A DNA stretch of 64,000 bases. It comes from a candidate division WOR-3 bacterium (GTDB lineage Bacteria; Hydrothermota; Hydrothermia; Hydrothermales; JAJRUZ01). The notes under the pieces were generated by a model. That model made no database searches. It saw nothing but the letters and a program-made list of their open reading frames with translations, and was not told the origin of the DNA. This document shows, piece after piece, positions 1 through 64,000 of this stretch. Position 1 is the first letter of the stretch. Every line of letters starts with the position of its first letter. The translations under genes were made by a program, and so were the position numbers. The stretch covers positions 124,001 through 188,000 of the forward strand of contig JBDRZL010000002.1 of assembly GCA_039803925.1 (NCBI GenBank), in the 5' to 3' direction.

Positions 1-506
1 AGAGAAACATTATCTTTATTTATTCCACCAATTACATATAGGGGAATTTTTAAAACATCTTTTGCTTTTTTTATAGTCTCAAAAGGAACTATCTTTTTAT
101 CTTTTTTCGTTGGAGAAGGAAAGGGAGAAGACATGGAAACATAATCGACTCCAAGACCTTCAGCTTCCCTTGCCCTTTCTATACTATCATAACAGGAAAC
201 ACCAAGAATTTTATTACCTATTTTTTTTCTTACATAAGCTATATCAGCATCATCCTTACCTATATGAACACCATCTGCCTGAAGTAAAAGGGCAATTTCA
301 GGGTCATCATTTACAATAAAAATAACACCGAAAAATTCACATAATTTTTTTACATTTTTGCCTATTTTTATAATTTCTTCTCTTGGAGCTCCCTTCATTC
401 TCAATTGAAAAATTTTAACCCCTCCCAAAATGGACCTTTCTATTTTGTAAAGTAAATTATCATCTTTTGAACCAAATATACCGTATAATAATGGTAATTT
501 TCTCAC
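1..506 (-). CDS. thiE: Thiamine-phosphate synthase (ThiE), partial at left edge
   Basis: Reading the minus strand from a GTG at 504-506 gives an uninterrupted frame of about 168 codons that runs off the left edge, so the C-terminus is missing. ThiE joins HMP-PP and thiazole phosphate to make thiamine monophosphate. Visible family features, in order: an early QLR strand (VKIFQLRMKG), VNDDPEIALLLQADGVHIG for pyrophosphate binding, ILGVSC, a TK-containing loop (SSPFPSPTKKD), and VIGGI near the cut end. The GTG start leaves only 17 nt to the divergent flippase start. No other thiamine gene is in the window. The stretch before the TK loop (MSSPFP) departs from the usual GPVFPT. Confidence 0.85.
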   Translation of the reverse strand, partial: MRKLPLLYGIFGSKDDNLLYKIERSILGGVKIFQLRMKGAPREEIIKIGKNVKKLCEFFGVIFIVNDDPEIALLLQADGVHIGKDDADIAYVRKKIGNKILGVSCYDSIERAREAEGLGVDYVSMSSPFPSPTKKDKKIVPFETIKKAKDVLKIPLYVIGGINKDNVS

Positions 507-523
507 AATTAAATATAACAAAA

Positions 524-1819
524 ATGAAAAAAATTATCAAGGATACAGTAATTTTTGCTGGTGCAAATACTATTTCTTTTGTAATAAGTGCTCTGGGTGG
601 ATTTTTAGTAGCAAAAATTCTTGAACCGGAAGGTTATGGAGGATTTTCTGCTTATAAACTTTTTATTTCCTATCTCATAAATTTGCATATGGGAATCTTT
701 CAGGGGCTTCAGAGAGAGATTCCCTTTTATAGGGAACTTCAAAAAGAGGATAAATTGAAATCTCTTTTAAATACAACATTTTCTTTTACTTTTTTAATTT
801 CTCTTTTAAGTATTATTATTCTTCTTTTATCCTCAATTACTTCCTCAGAATTTTTCAGAAAATCCTTTTTTATAACTCTTCCACTTATACCCTTTTATTT
901 TTTAAAAGAATTTTACAGATTTGCAATGAAGGGACTTGAAAAGTTTAAGGAACTATCCTTTTTAAATATCTTTGATTCAATAAATTTTATTGTTTTCGTA
1001 ATATTTTTCTCTATTTATTTTAAGGCAGAAGGAGCAGTATTAGGTTTTGGTATATCCCATTTTATTCTTTTCTTTTTCGCCTATTTTTTCACAAGAATTA
1101 TTTTTTTTAATTTTAAAATTAAATTTGAAGATTTAAAATCTCTTTTTCAGGTTGGCTTTCCTATTTTCTTTATCGGTGTATTAAATATTTTTTTATTTTC
1201 AATTGATAGAGTTTTCATTCTTGGAATTTATGGTAGAAGAGAATTTGGAATATATGCAATGGCAATGAACTTTTTAAATCTTATATTTCAGGTACCCATA
1301 GCTGTTGCAACTATATTTTTACCTTTTCTTACAAGAAAAAAAGCAAAAGAGGGTTCTTTAAGTGAATTTATTATAAAAAGAGATTACATAATATATATTT
1401 ATTTAATCTTAGTATCACTTCTTATAATTATTTTTTACCCAATGGCTTTTTTTGTCATAAAAAGATTTTTACACAAGTATTACACAGCTTTACCACTTCT
1501 TAAATTTTTACTCCTATTTATTCCCTTTCCAACACTTAATTATTTCTTTTATTCCTTTCTTATTGCAGAAAACAAACATTCCTATATCATTCCCTATCAC
1601 CTTATTTTAATTCCTTTTACGGTTATTGTTAATTCAGTTTTTATTCCCAAATTTGAACTAAAAGGAGCCTGTTTATCTTATCTTATATCACAATTTTTAT
1701 TTACATTAATAACAATTTTTTTAACATACAGGTTTATTAAATTTAAAATTTTAAGAACAATTACTTTTGTTACTTTAATTTCCTTTTTACATTTTTTAAT
1801 ATTTGAATTAATTTTTTAA
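524..1819 (+). CDS. Polysaccharide/lipid-linked oligosaccharide flippase (Wzx, MATE-like fold)
   Basis: A 431-residue, almost wholly hydrophobic protein with about 12-14 predicted membrane helices. The opening (MKKIIKDTVIFAGANTISF) and the following GGFLVAKILEPEGYGGFSA are typical of RfbX/Wzx transporters, which flip undecaprenyl-linked sugar repeat units across the inner membrane. I start at ATG 524 because a longer in-frame extension (from 467) would run into divergent thiE and adds residues unlike the family. Its 3' end overlaps by 4 nt the convergent sugar transferase, so the two are neighbours in function but not co-transcribed. The exact substrate cannot be told from sequence. Confidence 0.85.
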   Translation: MKKIIKDTVIFAGANTISFVISALGGFLVAKILEPEGYGGFSAYKLFISYLINLHMGIFQGLQREIPFYRELQKEDKLKSLLNTTFSFTFLISLLSIIILLLSSITSSEFFRKSFFITLPLIPFYFLKEFYRFAMKGLEKFKELSFLNIFDSINFIVFVIFFSIYFKAEGAVLGFGISHFILFFFAYFFTRIIFFNFKIKFEDLKSLFQVGFPIFFIGVLNIFLFSIDRVFILGIYGRREFGIYAMAMNFLNLIFQVPIAVATIFLPFLTRKKAKEGSLSEFIIKRDYIIYIYLILVSLLIIIFYPMAFFVIKRFLHKYYTALPLLKFLLLFIPFPTLNYFFYSFLIAENKHSYIIPYHLILIPFTVIVNSVFIPKFELKGACLSYLISQFLFTLITIFLTYRFIKFKILRTITFVTLISFLHFLIFELIF

Positions 1820-3168
1820 TAAGCGTTTTTCTGAGATAAAAAGATAAAAATTGTTTTTAAAATAATCTTTAAATCTAATAGGAAAGACCAGTTGTCAATA
1901 TAATAAAGATCATATCTCAACCTTTCCTCTATTGATGTGTCACCACGCCATCCGTGAACCTGTGCCCATCCTGTTATACCACCTTTTACCCTGTGTCTTT
2001 CATCATATCTTGGTATCTCTTTTTTAAACTTTTCAACAAAAAATGGTCTTTCAGGTCTTGGACCCACTATACTCATATCTCCTTTCAGAACATTTATGAA
2101 CTGGGGGAATTCATCAATACTAAATTTTCTTAAAATTCTTCCTATTTTCGTAACTCTTGGATCAGAGGGACTTGTAAACTTCGGTTCTGGTTCTTTGTCG
2201 GCTCCAACATACATCGTTCTGAATTTATATAACATAAATACCTTACCATCCTTTCCTACCCTTTCCTGTTTATAAAAAACAGGACCTTTTGAAGTTAATT
2301 TTATTATTATAGCAATAAGAACAAACAGAGGAAAAAGAAGGATTAAAAGAGTAAAAGAAAACACAATATCAAAGGTTCTTTTTAAAAATCTCTGGTATAG
2401 ACTTAATCCCTTTTCTTTCAACTTTAAAAGGGGAATACCATCAAAAGAGAGTGTATCAGTTCCCATTAACATAAGTTCATATATATCAGGAGCAAAGTAA
2501 ATTTCCATTTTTTTCTTTTCTATTTTTTTTATAATTTCAGGTATTAAAAACTGTTTATCAAAAGGTATGGCAAGAATAAGTATGTTTCCTTCTGCTGGAT
2601 TTTCTTCTCCATTAATAAATTCCTCAGCAGTTAAAATTTTATTAATTTTTAAACCCAGTTCAGGCCTTTCCTCAATCTTTGACCTTATAGCCCTTAATAT
2701 ATCTCCTTCCCCCACTATTATTGCGTCCTTTTTTATAATCCCCTTTTTAAATAAAATTTTAATAACACTTCTGAATATAAATCTGAAAATAAACTCATAG
2801 AAGGAAATAAAAATAAAATAAAAAGATACTACAAGCCTTGAATATAAAATCTGCCTGTAATAGAAAGAGATAAATGTAATAAAAAGAATATACAAAAAAT
2901 TAACCTTTAAAATTTCAAAAAAAGAATCAAAAAGATTTAGGTTTTTTTCTTTCTCATAAATTCCTTTTGACAAATAAATTAAAAGTCCTACAATAAAGAC
3001 AACCAGAAATGATTTCAAATAAACCTCATAAGGTACAGGTTTCCTCCATAGGGGAATAAATCCACTCTGAAAACGAAGCCAATATGCTGTTTTAAATCCA
3101 AGAAAAAGTGAAATGGCGTCAAGAACAAAAAGGATTATTTTTTCAAAAGGATGTCCTTTTAATCCCAT
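1816..3168 (-). CDS. Exopolysaccharide polyprenyl glycosylphosphotransferase (WcaJ/WbaP-type)
   Basis: 450 residues. The N-terminal third holds four or five membrane helices, the middle a nucleotide-binding-like region (IIKKDAIIVGEGD), and the C-terminal ~200 residues a bacterial sugar transferase domain: a membrane hairpin after KRTFDIVFSF, then GPVFYKQERVGKDG, FMLYKFRTM, LRKFSIDEFPQFINVLKGDM, and SIVGPRPERP. These enzymes move a sugar-1-phosphate from a nucleotide sugar to undecaprenyl phosphate, the first membrane step of capsule or O-antigen synthesis. The flippase on the other strand fits the same pathway. The divergent Lon-like gene begins 26 nt upstream. The sugar is not predictable. 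Confidence 0.9.
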   Translation of the reverse strand: MGLKGHPFEKIILFVLDAISLFLGFKTAYWLRFQSGFIPLWRKPVPYEVYLKSFLVVFIVGLLIYLSKGIYEKEKNLNLFDSFFEILKVNFLYILFITFISFYYRQILYSRLVVSFYFIFISFYEFIFRFIFRSVIKILFKKGIIKKDAIIVGEGDILRAIRSKIEERPELGLKINKILTAEEFINGEENPAEGNILILAIPFDKQFLIPEIIKKIEKKKMEIYFAPDIYELMLMGTDTLSFDGIPLLKLKEKGLSLYQRFLKRTFDIVFSFTLLILLFPLFVLIAIIIKLTSKGPVFYKQERVGKDGKVFMLYKFRTMYVGADKEPEPKFTSPSDPRVTKIGRILRKFSIDEFPQFINVLKGDMSIVGPRPERPFFVEKFKKEIPRYDERHRVKGGITGWAQVHGWRGDTSIEERLRYDLYYIDNWSFLLDLKIILKTIFIFLSQKNAY

Positions 3169-3194
3169 GTTGAATTATTATAAAATAAATCTAT

Positions 3195-5495
3195 ATGAAA
3201 ACTCTCAACCAAAAAGACCTTGACTATATTAGAAACTTAGAAATAAAAGTTAAAAATATTAAGGGTTTAAAACCCCTTGAAGGATTTATAGGTCAAAAAG
3301 CAGCAGTTAAAAGTATGGAATTCGGATTAAAAATAAGTTCAAAAAGTCACCATATTTTTGTATCAGGCAAACCGGGAAGCGGAAGGACAAGTATGGTGCT
3401 GGAATACGTGTCAAAAATAGCTGAAAAAATTTCTCCTCCACCTGATGTTATATATGTGTTTTCACACGAAAATCCATTTTCTCCGAAAGCAATATTATTG
3501 GAAAATGGACAAGGTAAAAAATTTAAAAAGGATTTTGAAGATGCTATAAATGAAAGTCTCGAAGAAATAAAAGAAATTACAAAAAAAAGGGAATTTAATG
3601 AAGCAAAGGAAAAAATTTTTAAAAATTTATTAAGGCAAAGGGAAAATATCCTTAATAAAATCTATGGGAAAGCGAGGGAACTAAATATTCTCATAAAAGC
3701 AAAAGAAAACGGTTTTGACTTATTCCCTCTATTAAAAGGCAAAGTCTTAACACCAGAAGAGTATTCGGAGCTCACTCAACCGGAGAAAGAAGAATTTGAA
3801 AAGAAATTTGAAGAAATAAGAAGGGAAATTGCCTTAAGGGTTTCTGAAATAGAAAAAATAAACGAAGATTTTAAAGAAAAAATAAGAAATTTACTATCAG
3901 AGTTCGGAGCAAAAACTTTATTAACTATTTTTCCACCTTTAATTGGAAAATATCTAAATAATGAGGACATTATAAAATATGTAAAAAATTCAGTACAGGA
4001 TATTTTAGAAAATTTAGACTATATAACTTCAAAACCCGATGAAGCCTATTCCTTTTTTAAAGAAAAATATAAAGTTCACCTTTTTGTGGATAATTCAAAT
4101 CAGAAAGGTGCTCCAATTGTTCTTGAAACTCACCCAACCCTTTCAAGAATAATAGGAAGAATTGAAAGAGTTCTTGAAAATCCAACACTTGATTTTTCTG
4201 GAATAATACCAGGTGCTTTTCACAGAGCAAATGGAGGTTTCTTAATTATTCCTGCTGAAGAACTTTTAAAAATTGAACCAGCTTACACCTTTATGAAATG
4301 GACTTTAAAATCAGGAAAAATTTTAATTGAAAATTTATCAGAAGAGGAAAATATCCACACAACCAAAACCATAAAGCCAGAGCCAGTCCCTTTTAGCGGA
4401 AAGGTGATTCTTATAGGAACTCCCTATACTTTTTTCCACTTAAAGGAAAATGATCCTGATTTTAACGAATTATTTAAAGTCCATATAGAATTTAAGACTG
4501 TTATGGAAAAAAATCAAGAAAATTTGACTGATTATTTAAGATTTATAAAAACTTTCTGTGATAAAGAAAAACTTTTATATCCAGATATAAAGTCAATTAA
4601 AAAAATTTTGTGGTATTCTTCAAGGCTCGCAGAAAATCAAAACAAACTTTCAACAAATTTTGGAGCAATATGTGACCTTTTAAGGGAAGCAAATTTCCTT
4701 GCTAAAAGTGAAAATAAAAAGGAAATAAAAGAAAATCATGTGAGGGAAATTATTAAAAATAGATTTAAAGAAACTGAAATTGAAGAAACATATTTTGAAT
4801 GGATTAAAAAAGGAATAATTCAAATTGATTTTGAAGGTAAAAAGGTTGGAACAATAAACGGACTTACTGTTCTTACTTATGGACAAATAGTGTTTGGAAG
4901 ACCAGTCAGGATAACTGCAACATGCTCAGCAGGTAAAGAGGGAGTAATAGATATTGAAAGGGAAGCTGAATTATCCGGTCCTATTCATACAAAAGGAACA
5001 CAGATATTAAGAGGTTATCTTGGGTATAAATACGGACAAAATTTTCCTATTTATATGACAGCAAGAATTGTTTTCGAACAAACCTATGAGGGTGTAGAAG
5101 GGGACAGCGCATCTCTTGCAGAACTTCTTGCAATAATATCATCTCTTTCAGAATATCCTATTTACCAAAACTGTGCAGTAACTGGTTCTATAAATCAATT
5201 TGGAGAAGTTCAGGCAGTTGGTGGATTAAATGAAAAAATTGAAGGAATTTATAGAGCTCTAAAATATAAAGAATTTAAAGGAAAATTTAAGGTAATAATT
5301 CCTGAATCAAATATAACAAATCTCTGTCTTCAGGACGAAGTTCTTGAGTTTATAAAAAGAGGTAAAATAGAGATTATAGCAGTTAAAAATATTGATGAAG
5401 CGATAAGAATAGTTTTTAACAAAAATCCTCAAACTGTTCACGAAAAAGTTCTCTCAAAACTTAAAAAATATTACAAAATTTTAAAATCAGAATAA
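3195..5495 (+). CDS. Lon-like protease with degenerate AAA domain (AAA_32/Lon C family)
   Basis: 766 residues. The N-terminal AAA-like part has GKPGSGRTS at residues 58-66, with Arg where the Walker A lysine should be. The Walker B region reads GGFLIIPAEELL, lacking the usual Asp-Glu after the strand. A helical insert fills residues ~110-260. The C-terminal Lon protease domain is intact: catalytic Ser638 in EGDSASLAE and Lys681 in GGLNEKIEG, spaced 43 residues apart as in E. coli Lon. The protein should therefore be a Ser-Lys peptidase whose ATP dependence is doubtful. Its stop overlaps the next start as TAATG. A TATAAA about 10 nt before the ATG suggests a very short leader. Confidence 0.88.
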   Translation: MKTLNQKDLDYIRNLEIKVKNIKGLKPLEGFIGQKAAVKSMEFGLKISSKSHHIFVSGKPGSGRTSMVLEYVSKIAEKISPPPDVIYVFSHENPFSPKAILLENGQGKKFKKDFEDAINESLEEIKEITKKREFNEAKEKIFKNLLRQRENILNKIYGKARELNILIKAKENGFDLFPLLKGKVLTPEEYSELTQPEKEEFEKKFEEIRREIALRVSEIEKINEDFKEKIRNLLSEFGAKTLLTIFPPLIGKYLNNEDIIKYVKNSVQDILENLDYITSKPDEAYSFFKEKYKVHLFVDNSNQKGAPIVLETHPTLSRIIGRIERVLENPTLDFSGIIPGAFHRANGGFLIIPAEELLKIEPAYTFMKWTLKSGKILIENLSEEENIHTTKTIKPEPVPFSGKVILIGTPYTFFHLKENDPDFNELFKVHIEFKTVMEKNQENLTDYLRFIKTFCDKEKLLYPDIKSIKKILWYSSRLAENQNKLSTNFGAICDLLREANFLAKSENKKEIKENHVREIIKNRFKETEIEETYFEWIKKGIIQIDFEGKKVGTINGLTVLTYGQIVFGRPVRITATCSAGKEGVIDIEREAELSGPIHTKGTQILRGYLGYKYGQNFPIYMTARIVFEQTYEGVEGDSASLAELLAIISSLSEYPIYQNCAVTGSINQFGEVQAVGGLNEKIEGIYRALKYKEFKGKFKVIIPESNITNLCLQDEVLEFIKRGKIEIIAVKNIDEAIRIVFNKNPQTVHEKVLSKLKKYYKILKSE

Positions 5496-6343
5496 TGGGA
5501 TATATAAGTTTATTTGACCCTTTTAAAGATGGTCTCTGTACCTGTGAAAAAAAATATACCATCAATCCCTATACAGGTTGTAATCACAGATGCAGATACT
5601 GTTATATAACAAGTTATATAAGAGATGGATTCAAATTAAGATTAAAAAAAAATTATGTTGAGATTATAAAAAGGGAAATTAAAAAAATAAAAAATGTTTA
5701 TCCTTTCAACCTTTCCTCTTCCTCTGACCCTTATCCAGAAATTGAAAAAAAATTACTTTTAACAAGGAAAACCCTTATTCTATTAAAAGAAAAAAATTTT
5801 AAAGTTTCAATAATAACAAAGTCACCACTTGTTTTAAGGGATATTGATATACTTAGAGAAATGAACTCCTTTGTATCTTTTACAATTACCCATTATTCAG
5901 ATGAAATTTCAAGGAAAGTTGAACCATTTGCACCACCTGTTAGTGAGAGAATAAAAGCAGCAGGAAAATTAATAAGGGAAGGAATAAAAGTTTGTATAAG
6001 AATAGATCCGGTTATTCCTGGATACAATGATAAAAAGGATATAGCTTGTAAAATTTTAAAAAATCTTAATGGAGTTTTTATGGTTGTTTTTTCAACATAT
6101 AAAGCAAAACCGGATAATTTTTTAAGAATGAAAGAGATATTTCCTCATTTAGAAAATTTACCATGGGAAAAAAAGAAAGTAAGGGGTTATAGGTATTTAA
6201 GCTATGATTTTAGAAGAGAAATTCTTGAAAAACTTGTAAAAGAAGCAAAAAATTTTTGTGAAAAAATTGGATTATGCAGGGAAGATTTACCGGATTTAAA
6301 AAATACAAAATCCTGTGACCCTGTTTTTGAGTTAAATCTTTGA
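5495..6343 (+). CDS. Radical SAM protein, spore-photoproduct-lyase-like family
   Basis: 282 residues with the radical SAM cluster motif near the N-terminus: NPYTGCNHRCRYCYITSY (Cys spaced x3, x2), which binds the [4Fe-4S] cluster that cleaves SAM. Following parts fit the SPL/PA0069-like family: SSSSDPYPEIEKK, ITKSPLVLRDIDIL, and RIDPVIPGYND. Additional cysteines near the C-terminus (FCEKIGLCRED, KSCDP) could bind metal but are unproven. Translation is coupled to the Lon-like gene through TAATG. Family members are often annotated SPL-like without a proven substrate, so I make no claim of DNA repair. Confidence 0.8.
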   Translation: MGYISLFDPFKDGLCTCEKKYTINPYTGCNHRCRYCYITSYIRDGFKLRLKKNYVEIIKREIKKIKNVYPFNLSSSSDPYPEIEKKLLLTRKTLILLKEKNFKVSIITKSPLVLRDIDILREMNSFVSFTITHYSDEISRKVEPFAPPVSERIKAAGKLIREGIKVCIRIDPVIPGYNDKKDIACKILKNLNGVFMVVFSTYKAKPDNFLRMKEIFPHLENLPWEKKKVRGYRYLSYDFRREILEKLVKEAKNFCEKIGLCREDLPDLKNTKSCDPVFELNL

Positions 6344-6368
6344 ATTTAAATATTATTTTTGATAAAAT
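6340..6368 (+). promoter_or_regulatory. Predicted sigma70-type promoter of frr-uppS-cdsA
   Basis: TTGAAT (6340-6345), 17 nt spacer, TAAAAT (6363-6368). It starts within the end of the radical SAM gene. Transcription would begin near 6375, just before the T-arm-like element. AT-richness makes chance matches likely, but the spacing is ideal. Confidence 0.5.
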
Positions 6369-6378
6369 GATAATTTAA

Positions 6379-6390
6379 GGTTCAAATCCC
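6379..6390 (+). promoter_or_regulatory. T-arm-like leader element upstream of frr
   Basis: GGTTCAAATCCC, 23 nt before the frr ATG and about 11 nt after the -10 box. This is the same sequence as the 3' half of a tRNA T-arm. Seven similar elements stand at comparable distance before other genes in the window. Function unknown. Confidence 0.5.
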
Positions 6391-6412
6391 TTTGAATTAT
6401 TTATTATTAAAA

Positions 6413-6967
6413 ATGGAGGAAATAATTAAAGATGGTAGCGAGAGGATGGTTAAAACCATTAACAATTTAAAGGATGAACTTAAAAAATTAAGAACAGGAA
6501 GAGCCTCTCCCCATATTCTTGAAAGTATTAAAGTTAATTACTACGGGCAGGAGATCCCAATAATCCAAATTGCAGGTATTGGTGTACCAGAACCAAGATT
6601 AATTGTTATAAAACCCTATGACAAAAATGTAATAGGTGAAATTGAAAAAGCAATTTTAAAAAGTGGAATAGGACTTAATCCAAAGGTTGAAGGTGGTGTT
6701 ATAAAGATTCCGATACCACCTCTTTCTGAAGAAAGGAGAAGAGAACTTGTAAAACTTGTTAAAAAATTTGGGGAAGATTCAAAAATTGCCTTAAGAAACA
6801 TAAGAAGGGATTTAATGGATAAAATAAAAGAAAAAAAAGATAAGGGAGAAATTTCAGAGGATGATGCTGAAAGATTAAAGAAAAAGGTTCAGGATTTAAC
6901 AGAGGAAAAAACAAAAGAAGTTGATGAAATAATAAAAATAAAGGAAAAGGAAATAATGGAAGAATGA
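6413..6967 (+). CDS. frr: Ribosome recycling factor
   Basis: 184 residues from ATG 6413, the usual RRF length. RRF with EF-G splits the post-termination 70S ribosome. Family marks: LRTGRASPHILESIKVNYYG near the N-terminus, then IVIKPYDKNVIGEIEKAI, IKIPIPPLSEERRRELVK and a C-terminal charged helix. No Shine-Dalgarno precedes ATG 6413; the only GGAGG lies inside codons 2-3, five nt before an in-frame ATT, so a downstream non-canonical start cannot be excluded. The conserved KDG-S-E-R-M position favours the ATG. The last 4 nt overlap uppS (ATGA), a common gene order for translation and envelope synthesis. Confidence 0.96.
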   Translation: MEEIIKDGSERMVKTINNLKDELKKLRTGRASPHILESIKVNYYGQEIPIIQIAGIGVPEPRLIVIKPYDKNVIGEIEKAILKSGIGLNPKVEGGVIKIPIPPLSEERRRELVKLVKKFGEDSKIALRNIRRDLMDKIKEKKDKGEISEDDAERLKKKVQDLTEEKTKEVDEIIKIKEKEIMEE

Positions 6968-7650
6968 AAATACCTCAACATATAGCTATAATAATGGATG
7001 GAAACGGCAGATGGGCAAAGGAGAGAAATTTACCGAGAATACTTGGACATAAAGAGGGGATTGAATCTGTAAGGGAAATTGTTAGAACTGCAAGAGAAAT
7101 TGGAATAAAATACATTTCACTTTTTACTTTTTCCACTGAGAATTGGCAGAGGCCTGAAGAAGAAGTTAAAGGACTTTTTAATCTCCTTGAATCAGTCGCA
7201 AAAAAAGAACTTAAATTTTTGATTAAAAATGGAATAAGATTAAAAGTTGTGGGGAGCAGGGAAGAGTTGCCTTTAAAAACAAAAAAAATAATAGAGGAAG
7301 CAGAGGAAAAAACAAAGGATAATAAAGATATGTTCCTTATACTTGCTATTAATTATGGAGGAAGAAGAGAAATAATTGATGCAATAAATAAAATTTTAAA
7401 AAATGGAAAAAAAGAGATAAATGAAGAAGAATTTAAAAAATATTTATATATGCCTGAAGTTCCTGACCCTGACTTTTTAATAAGGACAAGTGGGGAAATG
7501 AGAATTTCCAATTTTTTCTTATTTCAAATTGCATATACAGAACTATATTTTACAGAAAAATACTGGCCTGATTTTAGAAGAGAGGATTTTTTAAAGGCAA
7601 TTGATGAATATACGAGGAGGAAAAGAAAATTTGGGAGGCTTTTTTCTTAG
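6964..7650 (+). CDS. uppS: Isoprenyl transferase (undecaprenyl-diphosphate synthase)
   Basis: 228 residues, cytosolic cis-prenyltransferase that condenses IPP onto farnesyl-PP to make the lipid carrier for peptidoglycan and surface polysaccharide. Seen: IAIIMDGNGRWAKERNLPR at the start (catalytic Asp and FPP-binding Arg), GHKEGIESVREIV, SLFTFSTENWQRP, LAINYGGRREIIDA, and near the end PDFLIRTSGEMRISNFFLFQ and EYTRRKRKFGR. All signature regions are complete. It overlaps frr by 4 nt and cdsA by about 20 nt, implying one operon. Confidence 0.96.
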   Translation: MKIPQHIAIIMDGNGRWAKERNLPRILGHKEGIESVREIVRTAREIGIKYISLFTFSTENWQRPEEEVKGLFNLLESVAKKELKFLIKNGIRLKVVGSREELPLKTKKIIEEAEEKTKDNKDMFLILAINYGGRREIIDAINKILKNGKKEINEEEFKKYLYMPEVPDPDFLIRTSGEMRISNFFLFQIAYTELYFTEKYWPDFRREDFLKAIDEYTRRKRKFGRLFS

Positions 7651-8416
7651 AATAATAACCGGATTAGTTTTATTTTTTATAGTTTTATTATTAACATTAC
7701 TTGGTACTTTACCTCTCTTTTTTTTAATTTTTATATTCTTACTCTTTGCTCTATGGGAATATTTAAGAATCTTATATAATACTGGTTTTATAATTAATCC
7801 CCATTTAATTTTTATTGTTGATTTAATTTTCTTTCCATTTATTATTTTCTTCCCTCCTATAAGGCTTTCACTATTAATGTTAATGATTGTTATTTTCTTT
7901 TTTTTATCGTTTCTTTCAGCAGAAAAAAGAAAAGGATTTAATTTTTTGGCATCTAGTATTGTGTCAATATTTTATTTAGTTATTCCTTCAACTTTATTTT
8001 ATCAAATAAGAACACTTTTTGGGTTAAAACATATAATTTTTTTATTAGGATGTGTAATATTTTTTGATTCTTTTTCATATTTTGCGGGGAATTTGTTTGG
8101 TAAAAGAAAAATCTGGGAAAGAATTTCCCAGAATAAAACTATTGAAGGATTTCTTGGCGGTTTTTTATCAGTTTTAATTTTTTCAATAATTTTTTCATTT
8201 TTTTTCAGGGAAAATACTCTAAAAAATATAATCCCTGGAATTTTTATTTCTTTTTTTGCTTTTTTTGGTGACCTATGGGAATCTATGCTGAAAAGGGAAA
8301 TGGGTGTAAAAGATTCCTCCAATATTTTACCAGGCCACGGAGGTTTTCTTGATCGTATTGATTCCCTTTTATTATCTATATATTTTTATTTTCTTTATAT
8401 TGCCAATATAGTTTAA
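7631..8416 (+). CDS. cdsA: Phosphatidate cytidylyltransferase
   Basis: An integral membrane enzyme converting phosphatidic acid and CTP to CDP-diacylglycerol. About 261 residues with seven or eight membrane helices. The C-terminus carries the family signature in full: SMLKREMGVKDSSNILPGHG followed by GFLDRID. I start at TTG 7631 because GAGGAGG lies 10 nt upstream and the protein then opens MGGFFLRIITG, as expected; an ATG at 7601 in the same frame would overlap uppS by 50 nt. It ends directly against metK on the opposite strand, with no room for a terminator hairpin. Confidence 0.93.
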   Translation: MGGFFLRIITGLVLFFIVLLLTLLGTLPLFFLIFIFLLFALWEYLRILYNTGFIINPHLIFIVDLIFFPFIIFFPPIRLSLLMLMIVIFFFLSFLSAEKRKGFNFLASSIVSIFYLVIPSTLFYQIRTLFGLKHIIFLLGCVIFFDSFSYFAGNLFGKRKIWERISQNKTIEGFLGGFLSVLIFSIIFSFFFRENTLKNIIPGIFISFFAFFGDLWESMLKREMGVKDSSNILPGHGGFLDRIDSLLLSIYFYFLYIANIV

Positions 8417-9565
8417 TTATAACAGTTCTCTAAATTCTTCCTTGCTATCGGTTCTTTCCCAGGTAAATCCCTCCTCTTCTCTCCCAAAATGCCCATAACA
8501 AGCAGTTCTCTTGTAAATGGGTCTCCTTAATTCAAGAAAATCTATTATACCTCTTGGAGTGAGATCAAATCTTTCTCTTATAAACTTAACAATTTTTTCT
8601 TCAGGTACTTTTCCAGTATCATAAGTATTTACATATAGAGCAACAGGTTCAGCTACACCTATGGCATAAGCAATCTGAATTTCACAGGTCTCTGCAATTC
8701 CTGAAGCAACTATATTTTTAGCAAGATACCTTGCCATATAAGAAGCAGATCTATCTACCTTTGTTGGATCTTTTCCTGAAAAACAACCACCACCATGTCT
8801 TGCATATCCACCATATGTATCAACCATAATCTTTCTTCCTGTTAAACCTGTATCTGCTTGTGGTCCACCAATTACAAATCTACCAGTTGGATTTATAAAA
8901 ATTTTCACATTATCATCCATCATTTCCCTCGGTATAATCTTCTCAATAACAACTTCAATCAAATCCTCCCTTAACTCCTTTATTGAAACATCAGGATCAT
9001 GCTGAGCAGAAAGAACAATTGCTGTTACCTTATCAGGTTTTCCATCTATGTATCTAACTGTCACTTGAGATTTACCATCAGGTCTCAGATAGGGTAAAGT
9101 TCCATTTTTTCTCACATCAGCGAGCCTTTTACAAAGTTTATGGGCAAGCATTATAGGAAGGGGCATAAGTTCTTCAGTCTCATTAATTGCAAAACCAAAC
9201 ATCATACCCTGATCACCTGCACCACCTGTATCAACCCCCATAGCAATATCAGGAGCCTGTGATTGAATAGCAGTAAGAACAGCTACAGTTTCATAATCTA
9301 ATCCATAAGCAGGATTAGTATAACCAGCTAATTTTATAGTTTCTCTTACAATATCAGGTATTTCAACATAACAATCTGTGGTAATTTCACCAGCAATAAC
9401 AAACATTCCCCTTGAAGTTAAAGACTCACATGCAACCCTTGCATCAGGGTCTTTTTCAATTATAGCATCAAGAATAGCATCTGAAACCTGATCACAGAGT
9501 TTATCAGGATGTCCCTCTGTTACTGATTCTGAAGTAAAATATGAAATGCCTTTAAGTTTTCTCAA
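8417..9565 (-). CDS. metK: S-adenosylmethionine synthetase
   Basis: About 382 residues; makes SAM from methionine and ATP. Seen: [20 protein letters not shown] near the N-terminus, [12 protein letters not shown] (ATP site), [20 protein letters not shown], and [21 protein letters not shown] choose the TTG at 9565 as start because GGAG sits 9 nt upstream; a second TTG at 9580 is in frame. With the 9565 start, the T-arm-like element lies 24 nt upstream, matching its spacing at other genes. SAM would feed SpeE (after decarboxylation) in the adjacent polyamine genes, although metK has its own predicted promoter. Confidence 0.96.
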
Positions 9566-9589
9566 CTTTTTTAACTCCAATTTAAGAAT

Positions 9590-9602
9590 GGGATTAGAAC
9601 CC
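9590..9602 (-). promoter_or_regulatory. T-arm-like leader element upstream of metK
   Basis: On the minus strand it reads GGGTTCTAATCCC, one base different from the tRNA T-arm form. A CCC triplet 6 nt upstream (CCCTAAAAAGGG) means the GGG could pair with either CCC, giving two exclusive small hairpins. It lies 24 nt before the preferred TTG start. It does not resemble any known SAM riboswitch. Confidence 0.5.
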
Positions 9603-9617
9603 TTTTTAGGGAATTTA

Positions 9618-9647
9618 ATAATAATTAATTTAAAAATGAAAGTTCAA
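9618..9647 (-). promoter_or_regulatory. Predicted promoter of metK
   Basis: Minus strand: TTGAAC (9642-9647), 18 nt spacer, TATTAT (9618-9623). It lies in the 75-nt gap between pdaD and metK, so metK can be transcribed independently of the genes upstream. Confidence 0.45.
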
Positions 9648-9655
9648 ATAAATAA

Positions 9656-10108
9656 TTAAAAAATTGCACAACCTGCAAAAACACAGGTAAAGTCTTCAAC
9701 TTTTCTTTCAATAGAAACAATTTCTATCTTTTTTATCCTTATTCCTCTGTCATTCATTGCTGTCTCAAGCATCCTTTTAACCTCCTCTATACCCTTTTCT
9801 TTTTTATCATAAGAACTCCACTCCATTATCATTCCAATGTCTTTTTCTTTTTCAGGTATTGCAACTCCACATACAGCTGAAATTGTCTCGCCCCTTTTAT
9901 CAGAAATTAAATAACCATAAGCTATATAAAGAATTGAAGAGGGAACTAAATCAACTTCTTTTTTCTTTTTAACACCTGGTGGAAGAATACTTGAAATTTT
10001 TACAAGATTATAGTTTTCTATTTTGGCACTTCTTAAAGCTCTATCAAAAGAAAGAAGTTTAGTTTCTCCTACACCAAATCCTCTTGTTAAAAAATAATTT
10101 TTAAACAT
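9656..10108 (-). CDS. pdaD: Pyruvoyl-dependent arginine decarboxylase
   Basis: 150 residues. This proenzyme family self-cleaves to alpha and beta chains and makes a pyruvoyl group that decarboxylates arginine to agmatine. The cleavage site is visible as VPSS: between Ser57 and Ser58, comparable to Ser52-Ser53 of the Methanocaldococcus enzyme. Other family parts: TRGFGVGETKLLSFDRAL, KISSILPPG, and IGMIMEWSSYD. It overlaps speE by 8 nt, so agmatine is probably handed to that aminopropyltransferase. The family is typical of archaea and scattered bacteria such as Chlamydia and Chlorobi. Confidence 0.92.
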   Translation of the reverse strand: MFKNYFLTRGFGVGETKLLSFDRALRSAKIENYNLVKISSILPPGVKKKKEVDLVPSSILYIAYGYLISDKRGETISAVCGVAIPEKEKDIGMIMEWSSYDKKEKGIEEVKRMLETAMNDRGIRIKKIEIVSIERKVEDFTCVFAGCAIF

Positions 10109-11024
10109 CTCCTTCCCAGATAAAAGGGGTTTTATCAGTCAAAATCCTTCCTTTGGTATTTAATGATGATTTAAAATATTCAGGTAAAAAGAATATTTTT
10201 TTTACATAATCAGGATTTAAAAAATTCAAATACTTAAAAATTTCATTTTCTCTTTTATTTTCTAATCTGTTTAAAATTTCTTTTAAGTTTAGATTTTCTT
10301 TAAAGGAAATTACAAATCCCCAAGACATATGAAAAGAGGGTACAAATATCTCATATATAAAAACAGAGGGAAAAATTTCTTTTAAAGTTTTATAAAGTGA
10401 AAGAATGAAATCATAATAATATATAACTGTTGACCCAGCCTGGAAAACACTTATACCACCTTTTCTCAATTTTTTATCAAGAATTTTGAAATAATCCTCT
10501 GTAAATAAAAGAGCAGATGGTCCACCCTCTATTGGTTCTGTAAGATCTGATATATAAATATCTAAGGAATCATCACTCAAAGACTCTATATCCTCCCTTG
10601 CATCTTTAAAAACAATTTCTGCCCTTTCATCATCAAATGAATTTCTATGCCATTCTGGTAAATACACTTTACACAAGTTAACAAATTCTTCATCTATATC
10701 ACACATTCTAACTTTTTTTACGCTTCTGTGTTTTAAAACCTCCCTTAAAGTCGCACCTTCACCACCTCCTGCTATATATATAAACTCTGGATTTGAATGT
10801 AAAAGGAGGGCAGGATGAACAAGTGATTCATGATATATAAATTCATCACATTCAGCACTCTGTATTTTTTCATCAAGAAAAACTGTTTTACCAAGTAAGG
10901 AAACCCTTAAAATATCAACTTTCTGAAATTTTGTTTGTCCGGTATATAAAATATTCTCAATTTTATAATAAAAAAGTATTTTATTTAAAAAAGATTCAAC
11001 ATAATATTTATTTTCTATTTTCAA
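10101..11024 (-). CDS. speE: SpeE-family aminopropyltransferase (polyamine synthase)
   Basis: 307 residues. The core Rossmann fold shows GGGEGATLREVLKH for dcSAM binding, VRMCDIDEEFVNLC, KDAREDIESL, and ISDLTEPIEGGPS in place of the usual VDSSDP loop. That DLT(D/E)P form is found in thermophile aminopropyltransferases with broad or agmatine-preferring specificity, so N1-aminopropylagmatine synthesis from the PdaD product is a reasonable inference. It overlaps the DUF3108 gene by 17 nt and pdaD by 8 nt. No speD (SAM decarboxylase) or agmatinase/ureohydrolase lies in the window; both are needed to complete a spermidine route. Confidence 0.88.
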   Translation of the reverse strand: MKIENKYYVESFLNKILFYYKIENILYTGQTKFQKVDILRVSLLGKTVFLDEKIQSAECDEFIYHESLVHPALLLHSNPEFIYIAGGGEGATLREVLKHRSVKKVRMCDIDEEFVNLCKVYLPEWHRNSFDDERAEIVFKDAREDIESLSDDSLDIYISDLTEPIEGGPSALLFTEDYFKILDKKLRKGGISVFQAGSTVIYYYDFILSLYKTLKEIFPSVFIYEIFVPSFHMSWGFVISFKENLNLKEILNRLENKRENEIFKYLNFLNPDYVKKIFFLPEYFKSSLNTKGRILTDKTPFIWEGDV

Positions 11025-11715
11025 TTTTTCTTATCTCCTTTAAAACTGCCCTTACAGAACCAAACCATACTCTTGTAGACATATAAAGGGGAACCTTTTT
11101 CTCATCATCAGAAACCCAGATTTCAAGTCCACCCTTTCCACCAAAAATCGCTTCTAGACCTGATTTACCTTTATATTCACCTGATTTTTCCATAAGTAAT
11201 ATAAGTTTTATTGCATCTTTTTCACCAATAAGAGTTTTAAGTTTTTCCTTTTTCTCCACAAGTGTATAAATTTTATAAATCTTTCTATCTGCAAATAAAA
11301 GAAGTTTAAGTGTATCTCCGATTTTAAAATTTTCGTTCCTTAATTTATAAAAAATAGATAAAACATCATAAGCACTCTTTTCAATTTTACTCACTTTACC
11401 ATCTGAGTCATACACTTTTAAGCTATCATAATCAAATTTATACCACATGCTTTTTTTCCATGTTCCCTCATGCAGATTTTTTTCTTGTTTTAAAGGTAAA
11501 AAATTAGAATCTGAATAAGTATCAATCCTATCATTAACATAAAAAATGATTGAAAAAAATTTATTTGTATGTCCCTGTGCCTGAAAATGAAAAATAGAAT
11601 CACATTTTAAAACTCTCAAATAAGCAATTCCAGCCCCAAAAGTGCCATAATAAACATGAAATACAAGTTCCTCTCCTTCTGAAAAAGCAAGACTTAGAAG
11701 AAAAAATAAAATCAT
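11008..11715 (-). CDS. DUF3108-family exported protein
   Basis: 235 residues beginning with a short hydrophobic stretch (MILFFLLSLAFSEG) that looks like a signal peptide cleaved after Ser or Glu. The body is beta-rich and fits DUF3108: GEELVFHVYYGTFGAGIAYL near the start, DRIDTYSDSNFLPL in the middle, and GGLEIWVSDDEKKVPLYMST near the end. The family's function is unknown; members are periplasmic or outer-membrane-associated. It lies between sdhB and speE in one minus-strand run, with 16 nt to sdhB, which looks like operon packing rather than a shared pathway. Confidence 0.75.
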   Translation of the reverse strand: MILFFLLSLAFSEGEELVFHVYYGTFGAGIAYLRVLKCDSIFHFQAQGHTNKFFSIIFYVNDRIDTYSDSNFLPLKQEKNLHEGTWKKSMWYKFDYDSLKVYDSDGKVSKIEKSAYDVLSIFYKLRNENFKIGDTLKLLLFADRKIYKIYTLVEKKEKLKTLIGEKDAIKLILLMEKSGEYKGKSGLEAIFGGKGGLEIWVSDDEKKVPLYMSTRVWFGSVRAVLKEIRKIENRK

Positions 11716-11731
11716 TCTATCTTAATCATAA

Positions 11732-12541
11732 TCAAACAGATTTAGGTGGAGCTTTTGGAACTTTATCTTTATTTGGTCCTTCAGGATAGGGAGGAACAAT
11801 ATTATTTCCCCTTTTGTCTTTTAACAAACCAAAAGTTTTCTTTAATATCAATCTTTTTAAAAGTTGAATTGCAAGAGCTGGGTCAACACCCTTTGGACAG
11901 GCTTTTGAACATCCACCAGCAAAATGACAGTTTAAAACACCATGGCTTTTGGAAACAATTTTAAGCCTTTCAGAAAAGCCTTCATCTCTTGAATCAATAC
12001 AGTATCTATAAGCCTGAGCAAGTACATAAGGTTCTAAAAAATCTTCATCAGTTGAAGATACAGGACAGGAAGAAATACAGAGACCACACTGAATACAATA
12101 ACTGAATTGCAGATATTCAAGTAGTTCAGAAGGGGTTTGTTTATATTCTCTTTTTGGGTTTTCCTGTTCTTTTTCATCTTTTCTAATTAAATAGGGTTTA
12201 ATTTTTTTATGTTTAATAAAGGCACTCTGTAAATCTGGAACAAGGTCTCTAATTAAAGTTAAATTTGGAATTGGTTCAACCTTAATTTTTCCATTTTCAA
12301 CAATTTTCTTAATCTGAGTATGACAGGCAAGCTCTGGTTTTCCATTTATAATCATTCCACATGAACCACATATTCCCATTCTGCAGGAAAACCTTAAACT
12401 TAAAGTTGGATCAAGATTTTCTTTTATATAAAGTAAAACATCAAGAACAGTCATTCCCTCTTTAACTTCTATTTCATATTTATCAAAACCATTTTTCGCA
12501 AGCTCAGGTATATATCTCTTGATGATAAATTTAACTTTCAT
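11732..12541 (-). CDS. sdhB: Succinate dehydrogenase/fumarate reductase iron-sulfur subunit
   Basis: 269 residues. The N-terminal ferredoxin fold binds [2Fe-2S] through SCRMGICGSCGM and ELACHT. The C-terminal half has CIQCGLCISSCPV and CHFAGGCSKACPKG for the [4Fe-4S] and [3Fe-4S] clusters. Electrons pass from the flavoprotein to quinone through this chain. The tail after the last cluster is about 40 residues, with a PP/KAPPKS end. Its ATG abuts the stop of the membrane subunit (12541). Whether the complex works as SDH or FRD in vivo cannot be decided from sequence; the anaerobic setting makes fumarate reduction plausible. Confidence 0.94.
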   Translation of the reverse strand: MKVKFIIKRYIPELAKNGFDKYEIEVKEGMTVLDVLLYIKENLDPTLSLRFSCRMGICGSCGMIINGKPELACHTQIKKIVENGKIKVEPIPNLTLIRDLVPDLQSAFIKHKKIKPYLIRKDEKEQENPKREYKQTPSELLEYLQFSYCIQCGLCISSCPVSSTDEDFLEPYVLAQAYRYCIDSRDEGFSERLKIVSKSHGVLNCHFAGGCSKACPKGVDPALAIQLLKRLILKKTFGLLKDKRGNNIVPPYPEGPNKDKVPKAPPKSV

Positions 12542-12897
12542 TATACCCCTCCTGCTTTTATTGTTGTATATGTCCCAAAGATAAATAGAAATATTCCTAA
12601 AATCCAGAAAATATAAACAACTATTTTTTCATATCTTTTACCAAAATCTGTTTCAATTAGTATATTCTTGAGTCCGTAAAAACCATGAAATAAAGCGAAG
12701 AATAAAAATAAGATATAAAGGGTGCTAAAAGTAACATTCCTTGCCCTTTCTAAAACACTCTCCCATTCAAGAGGATCTCTTCCATAACCAATTTTTTCTA
12801 TTAACTTATAAAAATGCATCATAAATATATGTCCTAAAAGTAAAACAAAAAGAATTAAACCTGCGAGGTAATGTAAAACCCAGTATCTTGCTTTCAT
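12541..12897 (-). CDS. Sdh/Frd membrane anchor subunit (SdhD-like)
   Basis: 118 residues, three membrane helices. Candidate haem ligands are His in VLHYLAG, LLGHIFMMHF and ALFHGFYGLKN. The last motif (H-G-x2-G-L-x2-I) matches the helix II pattern of small cytochrome b anchors. It pairs with the second membrane protein just upstream. Two small anchors, each with several His in its helices, suggest a di-haem complex, but which His bind haem is an inference. Confidence 0.85.
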   Translation of the reverse strand: MKARYWVLHYLAGLILFVLLLGHIFMMHFYKLIEKIGYGRDPLEWESVLERARNVTFSTLYILFLFFALFHGFYGLKNILIETDFGKRYEKIVVYIFWILGIFLFIFGTYTTIKAGGV

Positions 12898-12906
12898 TCT
12901 TACCTC

Positions 12907-13356
12907 CTATTTAAAAATAAAAAACTCCTTGAATCCAAAAATTATATAAATAAAAAAAACTATCATTAAAAAATATAAAAATACTCTTGGTCTTTTTAAA
13001 GAAGATGCAACATAGGGATATTCTGGTCTTTTTGGTTTTCCTAAGAGAAAACCGAATTCTGTAATAAAAAGCCTTAAACCATTTATTGCATGAAATCCAA
13101 CTACAAGAACAAGTAGATACTCAAGAAAATGAACCAGGTTATGATAAAAACCTTCACCAATTGACCCTACCATTTTCATTGCACTTATCCAGGCATCCTT
13201 TCCAAAAGCTCTTGAACCAACAACTATAACATGAAGGCATAAATAAAGAATCAGTAAAATTCCTGTAAATCTGTGAAAACTAAAAAGCCATCTTTCAAAA
13301 TTCGCCTTTTTTTCAGGCAAAAACCATGCTTTAATTCCTTTAAAATTCTTTTTCAT
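12907..13356 (-). CDS. sdhC: Sdh/Frd cytochrome b membrane subunit (SdhC-like)
   Basis: 149 residues with three membrane helices. After a cytosolic N-terminus (NFERWLFSFHRFTGILL) come helix I with His-Arg-Phe-Thr-Gly, typical of SdhC, then CLHVIVV and VVGFHAINGLRLFITEFG. These histidines are candidate haem b ligands. It is 14 nt downstream of sdhA and 9 nt upstream of the second anchor gene, so order is A-C-D-B. Role: quinone binding and membrane attachment of the SdhAB module. Confidence 0.87.
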   Translation of the reverse strand: MKKNFKGIKAWFLPEKKANFERWLFSFHRFTGILLILYLCLHVIVVGSRAFGKDAWISAMKMVGSIGEGFYHNLVHFLEYLLVLVVGFHAINGLRLFITEFGFLLGKPKRPEYPYVASSLKRPRVFLYFLMIVFFIYIIFGFKEFFIFK

Positions 13357-13370
13357 TTAATTCCCTCCTT

Positions 13371-15089
13371 TTAATATTTTCTCTCTTCAGGTTTCCAGTA
13401 AGTTATATTTACAGGGATATATTCTATTCTCACACCATCTTTTTCATCTTTATAAGCCAAAGTATGTTTCAAAAATTTCTCATCATCCCTTTTCGGAAAA
13501 TCAATTCTTGCATGTGCTCCCCTTGATTCCTCTCTTTTTAAAGCTGAAACTGTAACCACCTCAGCAACATTAAGCATATTTTCAAGTTCTAAAGCATTTA
13601 TAAGCTCAGTGTTATAAACCTTACTTTTATCCACCAATTTTATATACTTATATTTTTCTTTCAATTCCTTAATTTTTTGTAAAGCTTTTTCAAGTCCTTC
13701 TCTATCTCTAAAAACTCCCACATGGGTATCCATTGTTTTTCTTAATTCTCTCCTTATTTCATATAAATTTTCAGAACCCTTTTTCCCTAAAAGCTTATTG
13801 AAAACTCTGTCATATTCATCCTTTACAATATCTTCCATTTTTTGTGGCTCCTCAGCTTCTTTTAAATATTCAATTGCCTTTTCACCTGTTATTGCTCCCC
13901 AGACAAGGCATTCTGCTGTAGAATTTGTACCCAATCTATTTGCACCATGCAGAGACAAGCAGGCAACTTCACCTGCTGCCCAGATATTTGAAGTTCCATA
14001 AACCTTTCCATCAATATCACAATGTATTCCTCCCATTGTATAATGCTGGACAGGTCTCACAGGAAGAGGTTTTTCAATTATATCTATACCCACATATTTT
14101 ATTCCGACTTCTCTTACAAGAGGTAATCTTTCCAGTAATCTTTCTTTTCCAAGATGAGTTAAATCAAGATGAATATAATCCAATCCATCAGGACCTTCAA
14201 AACCTCTTCCCTCTCTTATTTCTGTCATCATAGACCGGGATACTATATCTCTGGGAGCAAGTTCCATCATTTTAGGTGCATATTTTTCCATGAATCTTTC
14301 ACCTTTATTATTTTTTAGATATCCACCCTCACCCCTTGCACCCTCTGTTATGAGAATCCCCGAAGGAACAAGACCCGTTGGATGAAATTGCATAAATTCC
14401 ATATCCTTGAGAGGTATACCTTCCCTGAAGGCAAGTGCGTAACCATCTCCTGTTACACTGTGAGAGAATGTTGTAAAAGCATAAATTCTTCCAGCTCCTC
14501 CTGTTGCTATTATACAGGCTTTACCGTAAAAACAAGCCATTTCACCGCCACTCATATTGTAGGCAACACACCCATGAAATTTACCATCCTTAATTAAAAG
14601 TTTTGTAACAAAATATTCATCAAATCTATCCCAATTATCATATTTCTGTAATCTGTTATAAAGGGTATGCATTTCAAAAAATCCTGTTTTATCTTCTGCA
14701 AAAACAGCTCTTGGGTAAGAATGCCCTCCAAATGGTCTTTGATTTATTCTCCCATCTTCCCTTCTTGACCATGGGATTCCCCAGTGTTCAAGTAAATAGA
14801 TTTCTTCAATTATTTTCTCAACAAATCTGAAAACAACATCCTGATCAGCAAGAAAATCAGAACCTTTAACTGTGTCCCATGCATGTAAAAGGGGAGAATC
14901 TCCATCAGCTTGATTTATAGCAGCCCCGGTCCCCCCCTCTGCACAAACACTATGAGAACGGATTAACTGAACTTTTGAAATTAAAGCTATCTTAACTTTA
15001 CCATCTGATTTTCTTGAAGCCTCAAGAGCTGCTCTTAATCCAGCAAGACCAGAACCTAAGATAATCAAATCGTAGTAATGGACTTCCAT
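13371..15089 (-). CDS. sdhA: Succinate dehydrogenase/fumarate reductase flavoprotein subunit
   Basis: 572 residues. FAD-binding Rossmann motif [19 protein letters not shown] at the N-terminus, then [16 protein letters not shown] including the His that normally carries covalent FAD. Substrate-site regions: [56 protein letters not shown] and the C-terminal [15 protein letters not shown] with catalytic Arg. All active-site parts are present. It is first in the sdhA-C-D-B order, behind a recognisable promoter and T-arm-like element, with no Shine-Dalgarno before its ATG. Confidence 0.95.
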
Positions 15090-15109
15090 TTAAAAATATT
15101 AATTAATAA

Positions 15110-15122
15110 GGGATTTGGACCC
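15110..15122 (-). promoter_or_regulatory. T-arm-like leader element upstream of sdhA
   Basis: Minus strand: GGGTCCAAATCCC, 20 nt before the sdhA ATG, with CCCTTA immediately upstream, so the central GGG can pair to either side, as at metK. It falls after the predicted -10 box. Confidence 0.5.
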
Positions 15123-15136
15123 TAAGGGTAAGGTAA

Positions 15137-15166
15137 ATTTTAGGAAAAATAAAAATTAAATTTCAA
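15137..15166 (-). promoter_or_regulatory. Predicted promoter of the sdh operon
   Basis: Minus strand: TTGAAA (15161-15166), 18 nt spacer, TAAAAT (15137-15142). It lies between tRNA-Arg and sdhA and would start transcripts about 10 nt before the T-arm-like element. Confidence 0.45.
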
Positions 15167-15194
15167 ATTATACTATTTTTAAGAATTTTTATAA

Positions 15195-15268
15195 ACCCCC
15201 GGCGGGATTTGAACCCGCAACCTCCTGGTCCGAAGCCAGGCGCTCTTTTCCTTTTGAGCTACGGGGGC
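15195..15268 (-). tRNA. tRNA-Arg (anticodon TCG)
   Basis: 74 nt. Acceptor GCCCCCG pairs with CGGGGGT (one G-U). Anticodon stem CCTGG/CCAGG encloses loop CTTCGGA, giving anticodon TCG (codon CGA). T-arm GCGGGTTCAAATCCCGC. CCA is not encoded. It is only 4 nt from tRNA-His, so both are likely cut from one transcript. Confidence 0.95.
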
Positions 15269-15272
15269 ATAA

Positions 15273-15347
15273 GGTGGGCGAGGGGACTCGAACCCCCAAC
15301 CTCTGGAGCCACAGTCCAGCGCTCTAACCAGTTGAGCTACGCCCACC
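15273..15347 (-). tRNA. tRNA-His (anticodon GTG)
   Basis: Acceptor GTGGGCG/CGCCCAC with an encoded extra G at -1 opposite C73, the identity mark of tRNA-His. Anticodon stem CTGGA/TCCAG, loop CTGTGGC, anticodon GTG. T-arm GGGGGTTCGAGTCCCCT. CCA is not encoded. Confidence 0.95.
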
Positions 15348-15349
15348 AT

Positions 15350-15379
15350 TTGAATATTTATTTAATTATATATTATAAT
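15350..15379 (+). promoter_or_regulatory. Predicted promoter of tatA
   Basis: TTGAAT (15350-15355), 18 nt spacer, TATAAT (15374-15379); a TTATAA one base earlier gives a 17-nt spacer. It is divergent from the tRNA genes and begins 2 nt past tRNA-His. Confidence 0.5.
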
Positions 15380-15396
15380 ATACTTGTTTTTAAAAA

Positions 15397-15407
15397 GGTT
15401 CAAATCC
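15397..15407 (+). promoter_or_regulatory. T-arm-like leader element upstream of tatA
   Basis: GGTTCAAATCC, 20 nt before the tatA ATG and 17 nt after the -10 box. Only the two G-C pairs could form a stem, so it may be read as sequence rather than as a hairpin. Confidence 0.45.
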
Positions 15408-15427
15408 ATTTAAAACCGAGAAAAAAA

Positions 15428-15634
15428 ATGAATATAGGTTTTCAAGAAATATTATTAATTTTTTTAATTATTTTACTTCTCTTTGGGGCTAAAAAATTGC
15501 CAGAACTTGCAAGAGGTCTTGGAACCGCTTTAAAGGAGTTTAGAAAAGCCTTAAGAGAAACTGAAGATTCTATTAAAGAAATAAAAGAAGATACTGAGAA
15601 AAATACTAAGGAAGAAAAAAAAATTTTAAATTAA
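15428..15634 (+). CDS. tatA: Twin-arginine translocase subunit TatA
   Basis: 68 residues. One N-terminal membrane helix (FQEILLIFLIILLLFGAKKL), then the family signature FGAKKLPELARGLGTALKEF forming the amphipathic helix, and a charged tail. TatA multimers form the pore for folded Tat substrates. No tatC is in the window. The in-frame sequence upstream of ATG 15428 runs through tRNA-His and is not coding. The stop overlaps the convergent acyl-CoA synthetase gene by 4 nt. Confidence 0.93.
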   Translation: MNIGFQEILLIFLIILLLFGAKKLPELARGLGTALKEFRKALRETEDSIKEIKEDTEKNTKEEKKILN

Positions 15635-17718
15635 ACTCTTATCCTCGCATCTGCAATAAAGGCTCCTTTTCTCTTTTCAAATACAAAAACAGGATTTAAA
15701 TCCATTTCTTTTATTTCAGTAGCAAATTGAGAGAGAAAAGAAAGTCTCAATATAAAATCCTTTATTTTCTCAATATCCCGCTCCTTTTCACCTCTTACAC
15801 CTTTTAAAAATGGATAAAACTTTATTTCTCTTATCATATCATCAGCTTCTTCCACTGAAACAGGACTTAGTCTGAAGGTTACATCCTTAAAAACCTCCAC
15901 AAAAATTCCTCCGAGCCCAAATAATAAAATATGACCGAACCTTTCATCCTTTTTTAAACCAAGAATTATTTCCTTAAAATCACCTTTAACCATTTTCTGG
16001 ATGATAACTTTTTCATAATTTTTAATTTTTTTCTTGAATCTTTCTTTCATTTTTCTATAAGAATTTAAAAGTTCCTTTTCATCTTTTATATCAAGAATCA
16101 CTCCACCTTCATCCATTTTATGAACAACTTCTCCTGAGGCAATTTTTAAAACACAGGGAAACCCGATTTTTTTGATTTTTTTTATTAAATCCTCTTCATT
16201 AAAAGCCCTTTTCCATGGCAAAAGCTCAAAACCTGCTCTTTCAAGAATTTCAAAACATAAATCAAGATCAATAAAACCTTTACCTTTATTTTTCTTTAAG
16301 TACTCCTTAATACTTTGATCCAGTTCAAAATTCCTATATGTTTCCTTTCTTTCCTTTATAAAATTAGAATATTTAAGGGAATGAGCCAGAGCCCTTGCTG
16401 CCACATCAGGAAATCTATAAAATGGAATACCCTCTTCTCTCAAAATATTTACACCTTTTTCTACATCCACAACACCCATTAAAACAGTCACAAAAGTTTT
16501 TTCTTTTCTTTTTGCATAATTTGAAATAACCCTTGCAACTTTTTCTATATCAATCATTCTCTGCGGCGCCATTAAAAAATAAACAGCATCAATATTTTTA
16601 TCCTCATAAAGCGCCTTTACTGCAACTTCAAATTTTTCAGCATCTGCTTCAGCAAGTAAATCTACGGGATTTTTTAAAGAAGCATGTGGAGATACAAAGG
16701 GTTTAATTTTATTTTTTGTCTCCTCTGAAAGTTCATTTACTTTTAAACCATTTTCAATTAAAGCATCGGTTGCAACAATTCCAGGTCCTCCTGCATTTGT
16801 AACTATTCCAACACTATTTCCCTTTGGATAAGGTTGAGAAGCAAAAAGTGAAGCATATTCAAAAAGTTCTAAAGGAGAACTAACTTCAATAACTCCTGCC
16901 TGTTTAAAAACTGTTCTATAAACAAGTGGTTCTCCTGCAAGAGAACCAGTATGAGAGGAAACAGCTCTTGCACCCTCAGGACTCATTCCAGCTTTTAAGG
17001 CTAAAATTGGTTTTTTCTTAGACACCCTTTTTGCAACTTCAATAAACTTTCTTCCGTTTTTTAATTCTTCAATATACATCAGAATAACTTTAGTTTTATC
17101 ATCATTTCCAAGATATTCAAGAAGTTCAACTTCATCTATATCAACTTTATTACCCATACTTATAACCTTTGAAAACCCAATACCCCTTGATTTTGCAAAA
17201 TCAAGAATCGCCACACAGATTGCTCCACTCTGTGATATAAAAGAAATTTCACCTTCCTTTGGCATATCACTTGCAAAATTTGTTGTAAATCTTACTTCTG
17301 GATCAGTATTAATCACACCTATACAGTTGGGACCTAAAATTCTTATTCCCCTTTCTTTTGAAATTTTTTCTATTTCCTTTTCAAGTTTTTCTCCCTCAGG
17401 ACCTGCTTCTTTAAAACCTGCACTTATTATAATAGCAACTTTTATTCCTTTATCAGAACAGGCTTTTAAAACTTCAGGAACATATAAAGAAGGGACAAGA
17501 ATAACTGCAAGTTCTGGAATATCGGGAACATCCTCTATTTTTTTATAACATTTATTTCCTAAAATACTTTCAGCATTTGGATTAACAATATAAATAGTCC
17601 CCTTATAACCTGAAAGTATCATATTTTTTAAAGTCACATATCCTACACTTCCTTCTTTTCTTGAAGCTCCTATTAAAAGAACACTTTTAGGGTTTAAAAG
17701 AACCGAGAGTTCTTTCAT
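15631..17718 (-). CDS. Acyl-/acetyl-CoA synthetase (ADP-forming), fused alpha-beta
   Basis: 695 residues. It converts an acyl-CoA plus ADP and phosphate to the acid plus ATP, the fermentative energy step of many anaerobes. The alpha part begins with a CoA-binding domain ([19 protein letters not shown]), then ILGPNCIGVINT, EISFISQSGAICVAILDFA, and the phospho-His in AVSSHTGSLAGEP. The beta part is the ATP-grasp module with GFPCVLKIASGEVVHKMDEG and LLFGLGGIFVEVFKDV. I start at ATG 17718, which has GGAGG upstream; an in-frame ATG at 17751 would extend it by 11 residues. It overlaps the adenosyltransferase gene. Confidence 0.9.
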   Translation of the reverse strand: MKELSVLLNPKSVLLIGASRKEGSVGYVTLKNMILSGYKGTIYIVNPNAESILGNKCYKKIEDVPDIPELAVILVPSLYVPEVLKACSDKGIKVAIIISAGFKEAGPEGEKLEKEIEKISKERGIRILGPNCIGVINTDPEVRFTTNFASDMPKEGEISFISQSGAICVAILDFAKSRGIGFSKVISMGNKVDIDEVELLEYLGNDDKTKVILMYIEELKNGRKFIEVAKRVSKKKPILALKAGMSPEGARAVSSHTGSLAGEPLVYRTVFKQAGVIEVSSPLELFEYASLFASQPYPKGNSVGIVTNAGGPGIVATDALIENGLKVNELSEETKNKIKPFVSPHASLKNPVDLLAEADAEKFEVAVKALYEDKNIDAVYFLMAPQRMIDIEKVARVISNYAKRKEKTFVTVLMGVVDVEKGVNILREEGIPFYRFPDVAARALAHSLKYSNFIKERKETYRNFELDQSIKEYLKKNKGKGFIDLDLCFEILERAGFELLPWKRAFNEEDLIKKIKKIGFPCVLKIASGEVVHKMDEGGVILDIKDEKELLNSYRKMKERFKKKIKNYEKVIIQKMVKGDFKEIILGLKKDERFGHILLFGLGGIFVEVFKDVTFRLSPVSVEEADDMIREIKFYPFLKGVRGEKERDIEKIKDFILRLSFLSQFATEIKEMDLNPVFVFEKRKGAFIADARIRV

Positions 17719-18238
17719 ACCCACCCTCCCTCCTTGTAATTTCTCTTCCAAGCAAAAATAAATAATCAGATAATCTATTAAGAAATTTTAAGACAACTTT
17801 AGCTGATTTAAATTCATCAAGAAGAGCAGCTACACTCCTCTCAGCTCTTCTTGAAACAGCTCTTGCTAAATGAAAATATAAAGATGCCAGATTTCCTGAT
17901 GGTAGGATGAACTCTTTAAGGGGTCCCAAACTCTCACTTAATTTATAAATTTTTTCTTCCATTTCCTTAAGAATATTTTCATTCAATTCTGGACCTTTTT
18001 CTTCTTCAGGAATAATAAGCTGAGCCCCTGCAATAAAGATAAGTTTTTGAAGTTTTTCAACTTCCTCTTTTAAATCTTGATCCTGAGAGTAGAAGTAACA
18101 GAAACCCAGAAGTGAATTTAATTCATCTAAATCTCCAAGCGCATGGAATATTTTAGAATCTTTTCTTTCTAATTTGTTTTTCCAGTAAGAAGAAAAACCC
18201 TCGTCCCCCTTACCTGTGAAAACCTTTGTAATTCTCAA
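17687..18238 (-). CDS. Cob(I)alamin adenosyltransferase (PduO-type)
   Basis: 183 residues. It transfers adenosyl from ATP to cob(I)alamin to make coenzyme B12. Seen: [10 protein letters not shown] at the N-terminus (ATP-binding TKxGD-like, here TGKGDEG), [38 protein letters not shown], and [14 protein letters not shown]. It overlaps rpmA by 4 nt and the acyl-CoA synthetase by ~30 nt. In many bacteria the gene after rplU-rpmA is obg; here it is this enzyme. An ABC ATPase of the B12/siderophore-uptake class lies near 58 kb, but is not adjacent. Confidence 0.92.
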
Positions 18239-18501
18239 TTAGAAAGTTCGTTTTCTGAATACACAGATACATAGACTCTATTCTTTTTCCTTTCAAATTT
18301 TACAAACCCTTCTTTTAAAGCAAATAAAGTATCATCTCCTCCTCTTTTAACATTCCAGCCAGGCCAGAATCTTGTGCCTCTCTGCCTAACAAGTACTTCT
18401 CCAGCTTTAACAAACATTCCATCCCATCTCTTTATTCCCAGGTATTTGGAATGAGAATCCCTTCCGTTTTTTGATGAACCCATTCCTTTTTTATGTGCCA
18501 T
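18235..18501 (-). CDS. rpmA: 50S ribosomal protein L27
   Basis: 88 residues. N-terminus [20 protein letters not shown] follows the L27 pattern that reaches the peptidyl-transferase centre, without the extra cleavable prefix known from Firmicutes. Then [19 protein letters not shown] and [20 protein letters not shown]. Preceded by a good Shine-Dalgarno (AAAAGGAGG) and 14 nt downstream of rplU. Complete. Confidence 0.97.
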
Positions 18502-18515
18502 TTTTCTACCTCCTT

Positions 18516-18833
18516 TTAAATTTCAATTTTCTCTATTTTAACCTCTGTAACCTTCTGCCTGTGTCCTTTCTTTCTCCTGTAATTTTTCTTGGGTTTCATT
18601 TTAAAAACAATTACTTTTTTTAACTTTTTCAAAGGATTCAAAACCCTTGCTTTCACCCTTACATTCTCAAGATAAGGTGAACCTATTTTATATTTTCCAT
18701 TCTCTTTAAGTAAAAGGACCTTATCAATAACAATTTCATCCCCTTCTTTTACATCAGGAAGAAGGGGAACTAAAATTCTTTTTCCTTCTTTCACAAAGAA
18801 TTGTTCTCCTTTAAATTCAATAATTGCCCACAT
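18516..18833 (-). CDS. rplU: 50S ribosomal protein L21
   Basis: 105 residues from ATG 18833 ([17 protein letters not shown]), preceded by AGGAG. An upstream in-frame TTG at 18848 overlaps the Shine-Dalgarno and is unlikely. The central [13 protein letters not shown] and terminal [20 protein letters not shown] are as expected for a 23S rRNA-binding L21. It heads the rplU-rpmA-adenosyltransferase-acyl-CoA synthetase run. Confidence 0.97.
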
Positions 18834-18864
18834 ATTTTCTCCTTTCAATTTTTATTAATTATTA

Positions 18865-18893
18865 ATTTTAATTTAAATTTTTCAAAATTTCAA
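18865..18893 (-). promoter_or_regulatory. Predicted promoter of the rplU operon
   Basis: Minus strand: TTGAAA (18888-18893), 17 nt spacer, TAAAAT (18865-18870). The leader would be about 25 nt with a good Shine-Dalgarno. No L21 autoregulatory structure stands out. Confidence 0.4.
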
Positions 18894-18979
18894 GTTTTTA
18901 TAGAATACCATAACATTTTAGACTGATAAGGATTATTAATATATGTTTTTAAAAAATAAAAGAAGGGGAGAAAAATTAT

Positions 18980-19084
18980 TTAAAGATTTATGGGATTTAC
19001 ATTGAACTTTTCTGGCTCAATAAGATTACAAGAAATAACTCCTACAAAATGTTCCTTTATAGTCCTTTTTAAACCTCTAAACAT
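18980..19084 (-). CDS. Possible 34-residue small protein or gene remnant
   Basis: This lies in the 361-nt gap between rplU and the histidine kinase. The minus strand holds ATG 19084 to TAA 18980 encoding MFRGLKRTIKEHFVGVISCN and 14 more residues, with bacterial-looking codon use but no Shine-Dalgarno. Just upstream, another minus-strand frame (about 19190-19100, ending KSPIKFKK) reads as 25-30 coherent residues without a good start. Together they look like a decayed or very small gene following the kinase. I recognise neither. A 78-codon plus-strand frame over the same bases looks like a shadow. Confidence 0.25.
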   Translation of the reverse strand: MFRGLKRTIKEHFVGVISCNLIEPEKFNVNPINL

Positions 19085-19209
19085 AAAAATTTACTTCTTA
19101 AATTTAATAGGAGATTTTTCAATAATTTCAGGCAATTTTTTCTCAATTATTTTTATAATATCTTCTTCACTTATAAAGAAAAAAAATTTAAAAATTCATT
19201 ATTTTAATC

Positions 19210-20910
19210 TTAGGTTTTTATTATAAACTCTGTTCCTTTACCTTCCTCTGAATTTACAGAAATTTCAAATCCATGACTTTCTATAATCCTCTTTACTGTA
19301 AAAAGACCAAGTCCTGTTCCACTTTTCTTTGTTGTAAAATAAGGCTCGAAAATTCTATCTAAATTTTCCCTCTTTATACCTATTCCGTAATCTTTTACCT
19401 TTATCATTAATCTCCCCTTTTCTTCAAAAACTTCTATATCTATCCTTCCACCCTCAGGCTGAGCCTCTATAGCATTTCTTATCAGATTCAAAAAAACCTT
19501 TTCCATCTGATTCAAATCAAAAAATAACTCTTTATTTAAACCTTTTATAACTACCTCAATTTTATTATCTTTTAAATCCCCTTCAATTTTTTTAATAACA
19601 CTTTCTATAAAATCCTTTACTTTTACCCTTTCTTTTTTAAGATAAAAAGGTCTTAATAAATTCATAAATTCTTCAATAGAATTAGTTAAAGAATTTAAAG
19701 CTTTTTCAAACTCAGGATAATCCTCCTTTATTTTATCCTTTAATCTGTATGATATTAATTTCAGGGAATTTAAGGGATTCTTTATTTCATGAGCAAAACT
19801 TGATAAAATCCTCAAAATACCCTCCTCTTCTCTCTTTTTCTCACTTTCTTTAAATAATTCCATAAACTCATTGATCTTTAAAAAAATTATAAAATCATTA
19901 TCTCTTTCCGCAAAATAATAATCTTCATTTAATCTACATAAAATCTGCCTTTTATCCTTAAAATCCAAATTTGACAAATTAAGTTCTTTGCCATAAACTT
20001 TTTGCAATTTATTATTTTCTATTTTATAAATGGAGTAATCTGACAAAATTAAAGATGGAAAATATTTAAATCTCTCATAAAAACTTAAAATAAATAAAAG
20101 AAGGGAAAATAAAAATAAAAAAACTCCTGATATAAGTATAAGGTTAATAACAAAAATCCTGTTTCTAAACCTGTCAAGTGAAATACCAAGCCGGAGAATA
20201 CCGATAGGAGTATTTCTGAAAAAAAAAGCTTTTAAAACCTCAATTATCTCCTCTTCATAAATTTTTCTTTTCTGTATAAGAATCCTATTTTTATTTATTA
20301 TTTTATCAATCAAATCCCTATCATTAATCGGCTCAATATTTTTTGAAGAAAAAACAGTTTCACCACTTGACTCAAGAGAAATATATTCTATTTTTTCCTC
20401 TTTACTTAATTTTTCAAGCATTTTCTTTAATCCTGATTCAGTCTTTTTCTCTTTAAGATCTCTTATATCTTTTATCATTAGAATGTAATAATTTCCTTTA
20501 TCTAATAAATAAAAAAGGGAATCACCCTCTATTGACTCAATCCTTCCCTTCTCAAAAACTTTTTTTTCTATTACAGAATTTTTCTTTCTACCTGTTGAGG
20601 AAATTACCCTTAAATTTTTATCTAAAATTGTTATTTCATAAAAATTATTCACAAGAGCTATTTTCAAAAGAGAATCTTCCTTTAAATCCGGAGCTAAAAA
20701 ATCAGATAAATTATCAAGATTTTTATAGTAAAGTTCATCAATAAAGTAAGAGGCATTTAAAATTGATTCAAAAGAAGGCTCAAAAAGACTTATAAGTTCC
20801 TCAGCCTCTTTTTTTATTTCTAAATTCTCTTTAATCTTTAACAATAAAGAAAGAATTAACAAAACAAGAGAGAAAAAAATAAAGACAAAAGATAATCTTA
20901 AAACTTTCAT
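19210..20910 (-). CDS. Membrane-bound sensor histidine kinase
   Basis: 566 residues. Membrane helix I at ~6-25, an extracytoplasmic sensor region ~30-250, helix II at ~252-277, a cytoplasmic linker, then the kinase core. H-box: SFAHEIKNPLNSLKL with phosphoacceptor His374; N-box LNLIRNAIEAQPEGG; G-boxes KDYGIGIKRENLDRIFEPYF and SGTGLGLFTVKRIIESHG. All catalytic parts are present. No response regulator is adjacent, so it is an orphan within this window. It follows ccmE by 37 nt in the same direction, so it may share the transcript of the sigma-factor group. Confidence 0.92.
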   Translation of the reverse strand: MKVLRLSFVFIFFSLVLLILSLLLKIKENLEIKKEAEELISLFEPSFESILNASYFIDELYYKNLDNLSDFLAPDLKEDSLLKIALVNNFYEITILDKNLRVISSTGRKKNSVIEKKVFEKGRIESIEGDSLFYLLDKGNYYILMIKDIRDLKEKKTESGLKKMLEKLSKEEKIEYISLESSGETVFSSKNIEPINDRDLIDKIINKNRILIQKRKIYEEEIIEVLKAFFFRNTPIGILRLGISLDRFRNRIFVINLILISGVFLFLFSLLLFILSFYERFKYFPSLILSDYSIYKIENNKLQKVYGKELNLSNLDFKDKRQILCRLNEDYYFAERDNDFIIFLKINEFMELFKESEKKREEEGILRILSSFAHEIKNPLNSLKLISYRLKDKIKEDYPEFEKALNSLTNSIEEFMNLLRPFYLKKERVKVKDFIESVIKKIEGDLKDNKIEVVIKGLNKELFFDLNQMEKVFLNLIRNAIEAQPEGGRIDIEVFEEKGRLMIKVKDYGIGIKRENLDRIFEPYFTTKKSGTGLGLFTVKRIIESHGFEISVNSEEGKGTEFIIKT

Positions 20911-20947
20911 TAATTAATTTAAAAAAATTTAAAAAAATATCAAACTT

Positions 20948-21352
20948 TTATTTTTCTTTTGCTTCTTCTGCCTGATACTTTGAAGGACACTGGGTTAAAA
21001 GGAAATGTGCTTTAAAAAGGTTATCTGCCTTATAATAAACTCCTTCAACAACAACCTGTGCCTCAGGCTGAAAGAGCATATCAGGTGCCGTTCCTTTGTA
21101 TATAACCTTGATCTTATTTTCATTATTACCAATTTCAAATTCTACAATATTACCCTTTTTATTCACAGTTCCGGGGACAACCTTACCCTGCAATCTTATT
21201 GTCTTTCCGTCAACATAGGGATTTTTTTGGAAAAATTCTTCAACTGTATAGTAATAAACCCAAGTTTTTTTCAAACCTGTAAAAATTAAATAAAGAGTTC
21301 CAAGGAAAAATAAAAAAGTTATTATCCCAATTTTAATCTTTTTATTTTTCAT
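20948..21352 (-). CDS. ccmE: Cytochrome c maturation protein CcmE, CxxxY type
   Basis: 134 residues from ATG 21352: an N-terminal membrane anchor (IGIITFLFFLGTLYLIFTGL) and a periplasmic OB-fold (RLQGKVVPGTVN, EFEIGNNENKIKVIYKG, PDMLFQPEAQVVVEG). CcmE binds haem covalently and passes it to apocytochrome c. The haem-binding motif here is Cys122-Pro-Ser-Lys-Tyr126 rather than the usual HxxxY; such cysteine forms are known from Desulfovibrio and archaea. The start overlaps the end of the sigma-factor gene by 11 nt. No other ccm gene is visible in the window. Confidence 0.88.
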   Translation of the reverse strand: MKNKKIKIGIITFLFFLGTLYLIFTGLKKTWVYYYTVEEFFQKNPYVDGKTIRLQGKVVPGTVNKKGNIVEFEIGNNENKIKVIYKGTAPDMLFQPEAQVVVEGVYYKADNLFKAHFLLTQCPSKYQAEEAKEK

Positions 21353-21842
21353 AGTTATAATTATAAACATATTTTCTTATTTTTTCAAGAATTCTTAAAT
21401 ATTTAACCCTCAAGGTATTCTCATTAATGGAAAGGATTTCAGAAATCTCTTTGAATTTTAAATTTTCATAAAATCTAAGAATAATTATTTCTCTTTCTTC
21501 TTCCTCTAAATTTTCCAATATTTTTTTAACAAACTCTATCTTTTTTATTTTATCGACTGGGTCTTCACATTTAAAATCAAAAATTTCCTCATTTAATTCT
21601 ACAAACTTTAATTTTTTTTCTTTTCTTTTTAAATCTATTAATCTGTTTCTTGCCATTTTCAAAAGATATGCTTTTATATTTTCCAAATTTTTTAATCTAT
21701 CAAATAATTTCCAGAATTTTATAAAAACATCCTGCAAAATATCTTCTGCTTCTTCTCTTGAAAGGGAGAGAAACAAAAGATAAGAATAAACATCTTTACT
21801 GAATTTTTTATAAATTATTTCAAATTCCTTTTCCTTATTCAA
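21342..21842 (-). CDS. ECF-type RNA polymerase sigma factor
   Basis: 166 residues. Region 2 shows SREEAEDILQDVFIKFWKLF and IKAYLLKMARNRLIDLKRKE (core binding, -10 recognition). Region 4 has LEEEEREIIILRFYENLKFK and EISEILSINENTLRVKYLRI (HTH for -35 recognition). No region 1.1 or 3, as for ECF factors. Two genes upstream lies a small membrane protein with a zinc anti-sigma motif, its likely regulator, and between them a bactofilin-like protein. The overlapping ccmE suggests an envelope or redox regulon, but the target promoters are unknown. Confidence 0.93.
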   Translation of the reverse strand: MNKEKEFEIIYKKFSKDVYSYLLFLSLSREEAEDILQDVFIKFWKLFDRLKNLENIKAYLLKMARNRLIDLKRKEKKLKFVELNEEIFDFKCEDPVDKIKKIEFVKKILENLEEEEREIIILRFYENLKFKEISEILSINENTLRVKYLRILEKIRKYVYNYNYEK

Positions 21843-21859
21843 AATTCTTTAAACTATTT

Positions 21860-22897
21860 TTAACTTTTTATTCCAAGTCTTGAAACAAAAAGAATTCCAA
21901 TACCAATAGTAAAAACAAGATATAAATTAAAAAAACAAAAGGAAAAAACAAAAATCTCTAAAAGCGTATATAATAAACCTTCTCCATCTAAAGATAAAAC
22001 AAGAGATAAAATAAGTGAGAGCATCAAAAAATAAAGCAATGCTACTATAATAGGAATAAAATCATTTTTATAATTTATTTTAAACCTCTGAAGTATAATC
22101 CTTCCCAGGGATATAATAACAGGTGAAGAACCGTATAATAGAAAAAGAGGAGTTGAAATAAGTATAAAAAGTGCAAGGGGTATACCGAGAATTGTAAGAA
22201 CAAGAAAAATTAAAAAAGGAAAATAAAAAAGCTGAAATAATAGACCTATTCCCAGGGATTTCCATAAATTTAATTCCAGTTCCTTAGTCATATTTTCCAC
22301 AGTACCTGGAAAGGCTAATTTAACAATAAAAACTAAAAAACCAAAAATTATCACAAATGAGAAAAATATAAGAATTTTTTTTGGAAACTCTGAAAAAAAT
22401 TTACTTTCTTCTTTTTCACTTTTTCCCACTTTTTCTTCCTCTTTTTCTGTAAGTGTATCTCTTTCAACTTCTTTTTTCAATTCTACTTTTTTCTCTCCCT
22501 CTGTTACATAAATCCCTTTTACAAATAGCTTAATCAACTTTAAAGGAGAAAGTAAAGGACCAAGACCTAAATTAACTTTTTCTCCTTCAATACTTGCTTC
22601 TTTAGATATATCTAATTTACCCCCAACCACCGCGAGATCCCCTTTAATTAATGCACCCTTTAGAACTTTAACATCTCCCAATACAACTGCCATATCGCCT
22701 TCTATTAAGCCTTCAATTTCTACATTTCCATTAATAACCGCAAGATCCCCTAAAATACCTCCCTTAACTTCAAGATCTTTGCCAATAACCGAAAAATCAC
22801 CTTTAACAGTATCATTTTTTTCAACAATCACTTTATCCTCAAGTTCAGTGTAATTTTTTTGAGCATTAAAAATTAAATAAATAAAAAGTAAAAACAT
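21860..22897 (-). CDS. Bactofilin-like (polymer-forming) membrane protein
   Basis: 345 residues: an N-terminal signal-like stretch, then about 80 residues of short beta repeats (VKGDFSVIGKDLEVKGGILG, EIEGLIEGDMAVVLGDVKVL) with the G-D-(L/M)-A-V rhythm of bactofilin/polymer-forming beta-helices. A charged linker (~130-165) leads to about four membrane helices in the C-terminal half. Bactofilin repeats build polymers at the envelope; the fused membrane domain suggests an anchored or outward-facing version. It lies 2 nt after the anti-sigma gene and 17 nt before the sigma factor, so it is likely part of that regulatory unit. Confidence 0.75.
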   Translation of the reverse strand: MFLLFIYLIFNAQKNYTELEDKVIVEKNDTVKGDFSVIGKDLEVKGGILGDLAVINGNVEIEGLIEGDMAVVLGDVKVLKGALIKGDLAVVGGKLDISKEASIEGEKVNLGLGPLLSPLKLIKLFVKGIYVTEGEKKVELKKEVERDTLTEKEEEKVGKSEKEESKFFSEFPKKILIFFSFVIIFGFLVFIVKLAFPGTVENMTKELELNLWKSLGIGLLFQLFYFPFLIFLVLTILGIPLALFILISTPLFLLYGSSPVIISLGRIILQRFKINYKNDFIPIIVALLYFLMLSLILSLVLSLDGEGLLYTLLEIFVFSFCFFNLYLVFTIGIGILFVSRLGIKS

Positions 22898-22899
22898 TT

Positions 22900-23409
22900 T
22901 TACACCATTAAAGTTTTTATAGGGTTTGAACCTTTTTTAAAAAATATAAGATATAAAACAGTTAAAAAAAGAAAGAAACTTAAAAATAAAGGTATTAAAA
23001 AATATAAGAATCCATTTAAAAGTGTAGGAAATAAAGGCTTAAACTTTATAAAGAAGAAAAGTAATTTTTCAAGCAAATTTTTTATGTTAATTATTGAAAG
23101 CAAAAAATTTATAAAAAGGGTGATAAAAATATTTTTGATTATAAAAAAGAAAAAATTAATTAACAAGGAAAAGGATAACATATAAAAAAAGAGTGTTCTT
23201 ACAAAAACTTTTTCAAATCTGATTCTTTTTTTAATAGCAAGAAAAGCTTCCTCATCCGGTTCTAAATTCTTTAAATCTTCAAAACTCTTATGTAAAAAAT
23301 CTGAAATATTAAAAAAGGATTTACAGAAACTACAACCATAAATATGCTCCCAATCCTCTTTTTCAAGAGTTTCTTTCAAAATCCATTGATTTAATCTTTC
23401 ACATTCCAT
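22900..23409 (-). CDS. Putative zinc-binding anti-sigma factor, membrane-anchored
   Basis: 169 residues. The first 30 residues hold Cys3 and the ZAS motif HIYGCSFC (His22-x3-Cys26-x2-Cys29) typical of zinc anti-sigma domains that hold ECF sigma factors. The rest contains two or three membrane helices starting at about residue 70 (VRTLFFYMLSFSLLINFFFF). The partner is most likely the ECF factor two genes on. Its 3' end contains a T-arm-like element that serves the next gene. Function is by motif and neighbourhood; overall similarity to named anti-sigma factors cannot be judged here. Confidence 0.7.
   Translation of the reverse strand: MECERLNQWILKETLEKEDWEHIYGCSFCKSFFNISDFLHKSFEDLKNLEPDEEAFLAIKKRIRFEKVFVRTLFFYMLSFSLLINFFFFIIKNIFITLFINFLLSIINIKNLLEKLLFFFIKFKPLFPTLLNGFLYFLIPLFLSFFLFLTVLYLIFFKKGSNPIKTLMV
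22922..22932 (-). promoter_or_regulatory. T-arm-like element upstream of the bactofilin-like gene
   Basis: Minus strand: GGTTCAAACCC, inside the last codons of the anti-sigma gene (SNPIK) and 24 nt before the next ATG. Being in coding sequence, it is weaker evidence than the intergenic copies. A TATATT lies about 10 nt upstream. Confidence 0.35.
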
Positions 23410-23441
23410 ATTTAATAAAACGAAATAAATTTTAAAATTTG

Positions 23442-24737
23442 TTACATTAATTCTATTTTATGTTCAGAAAAAATATCATATATAAAGGAAAAATCATAAT
23501 TTTCAGGACCTATTATAGTTCCACATAGGTTTTCATAATCATAAAAATTTCTTATAAATTCAAACAATTCTTCCTTATTTGTTTCTAAAATTTTATTTAA
23601 GGTATCGTAAAGGTAAGAAGGTTTAAGTTCATAATATAAGGCAGAGAGTAAAATATTTGTGATTTGGGAATAGGTTTCAATTTCTCTTGGTATGGAACCC
23701 TTGAAAAAACCTTTTGCTTCTTTCAATTCCCTTTCCTTTACCCCTTTTAATTTAAATTTTTTGATTTCATCAATTAAAATTTTCATTGCCCTTTCAAAAT
23801 TTTCTGTTCCTGTCTGGAAGTAATAATAAAAGGCACCTTTAAAAGGATCAAGGTTATTAAATTTTGAATAAATCGTGTAAACAAATCCAAGTTCATTCCT
23901 AATCTTTGAATAAAGTCTTGAAGCAACTGCTCCTCCACCTAGTATATAGTTAGAAAGAATTAACTTATGGTAATTCTTATCCTTTCTGTTTAAAGAATAT
24001 TGTCCAAGTCTTACAAATACCTGATTAACTTTCTTTTTAATTAAAAAAATTTTCTTATCCACTTTATCCTTTTTAAATTCTGGGTAATTAAGATTAAACT
24101 CATCTAAGTTTTCAAAAAAATCTTCAAACTTTTTAAGAAATATGTCTAAATCAATAGAACCTGTACCCGCTATGAAAATTTTTCTTTTCAAAACTTTTTC
24201 TCTGTAAAATTCTTCAATATCTTTTTTTTCTATTGAATTAATACTCTCTATGTAACCTTCAAGGGGATGTGATAAGGGTGTATTTTCGTATAAAACTTCA
24301 TAAAATTTTTTTGATACAAAAGTTTCAGGATCTTCTTCGTCTTGTAAAATTTCTGAAATTATTCTATTTTTTTCTTTTTCAATTTCTTCTTCTTTAAAAG
24401 GAGGATAGAAAATTAATCCCCTTATAAATTCAACTATCTTCTCAAAAAATTTATCCTCTGAAAGGATTTTTATAGAGAGCATATTTTTTGAACTTGTAAT
24501 GTTAAACTTGGCTCCAATATTATCAAAAAATTCCCTTATCTTAAAGGAAGAAAATGTATCATAACCCTTATCAATAAGACTTGAAGTAAGATAAAATAAA
24601 CCTTCTTTACCTTTTGGATCTAAATAGCTTCCTGAACAGAATCCTATCGCAAAAGAAATTAAAGGTAACTCATCATTTTTTACATAATAAACTTTTATTT
24701 TATTTGATATTTCACCTTTATAAACTTTCTCTAACAT
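23442..24737 (-). CDS. M16-family peptidase paralogue, catalytically inactive
   Basis: 431 residues. It has the M16 fold: EGLFYLTSSLIDKGYDTF where the zinc-binding HxxEH should be, so His, Glu and His are all replaced (LTSSL). Later VNQVFVRLGQYSLNRKDKNY and LGGGAVASRLYSKIRNELGF match the second half-domain. Such inactive partners pair with an active M16 subunit, as in mitochondrial processing peptidase and bacterial zinc-protease pairs. The active partner is immediately upstream, overlapping by 7 nt. Likely a substrate-clamp subunit. Confidence 0.88.
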   Translation of the reverse strand: MLEKVYKGEISNKIKVYYVKNDELPLISFAIGFCSGSYLDPKGKEGLFYLTSSLIDKGYDTFSSFKIREFFDNIGAKFNITSSKNMLSIKILSEDKFFEKIVEFIRGLIFYPPFKEEEIEKEKNRIISEILQDEEDPETFVSKKFYEVLYENTPLSHPLEGYIESINSIEKKDIEEFYREKVLKRKIFIAGTGSIDLDIFLKKFEDFFENLDEFNLNYPEFKKDKVDKKIFLIKKKVNQVFVRLGQYSLNRKDKNYHKLILSNYILGGGAVASRLYSKIRNELGFVYTIYSKFNNLDPFKGAFYYYFQTGTENFERAMKILIDEIKKFKLKGVKERELKEAKGFFKGSIPREIETYSQITNILLSALYYELKPSYLYDTLNKILETNKEELFEFIRNFYDYENLCGTIIGPENYDFSFIYDIFSEHKIELM

Positions 24738-25963
24738 AAAATTAAATAATTTGCCCTTTCTTTTTTAATATATTTTCTTGCTGTCTCAATTATTTCATCC
24801 TTATTAATTTGTTCCACTTCATCAAGATAGGTAAAAATCCTGTCAAACATATCATTCAGCTCAAAATGGGATACAATCTGACCCCTACCGGATGTACTCT
24901 GCATTCTATACAAAAATTCAGAAGATAACATATTTTTAACTTTCTGGACTTCTTCATCTTTAAGGTCTCCTTTTATTATTTTCTCCACCTCATTCCAGAA
25001 AATTTCTATAACATTATCAAAGTCAGCATCTTTGTTTAATATTGCGTAAAATATAAAAAGACCCATATCAATTTTTTCTTCACAGAAAGTGGAAACTTCA
25101 TGACATAGATTTTTTTCAAGGACTAAAATATTTTCAAGTCTTGAACTCTCCATTCCGCCAAGTAAAGCTGAAAATAAGCTTAATTTGATAAAATCTGGGT
25201 GACTGAAGGGAACTGAATGAAAACTTATACCAAGTATTTTTAAAAAATCCTTTTCCCTTATCACCATCTTTCTTTCAAAATTCTGTTCCGGTTCATAAAA
25301 TATCTTTCTTTCAATTTTATTATTCTTCTCAATTTTTGAAAAATTTCTTTTTAAGGATTTTAAAACTTCCTTTTCTTCAAATCCACCTGTAATAACAATA
25401 AAAGCATTAGAAGGTGAATAAAATTTATCATACCATTTTTTTAAATCCTTTTTTGTAATATTTAGGATATCCTGTTCAAAACCTATTACCGGGTACCTGT
25501 AAGGGTGAATTGTATAAGAGAGAAGGGAAAAATTTTCCCAAAACTTGCCAAAGGGTGAATTCTCTATCCTTTCTTTTCTTTCCTCAATAACAACATTTTT
25601 TTCTGCTTCAAACTCCTCAAAGTTTAAATTTAACATTCTATCAGATTCCATTTCAATAACTTTGAAAATAGCATCTTTTGGAACAGTTTCATAATAAAAA
25701 GTAAAATCTTCTGTTGTAAAGGCATTATCAATTCCACCCATCTTTTGAATTATTTTTGAAAATTCTTCTGGTTTTAATTTTTTTGTTCCTTTAAACATCA
25801 TATGTTCTAAAAGATGGGATATACCTCTTTTCCCTTCAATTTCATCCCTTGAACCTACTTTATAAACAATATAGAAACTAACAATTTCTCTTCTCATGGG
25901 TATAAGTAAAATCTTTAAACCGTTATCAAGAAAATATTTTTTTACTTCAAATTTTATTCTCAT
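24731..25963 (-). CDS. M16-family zinc peptidase, active subunit
   Basis: 410 residues. The inverted zinc motif HxxEH is intact at His50-Glu53-His54 (RGISHLLEHMMFKGTKK), with the third ligand Glu expected in EAEKNVVIEERKER about 75 residues later. FTTEDFTFYYETV and LGGMESSRLENILVLEKNLC match the domain 1-2 core. It forms a gene pair with the inactive paralogue. No signal peptide is seen, so a cytosolic role such as peptide or leader processing is likely. It begins 2 nt after the glycosyltransferase stop. Confidence 0.92.
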   Translation of the reverse strand: MRIKFEVKKYFLDNGLKILLIPMRREIVSFYIVYKVGSRDEIEGKRGISHLLEHMMFKGTKKLKPEEFSKIIQKMGGIDNAFTTEDFTFYYETVPKDAIFKVIEMESDRMLNLNFEEFEAEKNVVIEERKERIENSPFGKFWENFSLLSYTIHPYRYPVIGFEQDILNITKKDLKKWYDKFYSPSNAFIVITGGFEEKEVLKSLKRNFSKIEKNNKIERKIFYEPEQNFERKMVIREKDFLKILGISFHSVPFSHPDFIKLSLFSALLGGMESSRLENILVLEKNLCHEVSTFCEEKIDMGLFIFYAILNKDADFDNVIEIFWNEVEKIIKGDLKDEEVQKVKNMLSSEFLYRMQSTSGRGQIVSHFELNDMFDRIFTYLDEVEQINKDEIIETARKYIKKERANYLILC

Positions 25964-25965
25964 TT

Positions 25966-27075
25966 TTAAACCAAAGATTTTAAAAAATTATAAAGTTTTT
26001 CTGCAATTACCTCATAGGTAAAATTCTCCTTAACCCTTTTAAAACCCTTTCTTATAAGCTCATCTCTCAGGGTTTTGTCAAGATATAACCTTTCCATACA
26101 TCTAAAAAGTTCTTCTGAATCACCTTCTTTAAACAAAAGACCTGCATCTCCTATTACCTCAGGAATCGCACCTGAATCAGAACCAATAACTGGAACACCT
26201 CCTGCCATTCCTTCTACTAAAACTCTACCAAACTGCTCCTTCCACCCTTTTCCTGTAAGAGAAGGAAGAATAAGAAAATCAATTGATTTATAAACTGAAT
26301 AGACCTCTTCATGAGATATATAAGGTAACATGTAAAAATTAACTTTTTTTGATATTAATAGATTTTTAATATTTACCCTCTCTTTACCCTCACCAACTAA
26401 AAGAAGTGTACCCTTTTTATATTTTTTATAGAATTTTTCAAAAGCATCTATCAAAAGATAAACACCTTTAATTTTTATGAGTCTCCCAATATAGGCAAAT
26501 ATTGGTTTTTCTAAAGTTTCTAAAATTTCAATTTTTTTAGATTTATTAAATTTAAAAGGGTCTACTCCAAGGTAAAATCTAAAAATTTTTTTATTGTAAC
26601 CCCATTTTCTTAAAACTACTTCTGCCTCCTTTGAAAGTGCAAGTGCCCCTTTTGATCTCTTAAAAACATAATTTTGCATTTTTCTAATTGGAGTTGGAAA
26701 ATTTTTATAAATATTCTGAGCACTGAAAAATACAAAGGGCACTTTTTTAAAAAGAAGGGAGAATTCAAAGGTTGAAGTTGAGTAACTTTCTTCAAGAAAA
26801 ATAACAAAATCAGGTTTTTTTAACTTTATCTCTTTTAAATAAAAGGAAAAAAAGAATTGAAATTGAATATTTTTTAAAAAAAACCAATTTAAAGGTATAA
26901 TCTCAACACCTTCTTCAACTATTTTTTTCCTCAATAAAGGTTTTTCACCAAGATCACCCCTCCATGTATGGGGAACAAAAATTTTAATATTTTTTATATA
27001 TTTTCTTAAATAAAAGAATTGTTCCCTATTTCTCCTATGTAAGGATGCGTGATTAAAAATAAAAAGGCTCTCTAT
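25966..27075 (-). CDS. GT4-family glycosyltransferase with apparent ATA start
   Basis: About 369 residues. C-terminal donor-binding domain: PIFAYIGRLIKIKGVYLLID, LLLVGEGKER, SYDFLILPSL-like patch, EQFGRVLVEGMAGGVPVIGS and SGAIPEVIGDAGLLF (the E-x7-E retaining motif). The first in-frame ATG/GTG/TTG is TTG 26934, which would delete the first ~47 residues. Those residues are clearly part of the protein (SLFIFNHASLHRRNREQFF, VPHTWRGDLGEKPLL). The likely start is ATA 27075, overlapping the pilQ stop as TAATA, the counterpart of TAATG couplings elsewhere here. A sequencing frameshift is the alternative. Confidence 0.82.
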   Translation of the reverse strand: MESLFIFNHASLHRRNREQFFYLRKYIKNIKIFVPHTWRGDLGEKPLLRKKIVEEGVEIIPLNWFFLKNIQFQFFFSFYLKEIKLKKPDFVIFLEESYSTSTFEFSLLFKKVPFVFFSAQNIYKNFPTPIRKMQNYVFKRSKGALALSKEAEVVLRKWGYNKKIFRFYLGVDPFKFNKSKKIEILETLEKPIFAYIGRLIKIKGVYLLIDAFEKFYKKYKKGTLLLVGEGKERVNIKNLLISKKVNFYMLPYISHEEVYSVYKSIDFLILPSLTGKGWKEQFGRVLVEGMAGGVPVIGSDSGAIPEVIGDAGLLFKEGDSEELFRCMERLYLDKTLRDELIRKGFKRVKENFTYEVIAEKLYNFLKSLV

Positions 27076-28760
27076 TACTCTGTTATTATATTTGGGGTTA
27101 TAAATATCACAATTTCCCTTTCTTCAACAGAACCTGTTCTTCCACCAAAAAGAGCTCCAATCAGAGGTATATTTTTCAATATAGGAATACCACTTGAGGC
27201 TCTTGATCTTTTAGTACTTACAAGACCACCTATAACAGCTGTTTCACCGTTACCAAGCAAAACCCTTGTCTCAGCCTCATTTGTAAGAATTGTAAGCTGT
27301 CCTGTAGGAGTTGGCTCACCTGCCTGAGACACCTCAGTCTTTAAGTCAAGAGTTACCTGGTTCTGGGAATTTACATGTGGTGTAACTTCAAGTTTTATAC
27401 CAACATCTACAAGCCTTGTTATTGGGTTACCACCAACATCAGTAGTTATAAAGGGTATTTTAACTCCACCAATTATTTTTGCTTGTTTGTTATCAGTAAC
27501 AGTAATTTTAGGAGAGGATATAACTCTCGCAAATTCTTCAGACTCAAGAGTGGCAAGTATTGTAAAAAGGTCAGTTTGAGGTGATAAATAACCAACAGTA
27601 AATCTTAAACCAGGAGCTGCGGGTAAAGTTACAGCTCCAGCTTCAGCAAAACCGGTTCCTTCTGGTCCAGGTTCAGAAGGAGATTCACTTGGATTCCTAC
27701 CAATATAACCTTGCTGTGAAGGGATTCCCTGGACTATTCCAGTATATCTTCCTCCCCATTTTATTCCAAGTTCTTTTAACTTTCTTGTATTAATCTCAAC
27801 AATCCTTGCTTCTATTGCGACTTGTGGTGTTTTTACATCAAGAGATTTAATAATCTGCTCCACTTTTTGCTGTATATCCTCAATATCAGTTACAATAACT
27901 GAATTTGTATGTTCATCTTTTTCTATTCTGCCTCTCTCTGTTAAAAGTTTTTGAAGTGATGTTGAAACCTCATCAGGTTTTGTAAATTCAAGCTTATAAA
28001 TTCTTGTTACAAGAGGTTTTAAAAGCTGTGCTTCCTGTTCAGCCTTCCTTCTCTCTATTTCTTCCCTTTTTAGCTTATCAGGAGGAGCAATTCTCAAAAC
28101 ACCATTTTCTTCAACATAAGATAATCCAACTGTTTTCAAAACAAGTTCAAGAGCAGTCCTCCATGGTATATTGTTAACCATAACAGTAACCTTTCCTTTT
28201 ACATCAGTTGTATAAACCACATTTAAACCAACATATTCAGCAATACCATTAATAACAGTAACTATATCTGCATTTTCAAGATTAAGTGAAATTCTCGATT
28301 CACCCGGTTTAATAGGAGAAGGTACAGTAGAAGTAACAGTTTTTTCTTCAATTTCAGCCGTGAATTCAGGTTTTCCTTCCTTTAAGGTAAAAATACCTTC
28401 AGAACCACCCGTATTTAATAGATAAAAAGAAATTCCCTCAGATGTTCTTACATCATAACTTTCAAAGGTAGAAGTGGTATATAAAAAAATTCTTGTCAAA
28501 GCAACACGTTGAAAGGTTTCAAGTGTAATTTTATCGATTCCTGCCCTATTTATTACATAGGAACCAGGTGCAATCATTGTTTTATTGGTATGAATATCAA
28601 GAGCTATAACATTTGAAGTTGGTTTAAATACTGTATAAGAAACATCTTCTGGAACAAGTATAGTAACTATAGTATTTGTCCCCTCACCCTGTATTCTTAT
28701 ATCACTTATTTGAGCAAATAAAGAAAATACAAGAATTAAATTTAAAATAAATTTATACAT
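27075..28760 (-). CDS. pilQ: PilQ-like secretin (AMIN-STN-secretin)
   Basis: 561 residues with a signal peptide (MYKFILNLILVFSLFAQ). An AMIN-like domain occupies ~20-130, the STN domain ~165-230 (ENADIVTVINGIAEYVGLNV), then a NolW/N-domain (RIYKLEFTKPDEVSTSLQKL), and the outer-membrane secretin domain from ~320 (VAIEARIVEINTRKLKELGI) to the C-terminal hallmark GIPILKNIPLIGALFGG. This would be the outer-membrane pore for type IV pili or a related secretion system. No other pil genes are in the window. It is 13 nt after a lipoprotein gene and coupled to a glycosyltransferase. Confidence 0.9.
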   Translation of the reverse strand: MYKFILNLILVFSLFAQISDIRIQGEGTNTIVTILVPEDVSYTVFKPTSNVIALDIHTNKTMIAPGSYVINRAGIDKITLETFQRVALTRIFLYTTSTFESYDVRTSEGISFYLLNTGGSEGIFTLKEGKPEFTAEIEEKTVTSTVPSPIKPGESRISLNLENADIVTVINGIAEYVGLNVVYTTDVKGKVTVMVNNIPWRTALELVLKTVGLSYVEENGVLRIAPPDKLKREEIERRKAEQEAQLLKPLVTRIYKLEFTKPDEVSTSLQKLLTERGRIEKDEHTNSVIVTDIEDIQQKVEQIIKSLDVKTPQVAIEARIVEINTRKLKELGIKWGGRYTGIVQGIPSQQGYIGRNPSESPSEPGPEGTGFAEAGAVTLPAAPGLRFTVGYLSPQTDLFTILATLESEEFARVISSPKITVTDNKQAKIIGGVKIPFITTDVGGNPITRLVDVGIKLEVTPHVNSQNQVTLDLKTEVSQAGEPTPTGQLTILTNEAETRVLLGNGETAVIGGLVSTKRSRASSGIPILKNIPLIGALFGGRTGSVEEREIVIFITPNIITE

Positions 28761-28773
28761 TTAAAACCTCCTT

Positions 28774-29367
28774 TTATCCTTGATCAGCAAAATCAGAAAC
28801 TTCTAAGGTTATTTCAAGACTAACTGGATCAAGAATTTTACCTGAATAATACTCATGGGAATAAAAAGTATATCTTGCCTTTAAATATAAAACCTCAGGA
28901 TTCCTATTTTTCCAAACATTATAAAAAGGGTTATACATTTCCTTTATATAGGAAGGAAGAAGAGGTAAAGTAAGGGTGAGTGGAGAGTTCTTTTTTAATT
29001 CTACAGGTAAGACATATTTCAAATGTGAATAAGTCGGAATAGAAACATTACCTTGATAAGGAGGAGCAACATTAAATGAAATCTTTTTTGGGGGTGATTG
29101 GGACATATCATAAAATTCAATATTAAGACTATCAATACTTAAAATCGGAGAATAACCTTCTTCACTTGTATTATGAGCATCAAAGGTAAAAGTGGCTGAA
29201 AGAGTATCATAAGGGAAAAAATAAGTTGAATCCTGTTCATTGAAAGAAACAATATCAATTCCAAGACTATAACTGGAAACCGAAACCCTTAAAAGATAAA
29301 TCCCTTCTCTTTCTTTACATGAATAAAAAAACATAATAGTCATAAGGAGGACTAAAATCCTCTTCAC
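28774..29367 (-). CDS. Predicted lipoprotein of unknown function
   Basis: 197 residues from GTG 29367, which has GGAGG 5 nt upstream and opens with a lipoprotein signal ending FFYSC (MKRILVLLMTIMFFYSCKE). An ATG at 29379 would put the Shine-Dalgarno inside the gene and is less likely. The mature part is predicted beta-rich (DTLSATFTFDAHNTSEEGYS, LPVELKKNSPLTLTLPLLPS). I recognise no family. Its place just before the secretin gene, 13 nt away, suggests a periplasmic partner or pilotin-like role, by context only. Confidence 0.6.
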   Translation of the reverse strand: MKRILVLLMTIMFFYSCKEREGIYLLRVSVSSYSLGIDIVSFNEQDSTYFFPYDTLSATFTFDAHNTSEEGYSPILSIDSLNIEFYDMSQSPPKKISFNVAPPYQGNVSIPTYSHLKYVLPVELKKNSPLTLTLPLLPSYIKEMYNPFYNVWKNRNPEVLYLKARYTFYSHEYYSGKILDPVSLEITLEVSDFADQG

Positions 29368-29389
29368 AATTTCCTCCATTTTTTCAAAA

Positions 29390-29400
29390 GGATTTGAACC
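29390..29400 (-). promoter_or_regulatory. T-arm-like leader element upstream of the lipoprotein-pilQ operon
   Basis: Minus strand: GGTTCAAATCC, 22 nt before GTG 29367 and 16 nt after a consensus -10 box, so within the 5' leader by prediction. Confidence 0.5.
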
Positions 29401-29416
29401 ATTTTTAAACCTTTTT

Positions 29417-29445
29417 ATTATATAGCAAAAATTTTAATTTGTCAA
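29417..29445 (-). promoter_or_regulatory. Consensus sigma70 promoter of lipoprotein-pilQ operon
   Basis: Minus strand: TTGACA (29440-29445), 17 nt spacer, TATAAT (29417-29422): exact consensus at both boxes and ideal spacing. This is the clearest promoter in the window. Confidence 0.75.
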
Positions 29446-29446
29446 C

Positions 29447-29475
29447 TTGAATTTTTAGAAAAAAATCTTTATTTT
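29447..29475 (+). promoter_or_regulatory. Predicted promoter of yhaM-secA, back-to-back with the pilQ promoter
   Basis: TTGAAT (29447-29452), 17 nt spacer, TATTTT (29470-29475). Its -35 box is 1 nt from the -35 box of the divergent promoter, so the two polymerases should compete. The leader would be about 10 nt. Confidence 0.45.
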
Positions 29476-29491
29476 TTATTATCTTAAAATA

Positions 29492-30466
29492 ATGAAAAAA
29501 ATTTATGTAAAAGATTTAATAAAAACAGAAGGAAGTTTTGAAGATATATTTTATTTGCACTCCCTTAAAAACTTGTCAGGTAAAAAGGGAGATTATATTG
29601 AACTTGTAATATCTGACAAAACAGGAGAATTAAAGGCTTACCTTTTTGATTTGAATGTTATTTTGGAAGAGGGAATATATAAAGTAAAAGGAGAAATAGG
29701 AGTATATAAGGAGGAAAAAAGAGTAATAATAAAGGAAGCTGAAAAAGTTGAAATAAATGAATTAATAAAAAAGGAATTTATTCCTACATCAACGATTCCA
29801 AAGGAAATTCTTAAAAAGGAAATCTTAAAAGAAATAGATTCTCTCAATAACATCTTTTTAAAGGAATTACTTTCAAAAATATTTAAAGGAGAATTTCTTG
29901 AAAATTTCCTTGAAGCACCAGCTGCAGTTAAATACCACCATGCTTATTTAGGAGGACTTGCTGAACATACACTTAATGTAGTAAAAATAGTAAAAGCCAT
30001 TTCGGAATGTTATAATTCTATAAACAGGGATTTACTTATAGCAGGTGCTCTTTTACATGACTTAGGAAAAGTGTTATCATATAAAATAGATTTTAAATCA
30101 AGTATGACAGATGAAGGAAAACTTCTTGACCATATATACATCGGGATGAAAAAAATTGATGAGGAAATTGAAAAATTCAACAAAGAAAGAAAATTTGGTG
30201 GAATATTTAAATCAAAATTTCCAGAAGATTTGAGGCTCAATCTTTTGCACCTTATAGCATCACATCATGGAACAAAAAGTCAAGGAGCTCTAACTGATCC
30301 GATGACAAAAGAAGCCTATATCCTTTATATGGCTGATATGCTTGATGCTGAAATTTATAAATTTGATGAAGCAATAAAAATGGCACAAGAGGGTGAAAGA
30401 TGGTCACCCTATCATTCTAAATTAAAAAAATCTGTATTTATAGGAGGTGAAATAGAAAATGATTAA
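29492..30466 (+). CDS. yhaM: 3'-5' exoribonuclease YhaM-like (OB-fold plus HD domain)
   Basis: 324 residues. The N-terminal OB-fold ([18 protein letters not shown]) binds nucleic acid; the HD domain follows with [20 protein letters not shown] and [15 protein letters not shown] (metal-binding His-Asp), then [18 protein letters not shown]. This arrangement matches B. subtilis YhaM. It overlaps secA by 8 nt. Whether the substrate is RNA or DNA cannot be read from sequence. No Shine-Dalgarno is present; the leader is short. Confidence 0.9.
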
Positions 30467-33425
30467 AAAAATTTTTAAGAAAATATTTGTCTCAAGAAAT
30501 GAAAGAGTCATAAGGAAATTATTGCCTATAGTTAAAAAAGTAAACGAAATATACGAAACTTACCATCATCTTACTGATGAAGATCTGATTAAAAAAACTG
30601 AAGAATTTGTCCAGAGACTCAAGGATGGCGAAAGTGATATGGAAATTCTACCTGAAGCTTTTGCTCTTGTTAAGGAAGCCTGCAGAAGACTTGTTGGAAA
30701 AAAGTGGAAAATAACTGGTCAGGATTATGAATGGGATATGATTCCTTTTGATGTTCAGATTCTTGGTGCTATAGTTTTACATCAAGGTAAAATAGCAGAA
30801 ATGGCAACAGGTGAAGGTAAAACCCTTGTTGCCACAATGCCTCTTTACCTTAATTCACTTATTGGAAGAGCGAGGGGATTAAATGGTGATAAAAGATTTT
30901 TAGTTAATGGTTCACCAAGGGGAATAAACCACCTTGTTACAGTAAATGATTACCTTGCAAGGAGAGATAGAGAATGGATGGGACCTGTCTATGAAATGCT
31001 TGGGCTTGAAGTTGGAGTAATTCAGAGTGGTATGGAGTCAGAGGAAAGAAAACCTGAATATAACAAAGATATTACCTATGGAACAAATAATGAATTCGGA
31101 TTTGATTATTTAAGAGATAATATGGTTTACAGAAAAGAAGATAAAGTCCAGAGAGGTCATATATACGCAATAGTTGATGAAATTGATTCCATTTTAATAG
31201 ATGAAGCAAGAACTCCGCTTATAATATCTGGACCAATAGAGAGAACAAGCAATTATTTATATAAAGAAGCTAAACCCCATGTGGAAAGAGTTGTTAAAAA
31301 ACAGATGCTACTTGTTAATCAAATTTTAAATGAAGCAGAAAAGGATTTAAATCAGGGAAAAAAAGAAGAAGCAGCTAAAAAAATACTTCTTGCAAAAAAA
31401 GGGGCTCCCAAATCAAGAAAACTTTTTAAACTCTTACAAGAGCCAGATATATTAAAACTTACAGAAAAAATTGAACTTGAACTTTTAAAAGAAAAGAAAA
31501 TAAGAGAGTTTGAAAGCGAGCTTTTTTACGTGATAGACGAAAAATCTCATAATGTTGATTTAACAGAAAAAGGAAGAAAAGAATTTTTGACTATAGATAA
31601 AGATCTATTTGTTTTACCTGATCTTTCAATTGAATTAACAAAAATTGAAAAGGATGAAACTTTTTCACCAAGAGAAAAATTTTATGAAAAGGAAAAAGTA
31701 ATAAGAGAATATTCAGAAAAATCTGAAAAAATTCATGCTATAAAGCAACTTTTGAAAGCTTACTCCCTTTTTGAAAAAGATGTGGATTATGTAGTTATGG
31801 ATGGAAAAGTAATCATTGTTGATGAATTTACAGGAAGATTGATGCCTGGAAGAAGATGGTCAGACGGGTTACATGAGGCAGTTGAAGCAAAAGAAGGGGT
31901 TGAAATACAAAGAGAAACCCAGACACTTGCAACAATTACACTTCAAAATTATTTCAGAATGTATGAGAAACTTGCTGGAATGACAGGAACAGCTATAACA
32001 GAAGCTCAAGAATTCTGGGAGATTTATAAACTTGACGTCATTGTTATACCAACAAATAAACCTGTGATTAGAATTGATCTTCCTGATATCATCTTTAAAA
32101 CAAAAAAAGAAAAATATCAGGCTGTTATTGAAGAAATAAAGAAAAACTTTAAAATTGGAAGACCTGTTCTTGTGGGAACAACTTCTGTTGAAGTCTCGGA
32201 ATTACTTTCAAGAATGTTAAAAAGGGAAGGAATACCTCATCATGTTTTAAATGCTAAATATCATCAACAGGAAGCAGAAATAATTGCAAGAGCAGGACAG
32301 AAGTATGCTGTGACAATTGCCACAAACATGGCAGGAAGAGGCACTGATATAAAGCTGGGAGAAGGTGTTAGAGAACTTGGGGGACTTTACATCATAGGAA
32401 CAGAAAAACATGAAGCAAGGAGGATTGATAGACAATTAAGGGGAAGAGCAGGTAGGCAGGGTGATCCTGGAACAACAAAATTCTTTTTATCCCTTGAAGA
32501 TGATCTTTTGAGACTATTTGGTTCTGACAAGGTAAAAGAATTAATGGAAAGATTTGGAAAAAAAGATGAAGGACCTATTGAAAGTAAACTTGTTACAAAG
32601 GCTCTTGAAACCGCGCAGAAAAGAGTTGAAATGCAGAACTTTGAAATCAGAAAAAGACTTCTTGAATATGATGATGTGATGAATAAGCAGAGAGAAGTAA
32701 TCTATGGTTTGAGAAATGAGATCTTAGAAGGCGAAAATATGAAAGAACTCATTTTAAAAGAGTATGTTATTGATCTTGTAGAGGAATTAAGGGAAAGATT
32801 TTTAGCTTCAGAAGAAAGGGAAGAATGGAATATTGATGAATTTCTGGGGGAACTCTCATATCATTTTCTTGCTGATTTTTCTGATTTAAAAGAAATTGAA
32901 GATAAAAATAAAATCAAAGAAGAAGTTCTAAAAAGGATTAAGGAACTCTATGAAATGAGAGAGGAAATATTTGGACAGGAAAGAATGAGAGATTTGGAAA
33001 GAGCAAGTCTTCTTTTCACTCTTGATACAGCCTGGAGAGAGCACCTTTATGCTTTAGATCACTTAAGAGAAGGAATATACTTAAGAGCATATGGTCAAAA
33101 AGACCCTCTGATTGAATATAAACAAGAAGCATACAGGATGTTTGAGGAACTTTTAAGAAGGATAAGGAATGAAACAATACACAGACTTTTCCACGCTAAA
33201 ATTGTTGAAGCAGAAAGAAGAGTAGATTTAAGTAAATTAAGGGAAATTAGACCTGAACTTGTAAGAACCTTAAGCATCTCAAAAAAAGAAGAGGAAAGTA
33301 AAAGTGAAGCAAAAACTCTTTCACCCACTTTGACTATAAAAAGAGACACACCTAAGGTTGGCAGAAATGATCCCTGCCCTTGTGGAAGCGGTAAAAAATA
33401 TAAAAAGTGCCATGGTAAAACTTGA
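30459..33425 (+). CDS. secA: Protein translocase ATPase SecA
   Basis: 988 residues. Motor domain: [18 protein letters not shown] (Walker A), [52 protein letters not shown], later [19 protein letters not shown] and [20 protein letters not shown]. The C-terminus ends in the zinc-binding SEC-C motif [18 protein letters not shown], which contacts SecB or ribosomes. Two insertions stand out: about 18 extra residues between Walker A and the next motif ([20 protein letters not shown]), and a long segment near residues 280-360, as in Bacteroidetes/Chlorobi SecA. It appears complete. Confidence 0.97.
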
Positions 33426-33451
33426 AAATAAGTTTAAAAAAGGTTTATAAT
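33422..33451 (+). promoter_or_regulatory. Predicted promoter after secA
   Basis: TTGAAA (33422-33427, overlapping the secA stop), 18 nt spacer, TATAAT (33446-33451), then AAGGAG 8 nt before ATG 33472. It would drive the zinc-ribbon, DUF502 and CBS genes. Confidence 0.5.
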
Positions 33452-33471
33452 AATAAAAAGGAGTAAGGAAA

Positions 33472-33966
33472 ATGAAGGGTAAAGATACAAGGAGTTATAT
33501 TTATAAATTAAAAGATCCGTATATGGATAAAAATCTATATGTGGATCCCACAACTTGTCCCACTTGTGGTCTTGTTTACCACAGAAAAAGATGGATCAAT
33601 AATCCTGAACTTTTGAAGGAATTGAAAGGAAACCATAAAGAAATACAACAGAAAGAATGTCCTGCTTGTAGAAAAATAAGGGATAAATATCCTCTTGGAA
33701 TTGTAGAAATTTTTGGTGATTTTGTGGAGCAAAAAAACGAAGAAATTCATTCAAGAATAAAACATATTGCAGCTGAGGAGTTTACTCATAACCCCCTTGA
33801 GAGAATAATGATTGTAAAAAATGAAAAGAATAGGATAATTATTGAAACTACAACAGAACATCTTGCAGAAAAAATAGGTAAAAAAATAGCAAAAACTTTT
33901 AATAAAAAAGTAAAAATAAGTTTTTCAGACACTGAGAAATTTGTTAGAGTTTTTGTAAGTGATTAA
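33472..33966 (+). CDS. BCAM0308/NMD3-like zinc-ribbon protein
   Basis: 164 residues. Two CxxC knuckles, TTCPTCGLVYHRKRW (Cys-x2-Cys) and ECPACRKIRDKYPLGIVEI, give a four-cysteine zinc ribbon similar to the N-terminal part of archaeal/eukaryotic NMD3 and to bacterial BCAM0308-family proteins. The second half (IIIETTTEHLAEKIGKKIAK, KVKISFSDTEKFVRV) is an alpha/beta domain. Function in bacteria is not established. It has a Shine-Dalgarno and its own promoter, and is 17 nt from DUF502, probably co-transcribed. Confidence 0.7.
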   Translation: MKGKDTRSYIYKLKDPYMDKNLYVDPTTCPTCGLVYHRKRWINNPELLKELKGNHKEIQQKECPACRKIRDKYPLGIVEIFGDFVEQKNEEIHSRIKHIAAEEFTHNPLERIMIVKNEKNRIIIETTTEHLAEKIGKKIAKTFNKKVKISFSDTEKFVRVFVSD

Positions 33967-33983
33967 AAAGGGAGAGTAAGAAA

Positions 33984-34616
33984 ATTAAAAAGTATCTTAT
34001 AACGGGTATTGCTTCACTTTTTCCTATTTTTGTAACTTTATATATTCTCTATATTATAATAAAGTTTGCTGGAACCAATATTGGAAATTTTTTTGTAAAG
34101 ATAGGGATTCTAAGAACAGAAAATGTTTTTGTTTCAACCCTTTTTGGACTAATTTTTTCTTTTATATTTATTTACCTTGTTGGTTTTTTTGTCACAACAT
34201 TAATAGGTAAAAGAATATTTGAGTATGGGGAAAATTTTTTAGTAAAACTTCCTTTAATAAGAGGTTTTTATTCTGGAGCAAAAAAACTAACTGATGCTAT
34301 TTTTTCCCAGAAAACAGCCTTTAAAAAGGTTATCTTTGTAGAATTTCCAATGGAAGGACATTATACAATAGGTTTTGTAACTTCTGATAAAAAATGGGAA
34401 ATTAATGGTAAAAAGTTTGTAAATATCTTTATACCAACAACTCCGAACCCCACAAGTGGATGGTATTTAATAGTCCCGGAAGACAAAATTTTTTATTTAG
34501 AACTCTCCATAGAAGAGGCCTTAAAAGCAATTGTTTCAGCAGGTATAGTTTTGCCTGAAAAAAAAGATATATACAATCTTTTTAAAGAATATGTTCAAAA
34601 TATTCAAAAGAAATAA
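33984..34616 (+). CDS. DUF502-family membrane protein with apparent ATT start
   Basis: 210 residues with two membrane helices (LITGIASLFPIFVTLYILYI and VSTLFGLIFSFIFIYLVGFF), then a cytosolic domain with VKLPLIRGFYSGAKKLTDAI, EFPMEGHYTIGFVTSD, TTPNPTSGWYLIVPEDKIFY and SIEEALKAIVSAGIVLP, all characteristic of DUF502. No ATG/GTG/TTG exists between the upstream in-frame stop (TGA ~33962) and ATG 34350, which would remove the helices. ATT 33984 sits 9 nt after GGGAG and gives the expected N-terminus (x-KKYLITG). Overlaps the next gene by 26 nt. DUF502 function is unknown. Confidence 0.82.
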   Translation: MKKYLITGIASLFPIFVTLYILYIIIKFAGTNIGNFFVKIGILRTENVFVSTLFGLIFSFIFIYLVGFFVTTLIGKRIFEYGENFLVKLPLIRGFYSGAKKLTDAIFSQKTAFKKVIFVEFPMEGHYTIGFVTSDKKWEINGKKFVNIFIPTTPNPTSGWYLIVPEDKIFYLELSIEEALKAIVSAGIVLPEKKDIYNLFKEYVQNIQKK

Positions 34617-35337
34617 AAAGGAAAAATTTACTGAAAAGGAAAATATAGAAGATTTCATAGAAGGAATCAAAAAACTATCTGAAAAAAGGGTACAGGAAGT
34701 TATGATACCAAGAATAGATATGGTATGTGTCAGCCATGAGGACACAATAAGTGAAGCCTTAAAGATATTTAAAAAATATCCTTTTTCAAGAATGCCTGTA
34801 ATTAAAGAAAAAAAGGATGAAGTAATAGGTATATTATTTTTTAAAGAAATTTTACTTATGGATCCATCAGAGTATAGTAAAAAGAAAGTTACAGAAGTCA
34901 TGAAAGCTCCTTATTACTTTCCAGAAAATAAAAATGCTCTTGAAGCTTTAAAGGAAATGAGAAACAAAAGAGTGCATTTTGCACTTGTTGTTGATGAATT
35001 TGGAAATGTAACCGGACTTATAACTCTTGAAGACCTCGTTGAAGAAATAGTAGGTGAAATAGTTGATGAGCTCGACCGTGATATAATTATAAAGCCTCAA
35101 AAAATTAAAGATGGCTATATAATACCTGGAAGAATGCCTATTGATGAACTTTCTAATTTAATTGATATAGAAAATTATGATGAGAATGAAGTTTTAACAG
35201 CTGCAGGTTATATAATCGAAAAAATAAAAAGAATCCCGGAAAAAGGAGAAAAAATAAAAATTGGTAAATATTTATTTGAAATTCTTGATGCCTCAGAATC
35301 AAGAATAAATAAAATAAAAATCACAAAAATAAGTTAA
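34591..35337 (+). CDS. CorC/HlyC-type CBS-domain protein
   Basis: 248 residues without membrane helices. Two CBS domains: VQEVMIPRIDMVCVSHEDTI through VIGILFFKEILLM, and VTEVMKAPYYFPENKNALEA through ALVVDEFGNVTGLITLEDL; then EEIVGEIVDELD leading to the C-terminal CorC_HlyC domain (YIIPGRMPIDELSNLIDIEN). The soluble CorC form is linked to magnesium/cobalt handling or membrane-protein regulation; no CNNM membrane part is fused. CBS pairs usually bind adenosine nucleotides. It overlaps DUF502, a common neighbour pairing of unknown meaning. Confidence 0.88.
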   Translation: MFKIFKRNKKEKFTEKENIEDFIEGIKKLSEKRVQEVMIPRIDMVCVSHEDTISEALKIFKKYPFSRMPVIKEKKDEVIGILFFKEILLMDPSEYSKKKVTEVMKAPYYFPENKNALEALKEMRNKRVHFALVVDEFGNVTGLITLEDLVEEIVGEIVDELDRDIIIKPQKIKDGYIIPGRMPIDELSNLIDIENYDENEVLTAAGYIIEKIKRIPEKGEKIKIGKYLFEILDASESRINKIKITKIS

Positions 35338-35341
35338 ATTA

Positions 35342-36085
35342 TTAAAAAGTAATTTTCATATTATCATAAGCAAGGGTAAAGGGAATATTATATTTACTTA
35401 AAAAATCTGAAATATTTCTAAACCCATATTTTAATAGCTTCATACCGAAATGTGTCAAAATTAATTTTTTTGGCTTTGTAATTTCATAGACATAAGGTAT
35501 ATCCTGTAAACTTATATGATATACATCTTCTTTGGGCTCAAGCAAAACGCAGTTAACAAGCAAATAATCTAAATTACTATAAAACTTTAATATGTGTTCT
35601 TCAGGTCTTGTATCTACAAGATAACCTAAGGAAAAATTTTCTATAATAAACCCGAAACACTCAACTCCTCTGTGATTATGCATAATTGATGTTTTAAATT
35701 TTAATTCCTCAACATCATATAGATTTTCAGGTTTTGTAATTACAATTTCATTTAAATACTCCCTTAAATAATGAAGGATAATATTTTCCTTTAAAACTTC
35801 TTCTGGAGTATATAGAATTCCCCTTTTTTTAAGTCCACCTTCTGTCATTCCTTCTACAATTATGTTTAATTCCCCTGTATGGTCTAAGTCTTTATGAGTT
35901 ACCCATATATGAGTTATTTTATTTGGATAAATTTTATTCTTTAAAAGACCCTGTAAGGCACCAGGACCAGGGTCAATATGAATCAAAAAATTTCCCCCTT
36001 TTATAATAAAACCACCACTTGATCTTATTCCCTGAAATACAACAATCCTACCTCCACCAGAACCAAGAATAATTAATTCAATCAA
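35342..36085 (-). CDS. Metallo-beta-lactamase-fold hydrolase
   Basis: 247 residues. LIILGSGGG at the N-terminus, metal site WVTHKDLDHTGELN (H-x-D-x-D-H form of the usual HxHxDH), IMHNHRGVECFGFII, YLVDTRP and LILTHFGMKLLKYG give the remaining His/Asp ligands. The fold resembles RNase Z/phnP-type hydrolases, but the substrate is unknown. It overlaps DUF523 by 8 nt at the end of the long minus-strand run that begins near 48.7 kb. Its stop lies 4 nt from the convergent CBS gene. Confidence 0.85.
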   Translation of the reverse strand: MIELIILGSGGGRIVVFQGIRSSGGFIIKGGNFLIHIDPGPGALQGLLKNKIYPNKITHIWVTHKDLDHTGELNIIVEGMTEGGLKKRGILYTPEEVLKENIILHYLREYLNEIVITKPENLYDVEELKFKTSIMHNHRGVECFGFIIENFSLGYLVDTRPEEHILKFYSNLDYLLVNCVLLEPKEDVYHISLQDIPYVYEITKPKKLILTHFGMKLLKYGFRNISDFLSKYNIPFTLAYDNMKITF

Positions 36086-36515
36086 TTCCCTCTACATAAA
36101 ATCCTTTTTCAATTAAAATCTGAGTAAAAACACCAGTGCCTCTTTTTATCTGTGTGATATTTTTATCAATATAAAAGTGGACGTAATTAGCACCACAGGA
36201 AGGACTTTTTTCTTTTAAAAAAACTTTTTTTATACCCAAATTTTCTAAAATTTTTAAGGCTCTTTTTGCACCCTTAACAAAATAATGGGTTTTATCCTCT
36301 CCACTTTCATTTTCTAAAACACTCTCTTCCTTAATAGAACAGGGCTTTCTTGGCACTGAAAGACCAGAAAGAATCTCAGGGCATATTGGGACTAAAATGT
36401 ATTTTTGAGATAACTTGTCTAAAATTTCCTTATTTTTTTTATCTTTACCATCAAATCTAAAAGGATAACCTAAAATACAGGCAGATATCGCTACTTTTTC
36501 TTTTTCAATACTCAA
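36078..36515 (-). CDS. DUF523 (YbbK-like) protein
   Basis: 145 residues from TTG 36515. Family pattern: VAISACILGYPFRFDGKDKK, then LVPICPEILSGLSVPRKPCS and VFLKEKSPSCGANYVHFY, with conserved cysteines that may bind a metal or cluster. A longer frame upstream (to 36608) lies inside the kinase gene and encodes a meaningless hydrophobic stretch, so I reject it. TTG 36515 overlaps the kinase end by 11 nt. An in-frame ATT at 36509 is another possibility. Function unknown. Confidence 0.8.
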   Translation of the reverse strand: MSIEKEKVAISACILGYPFRFDGKDKKNKEILDKLSQKYILVPICPEILSGLSVPRKPCSIKEESVLENESGEDKTHYFVKGAKRALKILENLGIKKVFLKEKSPSCGANYVHFYIDKNITQIKRGTGVFTQILIEKGFYVEGID

Positions 36516-38637
36516 CTGGGTACCCGTAATCTCTATAAGGCTTATAATAAGGATAATAATAGTAAGTTCTTGTTTTAAAAGGAGAAGGTGTAACTTTATT
36601 AACAACAAAACCTATTATTTTTCCACCTGATCTTTGAAGGGATGAAATAGTATATTCAAGAGTTTCCCTTCTTGTATAATCAAACTGCAAAACAATTATA
36701 GAACCATCAATACAACTTGAAATAACAGCCGCATCTACAAACAAAGTAAGGGGGGGTGAATCTACAATAACAATATCAAAATCTTTCTTTAATTCCTCAA
36801 CTAATTTCTTAAATTTTTCAGAGGATAAAAGTTCAGTAGGATTTGGAGGAATCTTACCGGGAGCAATGTAATAAACATTCTCAAGATATGTATCATAAAT
36901 TATCTCCTCTTTTCTAACTTCACCAAGAAGAAAATTGGTTAAACCCTTCTCTCTTTCACCAAAAATTTTTGGAAGACCAGGTTTTCTTAAATCACCCTCT
37001 ATAAGGATGGTTTTCATGTTTGCAATCTGAAATATAATAGAGAGATTGACTGAAATTGTAGTTTTCCCCTCATTAGGTTGACTGCTTGTAATAAGAATTG
37101 TCTTTATTTCTTCTCCAACTTTCAGAAATTTTAAATTGCTTCTCAAGGTCCTAAAACTTTCCATATAAAGGGAACCTCTTTTATGTTGAGTTAAAATAAT
37201 TCTCTCCGAGTTAGTTGTTCTAACAAAAGGAATTGTAGCAAGAACAGGTATTTCTGGATAACTTGATTTAATTTCATCCACATCTCTTATCCTTGTATCA
37301 AGGTATTCAAGTAAAAATACAAGTGATAAAGCAAGACCAAAACCTATGACAATTGCAAAAAGCAAGTTCTGTCTTTTTTTAGGATAAACAGGAAATTCCG
37401 GTGGTATAGAAGGCTCAACAATTACAAAACTGGATACTTGACCCACCTCCTGGAGTTTTGCTTCCTCATATCTCTTTTTTAACATCATCAAAATTTCTTC
37501 ATTCAATTCAAAATCTCTCTGCAATGTAAGAAACGCAATTTCTTTCTCTGGAAACTTTGAGAACTCCCTCATAATATCTTCCCTATTTCTTAAAAGTGCT
37601 TCTCTCTTCGCATGTAGAGCTTTTAATTCTGCACTAACTGAGACAATCTTTTGAACAGCATCTGATATTTCATTAATTGGTTCACTAATACTAACTTCCC
37701 TGAATGCACTTTCCTCGAGTTTTTCACTTAATTCCTTCTTAACCTGTTTAATTCCTTCTTCTATCTCCCTTACTTCCTTACTCTGTTCACTGAAACCTTC
37801 GAGGAGAAGTGAAGTCTTCTGTGTTTCAAGTTTTATAAGTTTTTCATATAATGTTTTTATTACCTCTTTTGAACCACCACTTTCACCCTCAGATATCTTT
37901 TTAACAAGGTCCTCTCTTCTCTGTTCCCATGCCTTTAAAACTCCTTCCTTTTCCTTTATATCAACTTCAGTTTCAGCAAGCATTTCATCAATTAGCTTCA
38001 ATTTTGAACTCAAATAATCACCAATAGATTTAATATCAGTTAATTTCTCTTTTATTTTAAATCTCTTCAAAGAATCCTGTATCCTGTTAAGGTTTGATTC
38101 CACCATTGGTATCTGCTCCTCAAGAAATTTAACAACCTCATGAGCAGATGATTTAGCTATCTCTTCAGATGTTTTTATAAAAACTTCTGCTACAATGTTA
38201 CAAAGTTTTGATGTTTCAAGAGGTTTATTTCCTCTAACTTTTATATATAATAGATTATCCTGCTCATCATAATTATAAGATATCTTTGTCCTTATGTTTG
38301 TTACAGGGTCCCCATCCTTTAAAAAAGAAATAAACTCTTTATCCAAATTCTTTTCCTCTTTAATTCTATTCCAGACTTTTTCGGCAAAATTTAATGTATT
38401 TAAAATATAAATTTGATTTTTAAGAGGATTTTGATAATAAATTGGAGTCAAAGGATTAGGTCCACTTGTCCTTGCGAGCAAAATCGATTTTGCTTCATAT
38501 ACAGGCTTTGTTGCAAAAGTAAATATCATGGTCACAGTTGGAATACCTATAAAAAATAAAAGGAAAACCCATTTTCTCTTCCATAAAGCATCAAGATATT
38601 TTCTTACATCAATTGGAGGATATACTTCAGGGTTCAT
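36505..38637 (-). CDS. Polysaccharide biosynthesis tyrosine autokinase (Wzc-like)
   Basis: 710 residues, fused chain-length regulator and BY-kinase. N-terminal Wzz domain with a helix at ~18-40 (RKWVFLLFFIGIPTVTMIF), a long coiled-coil periplasmic part (~150-400), second helix at ~425-450 after SIPPEFPVYPKKRQ. Kinase: ILITSSQPNEGKTTISVNLS (Walker A), KTILIEGDLRKPGLPKIFG (A'), DIVIVDSPPLTLFVDAAVIS (Walker B). The tail is a tyrosine cluster (TYYYYPYYKPYRDYGYPVEY) for autophosphorylation. With the SLBB gene just upstream (4-nt overlap) it should drive and control export of high-molecular-weight polysaccharide. Confidence 0.93.
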   Translation of the reverse strand: MNPEVYPPIDVRKYLDALWKRKWVFLLFFIGIPTVTMIFTFATKPVYEAKSILLARTSGPNPLTPIYYQNPLKNQIYILNTLNFAEKVWNRIKEEKNLDKEFISFLKDGDPVTNIRTKISYNYDEQDNLLYIKVRGNKPLETSKLCNIVAEVFIKTSEEIAKSSAHEVVKFLEEQIPMVESNLNRIQDSLKRFKIKEKLTDIKSIGDYLSSKLKLIDEMLAETEVDIKEKEGVLKAWEQRREDLVKKISEGESGGSKEVIKTLYEKLIKLETQKTSLLLEGFSEQSKEVREIEEGIKQVKKELSEKLEESAFREVSISEPINEISDAVQKIVSVSAELKALHAKREALLRNREDIMREFSKFPEKEIAFLTLQRDFELNEEILMMLKKRYEEAKLQEVGQVSSFVIVEPSIPPEFPVYPKKRQNLLFAIVIGFGLALSLVFLLEYLDTRIRDVDEIKSSYPEIPVLATIPFVRTTNSERIILTQHKRGSLYMESFRTLRSNLKFLKVGEEIKTILITSSQPNEGKTTISVNLSIIFQIANMKTILIEGDLRKPGLPKIFGEREKGLTNFLLGEVRKEEIIYDTYLENVYYIAPGKIPPNPTELLSSEKFKKLVEELKKDFDIVIVDSPPLTLFVDAAVISSCIDGSIIVLQFDYTRRETLEYTISSLQRSGGKIIGFVVNKVTPSPFKTRTYYYYPYYKPYRDYGYPVEY

Positions 38638-39059
38638 TTCTGTGCCTGTATAAATGTATAAATTAAAATAATCTGGGCAAAAAGTGCTATTCCTTCCTTA
38701 AAAAAGTATAGATAATCCTTAAACTTTGAAGAAGTGTTCTGCGGCACAATCACAACATCTCCTGCTTCAAGATAGAATTTCTCTCCCTTTAGCATATCAT
38801 TTATATTTATTACCTGATTTTTACCATTCCTAATTACTTTTACTTTACTTAAATCACCACTCGGAAGCGGACCACCAGAAAGTGAAATCAACTTAATTAT
38901 ATCTGTCTTAAGGGGAACTTGATAAAGTCCAGGTTTTGAAATATGTCCCCATAACTGAACTTCTATTAAAACTTTATCCTGACTTGGAAAAATATAATAC
39001 TCTGGGGAATATGCTCTTCCACCCGCCCCAATCTGAAAAAATAAAATTAAAGAAATCAT
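38634..39059 (-). CDS. Small SLBB-domain polysaccharide export protein
   Basis: 141 residues. A signal-like start (MISLILFFQIGAGG), then one SLBB domain (VLIEVQLWGHISKPGLYQVP, IIKLISLSGGPLPSGDLSKV, EKFYLEAGDVVIVPQN), and a C-terminal helix (EGIALFAQIILIYTFIQ). It lacks the Poly_export domain of full Wza, so alone it is not an outer-membrane channel. The C-terminal helix may anchor it in the inner membrane near the Wzc-like kinase, its overlapping neighbour. A partner with the full export domain must be elsewhere. Confidence 0.8.
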   Translation of the reverse strand: MISLILFFQIGAGGRAYSPEYYIFPSQDKVLIEVQLWGHISKPGLYQVPLKTDIIKLISLSGGPLPSGDLSKVKVIRNGKNQVININDMLKGEKFYLEAGDVVIVPQNTSSKFKDYLYFFKEGIALFAQIILIYTFIQAQK

Positions 39060-39787
39060 CTATTCTTATTATAAACTTTTTTAAAAATTCTTTTCAAAAA
39101 TAGCTTAATAACAAGGAAAAAAGCTTCGAGAATTATCTTCTTTGACATCTTTGATTTTCCTTTCCTTCTTTCCACAAATATTATCGGAATCTCACAGATT
39201 TTATAACCCATCCAGTAAGGATAATAAACTGTCTCAATTTGAAAACCATATCCACCACTTGAAACTTCTTTCCAGGGTATATTTTCAAGAACATCCCTTT
39301 TAAAAGCCTTATATCCTGATGTTAAATCCTTGATTTTAACACCTGACAAAATTCTTGCATATAAATTTGCAAAATAAGATAAAAGAAGTCGCTTTAACGG
39401 CCAGTTAACAACAGTCACACCATTCAAATATCTTGAACCAACGACAACATCATAACCATCTTCAATCTTTTTTATAAAATTCGGAATTTCCTCTGGATCA
39501 TGTGAAAAATCTGCATCAAGATGAATTATGATATCATAATTTTTTTCAATTGCCCACTTAAAACCATCACGATAAGCAACACCAAGACCTTCTTTCTTTT
39601 TTCTCAAAATAAGATTTACTCTTTTGTTTTCTTTTCTAATATCTTCAACAATTTCCCAGGTTCCATCAGGTGAATTATCATCCACAACTAATATGTCAAG
39701 TTCTATTCCCAGAGAAAAAATTTTATCTATTAATTCTTTTATGTTATCTTTTTCATTGTAAGTTGGAATTATGATAAGTATTTTCAT
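39056..39787 (-). CDS. Polyprenol-phosphate mannosyltransferase-like (DPM1-type GT2)
   Basis: 243 residues. GT-A fold with IIIPTYNEKDNIKELIDKIF, VDDNSPDGTWEIV, DIIIHLDADFSHDPEEIPNF (metal-binding DAD), VVGSRYLNGVTVVNWPLKRL and SGYKAFKRDVL. It probably transfers mannose or another hexose from its nucleotide to undecaprenyl/dolichyl phosphate at the inner membrane. No C-terminal membrane domain is present, only a basic helix (FFLVIKLFLKRIFKKV). It overlaps both neighbours by 4 nt. Confidence 0.9.
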   Translation of the reverse strand: MKILIIIPTYNEKDNIKELIDKIFSLGIELDILVVDDNSPDGTWEIVEDIRKENKRVNLILRKKKEGLGVAYRDGFKWAIEKNYDIIIHLDADFSHDPEEIPNFIKKIEDGYDVVVGSRYLNGVTVVNWPLKRLLLSYFANLYARILSGVKIKDLTSGYKAFKRDVLENIPWKEVSSGGYGFQIETVYYPYWMGYKICEIPIIFVERRKGKSKMSKKIILEAFFLVIKLFLKRIFKKVYNKNR

Positions 39788-42700
39788 TTTTCAACAAAAA
39801 ATTTAAATAAACCTTCTTCTTTATTTATCTTCCATTTAAGAATATAAGGTCCAGGAGTTAAAAAGGAAAAATCAAAAGAAATATCCTTTTCCACATTTAT
39901 ATCACTTATATAAATATTTTTTTCACCAACAAGATGCCCTGAAAATGTGTAAAAATTTAAACTTAAATTCCCCTTTTCCTTAGTAAAAATTCTTATAAAA
40001 CCTTTTTTATTCTTTATTACAGAAGGATAAACAATAAGTGAAATTTTCTTTTCAGAAAAAAGTTTTTCAAATTTTTTTCCAAAATAAAAGTTTCTTTCAA
40101 AATTTCCCCCGTAAGTAAAATAAAAGGGAATCTCAGAATAAGCAAAAACCTTTATTTCACCTGTTCCAAGAAAAATAAATAAATCTCCATCTTCATCAAA
40201 GAAAATATCCTCAACACCAAAAGAAGAAAGGTTTATATTAAACTCCTCTAAAAAAGTTAATGAAGTTAATCTGTTCCCAATTGAAAAGATTAAATTTTTA
40301 TCACTTGAAATAGGTGAAAGATATCTTTTCAATCCATTAAAACTTGAAATATCTAATGGGAAATTATTATTTAAAGCAAGTAAATAATTGAAAGAATAAA
40401 ATTTATTTTCTGTTTTAAAGACAAAATCAGGGAGCCCATCTTTATCCACATCAAAAACAGCAGGAGGGCTTACAATTATATCATCAATTTTTCTTTCATA
40501 AAATTTATCTTCTATATAATCAAAAAAATAAACATTATTTTTTCCCCTTATACCCATTATCTCATCAAAACCATCATTATCATAGTCAGCACATATTGAA
40601 GGAAATTCAGAAAAACCATAATAGGGATTGAAAACTTCCTTTAATTTATTAAAATTATAATCAAAAACTCTTAAAACTCCATCAGTTCCCATAAAATAAA
40701 TAAGAGAAGGATTTCTTGATATAATTATTCCACTTTTTGATTTTGAGCCAGCATATGTTTTATTTATAACACTGTCAGGCTTTTTTCCACTTAAGAGATA
40801 CAAAAAATAATCCTCACCTGTCAAAATAATTTCCTCTTCTCCATCATTATTTACATCATAAAGGGAAGGAATAGAAGAAAACATGGGTAGGGTATTGAAG
40901 CTAACTGTATCAAAAGTGTTATTAAGTTTCAATAAACTTAATTTACCATTTTTTAAATAAAAAATCTCCAAAATTGAGTCTCTATTTATGTCAGAGATAG
41001 CAAAAGGTGAAGAAATAATTGGTTTCAAATATATAGTGTTTAAAAGAGAACCTGATGTATCAAATACAAAAAATGCTGAATAAAAATTATTTATTCCATT
41101 GGTAAAATAAACTGTATCACCATAATAATTTTTAAATCCACCTATTAAACTTACAATAAAATTTTTCTTTTTAGAAAAAAAGGCGTTTAGTGGTAAAATA
41201 TCAGGAGGTAAATAATCTTTTATATGTAATTTCAAAAAATTATTTTTTAATTTAAAATTAATCTTATGTTTTCTTCTTTCAGAAATATCTTTTATTTCAA
41301 TAAAAGTATTACCACCTGATCTTGCCTTTGAAGAGGGAAATGTTTTATAAGAAAAATTATCCTTAAACCCTTTAAAGAAGGCATCATATTCACTTCCGTA
41401 AAAGGTTTCAGGACTATCTGTCCATTTATCAAAATCCTGAATACCATCAGCCTCAACAAGGTCAACCCCTTTATAAGGTGGATAGGAGTTCACTTCCCAA
41501 TAATGTTCTATAATTACCCTTTCATCTATATGCCATACCAAAAGCCCTGAACCAGGTAATAAGAAATCCCATGCACCATAAGGAGAAATTAATGCACCCT
41601 TTTTAAAAAATCCTTTTAATTCATTATTTCCGAATAATAAATCATTTCTGTATTCAAGAAGAAAATATTCATACTCATCGATTGGTATAAAAATTACCTT
41701 TGGAAATCTAACTGAATCGGGAAGGTAATTGATAGTATCCTGTGAAGGCTCAGTTGCCTCATAAATTGAAAAATCTCTTTCTTCAAGATAGGGAATAAAT
41801 GTATCAACCATACCTTTATAAATTGAAAAACCCCATAATGGCTTGATTGGTTTTCTATACCACTCATCAGGGACAAAAAATCGTTCAGGAACAACCTGTA
41901 TTGCATAATCAAACCACAATTTCATCCAGGCGGACGGAAAGGAAGGTATTGCACCAAAAACTGATTCAATATCACCATTAAGATTTTCAGCCCCAACTTC
42001 ATTCCATCCACCGGTTCCCATCAAACACCAGGAACCAACACCTGAAGAAAGACCATTTACACCATAGAGATCTGTTGCATAGAAAGCATCATGAGGAAAT
42101 TCATGAAATAAAAGACCTTGAAGTTCAACTTCTATACCATCCTGTGAAGGCTGTTCAGGAAGGAGTATCCCTGAAACTACAGTATCTATACCACCGTTCA
42201 GTATAACATATTTTTCTCCTGTATAATACTCAAGAGCTCCCTGTGGAATTGTAACAGTTGCAATATCATAGGGAGTATCACCAAAATCAGTCTGCCATGT
42301 TGAACCAGCATGGAAAATAATATATATATCCCTTATTCCCTCCTTATAATCCTTAATACCATTATTATCAATATCCATAAAATTTATAGTTTCATCCTGA
42401 TCAGAAAGGTGAAGAGCATCTACCAGAAGTTTAACAAGACCTTCTTCAAAATGCTCAGAATCTCCATAATATCTCATTGGATAGGGTAATACATAAAAAG
42501 AGTCATTTTTATCTGGTTTAACCACATATTTTTTTATTTTAATTCTCCCGTATCCCACTGAAGCAAGAAAAGCCTTTAAAGATTCTAAATAAGTTTCAAA
42601 ATATTTTTTATCATGAGGAGGTTCAGAAAAAAAAGGAATAGAATCTGGATTACCCTTTGAGGATAAATCAAACCATCCATTACCTGTTGTAAGTGGGTCA

Positions 42701-42957
42701 TCAGGTTCTTCTTTTTGAAAAGCAACTCTTATAGCAAGTATGTTAAATTTAACGGTATCCGTCTCATTTTTTGTTTTCTGTATTTTAATTTCTTTTCTTT
42801 TAAAGGGAAAATAATTTTCTTTTAAATATAAATAAGGATAAAATTTTGAAAATTTTTTCTCAATAATTTCAAATTTTTTTTGAATGTTAATTACTTTTTT
42901 ATCAGGAAATAAGGGTTTTGATATTGATGAAAAAAATATAAATAAAACTAAACTCAT
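39784..42957 (-). CDS. M6-family metalloprotease-like exoprotein with FG-GAP-like repeats
   Basis: 1057 residues. A short hydrophobic N-terminus serves as signal. The M6 (immune inhibitor A-like) catalytic region at ~65-560 has [15 protein letters not shown] at residues 285-299: zinc ligands His285 and His289 with Glu286, but Pro instead of the usual Gly before the second His. [10 protein letters not shown] and [10 protein letters not shown] follow as in the family. Residues ~580-900 hold calcium-type DxDxDG loops ([30 protein letters not shown]). The last ~80 form an Ig-like FlgD/sorting tail ending [10 protein letters not shown]. Likely secreted and surface-bound. ATGA overlap with asnS. 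Confidence 0.85.
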
Positions 42958-44246
42958 GGATAAATCTTTTCAAGAAGTCTCGGAAAAGGAATTGCTTCTC
43001 TTATATGCTCAAGACCACATATCCATGAGACAGTCCTTTCAAGACCAAGACCAAACCCAGAATGAGGAACAGAACCGAATTTTCTTAAATCAAGATACCA
43101 TTTATAATCCTCTATGGGCATTTTTTCCTCTTCCATCCTTTTTAAAAGCGCATTGTAATCATCTTCTCTCTGGCTTCCTCCTATTATTTCACCGTATCCT
43201 TCAGGAGCTAGAATATCCATACAAAGAACTACATCAGGGTTTTCAGGATCAGGTTTCATGTAAAAGGCTTTTACTTTTTTTGGATACTTTGTAATAACAA
43301 GTGGCTTTTCATATAAATTTGAAAGAAAATGTTCGTGGGGTGCTCCGAAATCCTCTCCCCATTCAAATTCAGGAAACTTCTCCTTTAATTTTTGGACAGC
43401 TTCAGTATAGGTGATTTGAGGAAAAGGCTTATTTATTTTCTCAAGAGGAGAAATGTCTCTTTCAAGAATTTTAAGCTCTTCTTTCTTCTTTTCAAGAACT
43501 CTTTCCACAATATAGGTTATAAACCTTTCAGAAATTTCTATTATATCATTAAGTTCTGCATAAGCAATCTCAGGCTCCACCATCCAGAATTCCATCAAAT
43601 GTCTCCTTGTCTTACTTTTTTCAGCTCTGAATGTTGGTCCAAAACAGTAAACTTTTTTATGAGCCATACACGCTGCTTCCATATAGAGCTGACCTGATTG
43701 AGATAGATATGCTTTTTCACCAAAGTAATCTGTTTCAAATAAAGTTGTTGTTCCCTCACAGGCTGAAGGAGTAAGAATTGGGGCATCTATTAAAATAAAA
43801 CCTTCATTATCAAGAAAATCCCTTATACTTCTTATTATCTCATGCCTTATTCTCATTATTGCCCACTGCTTTCTTGACCTTAACCATAAATGCCTTATTG
43901 GAAGTAAAAAGGAAACTCCATGCTCTTTTTTCTGTACCGGGTAATCTTCAGATTTATGAACCAATTCTATATCCTTAATTAAAATTTCATAATTATAAGG
44001 AGATCTCTTATCCTCTCTAAGTATTCCACTTACTATAATTGAGGATTCCTGAGTAATTTCATCATACATTTCAAAAACTCTATCATCAACTTCACCTTTT
44101 ACCACTACTCCCTGAATAAAACCTGTTCCATCTCTTATTATAAGAAAATGAATTTTACCTTTTGATCTTTTATTATAAAGCCAACCCTTTAACTTTACTT
44201 CCTTTCCAATATGTTTTGAAGCTTCTGATATCTCTATAATCTCCAT
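42954..44246 (-). CDS. asnS: Asparaginyl-tRNA synthetase
   Basis: 430 residues, class II. N-terminal OB anticodon-binding domain ([20 protein letters not shown]). Motif 2: [20 protein letters not shown]; motif 3: [20 protein letters not shown], with a C-terminal EAIPFPR. The E-F-W-M-V-E-P-E pattern and PFPR ending favour AsnRS over AspRS. Charges tRNA-Asn with asparagine directly. In line with the TPR lipoprotein and M6 peptidase genes in one direction. Confidence 0.94.
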
Positions 44247-44249
44247 TTT

Positions 44250-45116
44250 TTAAAATCCCTTTAATTTTAATTCTTTTATTATTTCACGCGCTTCCTGAGC
44301 TATCCCAGAATTCTTGAATGGCAAAATTTCAAGAACCTTTCTAAAATCATAATAGGCAGATACTGTATCACCTTTTTCTAAATTGATCTTACCTCTTAAA
44401 AAATAAGCTTTTGGCAAATATATAGGAGGTTCTTTCATAGTTATATATTTTGAGAGATAAGTATATGAAGAATCAATTTTCTGTTCTTCAAAATATTTTT
44501 TTCCGTATTCAAAATAAGTTAAACCTATATAAAATGTTATATTTAAATTTAATTTTGAAACATTTATTTTTTCACTAAACTTTTTATAAAGACTTAAAAT
44601 CTCTCTGTATTCATTTTTATCAAAAAGATTTTTTATATATTCAAGAAAAAGTTCATCATCAAATTTTTCCTCAAGAACTTTTTCTACAAAATTTTTCCCT
44701 TCTATTTGCTCTCTTTCAATAAAGTAAAGAGCAATGAACTTTTTTTCTTCAAAAGTTAAATTCTCAGGTTCAAGAAGATATATTAAAAAAAGTGAACGTC
44801 TTGCTATCTCAGGTCCTTTATTTTTTGTTTCTAAATAAATATCTCTTAAATTTTTTAATAATCTTTTTTTATATTTATTTTTATCAATAACCTTTTCAAA
44901 ATAAGAGAGCGCTGATAGATAAAATTTCTTTTTTATATTTATCTCTCCAAGCAAAAGATAAATTTCAGGTTCTTCTTTTCCTTTTTTTAAAGAATAAAGA
45001 AGTATACTCTCGGCCTCTTCATACATACCTTTATCAATGTATTTTTTACTCTTTGAAACAGGATCTTTACAGTTAAAAAGAATTAAAAAAATTAAAAATA
45101 ATATTTTTTTATCCAT
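44250..45116 (-). CDS. TPR-repeat lipoprotein
   Basis: 288 residues. Signal with lipobox LILFNC (MDKKILFLIFLILFNCKDPV). TPR helices start right after: KKYIDKGMYEEAESILLYSL, EIYLLLGEINIKKKFYLSAL, and near the C-terminus YLPKAYFLRGKINLEKGDTV. A likely scaffold protein on the outer or inner membrane. Overlaps PNP by ~25 nt; 3 nt before asnS. No specific partner is evident. Confidence 0.8.
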   Translation of the reverse strand: MDKKILFLIFLILFNCKDPVSKSKKYIDKGMYEEAESILLYSLKKGKEEPEIYLLLGEINIKKKFYLSALSYFEKVIDKNKYKKRLLKNLRDIYLETKNKGPEIARRSLFLIYLLEPENLTFEEKKFIALYFIEREQIEGKNFVEKVLEEKFDDELFLEYIKNLFDKNEYREILSLYKKFSEKINVSKLNLNITFYIGLTYFEYGKKYFEEQKIDSSYTYLSKYITMKEPPIYLPKAYFLRGKINLEKGDTVSAYYDFRKVLEILPFKNSGIAQEAREIIKELKLKGF

Positions 45117-45880
45117 TCTTTTAAAATCTCCCCTGTCTTTTTAGCACAATTCTCAGCTATTTTTAAAACCTCCTCATGACTTATATCTTTCACCTTATCT
45201 CCAAGCCCCATATTTGTAATTGCAGAAAAACCTAAAACTTTTAAACCAAGAGCTTTTGCCATAATTACCTCTGGCACTGTTGACATACCCACAGCATCAG
45301 CACCTATTATTCTTAAAAATTTATATTCTGCCTTTGTTTCAAGAGAAGGACCCTGCCAGCCAACATAAACTCCCTTTTTTATCTTTATTCCCCTTTCCTT
45401 TGCTATCTCCTCTATTTCCTCTATAATTTTTTCATCATAGGCATCAAGCATGGATGGAAACTCTGTTTTTCCCCTTAAGGGATTTTCAGGAAATAAATTT
45501 ATGTGATCAGTTATTATCATAAGATCTCCAATATCAAAGGAAGGATTTAAACCACCGGCAGCATTTGTAACCACAAGAATTTTACCTCCTAACTCTTTAA
45601 GAATTCTTACAGGCAAGGTAACCTCATTCATACTGTATCCTTCATAATAGTGAAATCTACCCGAAAAAATTAAAGCACTTTTATTTTCAAATCTACCAAA
45701 AAGAAGCTCACCCTTATGTCCTTTTACACTTGAAACAGGAAAACCTTCTATTTCAGAATACTTTATTCTCTTATGCACATTAATAAATTCTTCAATTTTT
45801 GACCAACCTGAACCTGTAATAATACCTATTTCAACAAAATCAATACCTTTGTTTTTTAAAAATTCAATTATTTTATCCAT
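45092..45880 (-). CDS. punA: Purine nucleoside phosphorylase (trimeric PNP)
   Basis: 262 residues from ATG 45880; an in-frame ATG at 45910 would extend into divIVA. Seen: IGIITGSGWS (phosphate loop), GRFHYYEGYSMNEVTLPVRI, LVVTNAAGGLNPSFDIGDLM, ITDHINLFPENPLRG, GWQGPSLETKAEY, GADAVGMSTVPEVIMAKALG and FSAITNMGLG with the purine-binding Asn. Phosphorolyses inosine/guanosine to the base and ribose-1-phosphate. The trimeric low-molecular-weight type is supported by the GMSTVPE motif. MTAP-like activity is a less likely alternative. Confidence 0.9.
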   Translation of the reverse strand: MDKIIEFLKNKGIDFVEIGIITGSGWSKIEEFINVHKRIKYSEIEGFPVSSVKGHKGELLFGRFENKSALIFSGRFHYYEGYSMNEVTLPVRILKELGGKILVVTNAAGGLNPSFDIGDLMIITDHINLFPENPLRGKTEFPSMLDAYDEKIIEEIEEIAKERGIKIKKGVYVGWQGPSLETKAEYKFLRIIGADAVGMSTVPEVIMAKALGLKVLGFSAITNMGLGDKVKDISHEEVLKIAENCAKKTGEILKEWIKKYYF

Positions 45881-45884
45881 TAAC

Positions 45885-46358
45885 TCAAATTCTTTTCTTC
45901 TGCTCTTCAAGTATTCTAAATTGACTGTTTAACCACTCCAATTGAGTTTCAAGAAGGGATTTTAATTCCCAGAGAAAACCTTCCTTTTTTGACTTTAATA
46001 GCTCTATTTCTTCTCTTAACTTCTGGAGTTCCCTTCGTGTATTTTCCAGAATTTTTTCTGATTCAATTTTAGCATTGGAAATTATAAGTTCTGCTTCCCT
46101 CTGAGCATTTTTTTTGAGCTCTTCTGTTGTCTTCTGTGTGGTAAGTAAGGCTTCCTTCATAATATTTTCCATTCTCCTGTAATCTTCAACCTTACTATCA
46201 AGATCCCTTATTCTTTCATTTAAAGTTAAATTTTCCCTTATAAGTTCTTCCATCTGCTCTGCCACTGTTTTTAAAAACTCTCTCACCTTTTCAGGATCAT
46301 AACCTCTGAGCGACCTTGGAAAATCTGCGTTTCTTATTTCTATTGGTGCAATTTTCAT
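45885..46358 (-). CDS. DivIVA-domain coiled-coil protein
   Basis: 157 residues. DivIVA N-terminus IAPIEIRNADFPRSLRGYDP followed by EKVREFLKTVAEQMEELIRE, then an almost unbroken coiled coil to the end. It probably self-assembles at negatively curved membrane (poles, septum) or acts like GpsB. It follows yggS, the order found in Gram-positive dcw clusters (ylmE-G-divIVA), although the rest is missing. A perfect T-arm-like element precedes it by 19 nt, and there is no Shine-Dalgarno. Confidence 0.85.
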   Translation of the reverse strand: MKIAPIEIRNADFPRSLRGYDPEKVREFLKTVAEQMEELIRENLTLNERIRDLDSKVEDYRRMENIMKEALLTTQKTTEELKKNAQREAELIISNAKIESEKILENTRRELQKLREEIELLKSKKEGFLWELKSLLETQLEWLNSQFRILEEQKKRI

Positions 46359-46377
46359 AATTAATTAAAAAATTTAT

Positions 46378-46390
46378 GGGATTTGAACCC
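46378..46390 (-). promoter_or_regulatory. T-arm-like leader element upstream of the divIVA-like gene
   Basis: Minus strand: GGGTTCAAATCCC, identical to the T-arm core of tRNA-Leu and tRNA-Arg here, in the 34-nt gap between yggS and the divIVA-like gene, 19 nt before the ATG. No clear promoter is visible inside the yggS end. Confidence 0.5.
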
Positions 46391-46392
46391 TT

Positions 46393-47085
46393 TTAAAATC
46401 TTTCTCCAAATAAAATTCTTCCAAGTCTTATAATACTAGCACCCTCTTTTATAGCATAAACAAAATCTTCACTCATTCCCATTGATAGTTCCTGTAACTT
46501 CAAATTATACTCTTTTTCTAAATAATCTCTCAACTCCCTTAATTCAGAAAAACTCTTTCTTGATTTTTTTTCTTCTGGTGGATAAGGACCTATTGTAAAA
46601 AGACCTTTTATTTCAATATTTTTTAAATCAAGAAATTTCTCAAAATCCCTTAAAAGTTCCTCTCTTTTAAATCCATACTTTGTTTCTTCTCCTGAGGTAT
46701 TAACTTCTATAAGTACCTTGATTTTTTTGTTTAATTTGTTTCCAATTTTATCTAACTCCTTTCCAAGTTTTAAAGAATCAACACTTTCTATCATGGTAAA
46801 TAGATAAGAGGCCTTTTTAATCTTATTTGTTTGTAAATGTCCTATCATATGCCATTCTGGTTTATCAAAAATTTTTATCTTACCCTCAGCTTCTTGAACC
46901 CTATTTTCACCAAAAAGTCTTATTCCATGTTCAAAGGCAATTTTAATTCTTTCAATATCAATACCCTTTGTAGCACCCAAAATTTTAATTTTCTCTGGAT
47001 TTTCAGATTCCTTGTAAATGATTTCCTTAATTTTTTCTATTCTTTCAGGTATTGTTAATTTTTCTAACTCTCTCAATAAATTCAT
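46393..47085 (-). CDS. yggS: YggS/PROSC pyridoxal-phosphate homeostasis protein
   Basis: 230 residues, single-domain alanine-racemase-like barrel. PLP lysine in ILGATKGIDIERIK at Lys40, then RLFGENRVQEAEGKI, EWHMIGHLQTNKIKKA, VNTSGEETKYGFKREELL, LSMGMSEDFVYAIKEGASII and RLGRILFGER. It binds and buffers PLP; no racemase activity is known. It overlaps the upstream membrane protein by ~40 nt. Confidence 0.95.
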   Translation of the reverse strand: MNLLRELEKLTIPERIEKIKEIIYKESENPEKIKILGATKGIDIERIKIAFEHGIRLFGENRVQEAEGKIKIFDKPEWHMIGHLQTNKIKKASYLFTMIESVDSLKLGKELDKIGNKLNKKIKVLIEVNTSGEETKYGFKREELLRDFEKFLDLKNIEIKGLFTIGPYPPEEKKSRKSFSELRELRDYLEKEYNLKLQELSMGMSEDFVYAIKEGASIIRLGRILFGERF

Positions 47086-47440
47086 AAACTTTTTCCCTTT
47101 CCTTTGTGAAAAGTGTCATTCCCCTGAAATTATCAAGAAAATTTCTTATAAAATAAGGGGACACAAATAAACCTTGAGTTATTTTTTCAACTCTTTTTAT
47201 ATTCTTTACATCAATTTCCCTTTTCCAGAAAATTTTCTGAATAATAAGCTTTTTATCATCTATTTTATATTTTATCGGAAAAAGAAAATCATTGATTGAA
47301 AATAAAAGTATAAGGATAGATAAAAGAGAAAAAAAGGAACCATAGGAAATAAAAATGAGAAATGAAACTAAAAGTATTAAAAAAATCACAAAAATTCCCT
47401 TTAATTTATTATCCTTTAAAAGCCAGACCTTCCATTCCAT
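47045..47440 (-). CDS. Small membrane protein, possibly bacterial-PH-like
   Basis: 131 residues with two membrane helices (GIFVIFLILLVSFLIFISYG and FFSLLSILILLFSINDFLFP), then a cytosolic half (YKIDDKKLIIQKIFWKREID, VKNIKRVEKI) that looks like the beta-strand pattern of a bacterial PH domain. I am not sure of the family. It sits between the aminotransferase and yggS with overlap, so it is in the same transcript. Confidence 0.55.
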   Translation of the reverse strand: MEWKVWLLKDNKLKGIFVIFLILLVSFLIFISYGSFFSLLSILILLFSINDFLFPIKYKIDDKKLIIQKIFWKREIDVKNIKRVEKITQGLFVSPYFIRNFLDNFRGMTLFTKEREKVYEFIERVRKINNT

Positions 47441-47448
47441 TAATAGTT

Positions 47449-48681
47449 TTAAAATTTTTCTCTTTTATATTTTTCAAGAACATTTAAAACATAATCAATA
47501 TCATAATAGGTATGATCTGCATTTATCTGAAATCTTATAGTTTCATCCCCTCTTGGAACTATTGGATAGGTAAGACCTGTTGCTAAAATTCCATTTTCAA
47601 TTAAATAATTAACAAGATCCCTTGTTTTCCATGTATCTCTTATTAAAAGAGGAACAATGGGATGGGAGCTTAAAATTGTCTCGTATCCAAGCTTTAAAAG
47701 GTTTTCCTTGAAATACTTTGTTAATTCTCTTAAGTATTCAAGCCTTTTTTTACCTTCCTTGCTATCAAGAAACTCAACAACTTTAAGAGCACAAGCTGCC
47801 TCAGCTGGTGTTATAGGATTTGAGTAAACATATGTTATAGCAACTTCCTTTAAGTAATTTATTATAACCTCATCAGATACAACATAACCACCATTTACTC
47901 CGAAAGCCTTACCAAGTGTTCCAATCAAAATATCGCATCTTGCACCTGTATATTCCTCAGTACCTCTTCCTGTATCCCCAAAAGCACCAACTCCATGAGA
48001 ATCATCTACAACTACTATTATATTTTCCTCAAAATATTCATCATATTTATTTGAAATATCTTCTATTTCCTTTAAAGGTGCAAAATCACCTCTCATACTG
48101 AAAACTCCATCAGTAACAATAATAAGTCTCTTTGCCTTTCCGAGAACACCTTTAACTTTTTCCTCAAGATCCTTCATGTCAAGATGTTTATAAATAAGTT
48201 TATCTTTCGGTCTTGATAATCTAATAGCATTTATAATACAGTTATGATTTAGTTCATCACTCAAAACAATTGTATCAGCATTTATAAGAGCAGCAAGAAC
48301 TCCAATAACCGTAACATAGGCTGCACTGTATATCATACAATCTTCTCTTTTATGGAATTCCGCAAGTTTTTTTTCAAGTAACCTGTGAGGTTCAAAAGTT
48401 CCACTTATAAATCTTACAGCACCAGGTCCAACACCAAATTTTCTTGCATTTTCCTCTTCTGTCTTTATTATATCTTCAAGAAGCGACATTCCAAGATATG
48501 AATTGGAATTCATCCTTATAAATTCCTTATTTCCAAAACCTTTCAAAAAATACCTTGGTCCTTTACCATTTTCCGGTTTTTTAATTCCTGTTATAATATA
48601 TTCCTTTCCCTTTAATCTACCTTCTTCCTTGAGTTTTAAAAGTTCTTTTTTTAAAGATTCATTTAATCTACTTTTAGCCAT
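47449..48681 (-). CDS. AOS-family PLP acyltransferase (Kbl/BioF-like)
   Basis: 410 residues, alpha-oxoamine synthase fold I. MNSNSYLGMSLLEDI, GVGPGAVRFISGTFEPHRLL, DDSHGVGAFGDTGRG, then PLP lysine in LIGTLGKAFGVNGGYV, and YVYSNPITPAEAACALKVVE. This family includes 2-amino-3-ketobutyrate CoA ligase (threonine breakdown) and 8-amino-7-oxononanoate synthase (biotin). The N-terminal extension of ~50 residues and the general sequence favour Kbl, but no biotin or threonine gene is nearby to decide. It has a good Shine-Dalgarno (AAAAGGAGG). Confidence 0.82.
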   Translation of the reverse strand: MAKSRLNESLKKELLKLKEEGRLKGKEYIITGIKKPENGKGPRYFLKGFGNKEFIRMNSNSYLGMSLLEDIIKTEEENARKFGVGPGAVRFISGTFEPHRLLEKKLAEFHKREDCMIYSAAYVTVIGVLAALINADTIVLSDELNHNCIINAIRLSRPKDKLIYKHLDMKDLEEKVKGVLGKAKRLIIVTDGVFSMRGDFAPLKEIEDISNKYDEYFEENIIVVVDDSHGVGAFGDTGRGTEEYTGARCDILIGTLGKAFGVNGGYVVSDEVIINYLKEVAITYVYSNPITPAEAACALKVVEFLDSKEGKKRLEYLRELTKYFKENLLKLGYETILSSHPIVPLLIRDTWKTRDLVNYLIENGILATGLTYPIVPRGDETIRFQINADHTYYDIDYVLNVLEKYKREKF

Positions 48682-48740
48682 TTTTATCCTCCTTTTAATT
48701 TAAATATAATTATAAGAAAAACTTATCTTAAAATTTATAG

Positions 48741-49154
48741 ATGAACTATTTAATTTTATCAATAATTACACTTATTGCTTGGGGATTTTGGGGATTTTTT
48801 TCAAAATTTTCTACATATTATTACAGGTGGTATGAATACTTCATTTTCTCAAGTATTATGTCGCTTTTTTTCTCAACATTTCTTTTTTTCCTTTATAGAA
48901 AAGATTTGAACTTTAGACCAGAAGGATTAGTTTACCTTTTACTTGCACTATTCTCAGGAACAATAGGGACAGTATTTTTTTATCTCGCACTTACAAAAGG
49001 AAAAGCATCCATAATAGTCCCTTTAACATCACTTTATCCTGCTCTTACTCTTATACTTTCAAGAATATTTTTAAAAGAAGAATTAAGTCTACAAGGGTAT
49101 ATTGGCATAATACTTGCCATATTTGCTATTCTTCTATTATCTAAAAGTTCATAA
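48741..49154 (+). CDS. Half-size EamA-domain transporter (DMT superfamily)
   Basis: 137 residues with four or five membrane helices and one EamA domain: IITLIAWGFWGFFSKFST, then LALFSGTIGTVFFYLALTKG, KASIIVPLTSLYPALTLILS, RIFLKEELSLQGYIGIILAI. Full DMT exporters have two such repeats; the one-domain form is thought to dimerise. The substrate is unknown. It is the only plus-strand gene in an 18-kb minus-strand block, and its end overlaps convergent truD by 6 nt. Confidence 0.85.
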   Translation: MNYLILSIITLIAWGFWGFFSKFSTYYYRWYEYFIFSSIMSLFFSTFLFFLYRKDLNFRPEGLVYLLLALFSGTIGTVFFYLALTKGKASIIVPLTSLYPALTLILSRIFLKEELSLQGYIGIILAIFAILLLSKSS

Positions 49155-50285
49155 ATTAAGTTTCCTCATTAAAATTTTTAATAGAATTGTGGCATAGGAA
49201 CCAGGAGGCAAAGAAAAAGAAAGTATAAGTTTTTCCTTATCATAATTAAAATTTAAATCCTCTGGATAAACCCATAACCTTCGAGTGTAACCCCTAAAGG
49301 AAAAATTTTCTAAAAAATCAGGAACTTTTAATGGATAACTTAAATTGTCCTTTTTTAATTCTCTAATTAAAATTTCTTCAAACTCAGGATGAGAAGGGAT
49401 TCTCTCAGTTCCAGGAACAGGAAATATAGGTTCACTCAAAATATCTTTAACTTCCTGATTTATTGTTTCAGGGACAAAAAGAAAAATATTTTTTATTTTA
49501 ATAACAAACCCTTTTTTAAAACTTATTTTACTTTTTTTTAGAAACTTACTTACACATTTATTCCATATAAGGGATGAAAATTTCTCAAAATAAATTTTTA
49601 ATAAATCAGATTCTATTTTCTTAATAATTCCTTTGCAATCATCTTCAATGAGTTTTTTTACGATTTCCCTGTCCTCCTCTGAAGGAGCATAAGGAAGAAG
49701 CCTTTCAGGTTTATAAAAAAATTTTTTTACATACTTTTTAAATCTTTTTAAATTCTTTCTTCCTTCAGGAGAAAGCGATAGAAGGTGAACTTTTATTGCT
49801 TCTTTAATATTTCCCTTAATTAAAAGCGGAAAAAATAAAGAACTTGCATCCGAGGATAATCTCTGTATATCAAAATAATTTGGAAAACCTTTTTTACTCA
49901 AATCCTCGAGAATTTCAAAAATCTTACCAACCTCATTTTTTCTTAAATCCCTCAAGGTAATTTTGAAATTGTTTTTTTCAAGATCATATGAGTTTAATTC
50001 TTTATCAGAAAATCCTATAAGTTCAGCAGAAAAATTTTTAAATTTTACATAATTGGGCACGTTCCCCTTTGCAGAAAAATAAAAAATACTTATAGATTTT
50101 TTATCCTTTAAACCTAAAAAACTTATTTTTGCATTAAAGGTTTTTTCAAGAAGGTTTTTAAGATAAAAACTTTCAAGACCAATCTTTTTTGCTTTATAAA
50201 CTTTATATAAACCTTTCTCCTTTAAAACACCTTTTTTTAAAACCTCCTCAACTACAAAATCCTCTAAAAAAGTTTTAAATTTCAT
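49149..50285 (-). CDS. truD: tRNA pseudouridine synthase TruD
   Basis: 378 residues. The start MKFKTFLEDFVVEEVL matches TruD, and catalytic Asp lies in FLGLKDKKSISIFYFS. Then GFPNYFDIQRLSSDASSLFF and the C-terminal RRLWVYPEDLNFNYDKEKLI with LSFSLPPGSYATILLKILM. It makes pseudouridine 13 in tRNA-Glu. TruD occurs in gammaproteobacteria, archaea and scattered other groups. Its ATG overlaps the propeller gene stop as TAATG, an odd functional pairing. Confidence 0.92.
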   Translation of the reverse strand: MKFKTFLEDFVVEEVLKKGVLKEKGLYKVYKAKKIGLESFYLKNLLEKTFNAKISFLGLKDKKSISIFYFSAKGNVPNYVKFKNFSAELIGFSDKELNSYDLEKNNFKITLRDLRKNEVGKIFEILEDLSKKGFPNYFDIQRLSSDASSLFFPLLIKGNIKEAIKVHLLSLSPEGRKNLKRFKKYVKKFFYKPERLLPYAPSEEDREIVKKLIEDDCKGIIKKIESDLLKIYFEKFSSLIWNKCVSKFLKKSKISFKKGFVIKIKNIFLFVPETINQEVKDILSEPIFPVPGTERIPSHPEFEEILIRELKKDNLSYPLKVPDFLENFSFRGYTRRLWVYPEDLNFNYDKEKLILSFSLPPGSYATILLKILMRKLNL

Positions 50286-52258
50286 TACTCGCAGATTATT
50301 TTTTTAATTTTAGTATCCTTATCCAATTTTATAACTAAAATATAAAAACCTCTTTCAAGATTAAAAGCATTAACCTTAAATCTGTCTCCTGAGTTTACAA
50401 AATTCAATTTTTTAACCCTTCCAGAGGGTGAATAGATAAGAATCTCCTTTAAATTTTCTTTTGTTTTTATATAAAAGAAACCCCTGTCTTTTTTAAAAGG
50501 ATTGGGGAAAACTATAGGTTCTTCTGCTTCAGAAGGTCCAAAAACTTTTAAATTCATAATTGAGACTCCATCCTTTGTACCAATTATTATTTCCTCATTC
50601 AAATTATCATAATATAAAAGAGAGGCAGAACACTGAGAATTAAAATCAATACTTTCAGTCCTTGTAAGAGTATTATAGGAAGATTCAAAAATTTTTTCCT
50701 CACCACTTCTTGATATAAAGATTAATCCACTTCTTGTAAGAGCATAAGTATTTCCATATTTATCATTTATTACTGAAACAGTATAAGAATCAAAAGTCCT
50801 ATAATTTTTAATAAATTGAAAATCAGGCAATTTGTATTCAAATAAACCTGAATTTGTTGCAAAAAAAATCTTATTTTCATAAATTGATATATCGTAAACA
50901 GGATAACCTGTATTCATAACAAAACTTATATTATAATTTTTATCAATTTTGTAAATGTTACCCTCTGTATTGGAAACAAAATAAAAATCAGCATATTTTT
51001 CTATATCTGTTGCATAACCAAGGTTAAAAATTTCTTTAATTTTCTCATCCTTTAAATTCCTTATTTCTATTGAATTCTGTGCAGGTTTTAAAACAGAAAA
51101 AGTAGAATCATTTAAAAATTTTAAGAGCTGAATGCATGTAGAAAGATTTAAAGTATCATAAATATTGAAAAGAGAATCAATTTTAAAAATTGGACCACAC
51201 CAAGGTGATGTGATTATAATCTCAGGATTTACATCAAGGGTTCTTATCCATCCGCCTAATAATTTATTTACCTTTTCATATTTTTCATTAAAAATATCAA
51301 TTCCTCTATCATGGGAAAAAAGGTAATATTTTCCAAACTTTTTAACAGAAGAAATGGAATTGGAAGTTAATTCTTTAAAATAATTTTTGAAATTTAAAAA
51401 TAAAGAATTTTTATAATCATAAATTACAATACCTTTTCCAAGGAGATAAATTTTATTTTTAACTTTAATTAAACTTTTCGTATTGAAATTACTGAATTTT
51501 AATTTTTGACCATTATATAAAATATATGAACCACCCTCTGTCCCTACAAATAATGTGTCAGAATTCCCAATTAGAGAATTTATAACATACGGAAATTTAG
51601 TTAAAAGAGAATCAGGATATAAATACAAAAAACTATCAGAAGAAACAAAAATTTTATTATTCAAGATAAAGATATCACCTATTTTTCCTGGTAAAATTCC
51701 AGAATGTAAAGTAGGAGGGATTATTCCGAGGAGATTAATTTTAATTTTATAAAGACCTAATTTTGTTCCAATAAATAAGGTATCTTTTATTATTTCAAGA
51801 GAAATCACGGTATCCTTAGGAAAATAATTTTTTCTTTCAAAGAAAAGTGAATCATCAGAAGTATCAATTGTGTTATTTCTATAAATACCCTTTAAACCTC
51901 TATTACCTGCTAAAAAAACTGTATCACCCTTTATCTTTATTTCCCTATAAAAATCTCTTTCAAGAAAAAGAGGAGGATAAAAATACTTTTTGTTATTTTT
52001 TAAATTTATAACAATAAGATTTTCAGAATTTGTAAAATTTAAAAGGCTATCTTTTAAAAAAATAGCATAATAAGGGTATAGGGGAATTGAATCAGAATTT
52101 GTAAATTTATAAAAAACTGAATCCTTATTAAAGTCGAAAAGATAAATACCGTGGTCACCTGTTATAAAAATTGTATCATTCCTGTTAAAAACACTGTAAA
52201 AAGTATCTGAATGTGTAAAATTATTAAAAATTGAAAAAAATAAAATTATTTCAAACAT
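50285..52258 (-). CDS. Secreted beta-propeller protein with sorting-type C-terminus
   Basis: 657 residues. N-terminal signal (MFEIILFFSIFNNFTHSD). Repeating strands such as IFITGDHGIYLFDFNKD, VFLAGNRGLKGIYRNN, LFIGTKLGLYKIKIN, and EIIIGTKDGVSIMNLKVFG resemble two-component-regulator propeller blades. The last ~90 residues (PIVFPNPFKKDRGFFYIKTK, EILIYSPSGRVKKLNF, FNLERGFYILVIKL) are the type IX/FlgD-like domain found at the end of exported proteins in the FCB group. Likely a surface protein. No catalytic domain is seen. Confidence 0.8.
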   Translation of the reverse strand: MFEIILFFSIFNNFTHSDTFYSVFNRNDTIFITGDHGIYLFDFNKDSVFYKFTNSDSIPLYPYYAIFLKDSLLNFTNSENLIVINLKNNKKYFYPPLFLERDFYREIKIKGDTVFLAGNRGLKGIYRNNTIDTSDDSLFFERKNYFPKDTVISLEIIKDTLFIGTKLGLYKIKINLLGIIPPTLHSGILPGKIGDIFILNNKIFVSSDSFLYLYPDSLLTKFPYVINSLIGNSDTLFVGTEGGSYILYNGQKLKFSNFNTKSLIKVKNKIYLLGKGIVIYDYKNSLFLNFKNYFKELTSNSISSVKKFGKYYLFSHDRGIDIFNEKYEKVNKLLGGWIRTLDVNPEIIITSPWCGPIFKIDSLFNIYDTLNLSTCIQLLKFLNDSTFSVLKPAQNSIEIRNLKDEKIKEIFNLGYATDIEKYADFYFVSNTEGNIYKIDKNYNISFVMNTGYPVYDISIYENKIFFATNSGLFEYKLPDFQFIKNYRTFDSYTVSVINDKYGNTYALTRSGLIFISRSGEEKIFESSYNTLTRTESIDFNSQCSASLLYYDNLNEEIIIGTKDGVSIMNLKVFGPSEAEEPIVFPNPFKKDRGFFYIKTKENLKEILIYSPSGRVKKLNFVNSGDRFKVNAFNLERGFYILVIKLDKDTKIKKIICE

Positions 52259-53325
52259 CTTTCAATTACCTCCTTTATTTTTTTCATATCATTAATATTA
52301 TAACGGTGATCGATAGGTAAAGAAAGTATTTTCTCAGGAATTTTGTGAACTTCTGGATAATTCGCCTTCTTTATTAAAGGGTGAACATTTGGCCATAGTG
52401 TTGGTGGATATATCCTGTTTTTAATGAGAAAATCTTTTATTTTATGTTTATTTTCACTAAAAAATGGGAAATTTAAGGGACATATGCCCTCTGGTAAGTC
52501 CCTGTAAAGTGGCTGTATTTTTTCAAAATTAAGGTTTTTTAAAAGATAAATAAAATTTTGCCTTCTTTTTTCCATTATAAATTCATAAGGAATTCTTTTC
52601 AAAAGGTAATTTGTTAAAAAAGAGGATTTTCTGGGATCTTTATTATCTGTTAATTTTTTTTCATAATTTTTATCAAGAACATCATAGGCAAAGGAAAATA
52701 AAGGCTTTGTTAAATAAGGAAAAAAATTGTGAAAATTTCTTATAAGGTAAGCTGATAACTTAACTAAAAAAGTCTCATAATCAAAGTTTTTAACAGAATC
52801 CTTAATCTCTTCCTCAGAAAAAAGAACACCTCCGTCAGGTAGAGGTAAAATTTTTCTCAAAGATCCAAAAATAAGAGATGGCTTTATTTTAAAATTTCTT
52901 TTTTTAAAGGTTAAAAGAGAATGACTTATATCAAGAATAAAGGGAAATTCAAGTTCATAATCCACTGGAAACCCAAAATATTCAATTATTATAACAATAG
53001 GACTTTTATACATTGCGGCTTTTTTCTTTATATCATCAAAATCAACCTGTGGTGATGGATTAAAATAAACTCTATAAAAATCAAAATTAAGGGATAATTC
53101 TTCAAAAGGTCTTATAACTTCATAGCAGGTATAGCTTGGTAGAAGAAAAAAATATTTTTCTTTTAAATTTTTAAGGAGAAAACGAAGAGCATCTCTTCCT
53201 GAAAAAAAGAGTTTAAAATTTTTCAAATAACCCTTCCAAAACTTAAAAATATTTTTCTTTTTTTTGAAAAGAAATGAAAATTCAAAATAGTAGTCAGAGC
53301 CAATAGGATAATTTTTTCTTCTCAT
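52246..53325 (-). CDS. DegT/DnrJ-like PLP-dependent aminotransferase-fold protein
   Basis: 359 residues. Fold I elements: FKLFFSGRDALRFLLKN, FFLLPSYTCYEVIRPF, IIEYFGFPVD, ILDISHSLLTFKKR with Asp for PLP, and FGSLRKILPLPDGGVLFSEE where Lys in SLRK is the likely PLP Schiff-base residue. C-terminal PLPRxL-like part is altered (LPEGICPLNFPFF, RIYPPTLWPN). Similar enzymes make amino sugars or act as nucleotide-sugar aminotransferases for polysaccharides. Divergent enough that catalysis is not certain. Overlaps the propeller gene by 13 nt. Confidence 0.7.
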   Translation of the reverse strand: MRRKNYPIGSDYYFEFSFLFKKKKNIFKFWKGYLKNFKLFFSGRDALRFLLKNLKEKYFFLLPSYTCYEVIRPFEELSLNFDFYRVYFNPSPQVDFDDIKKKAAMYKSPIVIIIEYFGFPVDYELEFPFILDISHSLLTFKKRNFKIKPSLIFGSLRKILPLPDGGVLFSEEEIKDSVKNFDYETFLVKLSAYLIRNFHNFFPYLTKPLFSFAYDVLDKNYEKKLTDNKDPRKSSFLTNYLLKRIPYEFIMEKRRQNFIYLLKNLNFEKIQPLYRDLPEGICPLNFPFFSENKHKIKDFLIKNRIYPPTLWPNVHPLIKKANYPEVHKIPEKILSLPIDHRYNINDMKKIKEVIERCLK

Positions 53326-53363
53326 TTTAGGATATTTTAAAGTTAATTATTTTAAAATAAAAA

Positions 53364-56021
53364 ATGATTTTCTTTCTTTTAATTACCTTCCTTAATTATG
53401 AAGAAGAAGCACTTATAAAAGATATTCTATCCTATAAATATCTTGAAATTAAAGACCTTTCCTTTGAAAAGGATAAAAGTATATTTACAAATTTAAAGGA
53501 TTCTCTAACCCTCTTTTTTCTTAAAGAACCCCTTAAAATTCCTGAATACGCAGAAAAAACTTTTAAAGATTTTAATTCAGATGAAAGGGAAATTATTGAA
53601 AAAATTTTTAAATTAAAAATCAAAGAAGAAAATTTTGAAAATATCTTAGAAGAAACGATAAATAATTTAAAAAGGGCTAAAGAAATTATCAAAAATTCCT
53701 TTTCAAATATTAAGAAAGAAAAACTTGATACATTGATTTACAATATTACTCTTCTTTTTGAAGATGAAAATGACAAAAATGATGATACTTTATATGCTAT
53801 TTTTGAAAGAGAAAAGGGAAATAAAATTAAGGCAAAAAAATGGAATGAGAAGAAAATTGCAAAATATTTATTAAAAATAAATAGAGAAAAACTCTTTCAA
53901 GGTTTAAAAATTTCCTTTGAAAACTTAATTTTTTTAACCTATTCACTTATAAATGCAGAAAATTTAAGGGATACAGTAATAAAAACAGAGCTCGGGTATA
54001 TAGTGATAAACAGTAAAAGAGAAGATAACATATATAAAGGTGACAGTTTTTTTATTATTGTTGATTTAAAAGGTAATGACAAATATTTAGATAAGGCAGG
54101 TTCCTCAAATTTGTTTTATTCTATACCCTTTTCAATTTTAATCGATAAAGAAGGAAATGATTCTTATATTTCAAATAAAGCACTTTCCATCTGCTCATCC
54201 TTTTTTGGAGTTTCAATTCAATTTGATTTAAAGGGTAATGATTTAAGAAGGGGAAAATTCTTTTCAATTTCTTCATCCTTGTTTGGAATTAGTTTTCTTT
54301 TTGATAAGGAAGGGAATGATATCTATGAATCAGATTTTTTCTCTCAATCTGCTTGCTTCTTTGGAAAATCCTTTTTATTTGATTTTGATGGCAATGACTT
54401 ATATAAGGTAACAGAAAAAGGACAGGCTTTTTCAGGAACATTGGGATTTTCAATTCTTTATGATAGAAAGGGTATGGATTCCTATATAGCCTATGGTAAG
54501 AATTATCATATACCTCTTTTACCTGATGAAACAAGGTCTTTTGCACAGGGGTTTTCTCTTGGTATAAGACCCTATCTTGGTGGTGGTGTTGCTTTTTTAA
54601 TTGATAGAGAAGGAAATGATGTATATTATTCAGAAGTATATGGACAGGGCTCTTCTTACTGGTATGGAACAGGAATTTTAATAGATGGCGAGGGGAATGA
54701 TTTATACCATTTAGCAGAATATGGACAGGGTTCTGGTATTCACTTGGCCTGTGGAGCACTTTTTGATTTAGAAGGTGATGATGAATATATTTCAAGATTT
54801 GGTCCTGCTCAGGGTGAAGGTCATGATTACTCTGTTGGAATGCTTATTGACAAAAAAGGGCATGATACTTATAAAGTTTCAGGAGGTCAAGGAATAGGTT
54901 TAAATACCTCAGTTGGTATATTTATTGATTCAGAAGGAAATGATATTTATGTAACAACTGAAGAATTCGGTCAGGGCGGAGGAAAAATGTCAAGGGGGAA
55001 AATTGGAATAGGTATTTTTATTGACTTAAAAGGAAAGGATTTTTATAAGGGAGAAAATTTAAAAAAAGAACCCTTTTTAATTTCAAAGGGGGAATTTGGC
55101 TTAAGTTATGATCCTGACACAGTTAAAAGTGTTGAACCGGAAGAAGAAGGTATAGATATGGAAATTCCCCTTGATTTAGATATTGATTCTTTATTTAAAC
55201 TTGCTTCTGAATGGGAAGTAGGTAAGTATAAAAAGATTGTTCCAAAGGCAAGAAAAATTTTAGCGCAGAGAAAAGAGGATGCACTTATTTATATTTTTAA
55301 TAATAAAATAAGAACACTTAACAGCTTAGAATTAAGGGCAATTAAGGAAGTTATAAAAGAAAATAAAGAGTTAAGTGCACCCTATATGAGAAAAGCTTTA
55401 AAAGAAAAAAATGATACATCAAAATTGAATATTATCTATCTAACAGGTGAAGCAGAAGTTAAGGAGATGGAAAAGGATTTATGGAAATTGTTAAGAAAAG
55501 AAAAAAGAGATTTATTTAAAGCAAATATAATCTATTCATTATCAAAATTAAAAACAGAAAATTTTGAAGAATTATTTAAATATTTAAATGAAAATAATAC
55601 TGAAATAAAAATATCCCTTATAAGAGCATGCGGAGAAATAAAAAGAAAAAAAATTTTAAAAAAAATAGTTCCCCTGCTACAGGATAAAGATGCTCTTGTT
55701 AGGTTTGGTGCAGAAAAAATTTTAAGGGATAATGTGGATTCTGTAAGGTCTTATTTAATTGATAAAATTAACCAAAAAGCTAGCGATATAACTATATTTC
55801 ATCTTTTAAGGGTTTTTAAAGGAATAAAAGAAATGGATTCTGAGGTAAAAGAAGTTTTTTTAAAATTCTGTGAAAATGAAAATAAAAAAATAAGAGCAGA
55901 AGCTATTGAATCACTATTAAATTTTAAAGATGATGAAGAAATATCAAAAAAATTAAAAGAAATAAAAGAAAAGGAAAAAGAACCTTATATTTTATGGATT
56001 TTTCAAAGTAAAAGTTTTTAA
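53364..56021 (+). CDS. Exported protein with twelve 27-residue GND repeats and HEAT-like C-terminus
   Basis: 885 residues; I do not recognise the family. A hydrophobic N-terminus (MIFFLLITFLNY) may be a short signal; residues 15-200 are helical. At residues 234-560 come twelve repeats with a D-x-x-G-N-D-x-Y core (e.g. VDLKGNDKYLDKA, LIDREGNDVYYSEVYGQGSS, FIDSEGNDIYVTTEEFGQGG) at 234, 261, 288, 314, 341, 367, 414, 441, 468, 496, 522 and 554: period 26-28, one 47-residue gap. Later repeats add a Gly-Gln-Gly turn. This suggests a beta-solenoid, possibly Ca-binding. Residues 610-885 look like HEAT/PBS repeats (e.g. IVPLLQDKDALVRFGAEKIL). Confidence 0.75.
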   Translation: MIFFLLITFLNYEEEALIKDILSYKYLEIKDLSFEKDKSIFTNLKDSLTLFFLKEPLKIPEYAEKTFKDFNSDEREIIEKIFKLKIKEENFENILEETINNLKRAKEIIKNSFSNIKKEKLDTLIYNITLLFEDENDKNDDTLYAIFEREKGNKIKAKKWNEKKIAKYLLKINREKLFQGLKISFENLIFLTYSLINAENLRDTVIKTELGYIVINSKREDNIYKGDSFFIIVDLKGNDKYLDKAGSSNLFYSIPFSILIDKEGNDSYISNKALSICSSFFGVSIQFDLKGNDLRRGKFFSISSSLFGISFLFDKEGNDIYESDFFSQSACFFGKSFLFDFDGNDLYKVTEKGQAFSGTLGFSILYDRKGMDSYIAYGKNYHIPLLPDETRSFAQGFSLGIRPYLGGGVAFLIDREGNDVYYSEVYGQGSSYWYGTGILIDGEGNDLYHLAEYGQGSGIHLACGALFDLEGDDEYISRFGPAQGEGHDYSVGMLIDKKGHDTYKVSGGQGIGLNTSVGIFIDSEGNDIYVTTEEFGQGGGKMSRGKIGIGIFIDLKGKDFYKGENLKKEPFLISKGEFGLSYDPDTVKSVEPEEEGIDMEIPLDLDIDSLFKLASEWEVGKYKKIVPKARKILAQRKEDALIYIFNNKIRTLNSLELRAIKEVIKENKELSAPYMRKALKEKNDTSKLNIIYLTGEAEVKEMEKDLWKLLRKEKRDLFKANIIYSLSKLKTENFEELFKYLNENNTEIKISLIRACGEIKRKKILKKIVPLLQDKDALVRFGAEKILRDNVDSVRSYLIDKINQKASDITIFHLLRVFKGIKEMDSEVKEVFLKFCENENKKIRAEAIESLLNFKDDEEISKKLKEIKEKEKEPYILWIFQSKSF

Positions 56022-56945
56022 ATCTTCAAGGTATTTACCCTGGAAACTCTCCCTTTTCTCCAGTTCCCTTTCAATTTTATTTAATACAATCATTTTATTT
56101 TTACACCAATCAGGTGCAACTAACAAATTAAAAGGAGCTTCACCTGTTAATCTTGCGATTAATATATTTTCTTCCAGTCTTTCAATAAAATCACATGCAG
56201 CATTTATATACTCCTCCATTTCAAGGGGTTTATACTTTCCTTCCCTGTACCAATTCTCAAGTTCAGTATATTTAACGATATGCAAGGGATGAATTTTAAC
56301 TCCGTCAATTTTCAATTTATTTAAAAAAAAAGCTGTATTCATCCAGTCATCATATGTATCACCGGGAAGACCTATTATAACATGAGCCATAACCCTAATA
56401 TTTTTTTCCTTTAATTTAAAAACAGCTTCCTCAAAATTTTTAACATTGTGCCCCCTTTTTGTTATTTCCATTGTTTTATCATTTGCTGATTGAAGACCCA
56501 GTTCAACCCACAAATAAGTTTTCTTATTAAGTTCATAAAGAAGTTCCAAAACTTCATCTCCTACGGTATCACTTCTTGTTCCAATTGAAATTCCAACAAT
56601 ATCAGGATGGGTGTTTAATGCTTCATAATAAACTTTTCTCATGAATTCTATATCACCATAAGTATTTGTGAAGGCTTGAAAATAAACAATGAATTTATTA
56701 ACCTTTCTTCTATTTCTAATTATTTCCATACCCTTTAAAATCTGTTCTTTTAAAGGCACTTTTCTTCTTGCTGTTTCAGGGACAAAAGAGGGGTTATAGC
56801 AGTAAATACACTTCGCCTGTGGTGGACATTTAAAACCTGCATCCACTGAAATTTTCCAAACTTTTTCTCCGAAAAGATTCTTAAGATGTTCTGAAAATTT
56901 ATTATACCTTAAATTATAATCAAAAAATTTAACAATATCTTTCAT
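55992..56945 (-). CDS. Radical SAM protein, TIGR01212/YhcC-like family
   Basis: 317 residues from ATG 56945. Cluster motif: ISVDAGFKCPPQAKCIYCYN (Cys-x5-Cys-x2-Cys) after GEKVWKISV. Then YFQAFTNTYGDIEFMRKVYY, VGISIGTRSDTVGDEVLELL, YLWVELGLQSANDKTMEITK, and MAHVIIGLPGDTYDDWMNTA, typical of TIGR01212. It probably modifies tRNA or a small substrate; unknown. An in-frame ATG at 56966 would overlap rmlB further. It overlaps the RmlB-like gene by ATGA and the plus-strand repeat-protein gene by 30 nt at the 3' end. Confidence 0.88.
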   Translation of the reverse strand: MKDIVKFFDYNLRYNKFSEHLKNLFGEKVWKISVDAGFKCPPQAKCIYCYNPSFVPETARRKVPLKEQILKGMEIIRNRRKVNKFIVYFQAFTNTYGDIEFMRKVYYEALNTHPDIVGISIGTRSDTVGDEVLELLYELNKKTYLWVELGLQSANDKTMEITKRGHNVKNFEEAVFKLKEKNIRVMAHVIIGLPGDTYDDWMNTAFFLNKLKIDGVKIHPLHIVKYTELENWYREGKYKPLEMEEYINAACDFIERLEENILIARLTGEAPFNLLVAPDWCKNKMIVLNKIERELEKRESFQGKYLEDLKTFTLKNP

Positions 56946-58090
56946 TTTCGCAATCTGCTGTACCACTTTTCCAAAAAATTCTTAACTTTCTTATTTAAGA
57001 GTAATTCTTTATAAAAATTAAAATTTTCCTTATAAAATTCAAAGGTTTTTTTAAGAGCATCTTTAAATTTCCATTCAGGCTTAAAACCAAGTTCAAATAT
57101 TTTCTTGCCATCCATTGAATATCTCCTGTCATGACCAGGTCTATCCTTAATAAACTCAATGCCTTCCTCTTTATTTAATCCTCCTAATTTACATATAAGT
57201 TCAGCGAGCCTGATATTTTTTATTTCGGTGCTACCAGGTATGTTATACTCCTCACCAATTTTACCCTTTTTATAAACAAGGTATATAGCCCTTACTGCAT
57301 CTTCTATATAAATCCAGCTTCTTTTCTGATTTCCATCTCCATAGAGGGGAATTTTTTCTTTCATCAACACCTTCATAATAGAAAGGGGTATAAATTTTTC
57401 AGGAAACTGTCTTTCTCCAAAAACATTAGCAGGTCTTACTATGATTGCAGGTATTCTGTAAGTTTTATAATAAGAATAAACAATCCTGTCAGCACTTGCC
57501 TTACTTGCAGAATAAGGGCTTGAGGGATAAAAAGGGTGATTTTCTTTTGCTTTTCCTTTCAAAATTTCTCCATAAACTTCATCTGTTGATATATGTATAA
57601 ACTTTCCCTTTTCTCCGTGAATTTCTCTGAAAATATCAATTAAAAAGTAAGTCCCCAGTATATCTGTAAAAATGAATCTATGTGGATAAAGAATTGACCT
57701 ATCAACATGGGTTTCTGCAGCAAAATGAAAAATATTATTTGAGTATTTCATAACAAGTTTTAATGGCTTTACATTTGTAACGGAAGCTACAAGAAGAAAA
57801 ATCTTTCCCTCACCTTCAAGAAATTTTTTTATTTCTTTTTCCAGATCTTTTTCTTTCAGAACTTTATAATTACTTTTTATAAAATTTTTTTCAACCTTGT
57901 AAATATCCTTACCAAAGCCAGCATAAAATATATTTTCCTCATTAAGGTAGGGATAAAGATTAAAAGGGTGGCCTGAATATTCAAGAGAATCATAGACAAT
58001 TATTTTTGCATCCTTTTCCTTTTTTATCAAATATCTCACAAAATTAGAACCAATAAAACCAGCTCCACCTGTTACAAGGTAAATATTCAT
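56942..58090 (-). CDS. RmlB-like NAD-dependent sugar epimerase/dehydratase
   Basis: 382 residues, extended SDR. YLVTGGAGFIGSNFVRYLIK (Rossmann), IFHFAAETHVDRSILYPHRF, FIHISTDEVYGEILKGKA, YSASKASADRIVYSYYKTYR (Tyr-Lys catalytic), RPANVFGERQFPEKFIPLSI, and GDGNQKRSWIYIEDAVRAIY. This matches dTDP-glucose 4,6-dehydratase in layout, but ~40 extra residues lie between SLEYSGHPFNLYPYLNEENI and FHFAAE, so substrate specificity is uncertain and I give no symbol. It would supply a deoxysugar precursor for surface glycans. 4-nt overlap with the ABC gene. Confidence 0.85.
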   Translation of the reverse strand: MNIYLVTGGAGFIGSNFVRYLIKKEKDAKIIVYDSLEYSGHPFNLYPYLNEENIFYAGFGKDIYKVEKNFIKSNYKVLKEKDLEKEIKKFLEGEGKIFLLVASVTNVKPLKLVMKYSNNIFHFAAETHVDRSILYPHRFIFTDILGTYFLIDIFREIHGEKGKFIHISTDEVYGEILKGKAKENHPFYPSSPYSASKASADRIVYSYYKTYRIPAIIVRPANVFGERQFPEKFIPLSIMKVLMKEKIPLYGDGNQKRSWIYIEDAVRAIYLVYKKGKIGEEYNIPGSTEIKNIRLAELICKLGGLNKEEGIEFIKDRPGHDRRYSMDGKKIFELGFKPEWKFKDALKKTFEFYKENFNFYKELLLNKKVKNFLEKWYSRLRK

Positions 58091-58827
58091 CTATAAAAGA
58101 TAAAATTTTCTCCTTCTAAATTAAAAATTTTAACATTAAAACCAAGATATTCACTAATAATTTCTTTTTTCTCAAAAATTTTATTTTTTTCCACAAAAAG
58201 CGTATTTCCATTTTCTTTTAGAAAAAGAAAATAATCAGAAAATTTAATAGCAATATTAATATCATGTATTACAAAAATTAAATTTTTATTTTCTCTTTTA
58301 AGAATATTCTTCATAATATCAAAAATTAAAAAGGTATTTTCAAAATCAAGATGAAGACTTGGCTCATCAAGAAGAATAAGTTCAGGGTCCTTAACAAGAG
58401 ATCTTGCAAGAAGAACCTTTTGTTTCTGACCACCTGAAAGTTCTGAAAACTTTTTATTTTTTAATTCATAAATATCAAAAATTCTTAAAAAATAATCTAA
58501 CTTTTCTTTATCAACTTTTGTATAAGGATAAAAACCGAGTTCAACCATTTCATAAACTGTAAAAGGAACATCAGATTCATAAAATTGGGGTAAATAGGAA
58601 ATTTTTTTTGCTCTTTCAAAAGGATCCATTTTAAAAATATTCTTTCCATCAAAATTAATCTCACCTTTTAAGGGTTTTAATATACCGGAAAGAACCCTTA
58701 AAAGTGTAGTTTTACCTGTTCCATTTTTCCCAAGAATTGAAAGAATTTCACCCTTTTTTAAATAAAAGGAGACCCCCCTTAATACAGGGGGGTCTTTATA
58801 ACCGGCGTAAATAGATTTTACCTCAAT
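58087..58827 (-). CDS. ABC transporter ATPase (iron-siderophore/B12 type) with apparent ATT start
   Basis: 246 residues. Walker A: SILGKNGTGKTTLLRVLSG; Q-loop ISYLPQFYESDVPFT; signature LSGGQKQKVLLARSL; Walker B LILLDEPSLHLD; H-loop FVIHDINIAIKFSDYF. The FecE/BtuD-like class is inferred from the ISYLPQ and HDIN patterns. The first in-frame ATG is 58629, which would remove Walker A. Upstream the frame reads EVKSIYAGYKDPPVLRG, as for a normal ABC N-terminus, and the only start-like codon is ATT 58827, overlapping the previous stop. No permease or binding protein is nearby. Confidence 0.85.
   Translation of the reverse strand: MEVKSIYAGYKDPPVLRGVSFYLKKGEILSILGKNGTGKTTLLRVLSGILKPLKGEINFDGKNIFKMDPFERAKKISYLPQFYESDVPFTVYEMVELGFYPYTKVDKEKLDYFLRIFDIYELKNKKFSELSGGQKQKVLLARSLVKDPELILLDEPSLHLDFENTFLIFDIMKNILKRENKNLIFVIHDINIAIKFSDYFLFLKENGNTLFVEKNKIFEKKEIISEYLGFNVKIFNLEGENFIFYR
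58771..58794 (-). promoter_or_regulatory. 9-bp GC-rich hairpin near the 5' end of the ABC gene
   Basis: Arms GACCCCCCT and AGGGGGGTC with a 6-nt loop, 33 nt into the gene and very stable for this AT-rich DNA. On the minus strand TCCTTTTATTT follows, so it could terminate or slow transcription. It encodes KDPPVLRGV. Confidence 0.55.
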
Positions 58828-59117
58828 CTTGATTTTGGTTTTATCCTTTGTATATCCCTTTGTCTTTCAGATTCTTTTTTATTATCTTCAGTTTTTTCCT
58901 TGTAAGGAGCGTAAAATTTTCCTTCCCTATCCCTTAATCTTTTAAAGAATCTATCAGTTATTCCGTCACCATCTCTATCAAGGGTATCTCTTTTAACCTT
59001 ATAAATTATTTCACTTTTGAGTTCCACCCTTTTAGATTTTGATGATTCTGACTTTTTATTAATCTCTATTGAATGAAGTAGAAAAGGTAAAATAAGTAAA
59101 ATTAAAATTTTTTTCAT
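58818..59117 (-). CDS. Small exported protein with EF-hand-like DxDxDG motif
   Basis: 99 residues. Signal peptide MKKILILLILPFLLHSIE, then a charged chain with DTLDRDGDGITDRFFKRLRD resembling a calcium-binding DxDxDG loop, and a basic tail (ERQRDIQRIKPKSRLR). No known domain beyond that. It overlaps the DUF4384 gene by 4 nt and its stop overlaps the ATT start of the ABC gene. It may be a secreted partner of the neighbouring exported proteins. Confidence 0.6.
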   Translation of the reverse strand: MKKILILLILPFLLHSIEINKKSESSKSKRVELKSEIIYKVKRDTLDRDGDGITDRFFKRLRDREGKFYAPYKEKTEDNKKESERQRDIQRIKPKSRLR

Positions 59118-60298
59118 CTCCTTGTCCTTTTTGTTCCTGATTTATTTTGAGGTAAAACTCCGCCTTTTTTCAATTCAGTTTCAAACTTTTCCCTGTGAAT
59201 TCTGGTTTCTTGTTCTCTTTGAATTCTACTTTCTCTTTCCTTTCTTAATTCCTGGCTTTTTATAGGAGTAGTAACTCTTTTTCTGTAATCCTCTGATTCT
59301 TCCTTTTCCATCTCTTTATTTTCTTTTACCTTTCTGATATCTGACTCATAAATATTTTTTCCTTCATATTCCTTATATTCCCTTTTCCTTTCAACTTCAG
59401 TTTCCCTGATTCTTTTTTGTTCATGTTCTGGTTTAGTCTTTATTTCTCCTTTAGATTCCCTTATTCTTTCTTTTTCATAACTCCTTTTAACTTCTTGTTC
59501 TTTAACTAAATCCCTTACAGGTTTACCTTCAACAATTCCTATCTCTCTTACCCTTATCCTTGTTTCTTTTTCTACCTCCTGTAGACGACTTCTCTTTTCA
59601 GGTGTAATTTCTTTTGTAAATTCCCATCTTGTTCTTATTCTGTATCTGGGAGGTGCATATTTTATATACCTTGGAACATAAATATATCTATATTCATAAA
59701 CCCTTATTTCATATAATGGACAGAAATCAAAATAAAAGTGAATAAAAACATGGGGATGATGGCAATCGTAACAATACCATGGTGCCGGATGATATACATA
59801 ATACCTTGGAATTATATAATAACTTGTCCATGCGCCAAAATAAACCCTTGGGAACCAGAAGGGTGGTCTGAAACTGAAAACGAGAGCAAATCTTATATCA
59901 TCATAATCATAATATATATAAGATTCAGGTGGTAAAGGTTCAAAACAATCAAGGGGCATATCATAAATTGGATAAGGAACAACAACTGCATAAATATATT
60001 CAATACCTGGATCATAAGAAGAAGTCCATTCAATATCATCGTAAAAATCATCGGGTAAAACATAATGGACACCTGCATGTATGTATACAGGTTTTCCGGC
60101 AGGAAATATTAATTTAGTTCTTCCATTTGGGTCAATATTATATAAGTAAAGATAACCATCTACTTTTGAAATAACATTAATTTTTAATCTTTCACCAGCT
60201 GTATATATAGACTTTGGACCACCTTCAACCCAGACATCCACCATTCCTGCCTTTAAGGCAAGGAATTGGATAGCTAATATTAAAATTAACTTTTTCAT
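59114..60298 (-). CDS. DUF4384-like exported protein with Tyr/Pro-rich core and Arg/Glu-rich tail
   Basis: 394 residues. Signal peptide to about Ala17. Residues 20-120 fit DUF4384: VDVWVEGGPKSIYTAGERLK, GYLYLYNIDPNGRTKLIFPA, IHAGVHYVLPDDF. Residues 120-225 are extremely Tyr/Pro-rich (YIIPRYYVYHPAPWYCYDCH, IRVYEYRYIYVPRYIKYAPP). From 230 to the end the chain is mainly Glu, Arg and Lys, likely helical or coiled (RIRETEVERKREYKEYEG). Low-complexity tails like this suggest surface or envelope attachment. Preceded by a strong Shine-Dalgarno (AAGGAGG). Confidence 0.7.
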   Translation of the reverse strand: MKKLILILAIQFLALKAGMVDVWVEGGPKSIYTAGERLKINVISKVDGYLYLYNIDPNGRTKLIFPAGKPVYIHAGVHYVLPDDFYDDIEWTSSYDPGIEYIYAVVVPYPIYDMPLDCFEPLPPESYIYYDYDDIRFALVFSFRPPFWFPRVYFGAWTSYYIIPRYYVYHPAPWYCYDCHHPHVFIHFYFDFCPLYEIRVYEYRYIYVPRYIKYAPPRYRIRTRWEFTKEITPEKRSRLQEVEKETRIRVREIGIVEGKPVRDLVKEQEVKRSYEKERIRESKGEIKTKPEHEQKRIRETEVERKREYKEYEGKNIYESDIRKVKENKEMEKEESEDYRKRVTTPIKSQELRKERESRIQREQETRIHREKFETELKKGGVLPQNKSGTKRTRR

Positions 60299-60309
60299 TT
60301 AATACCTCC

Positions 60310-61128
60310 TTATTTAATTTTAAGGGATTTTAACCCTTCAGAGGGTAAAGAAAGCTCCCTATTTCCCTCATCTATTTGATAAGCCCACTCAAAAACTAAT
60401 CTATTATCTAAACTTAAAATTCTTATTTTTGCAAAATGATTATACCTTGTCCAGAAAACATAAATATGACCTTCAATTGCTTCAAGAACACCTATTTTTG
60501 ACCATCCGTATAAAGGTGCATAACTTATCTCATCAAAACTTTCAGCATACCCCATATCCTGAATCCATGTAAGTGTATCCGGTACAATTATATAGCCTAC
60601 TTTATCTGAGGTATCGTATTTATAATAAAAATCACAGTTTGGAGATAAATAGGAACATACAGCCTGATTTAAAAAATCAAATCCAGAAAAATCAGGATAA
60701 ATAAGATAACTCCACACAACATCCTCACCATCAGGTCTTGGAGTATCAAACACTACTTCAGGGGAAAGGTCTGACTCATTCCCTGCCGTATCATAAGCGG
60801 ATACAGCATAATAGTAAGTTATTCCATTTTGCACATTATAATCAATAAAACTTGTTTTAGAGGGGGGTAGATTTGCAATTTTTTCATAAGGTCCTTCATA
60901 GGAAAAACCCCTCCACACATAGTATCCTGCAAGGTCTTTTTCAGTATTAGGAATAAAGTAAAGATAAACTTTCTGGTCACCAGTAACAGAATAAAGTCCT
61001 CTTGGTGCTGAAGGTGGTATAGTATCAATTTCAACAGGGTAATTAGTATAAATATTTTCTTCTTTTATTATGCATCCCCATAAAAGGGGAATCAGAGTAA
61101 TTATAAAGAGTATTTTTATTTTTCCCAT
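60310..61128 (-). CDS. Fibronectin type III lipoprotein
   Basis: 272 residues. Lipoprotein signal ending LLWGC (MGKIKILFIITLIPLLWGCI). One FnIII domain at ~35-130: PPSAPRGLYSVTGDQKVYLY, DLAGYYVWRGFSYEGPYEKI, GITYYYAVSAYDTAGNESDL. The rest is a beta-rich domain of unknown type (WSYLIYPDFSGFDFLNQAVC, GWSKIGVLEAIEGHIYVFWT). Faces the outside of the cell. 11 nt before the DUF4384 gene, so likely one operon of surface proteins. The end of its coding sequence contains a T-arm-like element. Confidence 0.75.
   Translation of the reverse strand: MGKIKILFIITLIPLLWGCIIKEENIYTNYPVEIDTIPPSAPRGLYSVTGDQKVYLYFIPNTEKDLAGYYVWRGFSYEGPYEKIANLPPSKTSFIDYNVQNGITYYYAVSAYDTAGNESDLSPEVVFDTPRPDGEDVVWSYLIYPDFSGFDFLNQAVCSYLSPNCDFYYKYDTSDKVGYIIVPDTLTWIQDMGYAESFDEISYAPLYGWSKIGVLEAIEGHIYVFWTRYNHFAKIRILSLDNRLVFEWAYQIDEGNRELSLPSEGLKSLKIK
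60324..60336 (-). promoter_or_regulatory. T-arm-like element upstream of the DUF4384-like gene
   Basis: Minus strand: GGGTTAAAATCCC, inside the last codons of the FnIII lipoprotein gene and 25 nt before the next ATG. A CCC (CCCTCTGAAGGG) lies just upstream, giving the same CCC/GGG/CCC arrangement as at metK and sdhA. Coding overlap weakens the case. Confidence 0.35.
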
Positions 61129-61190
61129 TTCAAACCTCCTTTTTCAATTTACAAAAATGCAATTTCTATTCCAAATAAAAATAAGAAAAA

Positions 61191-61220
61191 TTGCACATTA
61201 TAAGTTCAAAAGGGTATAAT
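61191..61220 (+). promoter_or_regulatory. Predicted promoter of tRNA-Leu and ferredoxin gene
   Basis: TTGCAC (61191-61196), 18 nt spacer, TATAAT (61215-61220), 16 nt before tRNA-Leu. The ferredoxin gene 18 nt beyond the tRNA probably shares the transcript. Confidence 0.6.
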
Positions 61221-61236
61221 TTTTATTCAAAAAATT

Positions 61237-61320
61237 GCCGGAGTGGCGGAACGGAAGACGCGGCGGACTCAAAATCCGCTCTCCGTTAAGGAGGTGAGGG
61301 TTCAAATCCCTCCTCCGGCA
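61237..61320 (+). tRNA. tRNA-Leu (anticodon CAA)
   Basis: 84 nt with a long variable arm, as for Leu. Acceptor GCCGGAG pairs with CTCCGGC. Anticodon stem GCGGA/TCCGC and loop CTCAAAA give anticodon CAA (codon TTG). T-arm GAGGGTTCAAATCCCTC, discriminator A. CCA not encoded. Confidence 0.95.
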
Positions 61321-61338
61321 TGAAATAAGGAGGGAATA

Positions 61339-61608
61339 ATGACATATATTATTTGCGAACCCTGTATTGGAGTTAAGGATACAGCTTGTGTAGAGGTTTG
61401 CCCGGTGGATTGCATACATCCAAGAAAAGATGAACCCGAGTACGAAAGCTCAGATCAGCTTTATATAAATCCACAGGTTTGCATTGATTGCGGAGCCTGT
61501 GAATCAGTCTGTCCGGTTCAAGCGATCTATGCGGAAGATGCTGTTCCAGAAAAGTGGAAGAGCTTTATTAAAAAGAATTACGAACATTACGGTTTAACTG
61601 CTCCTTAA
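61339..61608 (+). CDS. Ferredoxin (7Fe/8Fe type)
   Basis: 89 residues. Cluster-binding cysteines: ICEPCIGVKDTACVEVCPVD and VCIDCGACESVCPVQAIYAE. The second motif (CxxCxxCxxxCP) binds a [4Fe-4S] cluster; the first (Cys-x7-Cys-x3-CP) resembles 7Fe ferredoxins with a [3Fe-4S] cluster. It may be the electron acceptor for the convergent 2-oxoacid:ferredoxin oxidoreductase, though not in the same transcript. AAGGAGG lies 6 nt before ATG. It follows the tRNA-Leu without a separate promoter. Confidence 0.93.
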   Translation: MTYIICEPCIGVKDTACVEVCPVDCIHPRKDEPEYESSDQLYINPQVCIDCGACESVCPVQAIYAEDAVPEKWKSFIKKNYEHYGLTAP

Positions 61609-61631
61609 AATAGTATTTTTTTTAAATTTTT

Positions 61632-61659
61632 AAAGGGGGGGAAAATCCCCCCCTTTTTT
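61632..61659. terminator. Bidirectional intrinsic terminator between ferredoxin and korB
   Basis: Ten-base-pair stem AAAGGGGGGG/CCCCCCCTTT (arms 61632-61641 and 61647-61656, loop AAAAT), followed by T-runs on both strands. The best terminator in the window. Confidence 0.85.
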
Positions 61660-62548
61660 ATTTTTTGTTTTCTATCAACTTTAAAAGTTCTTCTTTTAAA
61701 GGCATTTTTTGTGTTTTAAATTCCTCTACTATTGAGTAATCTTCTTTTCCAAAGATATCCAATTCATAATGCTTTTTCTCCTCAACATAAAAAATTCCAA
61801 CAGGAATCTTACCTTTTCTCCATGTTTCCATAATTTTAGCAATTGCTTCTTCTCTCCTTGCAAATGGTCCATTTAATAACTCTATATTTTCCCTGAAATA
61901 ATCATAAGAATATTCTTCATTAAAGGTAACACAAGGAGAGAGTACATCAATATGGGAAAAGCCTTTATGTTTTATACCTTCTTTTATATATTCCTTTAAA
62001 TTTTTTGTATCACCTGAAAAACCCCTTGCTACAAATGTTGCTCCTGCTGAAAGAGATATTAAACAGGGCTCTATAGGATTATCCTTTGAACCATAAGGAG
62101 TTGTCCCTTTTACAAAACCATAGGGAGAGGTAGGTGCGACTTGGCCTTTAGTTAGAGCGTAAATTTCATTATTCATAACAATATAAGTAAGGTTTATATT
62201 CCTCCTGGCGGCATGCATAAAGTGGTTACCACCTATTCCGTAACCATCACCGTCTCCACCTGTAACTATTACATTTAATTTCTGATTTGCAAGTTTAACT
62301 CCGGTAGCAACAGGAAGAAGTCTTCCATGGATTGTATGGAAGGCGTTGGTATTTATATAATCAGGAAATTTTGAAGAACAGCCAATTCCACTTATAACTA
62401 CTGCATCATAAGGTGAAATTCCAAGTTCAAAAAGTGCTTGTTTTAAAGCAGCAAGAACTCCAAAATCACCACAACCAGGGCACCAAGTACTCTTTTTACC
62501 CTCATAAGCTTTAACTGAAGTTATTTCAAAATTTAAAAGTTTTTCCAT
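61658..62548 (-). CDS. korB: 2-oxoacid:ferredoxin oxidoreductase, beta subunit
   Basis: 296 residues. TWCPGCGDFGVLAALKQAL at the N-terminus (CPGCG pattern), VVISGIGCSSKFPDYIN, then the TPP/Mg motif GGDGDGYGIGGNHFMHAARR with IVMNNEIYALTKGQVAPTSP. It decarboxylates 2-oxoglutarate or other 2-oxoacids to acyl-CoA with electrons to ferredoxin. It pairs with korA just upstream (1 nt gap). Exact substrate (2-oxoglutarate against branched-chain or pyruvate) cannot be fixed by sequence alone. Some homologues need a separate delta ferredoxin subunit, not present here. Confidence 0.92.
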   Translation of the reverse strand: MEKLLNFEITSVKAYEGKKSTWCPGCGDFGVLAALKQALFELGISPYDAVVISGIGCSSKFPDYINTNAFHTIHGRLLPVATGVKLANQKLNVIVTGGDGDGYGIGGNHFMHAARRNINLTYIVMNNEIYALTKGQVAPTSPYGFVKGTTPYGSKDNPIEPCLISLSAGATFVARGFSGDTKNLKEYIKEGIKHKGFSHIDVLSPCVTFNEEYSYDYFRENIELLNGPFARREEAIAKIMETWRKGKIPVGIFYVEEKKHYELDIFGKEDYSIVEEFKTQKMPLKEELLKLIENKK

Positions 62549-62549
62549 C

Positions 62550-64000
62550 TTAATTCTCCTTTTTTAGAATTTTTTTAACTTCACTTATTATCTCAGAGGG
62601 TTTAAAAGGAAAACCTGAATATTTTCTAATTGAATAAACATTTTGCTTTCTCCCCCATATCCTTGAAAGATAGTTTTTTAGCTGTGAAAAGGAATTTAAT
62701 TCACATACAAAAACATTTTTATTGTATGTTAAAGAGTAAATATAGTCTTCATGAAGTGGCATAAGAGTTCTTATTCTGAGATATGATATTTCTATTCCTT
62801 CATTTTTAAGTCTATGAACAGATTCCCTCATTGGTCCTAGTGATGAGCCTATACCAACAAGTATATTTGGTGCGTTTTTATTACCATAGAATTCAGGTTC
62901 AGGAACATCTTCAATAATTCTTTCAAGTTTTCTTAACCTTTTTTGAACCATTTGAACCCTGTATTCATTCTCTTCATCTATGAATCCATCAGGTGTTTTT
63001 TCATTGGAATTATATCTAACTATAACCCCTTTTGTTCCTGGAATAGCCCGTGGAGAAATCCCATCTTCAGTTAATTCGTATCTTTCATAAATTTTTCCGG
63101 TTTTAATATACTCTGAAACTTCTTCCTCACTTAAAATTTTTCCCCTTTCCCACTTTAAATTTCCATTATAGGGAATATCATCAACTGTCTGCTGATTCTG
63201 GGAAACTGCCTGTTCTGATAACACAATCACTGGAATCTGATATTTCTCTGCAATGTTAAAAGCTCTAAAAGTAAATTCAAAACTTTCTTCAGGAGTGGAT
63301 GGAACAAGTACAGCTCTTGAGACATCACCATGCCCTGCAAAAAGAATATGATTTATATCTTCCTGACCAGTTTTTGTTGGCAATCCTGTGGATGGACCTC
63401 CTCTCTGGGCATGGTAAATAACAAGGGGAACTTCTGCCATTGAAGCAAGGGAAATTGCCTCAGTTTTGAGATCCATTCCTGGACCACTTGTGGAAGTCAT
63501 AGCTCTCAATCCAGCAAAGGACGCACCGATAGCCATATTAATTGAGGCTATTTCATCTTCACACTGAATTGTAACTCCTCCGAATTTTGGCATATGTTTT
63601 GCCAAAAATTCAAAGACCTCTGTAGAGGGAGTTATAGGGTATGCAGCAAAAAATCTGCATCCAGCAGCAATAGCACCAAGAGCTACTGCTTCATTCCCAG
63701 ACAAATAATATCTCCCTATATCCGTAGATTTTTCAATTTCATATCTCTTTTTCAAAAGATTTTTAGCAAGGGAATAACCCTCTTCTAAGGCTTTAATATT
63801 ATTCTCTATGATTTCACCGCTTTTCCCTTTTAAATAGAAAATAATAGAGTTTTTAATCTCCTCAGGTTCAATATTGAAAACATAACCCAGAAATCCAAGT
63901 GCTATTACATTCTTAAAAATTTCTTTTTTAAACATTTCCCTTGCTTTTTTTCTCAAGGGAACAGGATATAAATAGACATCATCTCTTACAAGATTTTCGG
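62550..64000 (-). CDS. korA: 2-oxoacid:ferredoxin oxidoreductase, alpha subunit with gamma domain, partial at right edge
   Basis: At least 482 residues; the frame continues beyond the right edge, so the 5' end is missing. The N-terminal part (DDVYLYPVPLRKKAREM, KNVIALGFLGYVFNIEPEEI) is the end of a fused gamma domain. From ~85 on: DIGRYYLSGNEAVALGAIAA, FFAAYPITPSTEVFEFLAKH, IQCEDEIASINMAIGASFAG, TSTSGPGMDLKTEAISLASM and QRGGPSTGLPTKTGQEDI, conserved alpha-subunit features. A TTG at 63956 is in frame but internal. It forms a pair with korB and is typical of anaerobes. Confidence 0.92.
   Translation of the reverse strand, partial: ENLVRDDVYLYPVPLRKKAREMFKKEIFKNVIALGFLGYVFNIEPEEIKNSIIFYLKGKSGEIIENNIKALEEGYSLAKNLLKKRYEIEKSTDIGRYYLSGNEAVALGAIAAGCRFFAAYPITPSTEVFEFLAKHMPKFGGVTIQCEDEIASINMAIGASFAGLRAMTSTSGPGMDLKTEAISLASMAEVPLVIYHAQRGGPSTGLPTKTGQEDINHILFAGHGDVSRAVLVPSTPEESFEFTFRAFNIAEKYQIPVIVLSEQAVSQNQQTVDDIPYNGNLKWERGKILSEEEVSEYIKTGKIYERYELTEDGISPRAIPGTKGVIVRYNSNEKTPDGFIDEENEYRVQMVQKRLRKLERIIEDVPEPEFYGNKNAPNILVGIGSSLGPMRESVHRLKNEGIEISYLRIRTLMPLHEDYIYSLTYNKNVFVCELNSFSQLKNYLSRIWGRKQNVYSIRKYSGFPFKPSEIISEVKKILKKEN

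Follow-up and report, generated by a model that had tools for sequence, protein, structure and literature searches.

Non-canonical start codons in bacteria

Translation of Escherichia coli pcnB begins at an AUU codon under the control of IF3. The same codon, likewise IF3-controlled, starts E. coli infC; very few bacterial non-canonical starts are characterised, and start prediction assumes ATG, GTG or TTG (PMC5472188). Streptomyces sigR has a GTC start with AGGAGGTG, which is conserved and repressed by IF3, the codon being GTC in 32 of 34 species and GTT in 2 (PMC5472188). For S. aureus, four non-canonical start sites are described. The AUU start of cvfC1 and the AUA starts of ccpN and infC have strong, extended Shine-Dalgarno (SD) sequences, and those of cvfC1 and ccpN are conserved in relatives; activity from AUU and AUA starts is about 10% of that from AUG, although ccpN attains up to 30% when cells grow in rich medium (PMC13009471).

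The gene considered here encodes a DUF502 membrane protein of a candidate division WOR-3 bacterium (genome G000). By the window we mean the whole stretch of 64,000 nucleotides analysed (G000:C2:124001-188000), and positions are counted within it unless a contig is named. The gene shows what marks conserved non-canonical starts: no canonical codon is available, the same alignment column is used in 4/4 family genomes, and a strong SD (−9.3 to −12.4 kcal/mol) lies 6–11 nt upstream. With E. coli infC and pcnB it shares the AUU start, but the gene functions are unrelated; E. coli infC starts with AUU while infC of this WOR-3 family starts with ATG, and the IF3 control described is that of the E. 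coli cases. Like cvfC1 and ccpN, it combines AUU or AUA with a strong SD, in a different phylum and in different genes. Its codon, however, varies between ATT and ATA within one family, and it is known from sequence whereas output was measured in S. aureus. The likeness to sigR lies in a non-canonical codon behind a strong conserved SD; the differences are the GTC/GTT codon, the regulatory product and the IF3 repression shown for sigR. Conserved near-cognate starts with strong SDs are of an already known kind, and DUF502 is a new example from WOR-3. A literature search on near-cognate starts, covering sources other than subscription journals and preprints, gave no WOR-3 title among the matches listed; pairing WOR-3 with start codon in the same scope returned only a title on mercury methylation genes.

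The DUF502 frame and its start site

The gene was identified by a profile search as the sole PF04367 match in the genome (100.4 bits, cut-off 23.8); we take the family to comprise relatives of plant COV1. The profile covers residues 57–157 only. Since the match begins at residue 57, the Pfam boundary is unusable as proof of the start, which has to be fixed from relatives. The features of the locus are as follows.

33472-33966, + strand: NMD3-like gene upstream of DUF502, with its stop TAA at 33964-33966 (PF04981, 34.1 bits, cut-off 24.9)
33960-33962, + strand: TGA closing the DUF502 frame upstream, from frame reading
33970-33974, + strand: Shine-Dalgarno GGGAG, 9 nt before the ATT
33984-33986, + strand: proposed DUF502 start codon ATT, aligned with ATT, ATT and ATA in G001, G002 and G003
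33984-34616, + strand: gene for the DUF502 membrane protein (210 codons, then the stop TAA)
34350-34352, + strand: ATG, first canonical in-frame codon of DUF502; a start there deletes 121 residues that align with relatives
34591-35337, + strand: downstream gene for a protein with CBS and CorC_HlyC domains, overlapping the DUF502 3′ end

The sequence-only reading had the frame closed by a TGA near 33962, devoid of ATG, GTG and TTG before 34350, and opened by an ATT with GGGAG 9 nt upstream. We found all three as described. From the closing TGA the codons run TGA TTA AAA AGG GAG AGT AAG AAA ATT AAA AAG TAT CTT ATA ACG GGT, and none of those read between 33960-33962 and 34350 is canonical. Counted from the Lys after the ATT, the ATG at 34350 is residue 122 and lies past both N-terminal hydrophobic stretches. 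The claim that a start there would cost both helices was borne out in that the 121 residues removed include the two stretches, which were judged by eye. Read from the ATT, the protein begins with KKYLITGIASLFPIFVTLYILYIIIKFAG, followed by the second hydrophobic stretch, and its translation aligns end to end with four relatives.

From the first base of the NMD3-like stop to the first base of the ATT there are 20 nt. This bacterial gene matching NMD3 sits between DUF502 and a preceding gene that is presumably secA-like, and the C-terminal end of its product is conserved across four family genomes.

The start column in relatives

DUF502 was matched at E ≤ 0.001 in 48 of the 60 relatives searched. 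Five genomes make up the order: G000, its family members G001, G002 and G003, and G004, with DUF502 protein identities to G000 of 98% (G001), 75% (G003), 72% (G002) and 48% (G004). Checking the codon at this position in relatives, as had been suggested, gave ATT in G000, G001 and G002 and ATA in G003, hence a near-cognate codon in 4/4 family genomes, and none of the four has an in-frame canonical codon upstream of that column. The first ATG, GTG or TTG after it stands at residue 122 in G000 and G001, 52 in G003 and 22 in G002. Starting there would remove 121, 121, 51 and 21 residues, respectively; in G002, where the loss is smallest, the codon is a TTG within the first hydrophobic stretch. Relatives with an upstream ATG and a frameshift at the ATT site were also sought, as the case that would speak against this start, and were absent in the family.

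Outside the family the picture differs. In all 26 non-family WOR-3 relatives with loci (L006–L031; column transferred gap-free from the match start), the frame contains a canonical codon at the column or before it; in 6 of them it coincides exactly with the column (5 ATG, 1 TTG). Another aspect of this set is an Ile codon at the column in 6/26 (ATA, ATC, ATC, ATC, ATA and ATT, in the loci L007, L014, L015, L023, L027 and L029), inside frames that start further upstream. Ile at this place alone is thus no mark of a start, and an older Ile codon may later have become the start. A broader control used 80 named loci from 165 confirmed ones (69 cyanobacterial, 11 from WOR-3 or TA06). In 79 of them the open frame has a canonical codon ahead of the match. 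The control is weak, given that such a codon counts wherever it stands in that frame, that 3 matches begin only at residues 46–54 and that 11/80 overlap the other WOR-3 set. The sole exception was again the family genome G003: L085 (contig JAJRUZ010000004.1) matches G003:C45 in its sequence around the start. Over these 26 relatives and 80 named loci, ATT or ATA at the column with no canonical codon upstream was seen in the family only.

Coding constraint and spacing to the upstream gene

The 121 N-terminal codons of DUF502 differ from those of G003 at 24, 8 and 61 first, second and third codon positions, and from those of G002 at 35, 10 and 54. By this sequence comparison the segment evolves as coding sequence under constraint. 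The stop of the NMD3-like gene is present in 4/4 family genomes and lies at −20, −21, −20 and −21 nt from the DUF502 start in G000, G001, G003 and G002. With an offset of 20 or 21 nt, differing even between G000 and the 98% identical G001, there is no constant frame between the two genes.

Strength of the Shine-Dalgarno sequence

The 3′ end of the 16S rRNA of G000 carries GGATCACCTCCTTTCT, the usual anti-SD, and SD strength was expressed as the predicted duplex energy of a 17 nt window (−20 to −4) with it. The DUF502 start scored −9.5 kcal/mol in G000; 19% of 275 conserved canonical starts, and 3% of 1000 random genome-sample places, have a duplex at least as strong. The other members gave −12.4 (G001), −9.3 (G003) and −11.7 kcal/mol (G002), and the spacing from SD to start, taken by eye, was 9, 7, 6 and 11 nt in G000, G001, G003 and G002. 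The median of the 275 canonical starts (−2.5 kcal/mol) is close to that of random DNA (−2.3), although these starts were picked automatically and misplaced ones, if any, would lower their SD signal. Strong SDs are consequently conspicuous at near-cognate starts.

Other near-cognate starts in WOR-3

A survey compared 725,081 bases of G000 with 720,000 of G002. It yielded 387 reciprocal pairs, of which 359 were assessed, once 24 that were short or of low identity and 4 with masking had been removed. Genes were flagged when no canonical codon was found where conservation begins; acceptance was by eye, so that false ones are possible, and genes with a chance canonical codon near the start are missed. 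In G000, 28 of the 359 were flagged, and for 19 of these a canonical codon aligns no more than 25 columns away. The remaining 9 comprise 3 accepted genes (DUF502, Omp85 and a glycosyltransferase), 2 without a start call, 1 with a shared GTG, 1 recF-like gene broken in G002 and 2 that look non-coding. In G002, 37 were flagged, 23 were normal and the other 14 comprise 7 accepted, 2 without a start call, 3 non-coding-looking and 2 broken frames; the 7 are the same three genes plus four, one of them weak. The accepted genes of G000 other than DUF502, and the upstream neighbour of one of them, are these.

25966-27075, − strand: group 1 glycosyltransferase gene; the ATA proposed as its start (27075-27073) is the 17th codon of the open frame
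27075-28760, − strand: gene preceding the glycosyltransferase, with one base shared between its TAA (27077-27075) and the ATA, in the manner of a TAATG junction
G000:C2:117235-118947, − strand, outside the window: Omp85 gene (L050), ATT start behind AAGGAAGGTG

At its proposed start the glycosyltransferase has ATA in G000 and G001 and ATT in G002, in TAATA and TAATT junctions whose frames were read for G000 and G002. Its first canonical codon is a TTG at codon 64, no SD was seen at the ATA/ATT start, and at E ≤ 1e-60 the gene had no match in G003 or G004. Omp85 has its ATT behind an SD in 4/4 family genomes, at −7.9 to −11.9 kcal/mol in windows that were set one base too far upstream. This gene overlaps the end of its upstream neighbour, and its ATT codon is thereby constrained by the overlap itself. 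Four further calls in G002 rest on the two-genome alignment: RuvX has ATA where G000 has TTG, a lipoprotein-like gene lacking a Pfam match has ATC behind GAGGAGGAG and TTG in G000, a family 2 glycosyltransferase (GT2) has CTG facing ATG, and a flippase-like gene, the weakest case at −4.6 kcal/mol, has ATA facing TTG. Over the ten near-cognate sites of G000 and G002, 7 have an SD of −7.5 kcal/mol or lower, the exceptions being the two glycosyltransferase sites and the flippase.

The two G000 genes without a start call are a conserved FemAB-like frame at G000:C1:155926-156801 (flagged as C1:155938-156798; Pfam match below cut-off), in which neither G000 nor G002 shows a canonical start or an SD, and a stretch at C1:241837-242295 with no Pfam match. 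On G002:C1, two frames that we take to be dnaK-like and recF-like are broken, possibly by assembly errors.

A second WOR-3 family was examined with G011 against G016 (129 pairs, 114 assessed; 18 and 13 flagged, of which 14/18 and 13/13 were read). At least 2 of the 114 genes have near-cognate starts, ATA in both genomes behind AAGGAGG-type SDs:

L241 (G011:C1) 594-1631, − strand: SpoIID-like gene, ATA start with strong SD, same in G016
L241 (G011:C1) 5102-5881, − strand: TatD gene, ATA start with strong SD, same in G016

Taken together, these cases raise the possibility, advanced here tentatively, that the WOR-3 phylum regularly uses AUU, AUA, AUC and CUG starts in about 1–2% of conserved genes, usually with a strong SD or a stop-start overlap, DUF502 being one fixed case. 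That such use is unusually frequent in WOR-3 is a lead, judged against counts for E. coli and S. aureus that were obtained by other methods.

IF3 and initiator tRNA

In the E. coli precedents the weak codon is read under IF3 control, and an inspection of IF3 for changed discrimination residues had been proposed. The infC gene starts with ATG GGA AGA in 4/4 family genomes (G000–G003), so that classical IF3 autoregulation is not visible there. Among 12 of 13 infC loci, those of the class relatives G006 (L034) and G011 (L036) have ATT behind AAGGAGGT and lack a canonical codon ahead of the conserved part. The IF3 of G000 was aligned with that of 8jsg, which we take to be the E. coli protein; residue numbers were counted by hand, and the role of these C-domain positions is assumed. 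It has K for R112, E for R116, F for R129, K for R131, K for R147 and L for H137, with one extra residue, and keeps R99, K110, R133 and R168. The inspection thus did find several C-domain positions changed, but infC starts with ATG and some changes are shared with class relatives: those at 116 and 129 occur also in G009, which leaves IF3 as cause only a lead. The initiator tRNA was rejected as a cause of near-cognate starts, having a normal stem-loop (GGG-CTCATAA-CCC).

A probably weak start codon in DUF502

The lack of an upstream canonical codon, the ATT/ATA column, the coding constraint, the variable spacer and the SD in 4/4 genomes together argue for the ATT start, and on this comparative ground translation of DUF502 very likely starts at the ATT at 33984. 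The sequence-only reading went further and proposed deliberate use of AUU. Its start is strongly supported, in four of four family genomes with variable offset and an SD in all four, while deliberateness is something that we infer. In favour of it, ATT or ATA persists among relatives in which as many as half of the codons have a changed third position. The mechanism that we propose would run as follows. The ribosome would be recruited by GGGAG and begin with fMet at 33984-33986, the initiator tRNA pairing with the first two bases of the ATT only. As poor starts, AUU and AUA would be rejected by IF3-dependent proofreading, holding DUF502 at low output. The strong SD would offset part of the loss due to the weak codon, and initiation may be assisted by ribosomes that terminate 20 nt upstream, at the end of the NMD3-like gene. 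Selection would retain the weak codon even though ATG is one change away. By analogy with the known cases, we lean slightly towards a low, IF3-limited DUF502 output kept by selection; the joint reading, an ATT start with the GGGAG SD and a weak codon that holds output low and is selected, appears likely.

The other near-cognate genes of the lineage weaken a purely gene-specific regulatory reading, and part of the pattern is maybe a lineage habit. In its full form this would be an ATT start without regulation: WOR-3 ribosomes would discriminate weakly, and AT-rich genomes would drift into ATT or ATA, mostly at strong SDs. We regard this as rather unlikely, though near-cognate starts do recur (3/359 pairs in G000, 7 in G002, at least 2/114 in another WOR-3 family), the four G002 starts (CTG, ATA, ATC and ATA, one weak) that face ATG or TTG in G000 indicate that starts drift, and the IF3 of G000 departs from that of 8jsg at R112, R116, R129, R131, R147 and H137. 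Against free drift, DUF502 has ATG in 0/4 genomes although G003 and G002 differ from G000 in 61 and 54 third positions over 121 codons; in IF3, the class relative G009 also lacks R116 and R129, and the initiator tRNA stem-loop is the usual one.

It is very improbable that the real start lies elsewhere, be it at the ATA/ATT five codons downstream, at an upstream AAG or AGG, or at a CTG in G003. The downstream Ile codon, that of LITG, is indeed also common to the four genomes; its distance from the SD is about 24 nt, however, and its use would lose the conserved KKYL. The upstream AAG and CTG are not common to all four, the CTG of G003 was rejected as it is not shared and precedes its SD, and ATG or TTG stands exactly at the ATT column in 6/26 relatives. 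Finally, a fusion with or frameshift from the NMD3-like gene, suggested by the distance of only 20 nt, is rejected on the offset of 20 or 21 nt, unequal even between G000 and G001, for which no single fusion or fixed frameshift can fit all four genomes, and a pseudogene or sequencing error is as scarcely credible given the agreement of four genomes, the upstream stop in all of them and the N-terminal coding constraint.

The ATT start of DUF502, as its sequence conservation suggests, looks kept and is probably a weak signal, not an error. An annotation restricted to ATG, GTG and TTG would trim 121 residues, both membrane helices included, from the protein. The recurrence of such starts in other genes poses the question of relaxed start discrimination in WOR-3 or throttling of selected genes. 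If WOR-3 does regularly use near-cognate starts, gene finders limited to three codons would truncate or miss such genes. The retention of a non-canonical start in four genomes provides a clear case from an uncultured phylum.

Follow-up and report, generated by a model that had tools for sequence, protein, structure and literature searches.

The closest described systems to the protein analyzed here are the RTX proteins, the RTX-like beta-helix of MpAFP and the EZ-HEAT repeat proteins. In the RTX motif, XUXGGXGXD, the ligands are the carbonyls of the Gly-rich turn and the carboxylate of Asp-9, with the bridging carboxylates about 4.8 Å apart (PMC6891781). A review of RTX proteins describes their instability without Ca2+ and reports that at position 4 even a methyl side chain would clash (PMC6891781). 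The MpAFP repeat reads xGTGNDxuxuGGxuxGxux (PMC3492233), and region IV of this protein (MpIBP; PDB 3P4G) corresponds to the RTX-like 19-residue repeats of a Marinomonas adhesin.

The gene considered here encodes 885 residues from an ATG start and was called as an open reading frame at 53364-56021 (+) of the window, the 64,000-nucleotide stretch of a candidate division WOR-3 contig that was analyzed. Like MpAFP region IV, its product is predicted to contain a beta-solenoid whose coils each carry one G-N-D turn, with a hydrophobic or aromatic residue after it. Unlike MpAFP, it has a coil of 27 rather than 19 residues and a D-x-x-G-N-D rather than an x-G-T-G-N-D turn, combines a fixed coil number with a conserved polar patch, a helical cap and a HEAT half, and lacks the ice-binding Thr row. 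From RTX (PF00353) it differs in that one motif occurs every 26-28 residues, as opposed to two nonapeptides (GGxGxDxUx) per 18-residue coil, and in that it has a signal-like segment at the N-terminus, whereas RTX proteins are marked by a C-terminal type I secretion signal. The C-terminal 275 residues resemble EZ-HEAT/HEAT_2 (PF13646), PBS lyase and alphaRep repeats, a likeness that implies no lyase function; the difference is that here this half is probably exported and is joined to an acidic-turn solenoid. The exported parallel beta-helix polysaccharide lyases resemble it only broadly, as exported beta-solenoids that bear a polar patch, and neither a sequence match nor a significant fold match to them was found in Pfam, PDB sequences or Foldseek.

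Domain architecture and turn motif

The signal-peptide-like hydrophobic N-terminus (residues 1-11, positions 53364-53396), assigned from the sequence and from the N-termini of homologs, is followed on the + strand by a helical N-terminal domain (residues 12-203, 53397-53972), the beta-solenoid (residues 204-582, 53973-55109), a low-confidence linker (residues 583-606, 55110-55181; pLDDT below 50 at 585-597) and an EZ-HEAT-type alpha-alpha superhelix (residues 607-882, 55182-56009). An AlphaFold2 model of the whole protein (64 sequences; pLDDT 90.1, pTM 0.88) places helices at 12-196, beta-strands at 204-582 and helices at 607-882. Within the solenoid, pLDDT is mostly above 90 and each coil consists of one longer and one shorter strand in a regular pattern; modeled alone, the solenoid reaches a pLDDT of 91.0 and a pTM of 0.92. 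The fold, a helical cap followed by a beta-solenoid and a HEAT superhelix, is predicted with high confidence, and the solenoid with one acidic turn per coil that the initial annotation had suggested is what the structure prediction returned. The HEAT-like C-terminus that it had also named matches HEAT_2 (PF13646) at 44.4 bits against a cut-off of 27.7, and resembles alphaRep/HEAT structures in profile and Foldseek searches.

At the level of the whole protein, Foldseek matches are dominated by HEAT/armadillo proteins and NCBIfam gives weak HEAT-type matches only. In line with the initial annotation, which knew of no family with this pairing, no named family covering both halves at full length was found in Pfam, NCBIfam or PHROGs. 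The N-terminal domain (12-203) has no Pfam or PDB relative, and a profile of the solenoid matches no PDB sequence even at E 10. When the solenoids of 45 homologs are compared with Pfam, only scattered weak matches appear, including weak matches of three of the 45 to Peptidase_M10_C, the serralysin C-terminal domain. Matches of the solenoid to SBBP and Tachylectin, scattered over a few members, were disbelieved, and those of the N-terminal helices to Pex19 and MSC fell below cut-off and were taken as helix noise.

The turns (residues 234-561, 54063-55046) were defined by motif count and by the alignment of the 45 homologs. Twelve D-x-x-G-x-D cores lie at residues 234, 261, 288, 314, 340, 367, 414, 441, 468, 496, 522 and 554, as opposed to a mean of 0.09 and a maximum of 3 in shuffled versions of the protein (n=2000). 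The initial annotation had counted twelve D-x-x-G-N-D-x-Y cores; the count of twelve holds for D-x-x-G-x-D, but the exact form occurs in 7 of the 12, and the remainder read GNDLR, GMD, GDD, GHD or GKD. Its spacing of mostly 26-28 residues likewise applies to most gaps (27, 27, 26, 26, 27, 47, 27, 27, 28, 26 and 32), but not to those of 47 and 32, which contain insertions. Also, the regular period that it described is not that of a free repeat, as both coil number and spacing are fixed, the spacing at 30–45% identity: in 30 orthologs, at down to about 31% identity, the series is kept almost to the residue (the last gap being 32 or 33), and most of 80 loci from other phyla show the same spacing. 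Local differences in Fermentibacterota and a few others fall mostly at a replaced core residue or an insertion. Over 540 sites in the 45 homologs, the first Asp of the turn is conserved at 95%, the Gly at 98%, the second Asp at 99% and the Tyr at 94%. Since spacing and turn residues are conserved across orthologs and phyla, the solenoid is an ancient, fixed architecture that does not expand. A chance repeat is excluded by the shuffles together with the conserved spacing, and a lineage-specific expanding repeat by the identical spacing across phyla.

Aligning D1-x-x-G4-N5-D6-x-Y8 onto RTX positions 4-9, 1 and 2 shows that Gly-7, Asp-9 and the hydrophobic residue at position 2 are kept (the Gly, second Asp and Tyr of the percentages above), whereas position 4 is Asp and Gly-5 gives way to any residue. 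These two changes rule out a canonical RTX site. A PF00353 match is absent both for the window protein (E up to 1) and among the 45 homologs (E up to 0.1). Thus, judged by its residues, the GND turn is RTX-like but not RTX. The initial annotation had set the repeat apart from RTX nonapeptides, which holds for the motif, the HMM and the two positions, but overlooks the resemblance of the turn to the G7-x-D9-x-U half. The top Foldseek match of the solenoid in the PDB is 3P4G (E 0.17, probability 0.72, TM 0.38/0.46), which is not significant, although the same protein occupies four of the top six rows when the solenoid is searched alone. This Ca2+-bound RTX-like MpAFP beta-helix is the nearest solved fold; the match is weak and suggestive only.

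Family distribution, split genes and the conserved patch

The window protein is one member of a widespread, unnamed bacterial family that extends across several uncultured phyla. A protein search finds homologs in 115 of 147 genomes of its own phylum, WOR-3/Caldifarciminota, and a profile search finds the solenoid in 106 of 125 Cloacimonadota, and all five Delongbacteria; among sampled genomes it is present in 31 of 40 Fermentibacterota and in 10 of 39 Eisenbacteria. When 84,980 species genomes were scanned, 225 relatives came up, the best 80 of which are labeled WOR-3, Stahlbacteria, Cloacimonadota, Fermentibacteria/Hyd24-12, Eisenbacteria, Delongbacteria, Latescibacterota or Coatesbacteria; we suspect that a few other labels among these 80, such as Acetofilamentum, are wrong. 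Among named organisms, Candidatus Hydrothermus pacificus comes nearest, at 43% identity (locus L032). The pairing of GND solenoid and HEAT repeats that the initial annotation noticed is therefore real and conserved across phyla. The full-length form is mostly single-copy, and the gene is not essential everywhere, since some well-assembled genomes of the window's phylum lack it. A literature search found no paper on the family. A very common, strongly conserved and probably exported protein of several large uncultured phyla is therefore still unnamed; its main domain lacks a Pfam family, and no structure of a relative has been solved.

Two further features, neither mentioned by the initial annotation, emerge from the comparison: a natural split of the two halves and a conserved patch. 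The solenoid and the HEAT half are encoded by two open reading frames with a 4-nt overlap in six loci (L073, L085, L101, L102, L107 and L124; in L107, for example, 5989-7749 and 7746-8642), and are separated by a short gap in two more (L111 and L123). In eight loci the split HEAT frame has a hydrophobic, signal-like segment of its own at the start (for example, MRFLALLFILLIVPQ and MIQVLLSIFLVTNA), and a frameshift origin of the split is therefore unlikely. The tree shows at least three changes of the split label and does not settle fission versus fusion. Since the split frames are adjacent and the HEAT frame has a signal-like start, an extracytoplasmic location of both halves, as parts of one unit, is most likely. 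The split also provides a ready-made binding pair for the bench.

The N-terminus of the window protein, MIFFLLITFLN, is hydrophobic and has no basic n-region. A strongly hydrophobic stretch is found within the first 60 residues of 87.5% of the aligned homologs, as opposed to 23% of internal windows. It counts against export that the signal peptides predicted across the window's order are short and have no basic residues; even so, the protein is probably exported via its N-terminal signal.

Outside the cores, the alignments show conservation to be concentrated in coils 6-10 (residues 382-516, 54507-54911). Invariant or nearly so are H382, P384, L385, R402, GG407-408, Y432, Q455, GIHL458-461, SR477-478, G480, HD487-488 and SGG506-508, which include the motifs H382-x-P-L-x-P and Q455-G-x-G-I-H460-L. 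In the register of the repeat, D488 stacks on H460 and H487 on I459. In paralogs that have the GND part only, at 33-42% identity, R402, Y432, Q455, G456, H460 and D488 are kept almost throughout, and in some distant paralogs Trp replaces H487. From this pattern of conservation the patch looks like one functional site, for binding or catalysis, and the fixed coil count makes it a testable one.

Many genomes encode a second, more distant GND protein that lacks the HEAT half. HEAT-less GND-solenoid proteins of about 530-740 residues with no adjacent HEAT gene are found in L113 (4210-5841 and 7540-9192), L116 (3925-5793) and L117 (4658-6424), and further ones in L118 (4001-5584), L119 (2041-3993), L121 (3021-5231) and L122 (2941-4956). 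Genomes of family f27 have a GND form of about 1140 residues with a different C-terminal part (L120, 3778-7200).

Proposed mechanism and alternatives

We give an even chance to the reading that this is a calcium-stapled extracytoplasmic solenoid with a conserved ligand-binding or catalytic groove and a HEAT docking arm; we infer both the calcium and the biochemical function. On this reading the protein would consist of two modules, lie outside the cytoplasm and be a core protein of several uncultured FCB-group phyla. It would be exported by its N-terminal signal, and its middle part would fold as the beta-solenoid of twelve coils of about 27 residues that is predicted with high confidence. Each coil would place one D-x-x-G-N-D turn on the same edge, with the carboxylates about one beta-strand spacing apart. 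Stacked carboxylates point to a cation, and a row of Ca2+ most likely neutralizes them, stapling the coils as in the RTX-like MpAFP beta-helix, and the solenoid may fold only after export, in a Ca2+-rich space. Coils 6-10, together with the long coil-6 insertion, would form one conserved polar site (R402, Y432, Q455, H460 and H487-D488) for binding or processing a single specific ligand, with an envelope glycan or peptide as the likeliest candidate; the C-terminal HEAT superhelix would dock the solenoid to an envelope partner. The adjacent split genes suggest that the two modules act jointly, as one unit. If the acidic row does bind calcium, the RTX-like turn would extend to a wider solenoid, with an N-terminal signal replacing type I secretion. 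A bolder claim, which we hold tentatively, is that the family represents a new class of calcium-stapled 27-residue-coil solenoid, an envelope enzyme or receptor ancestral in several FCB-group phyla, with an exported HEAT partner that is either fused or separate.

The step involving calcium has a rival of its own, in which the Asp row forms a ladder held by hydrogen bonds, free of metal, whose sole role is to close the turns; we regard this as possible but doubtful. Other solenoids have turns closed by ladders of Asn and Asp, and the Asp at RTX position 4 and the lost Gly-5 depart from the canonical RTX site. However, the closest fold (3P4G) binds Ca2+, and twelve stacked, nearly invariant carboxylates would be expected to repel one another without a cation, as we infer from PMC6891781. 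A calcium-stiffened rod could also serve as a structural or adhesive surface protein akin to the RTX adhesins, having no specific chemistry and making its contacts through the HEAT half. The acidic-turn stack and a nearest fold that is an adhesin's Ca2+-bound beta-helix both point this way; yet adhesin repeats vary in number and surface, whereas here the coil number, the spacing and the polar patch are fixed across phyla, the full-length form is mostly present in one copy, and no RTX-type HMM matches, which leaves this alternative unlikely.

A slightly better case, though still an improbable one, can be made for a protein that is mainly an enzyme, namely a periplasmic or surface beta-solenoid glycan lyase or hydrolase in which R402, Y432, H460 and H487-D488 would carry out catalysis, calcium would support the structure and the HEAT half would be an anchor only. 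Polysaccharide lyases are known among other exported beta-helix proteins. Arg, Tyr, His and Asp residues that never vary cluster in neighboring coils of a protein that otherwise diverges to about 30% identity, and R402, Y432, H460 and D488 persist in the paralogs without the HEAT half. Against this, no enzyme is matched in Pfam, NCBIfam or PDB sequences, Foldseek gives no significant lyase or glycosidase, the replacement of H487 by Trp affects a proposed catalytic position, and no sugar-metabolism genes are conserved as neighbors. Least probable among these readings is an accessory role in envelope assembly or in the type IX secretion system (T9SS), with the HEAT half holding clients or machinery. 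The T9SS translocon protein SprA is encoded in 137 of the 147 genomes of the phylum, including the window's (G000:C10:32849-33874); a SurA/PPIase-type protein is a recurring neighbor in Cloacimonadota; and two genes away from the GND-HEAT gene lies a predicted T9SS cargo, the exported-looking product of 50285-52258 (-), with a Por_Secre_tail sorting domain (PF18962). However, SprA occurs in families without the GND protein as well (for example, f10, G049-G053), no neighbors conserved across phyla were found, and the GND-HEAT protein itself has no C-terminal T9SS sorting domain (PF18962). The co-occurrence with secretion genes that the initial annotation had proposed as a check is therefore present but uninformative, because SprA is nearly universal in the phylum.

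Genomic context

In the window the GND-HEAT gene stands alone, between a divergent neighbor at 52246-53325 (-) and a convergent radical SAM gene at 55992-56966 (-), the end of which overlaps it by 30 nt. A scan for promoters and terminators gave promoter matches no commoner than in shuffles. A mobile or viral origin of the gene was rejected, as it has no relatives on plasmids or viral contigs and no significant viral fold.

Recurrence of particular neighbors is confined to single phyla, and a conserved operon was rejected on this ground. In Cloacimonadota, a tricorn-like protease recurs near the gene along with the SurA/PPIase-type protein, and in Fermentibacterota, thiamine genes and an unknown protein do so; the thiamine genes represent local synteny. 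In Fermentibacterota, a lipoprotein-like family (L078, 5259-6395, and its relatives), often duplicated and with no Pfam match, lies downstream of the GND-HEAT gene in 14 loci.

Two other genes of the window deserve mention. The product of 59114-60298 (-) is a DUF4384 protein; its middle is rich in Tyr, Pro and His, and its long C-terminus in Lys, Glu and Arg. The gene at 58087-58827 (-) encodes an ABC ATPase. Its Walker A motif (GKNGTGKTT) precedes the first ATG of the frame as listed, and the open frame continues upstream, so the true start is earlier, perhaps at a rare start codon or by way of an overlap with 58818-59117.
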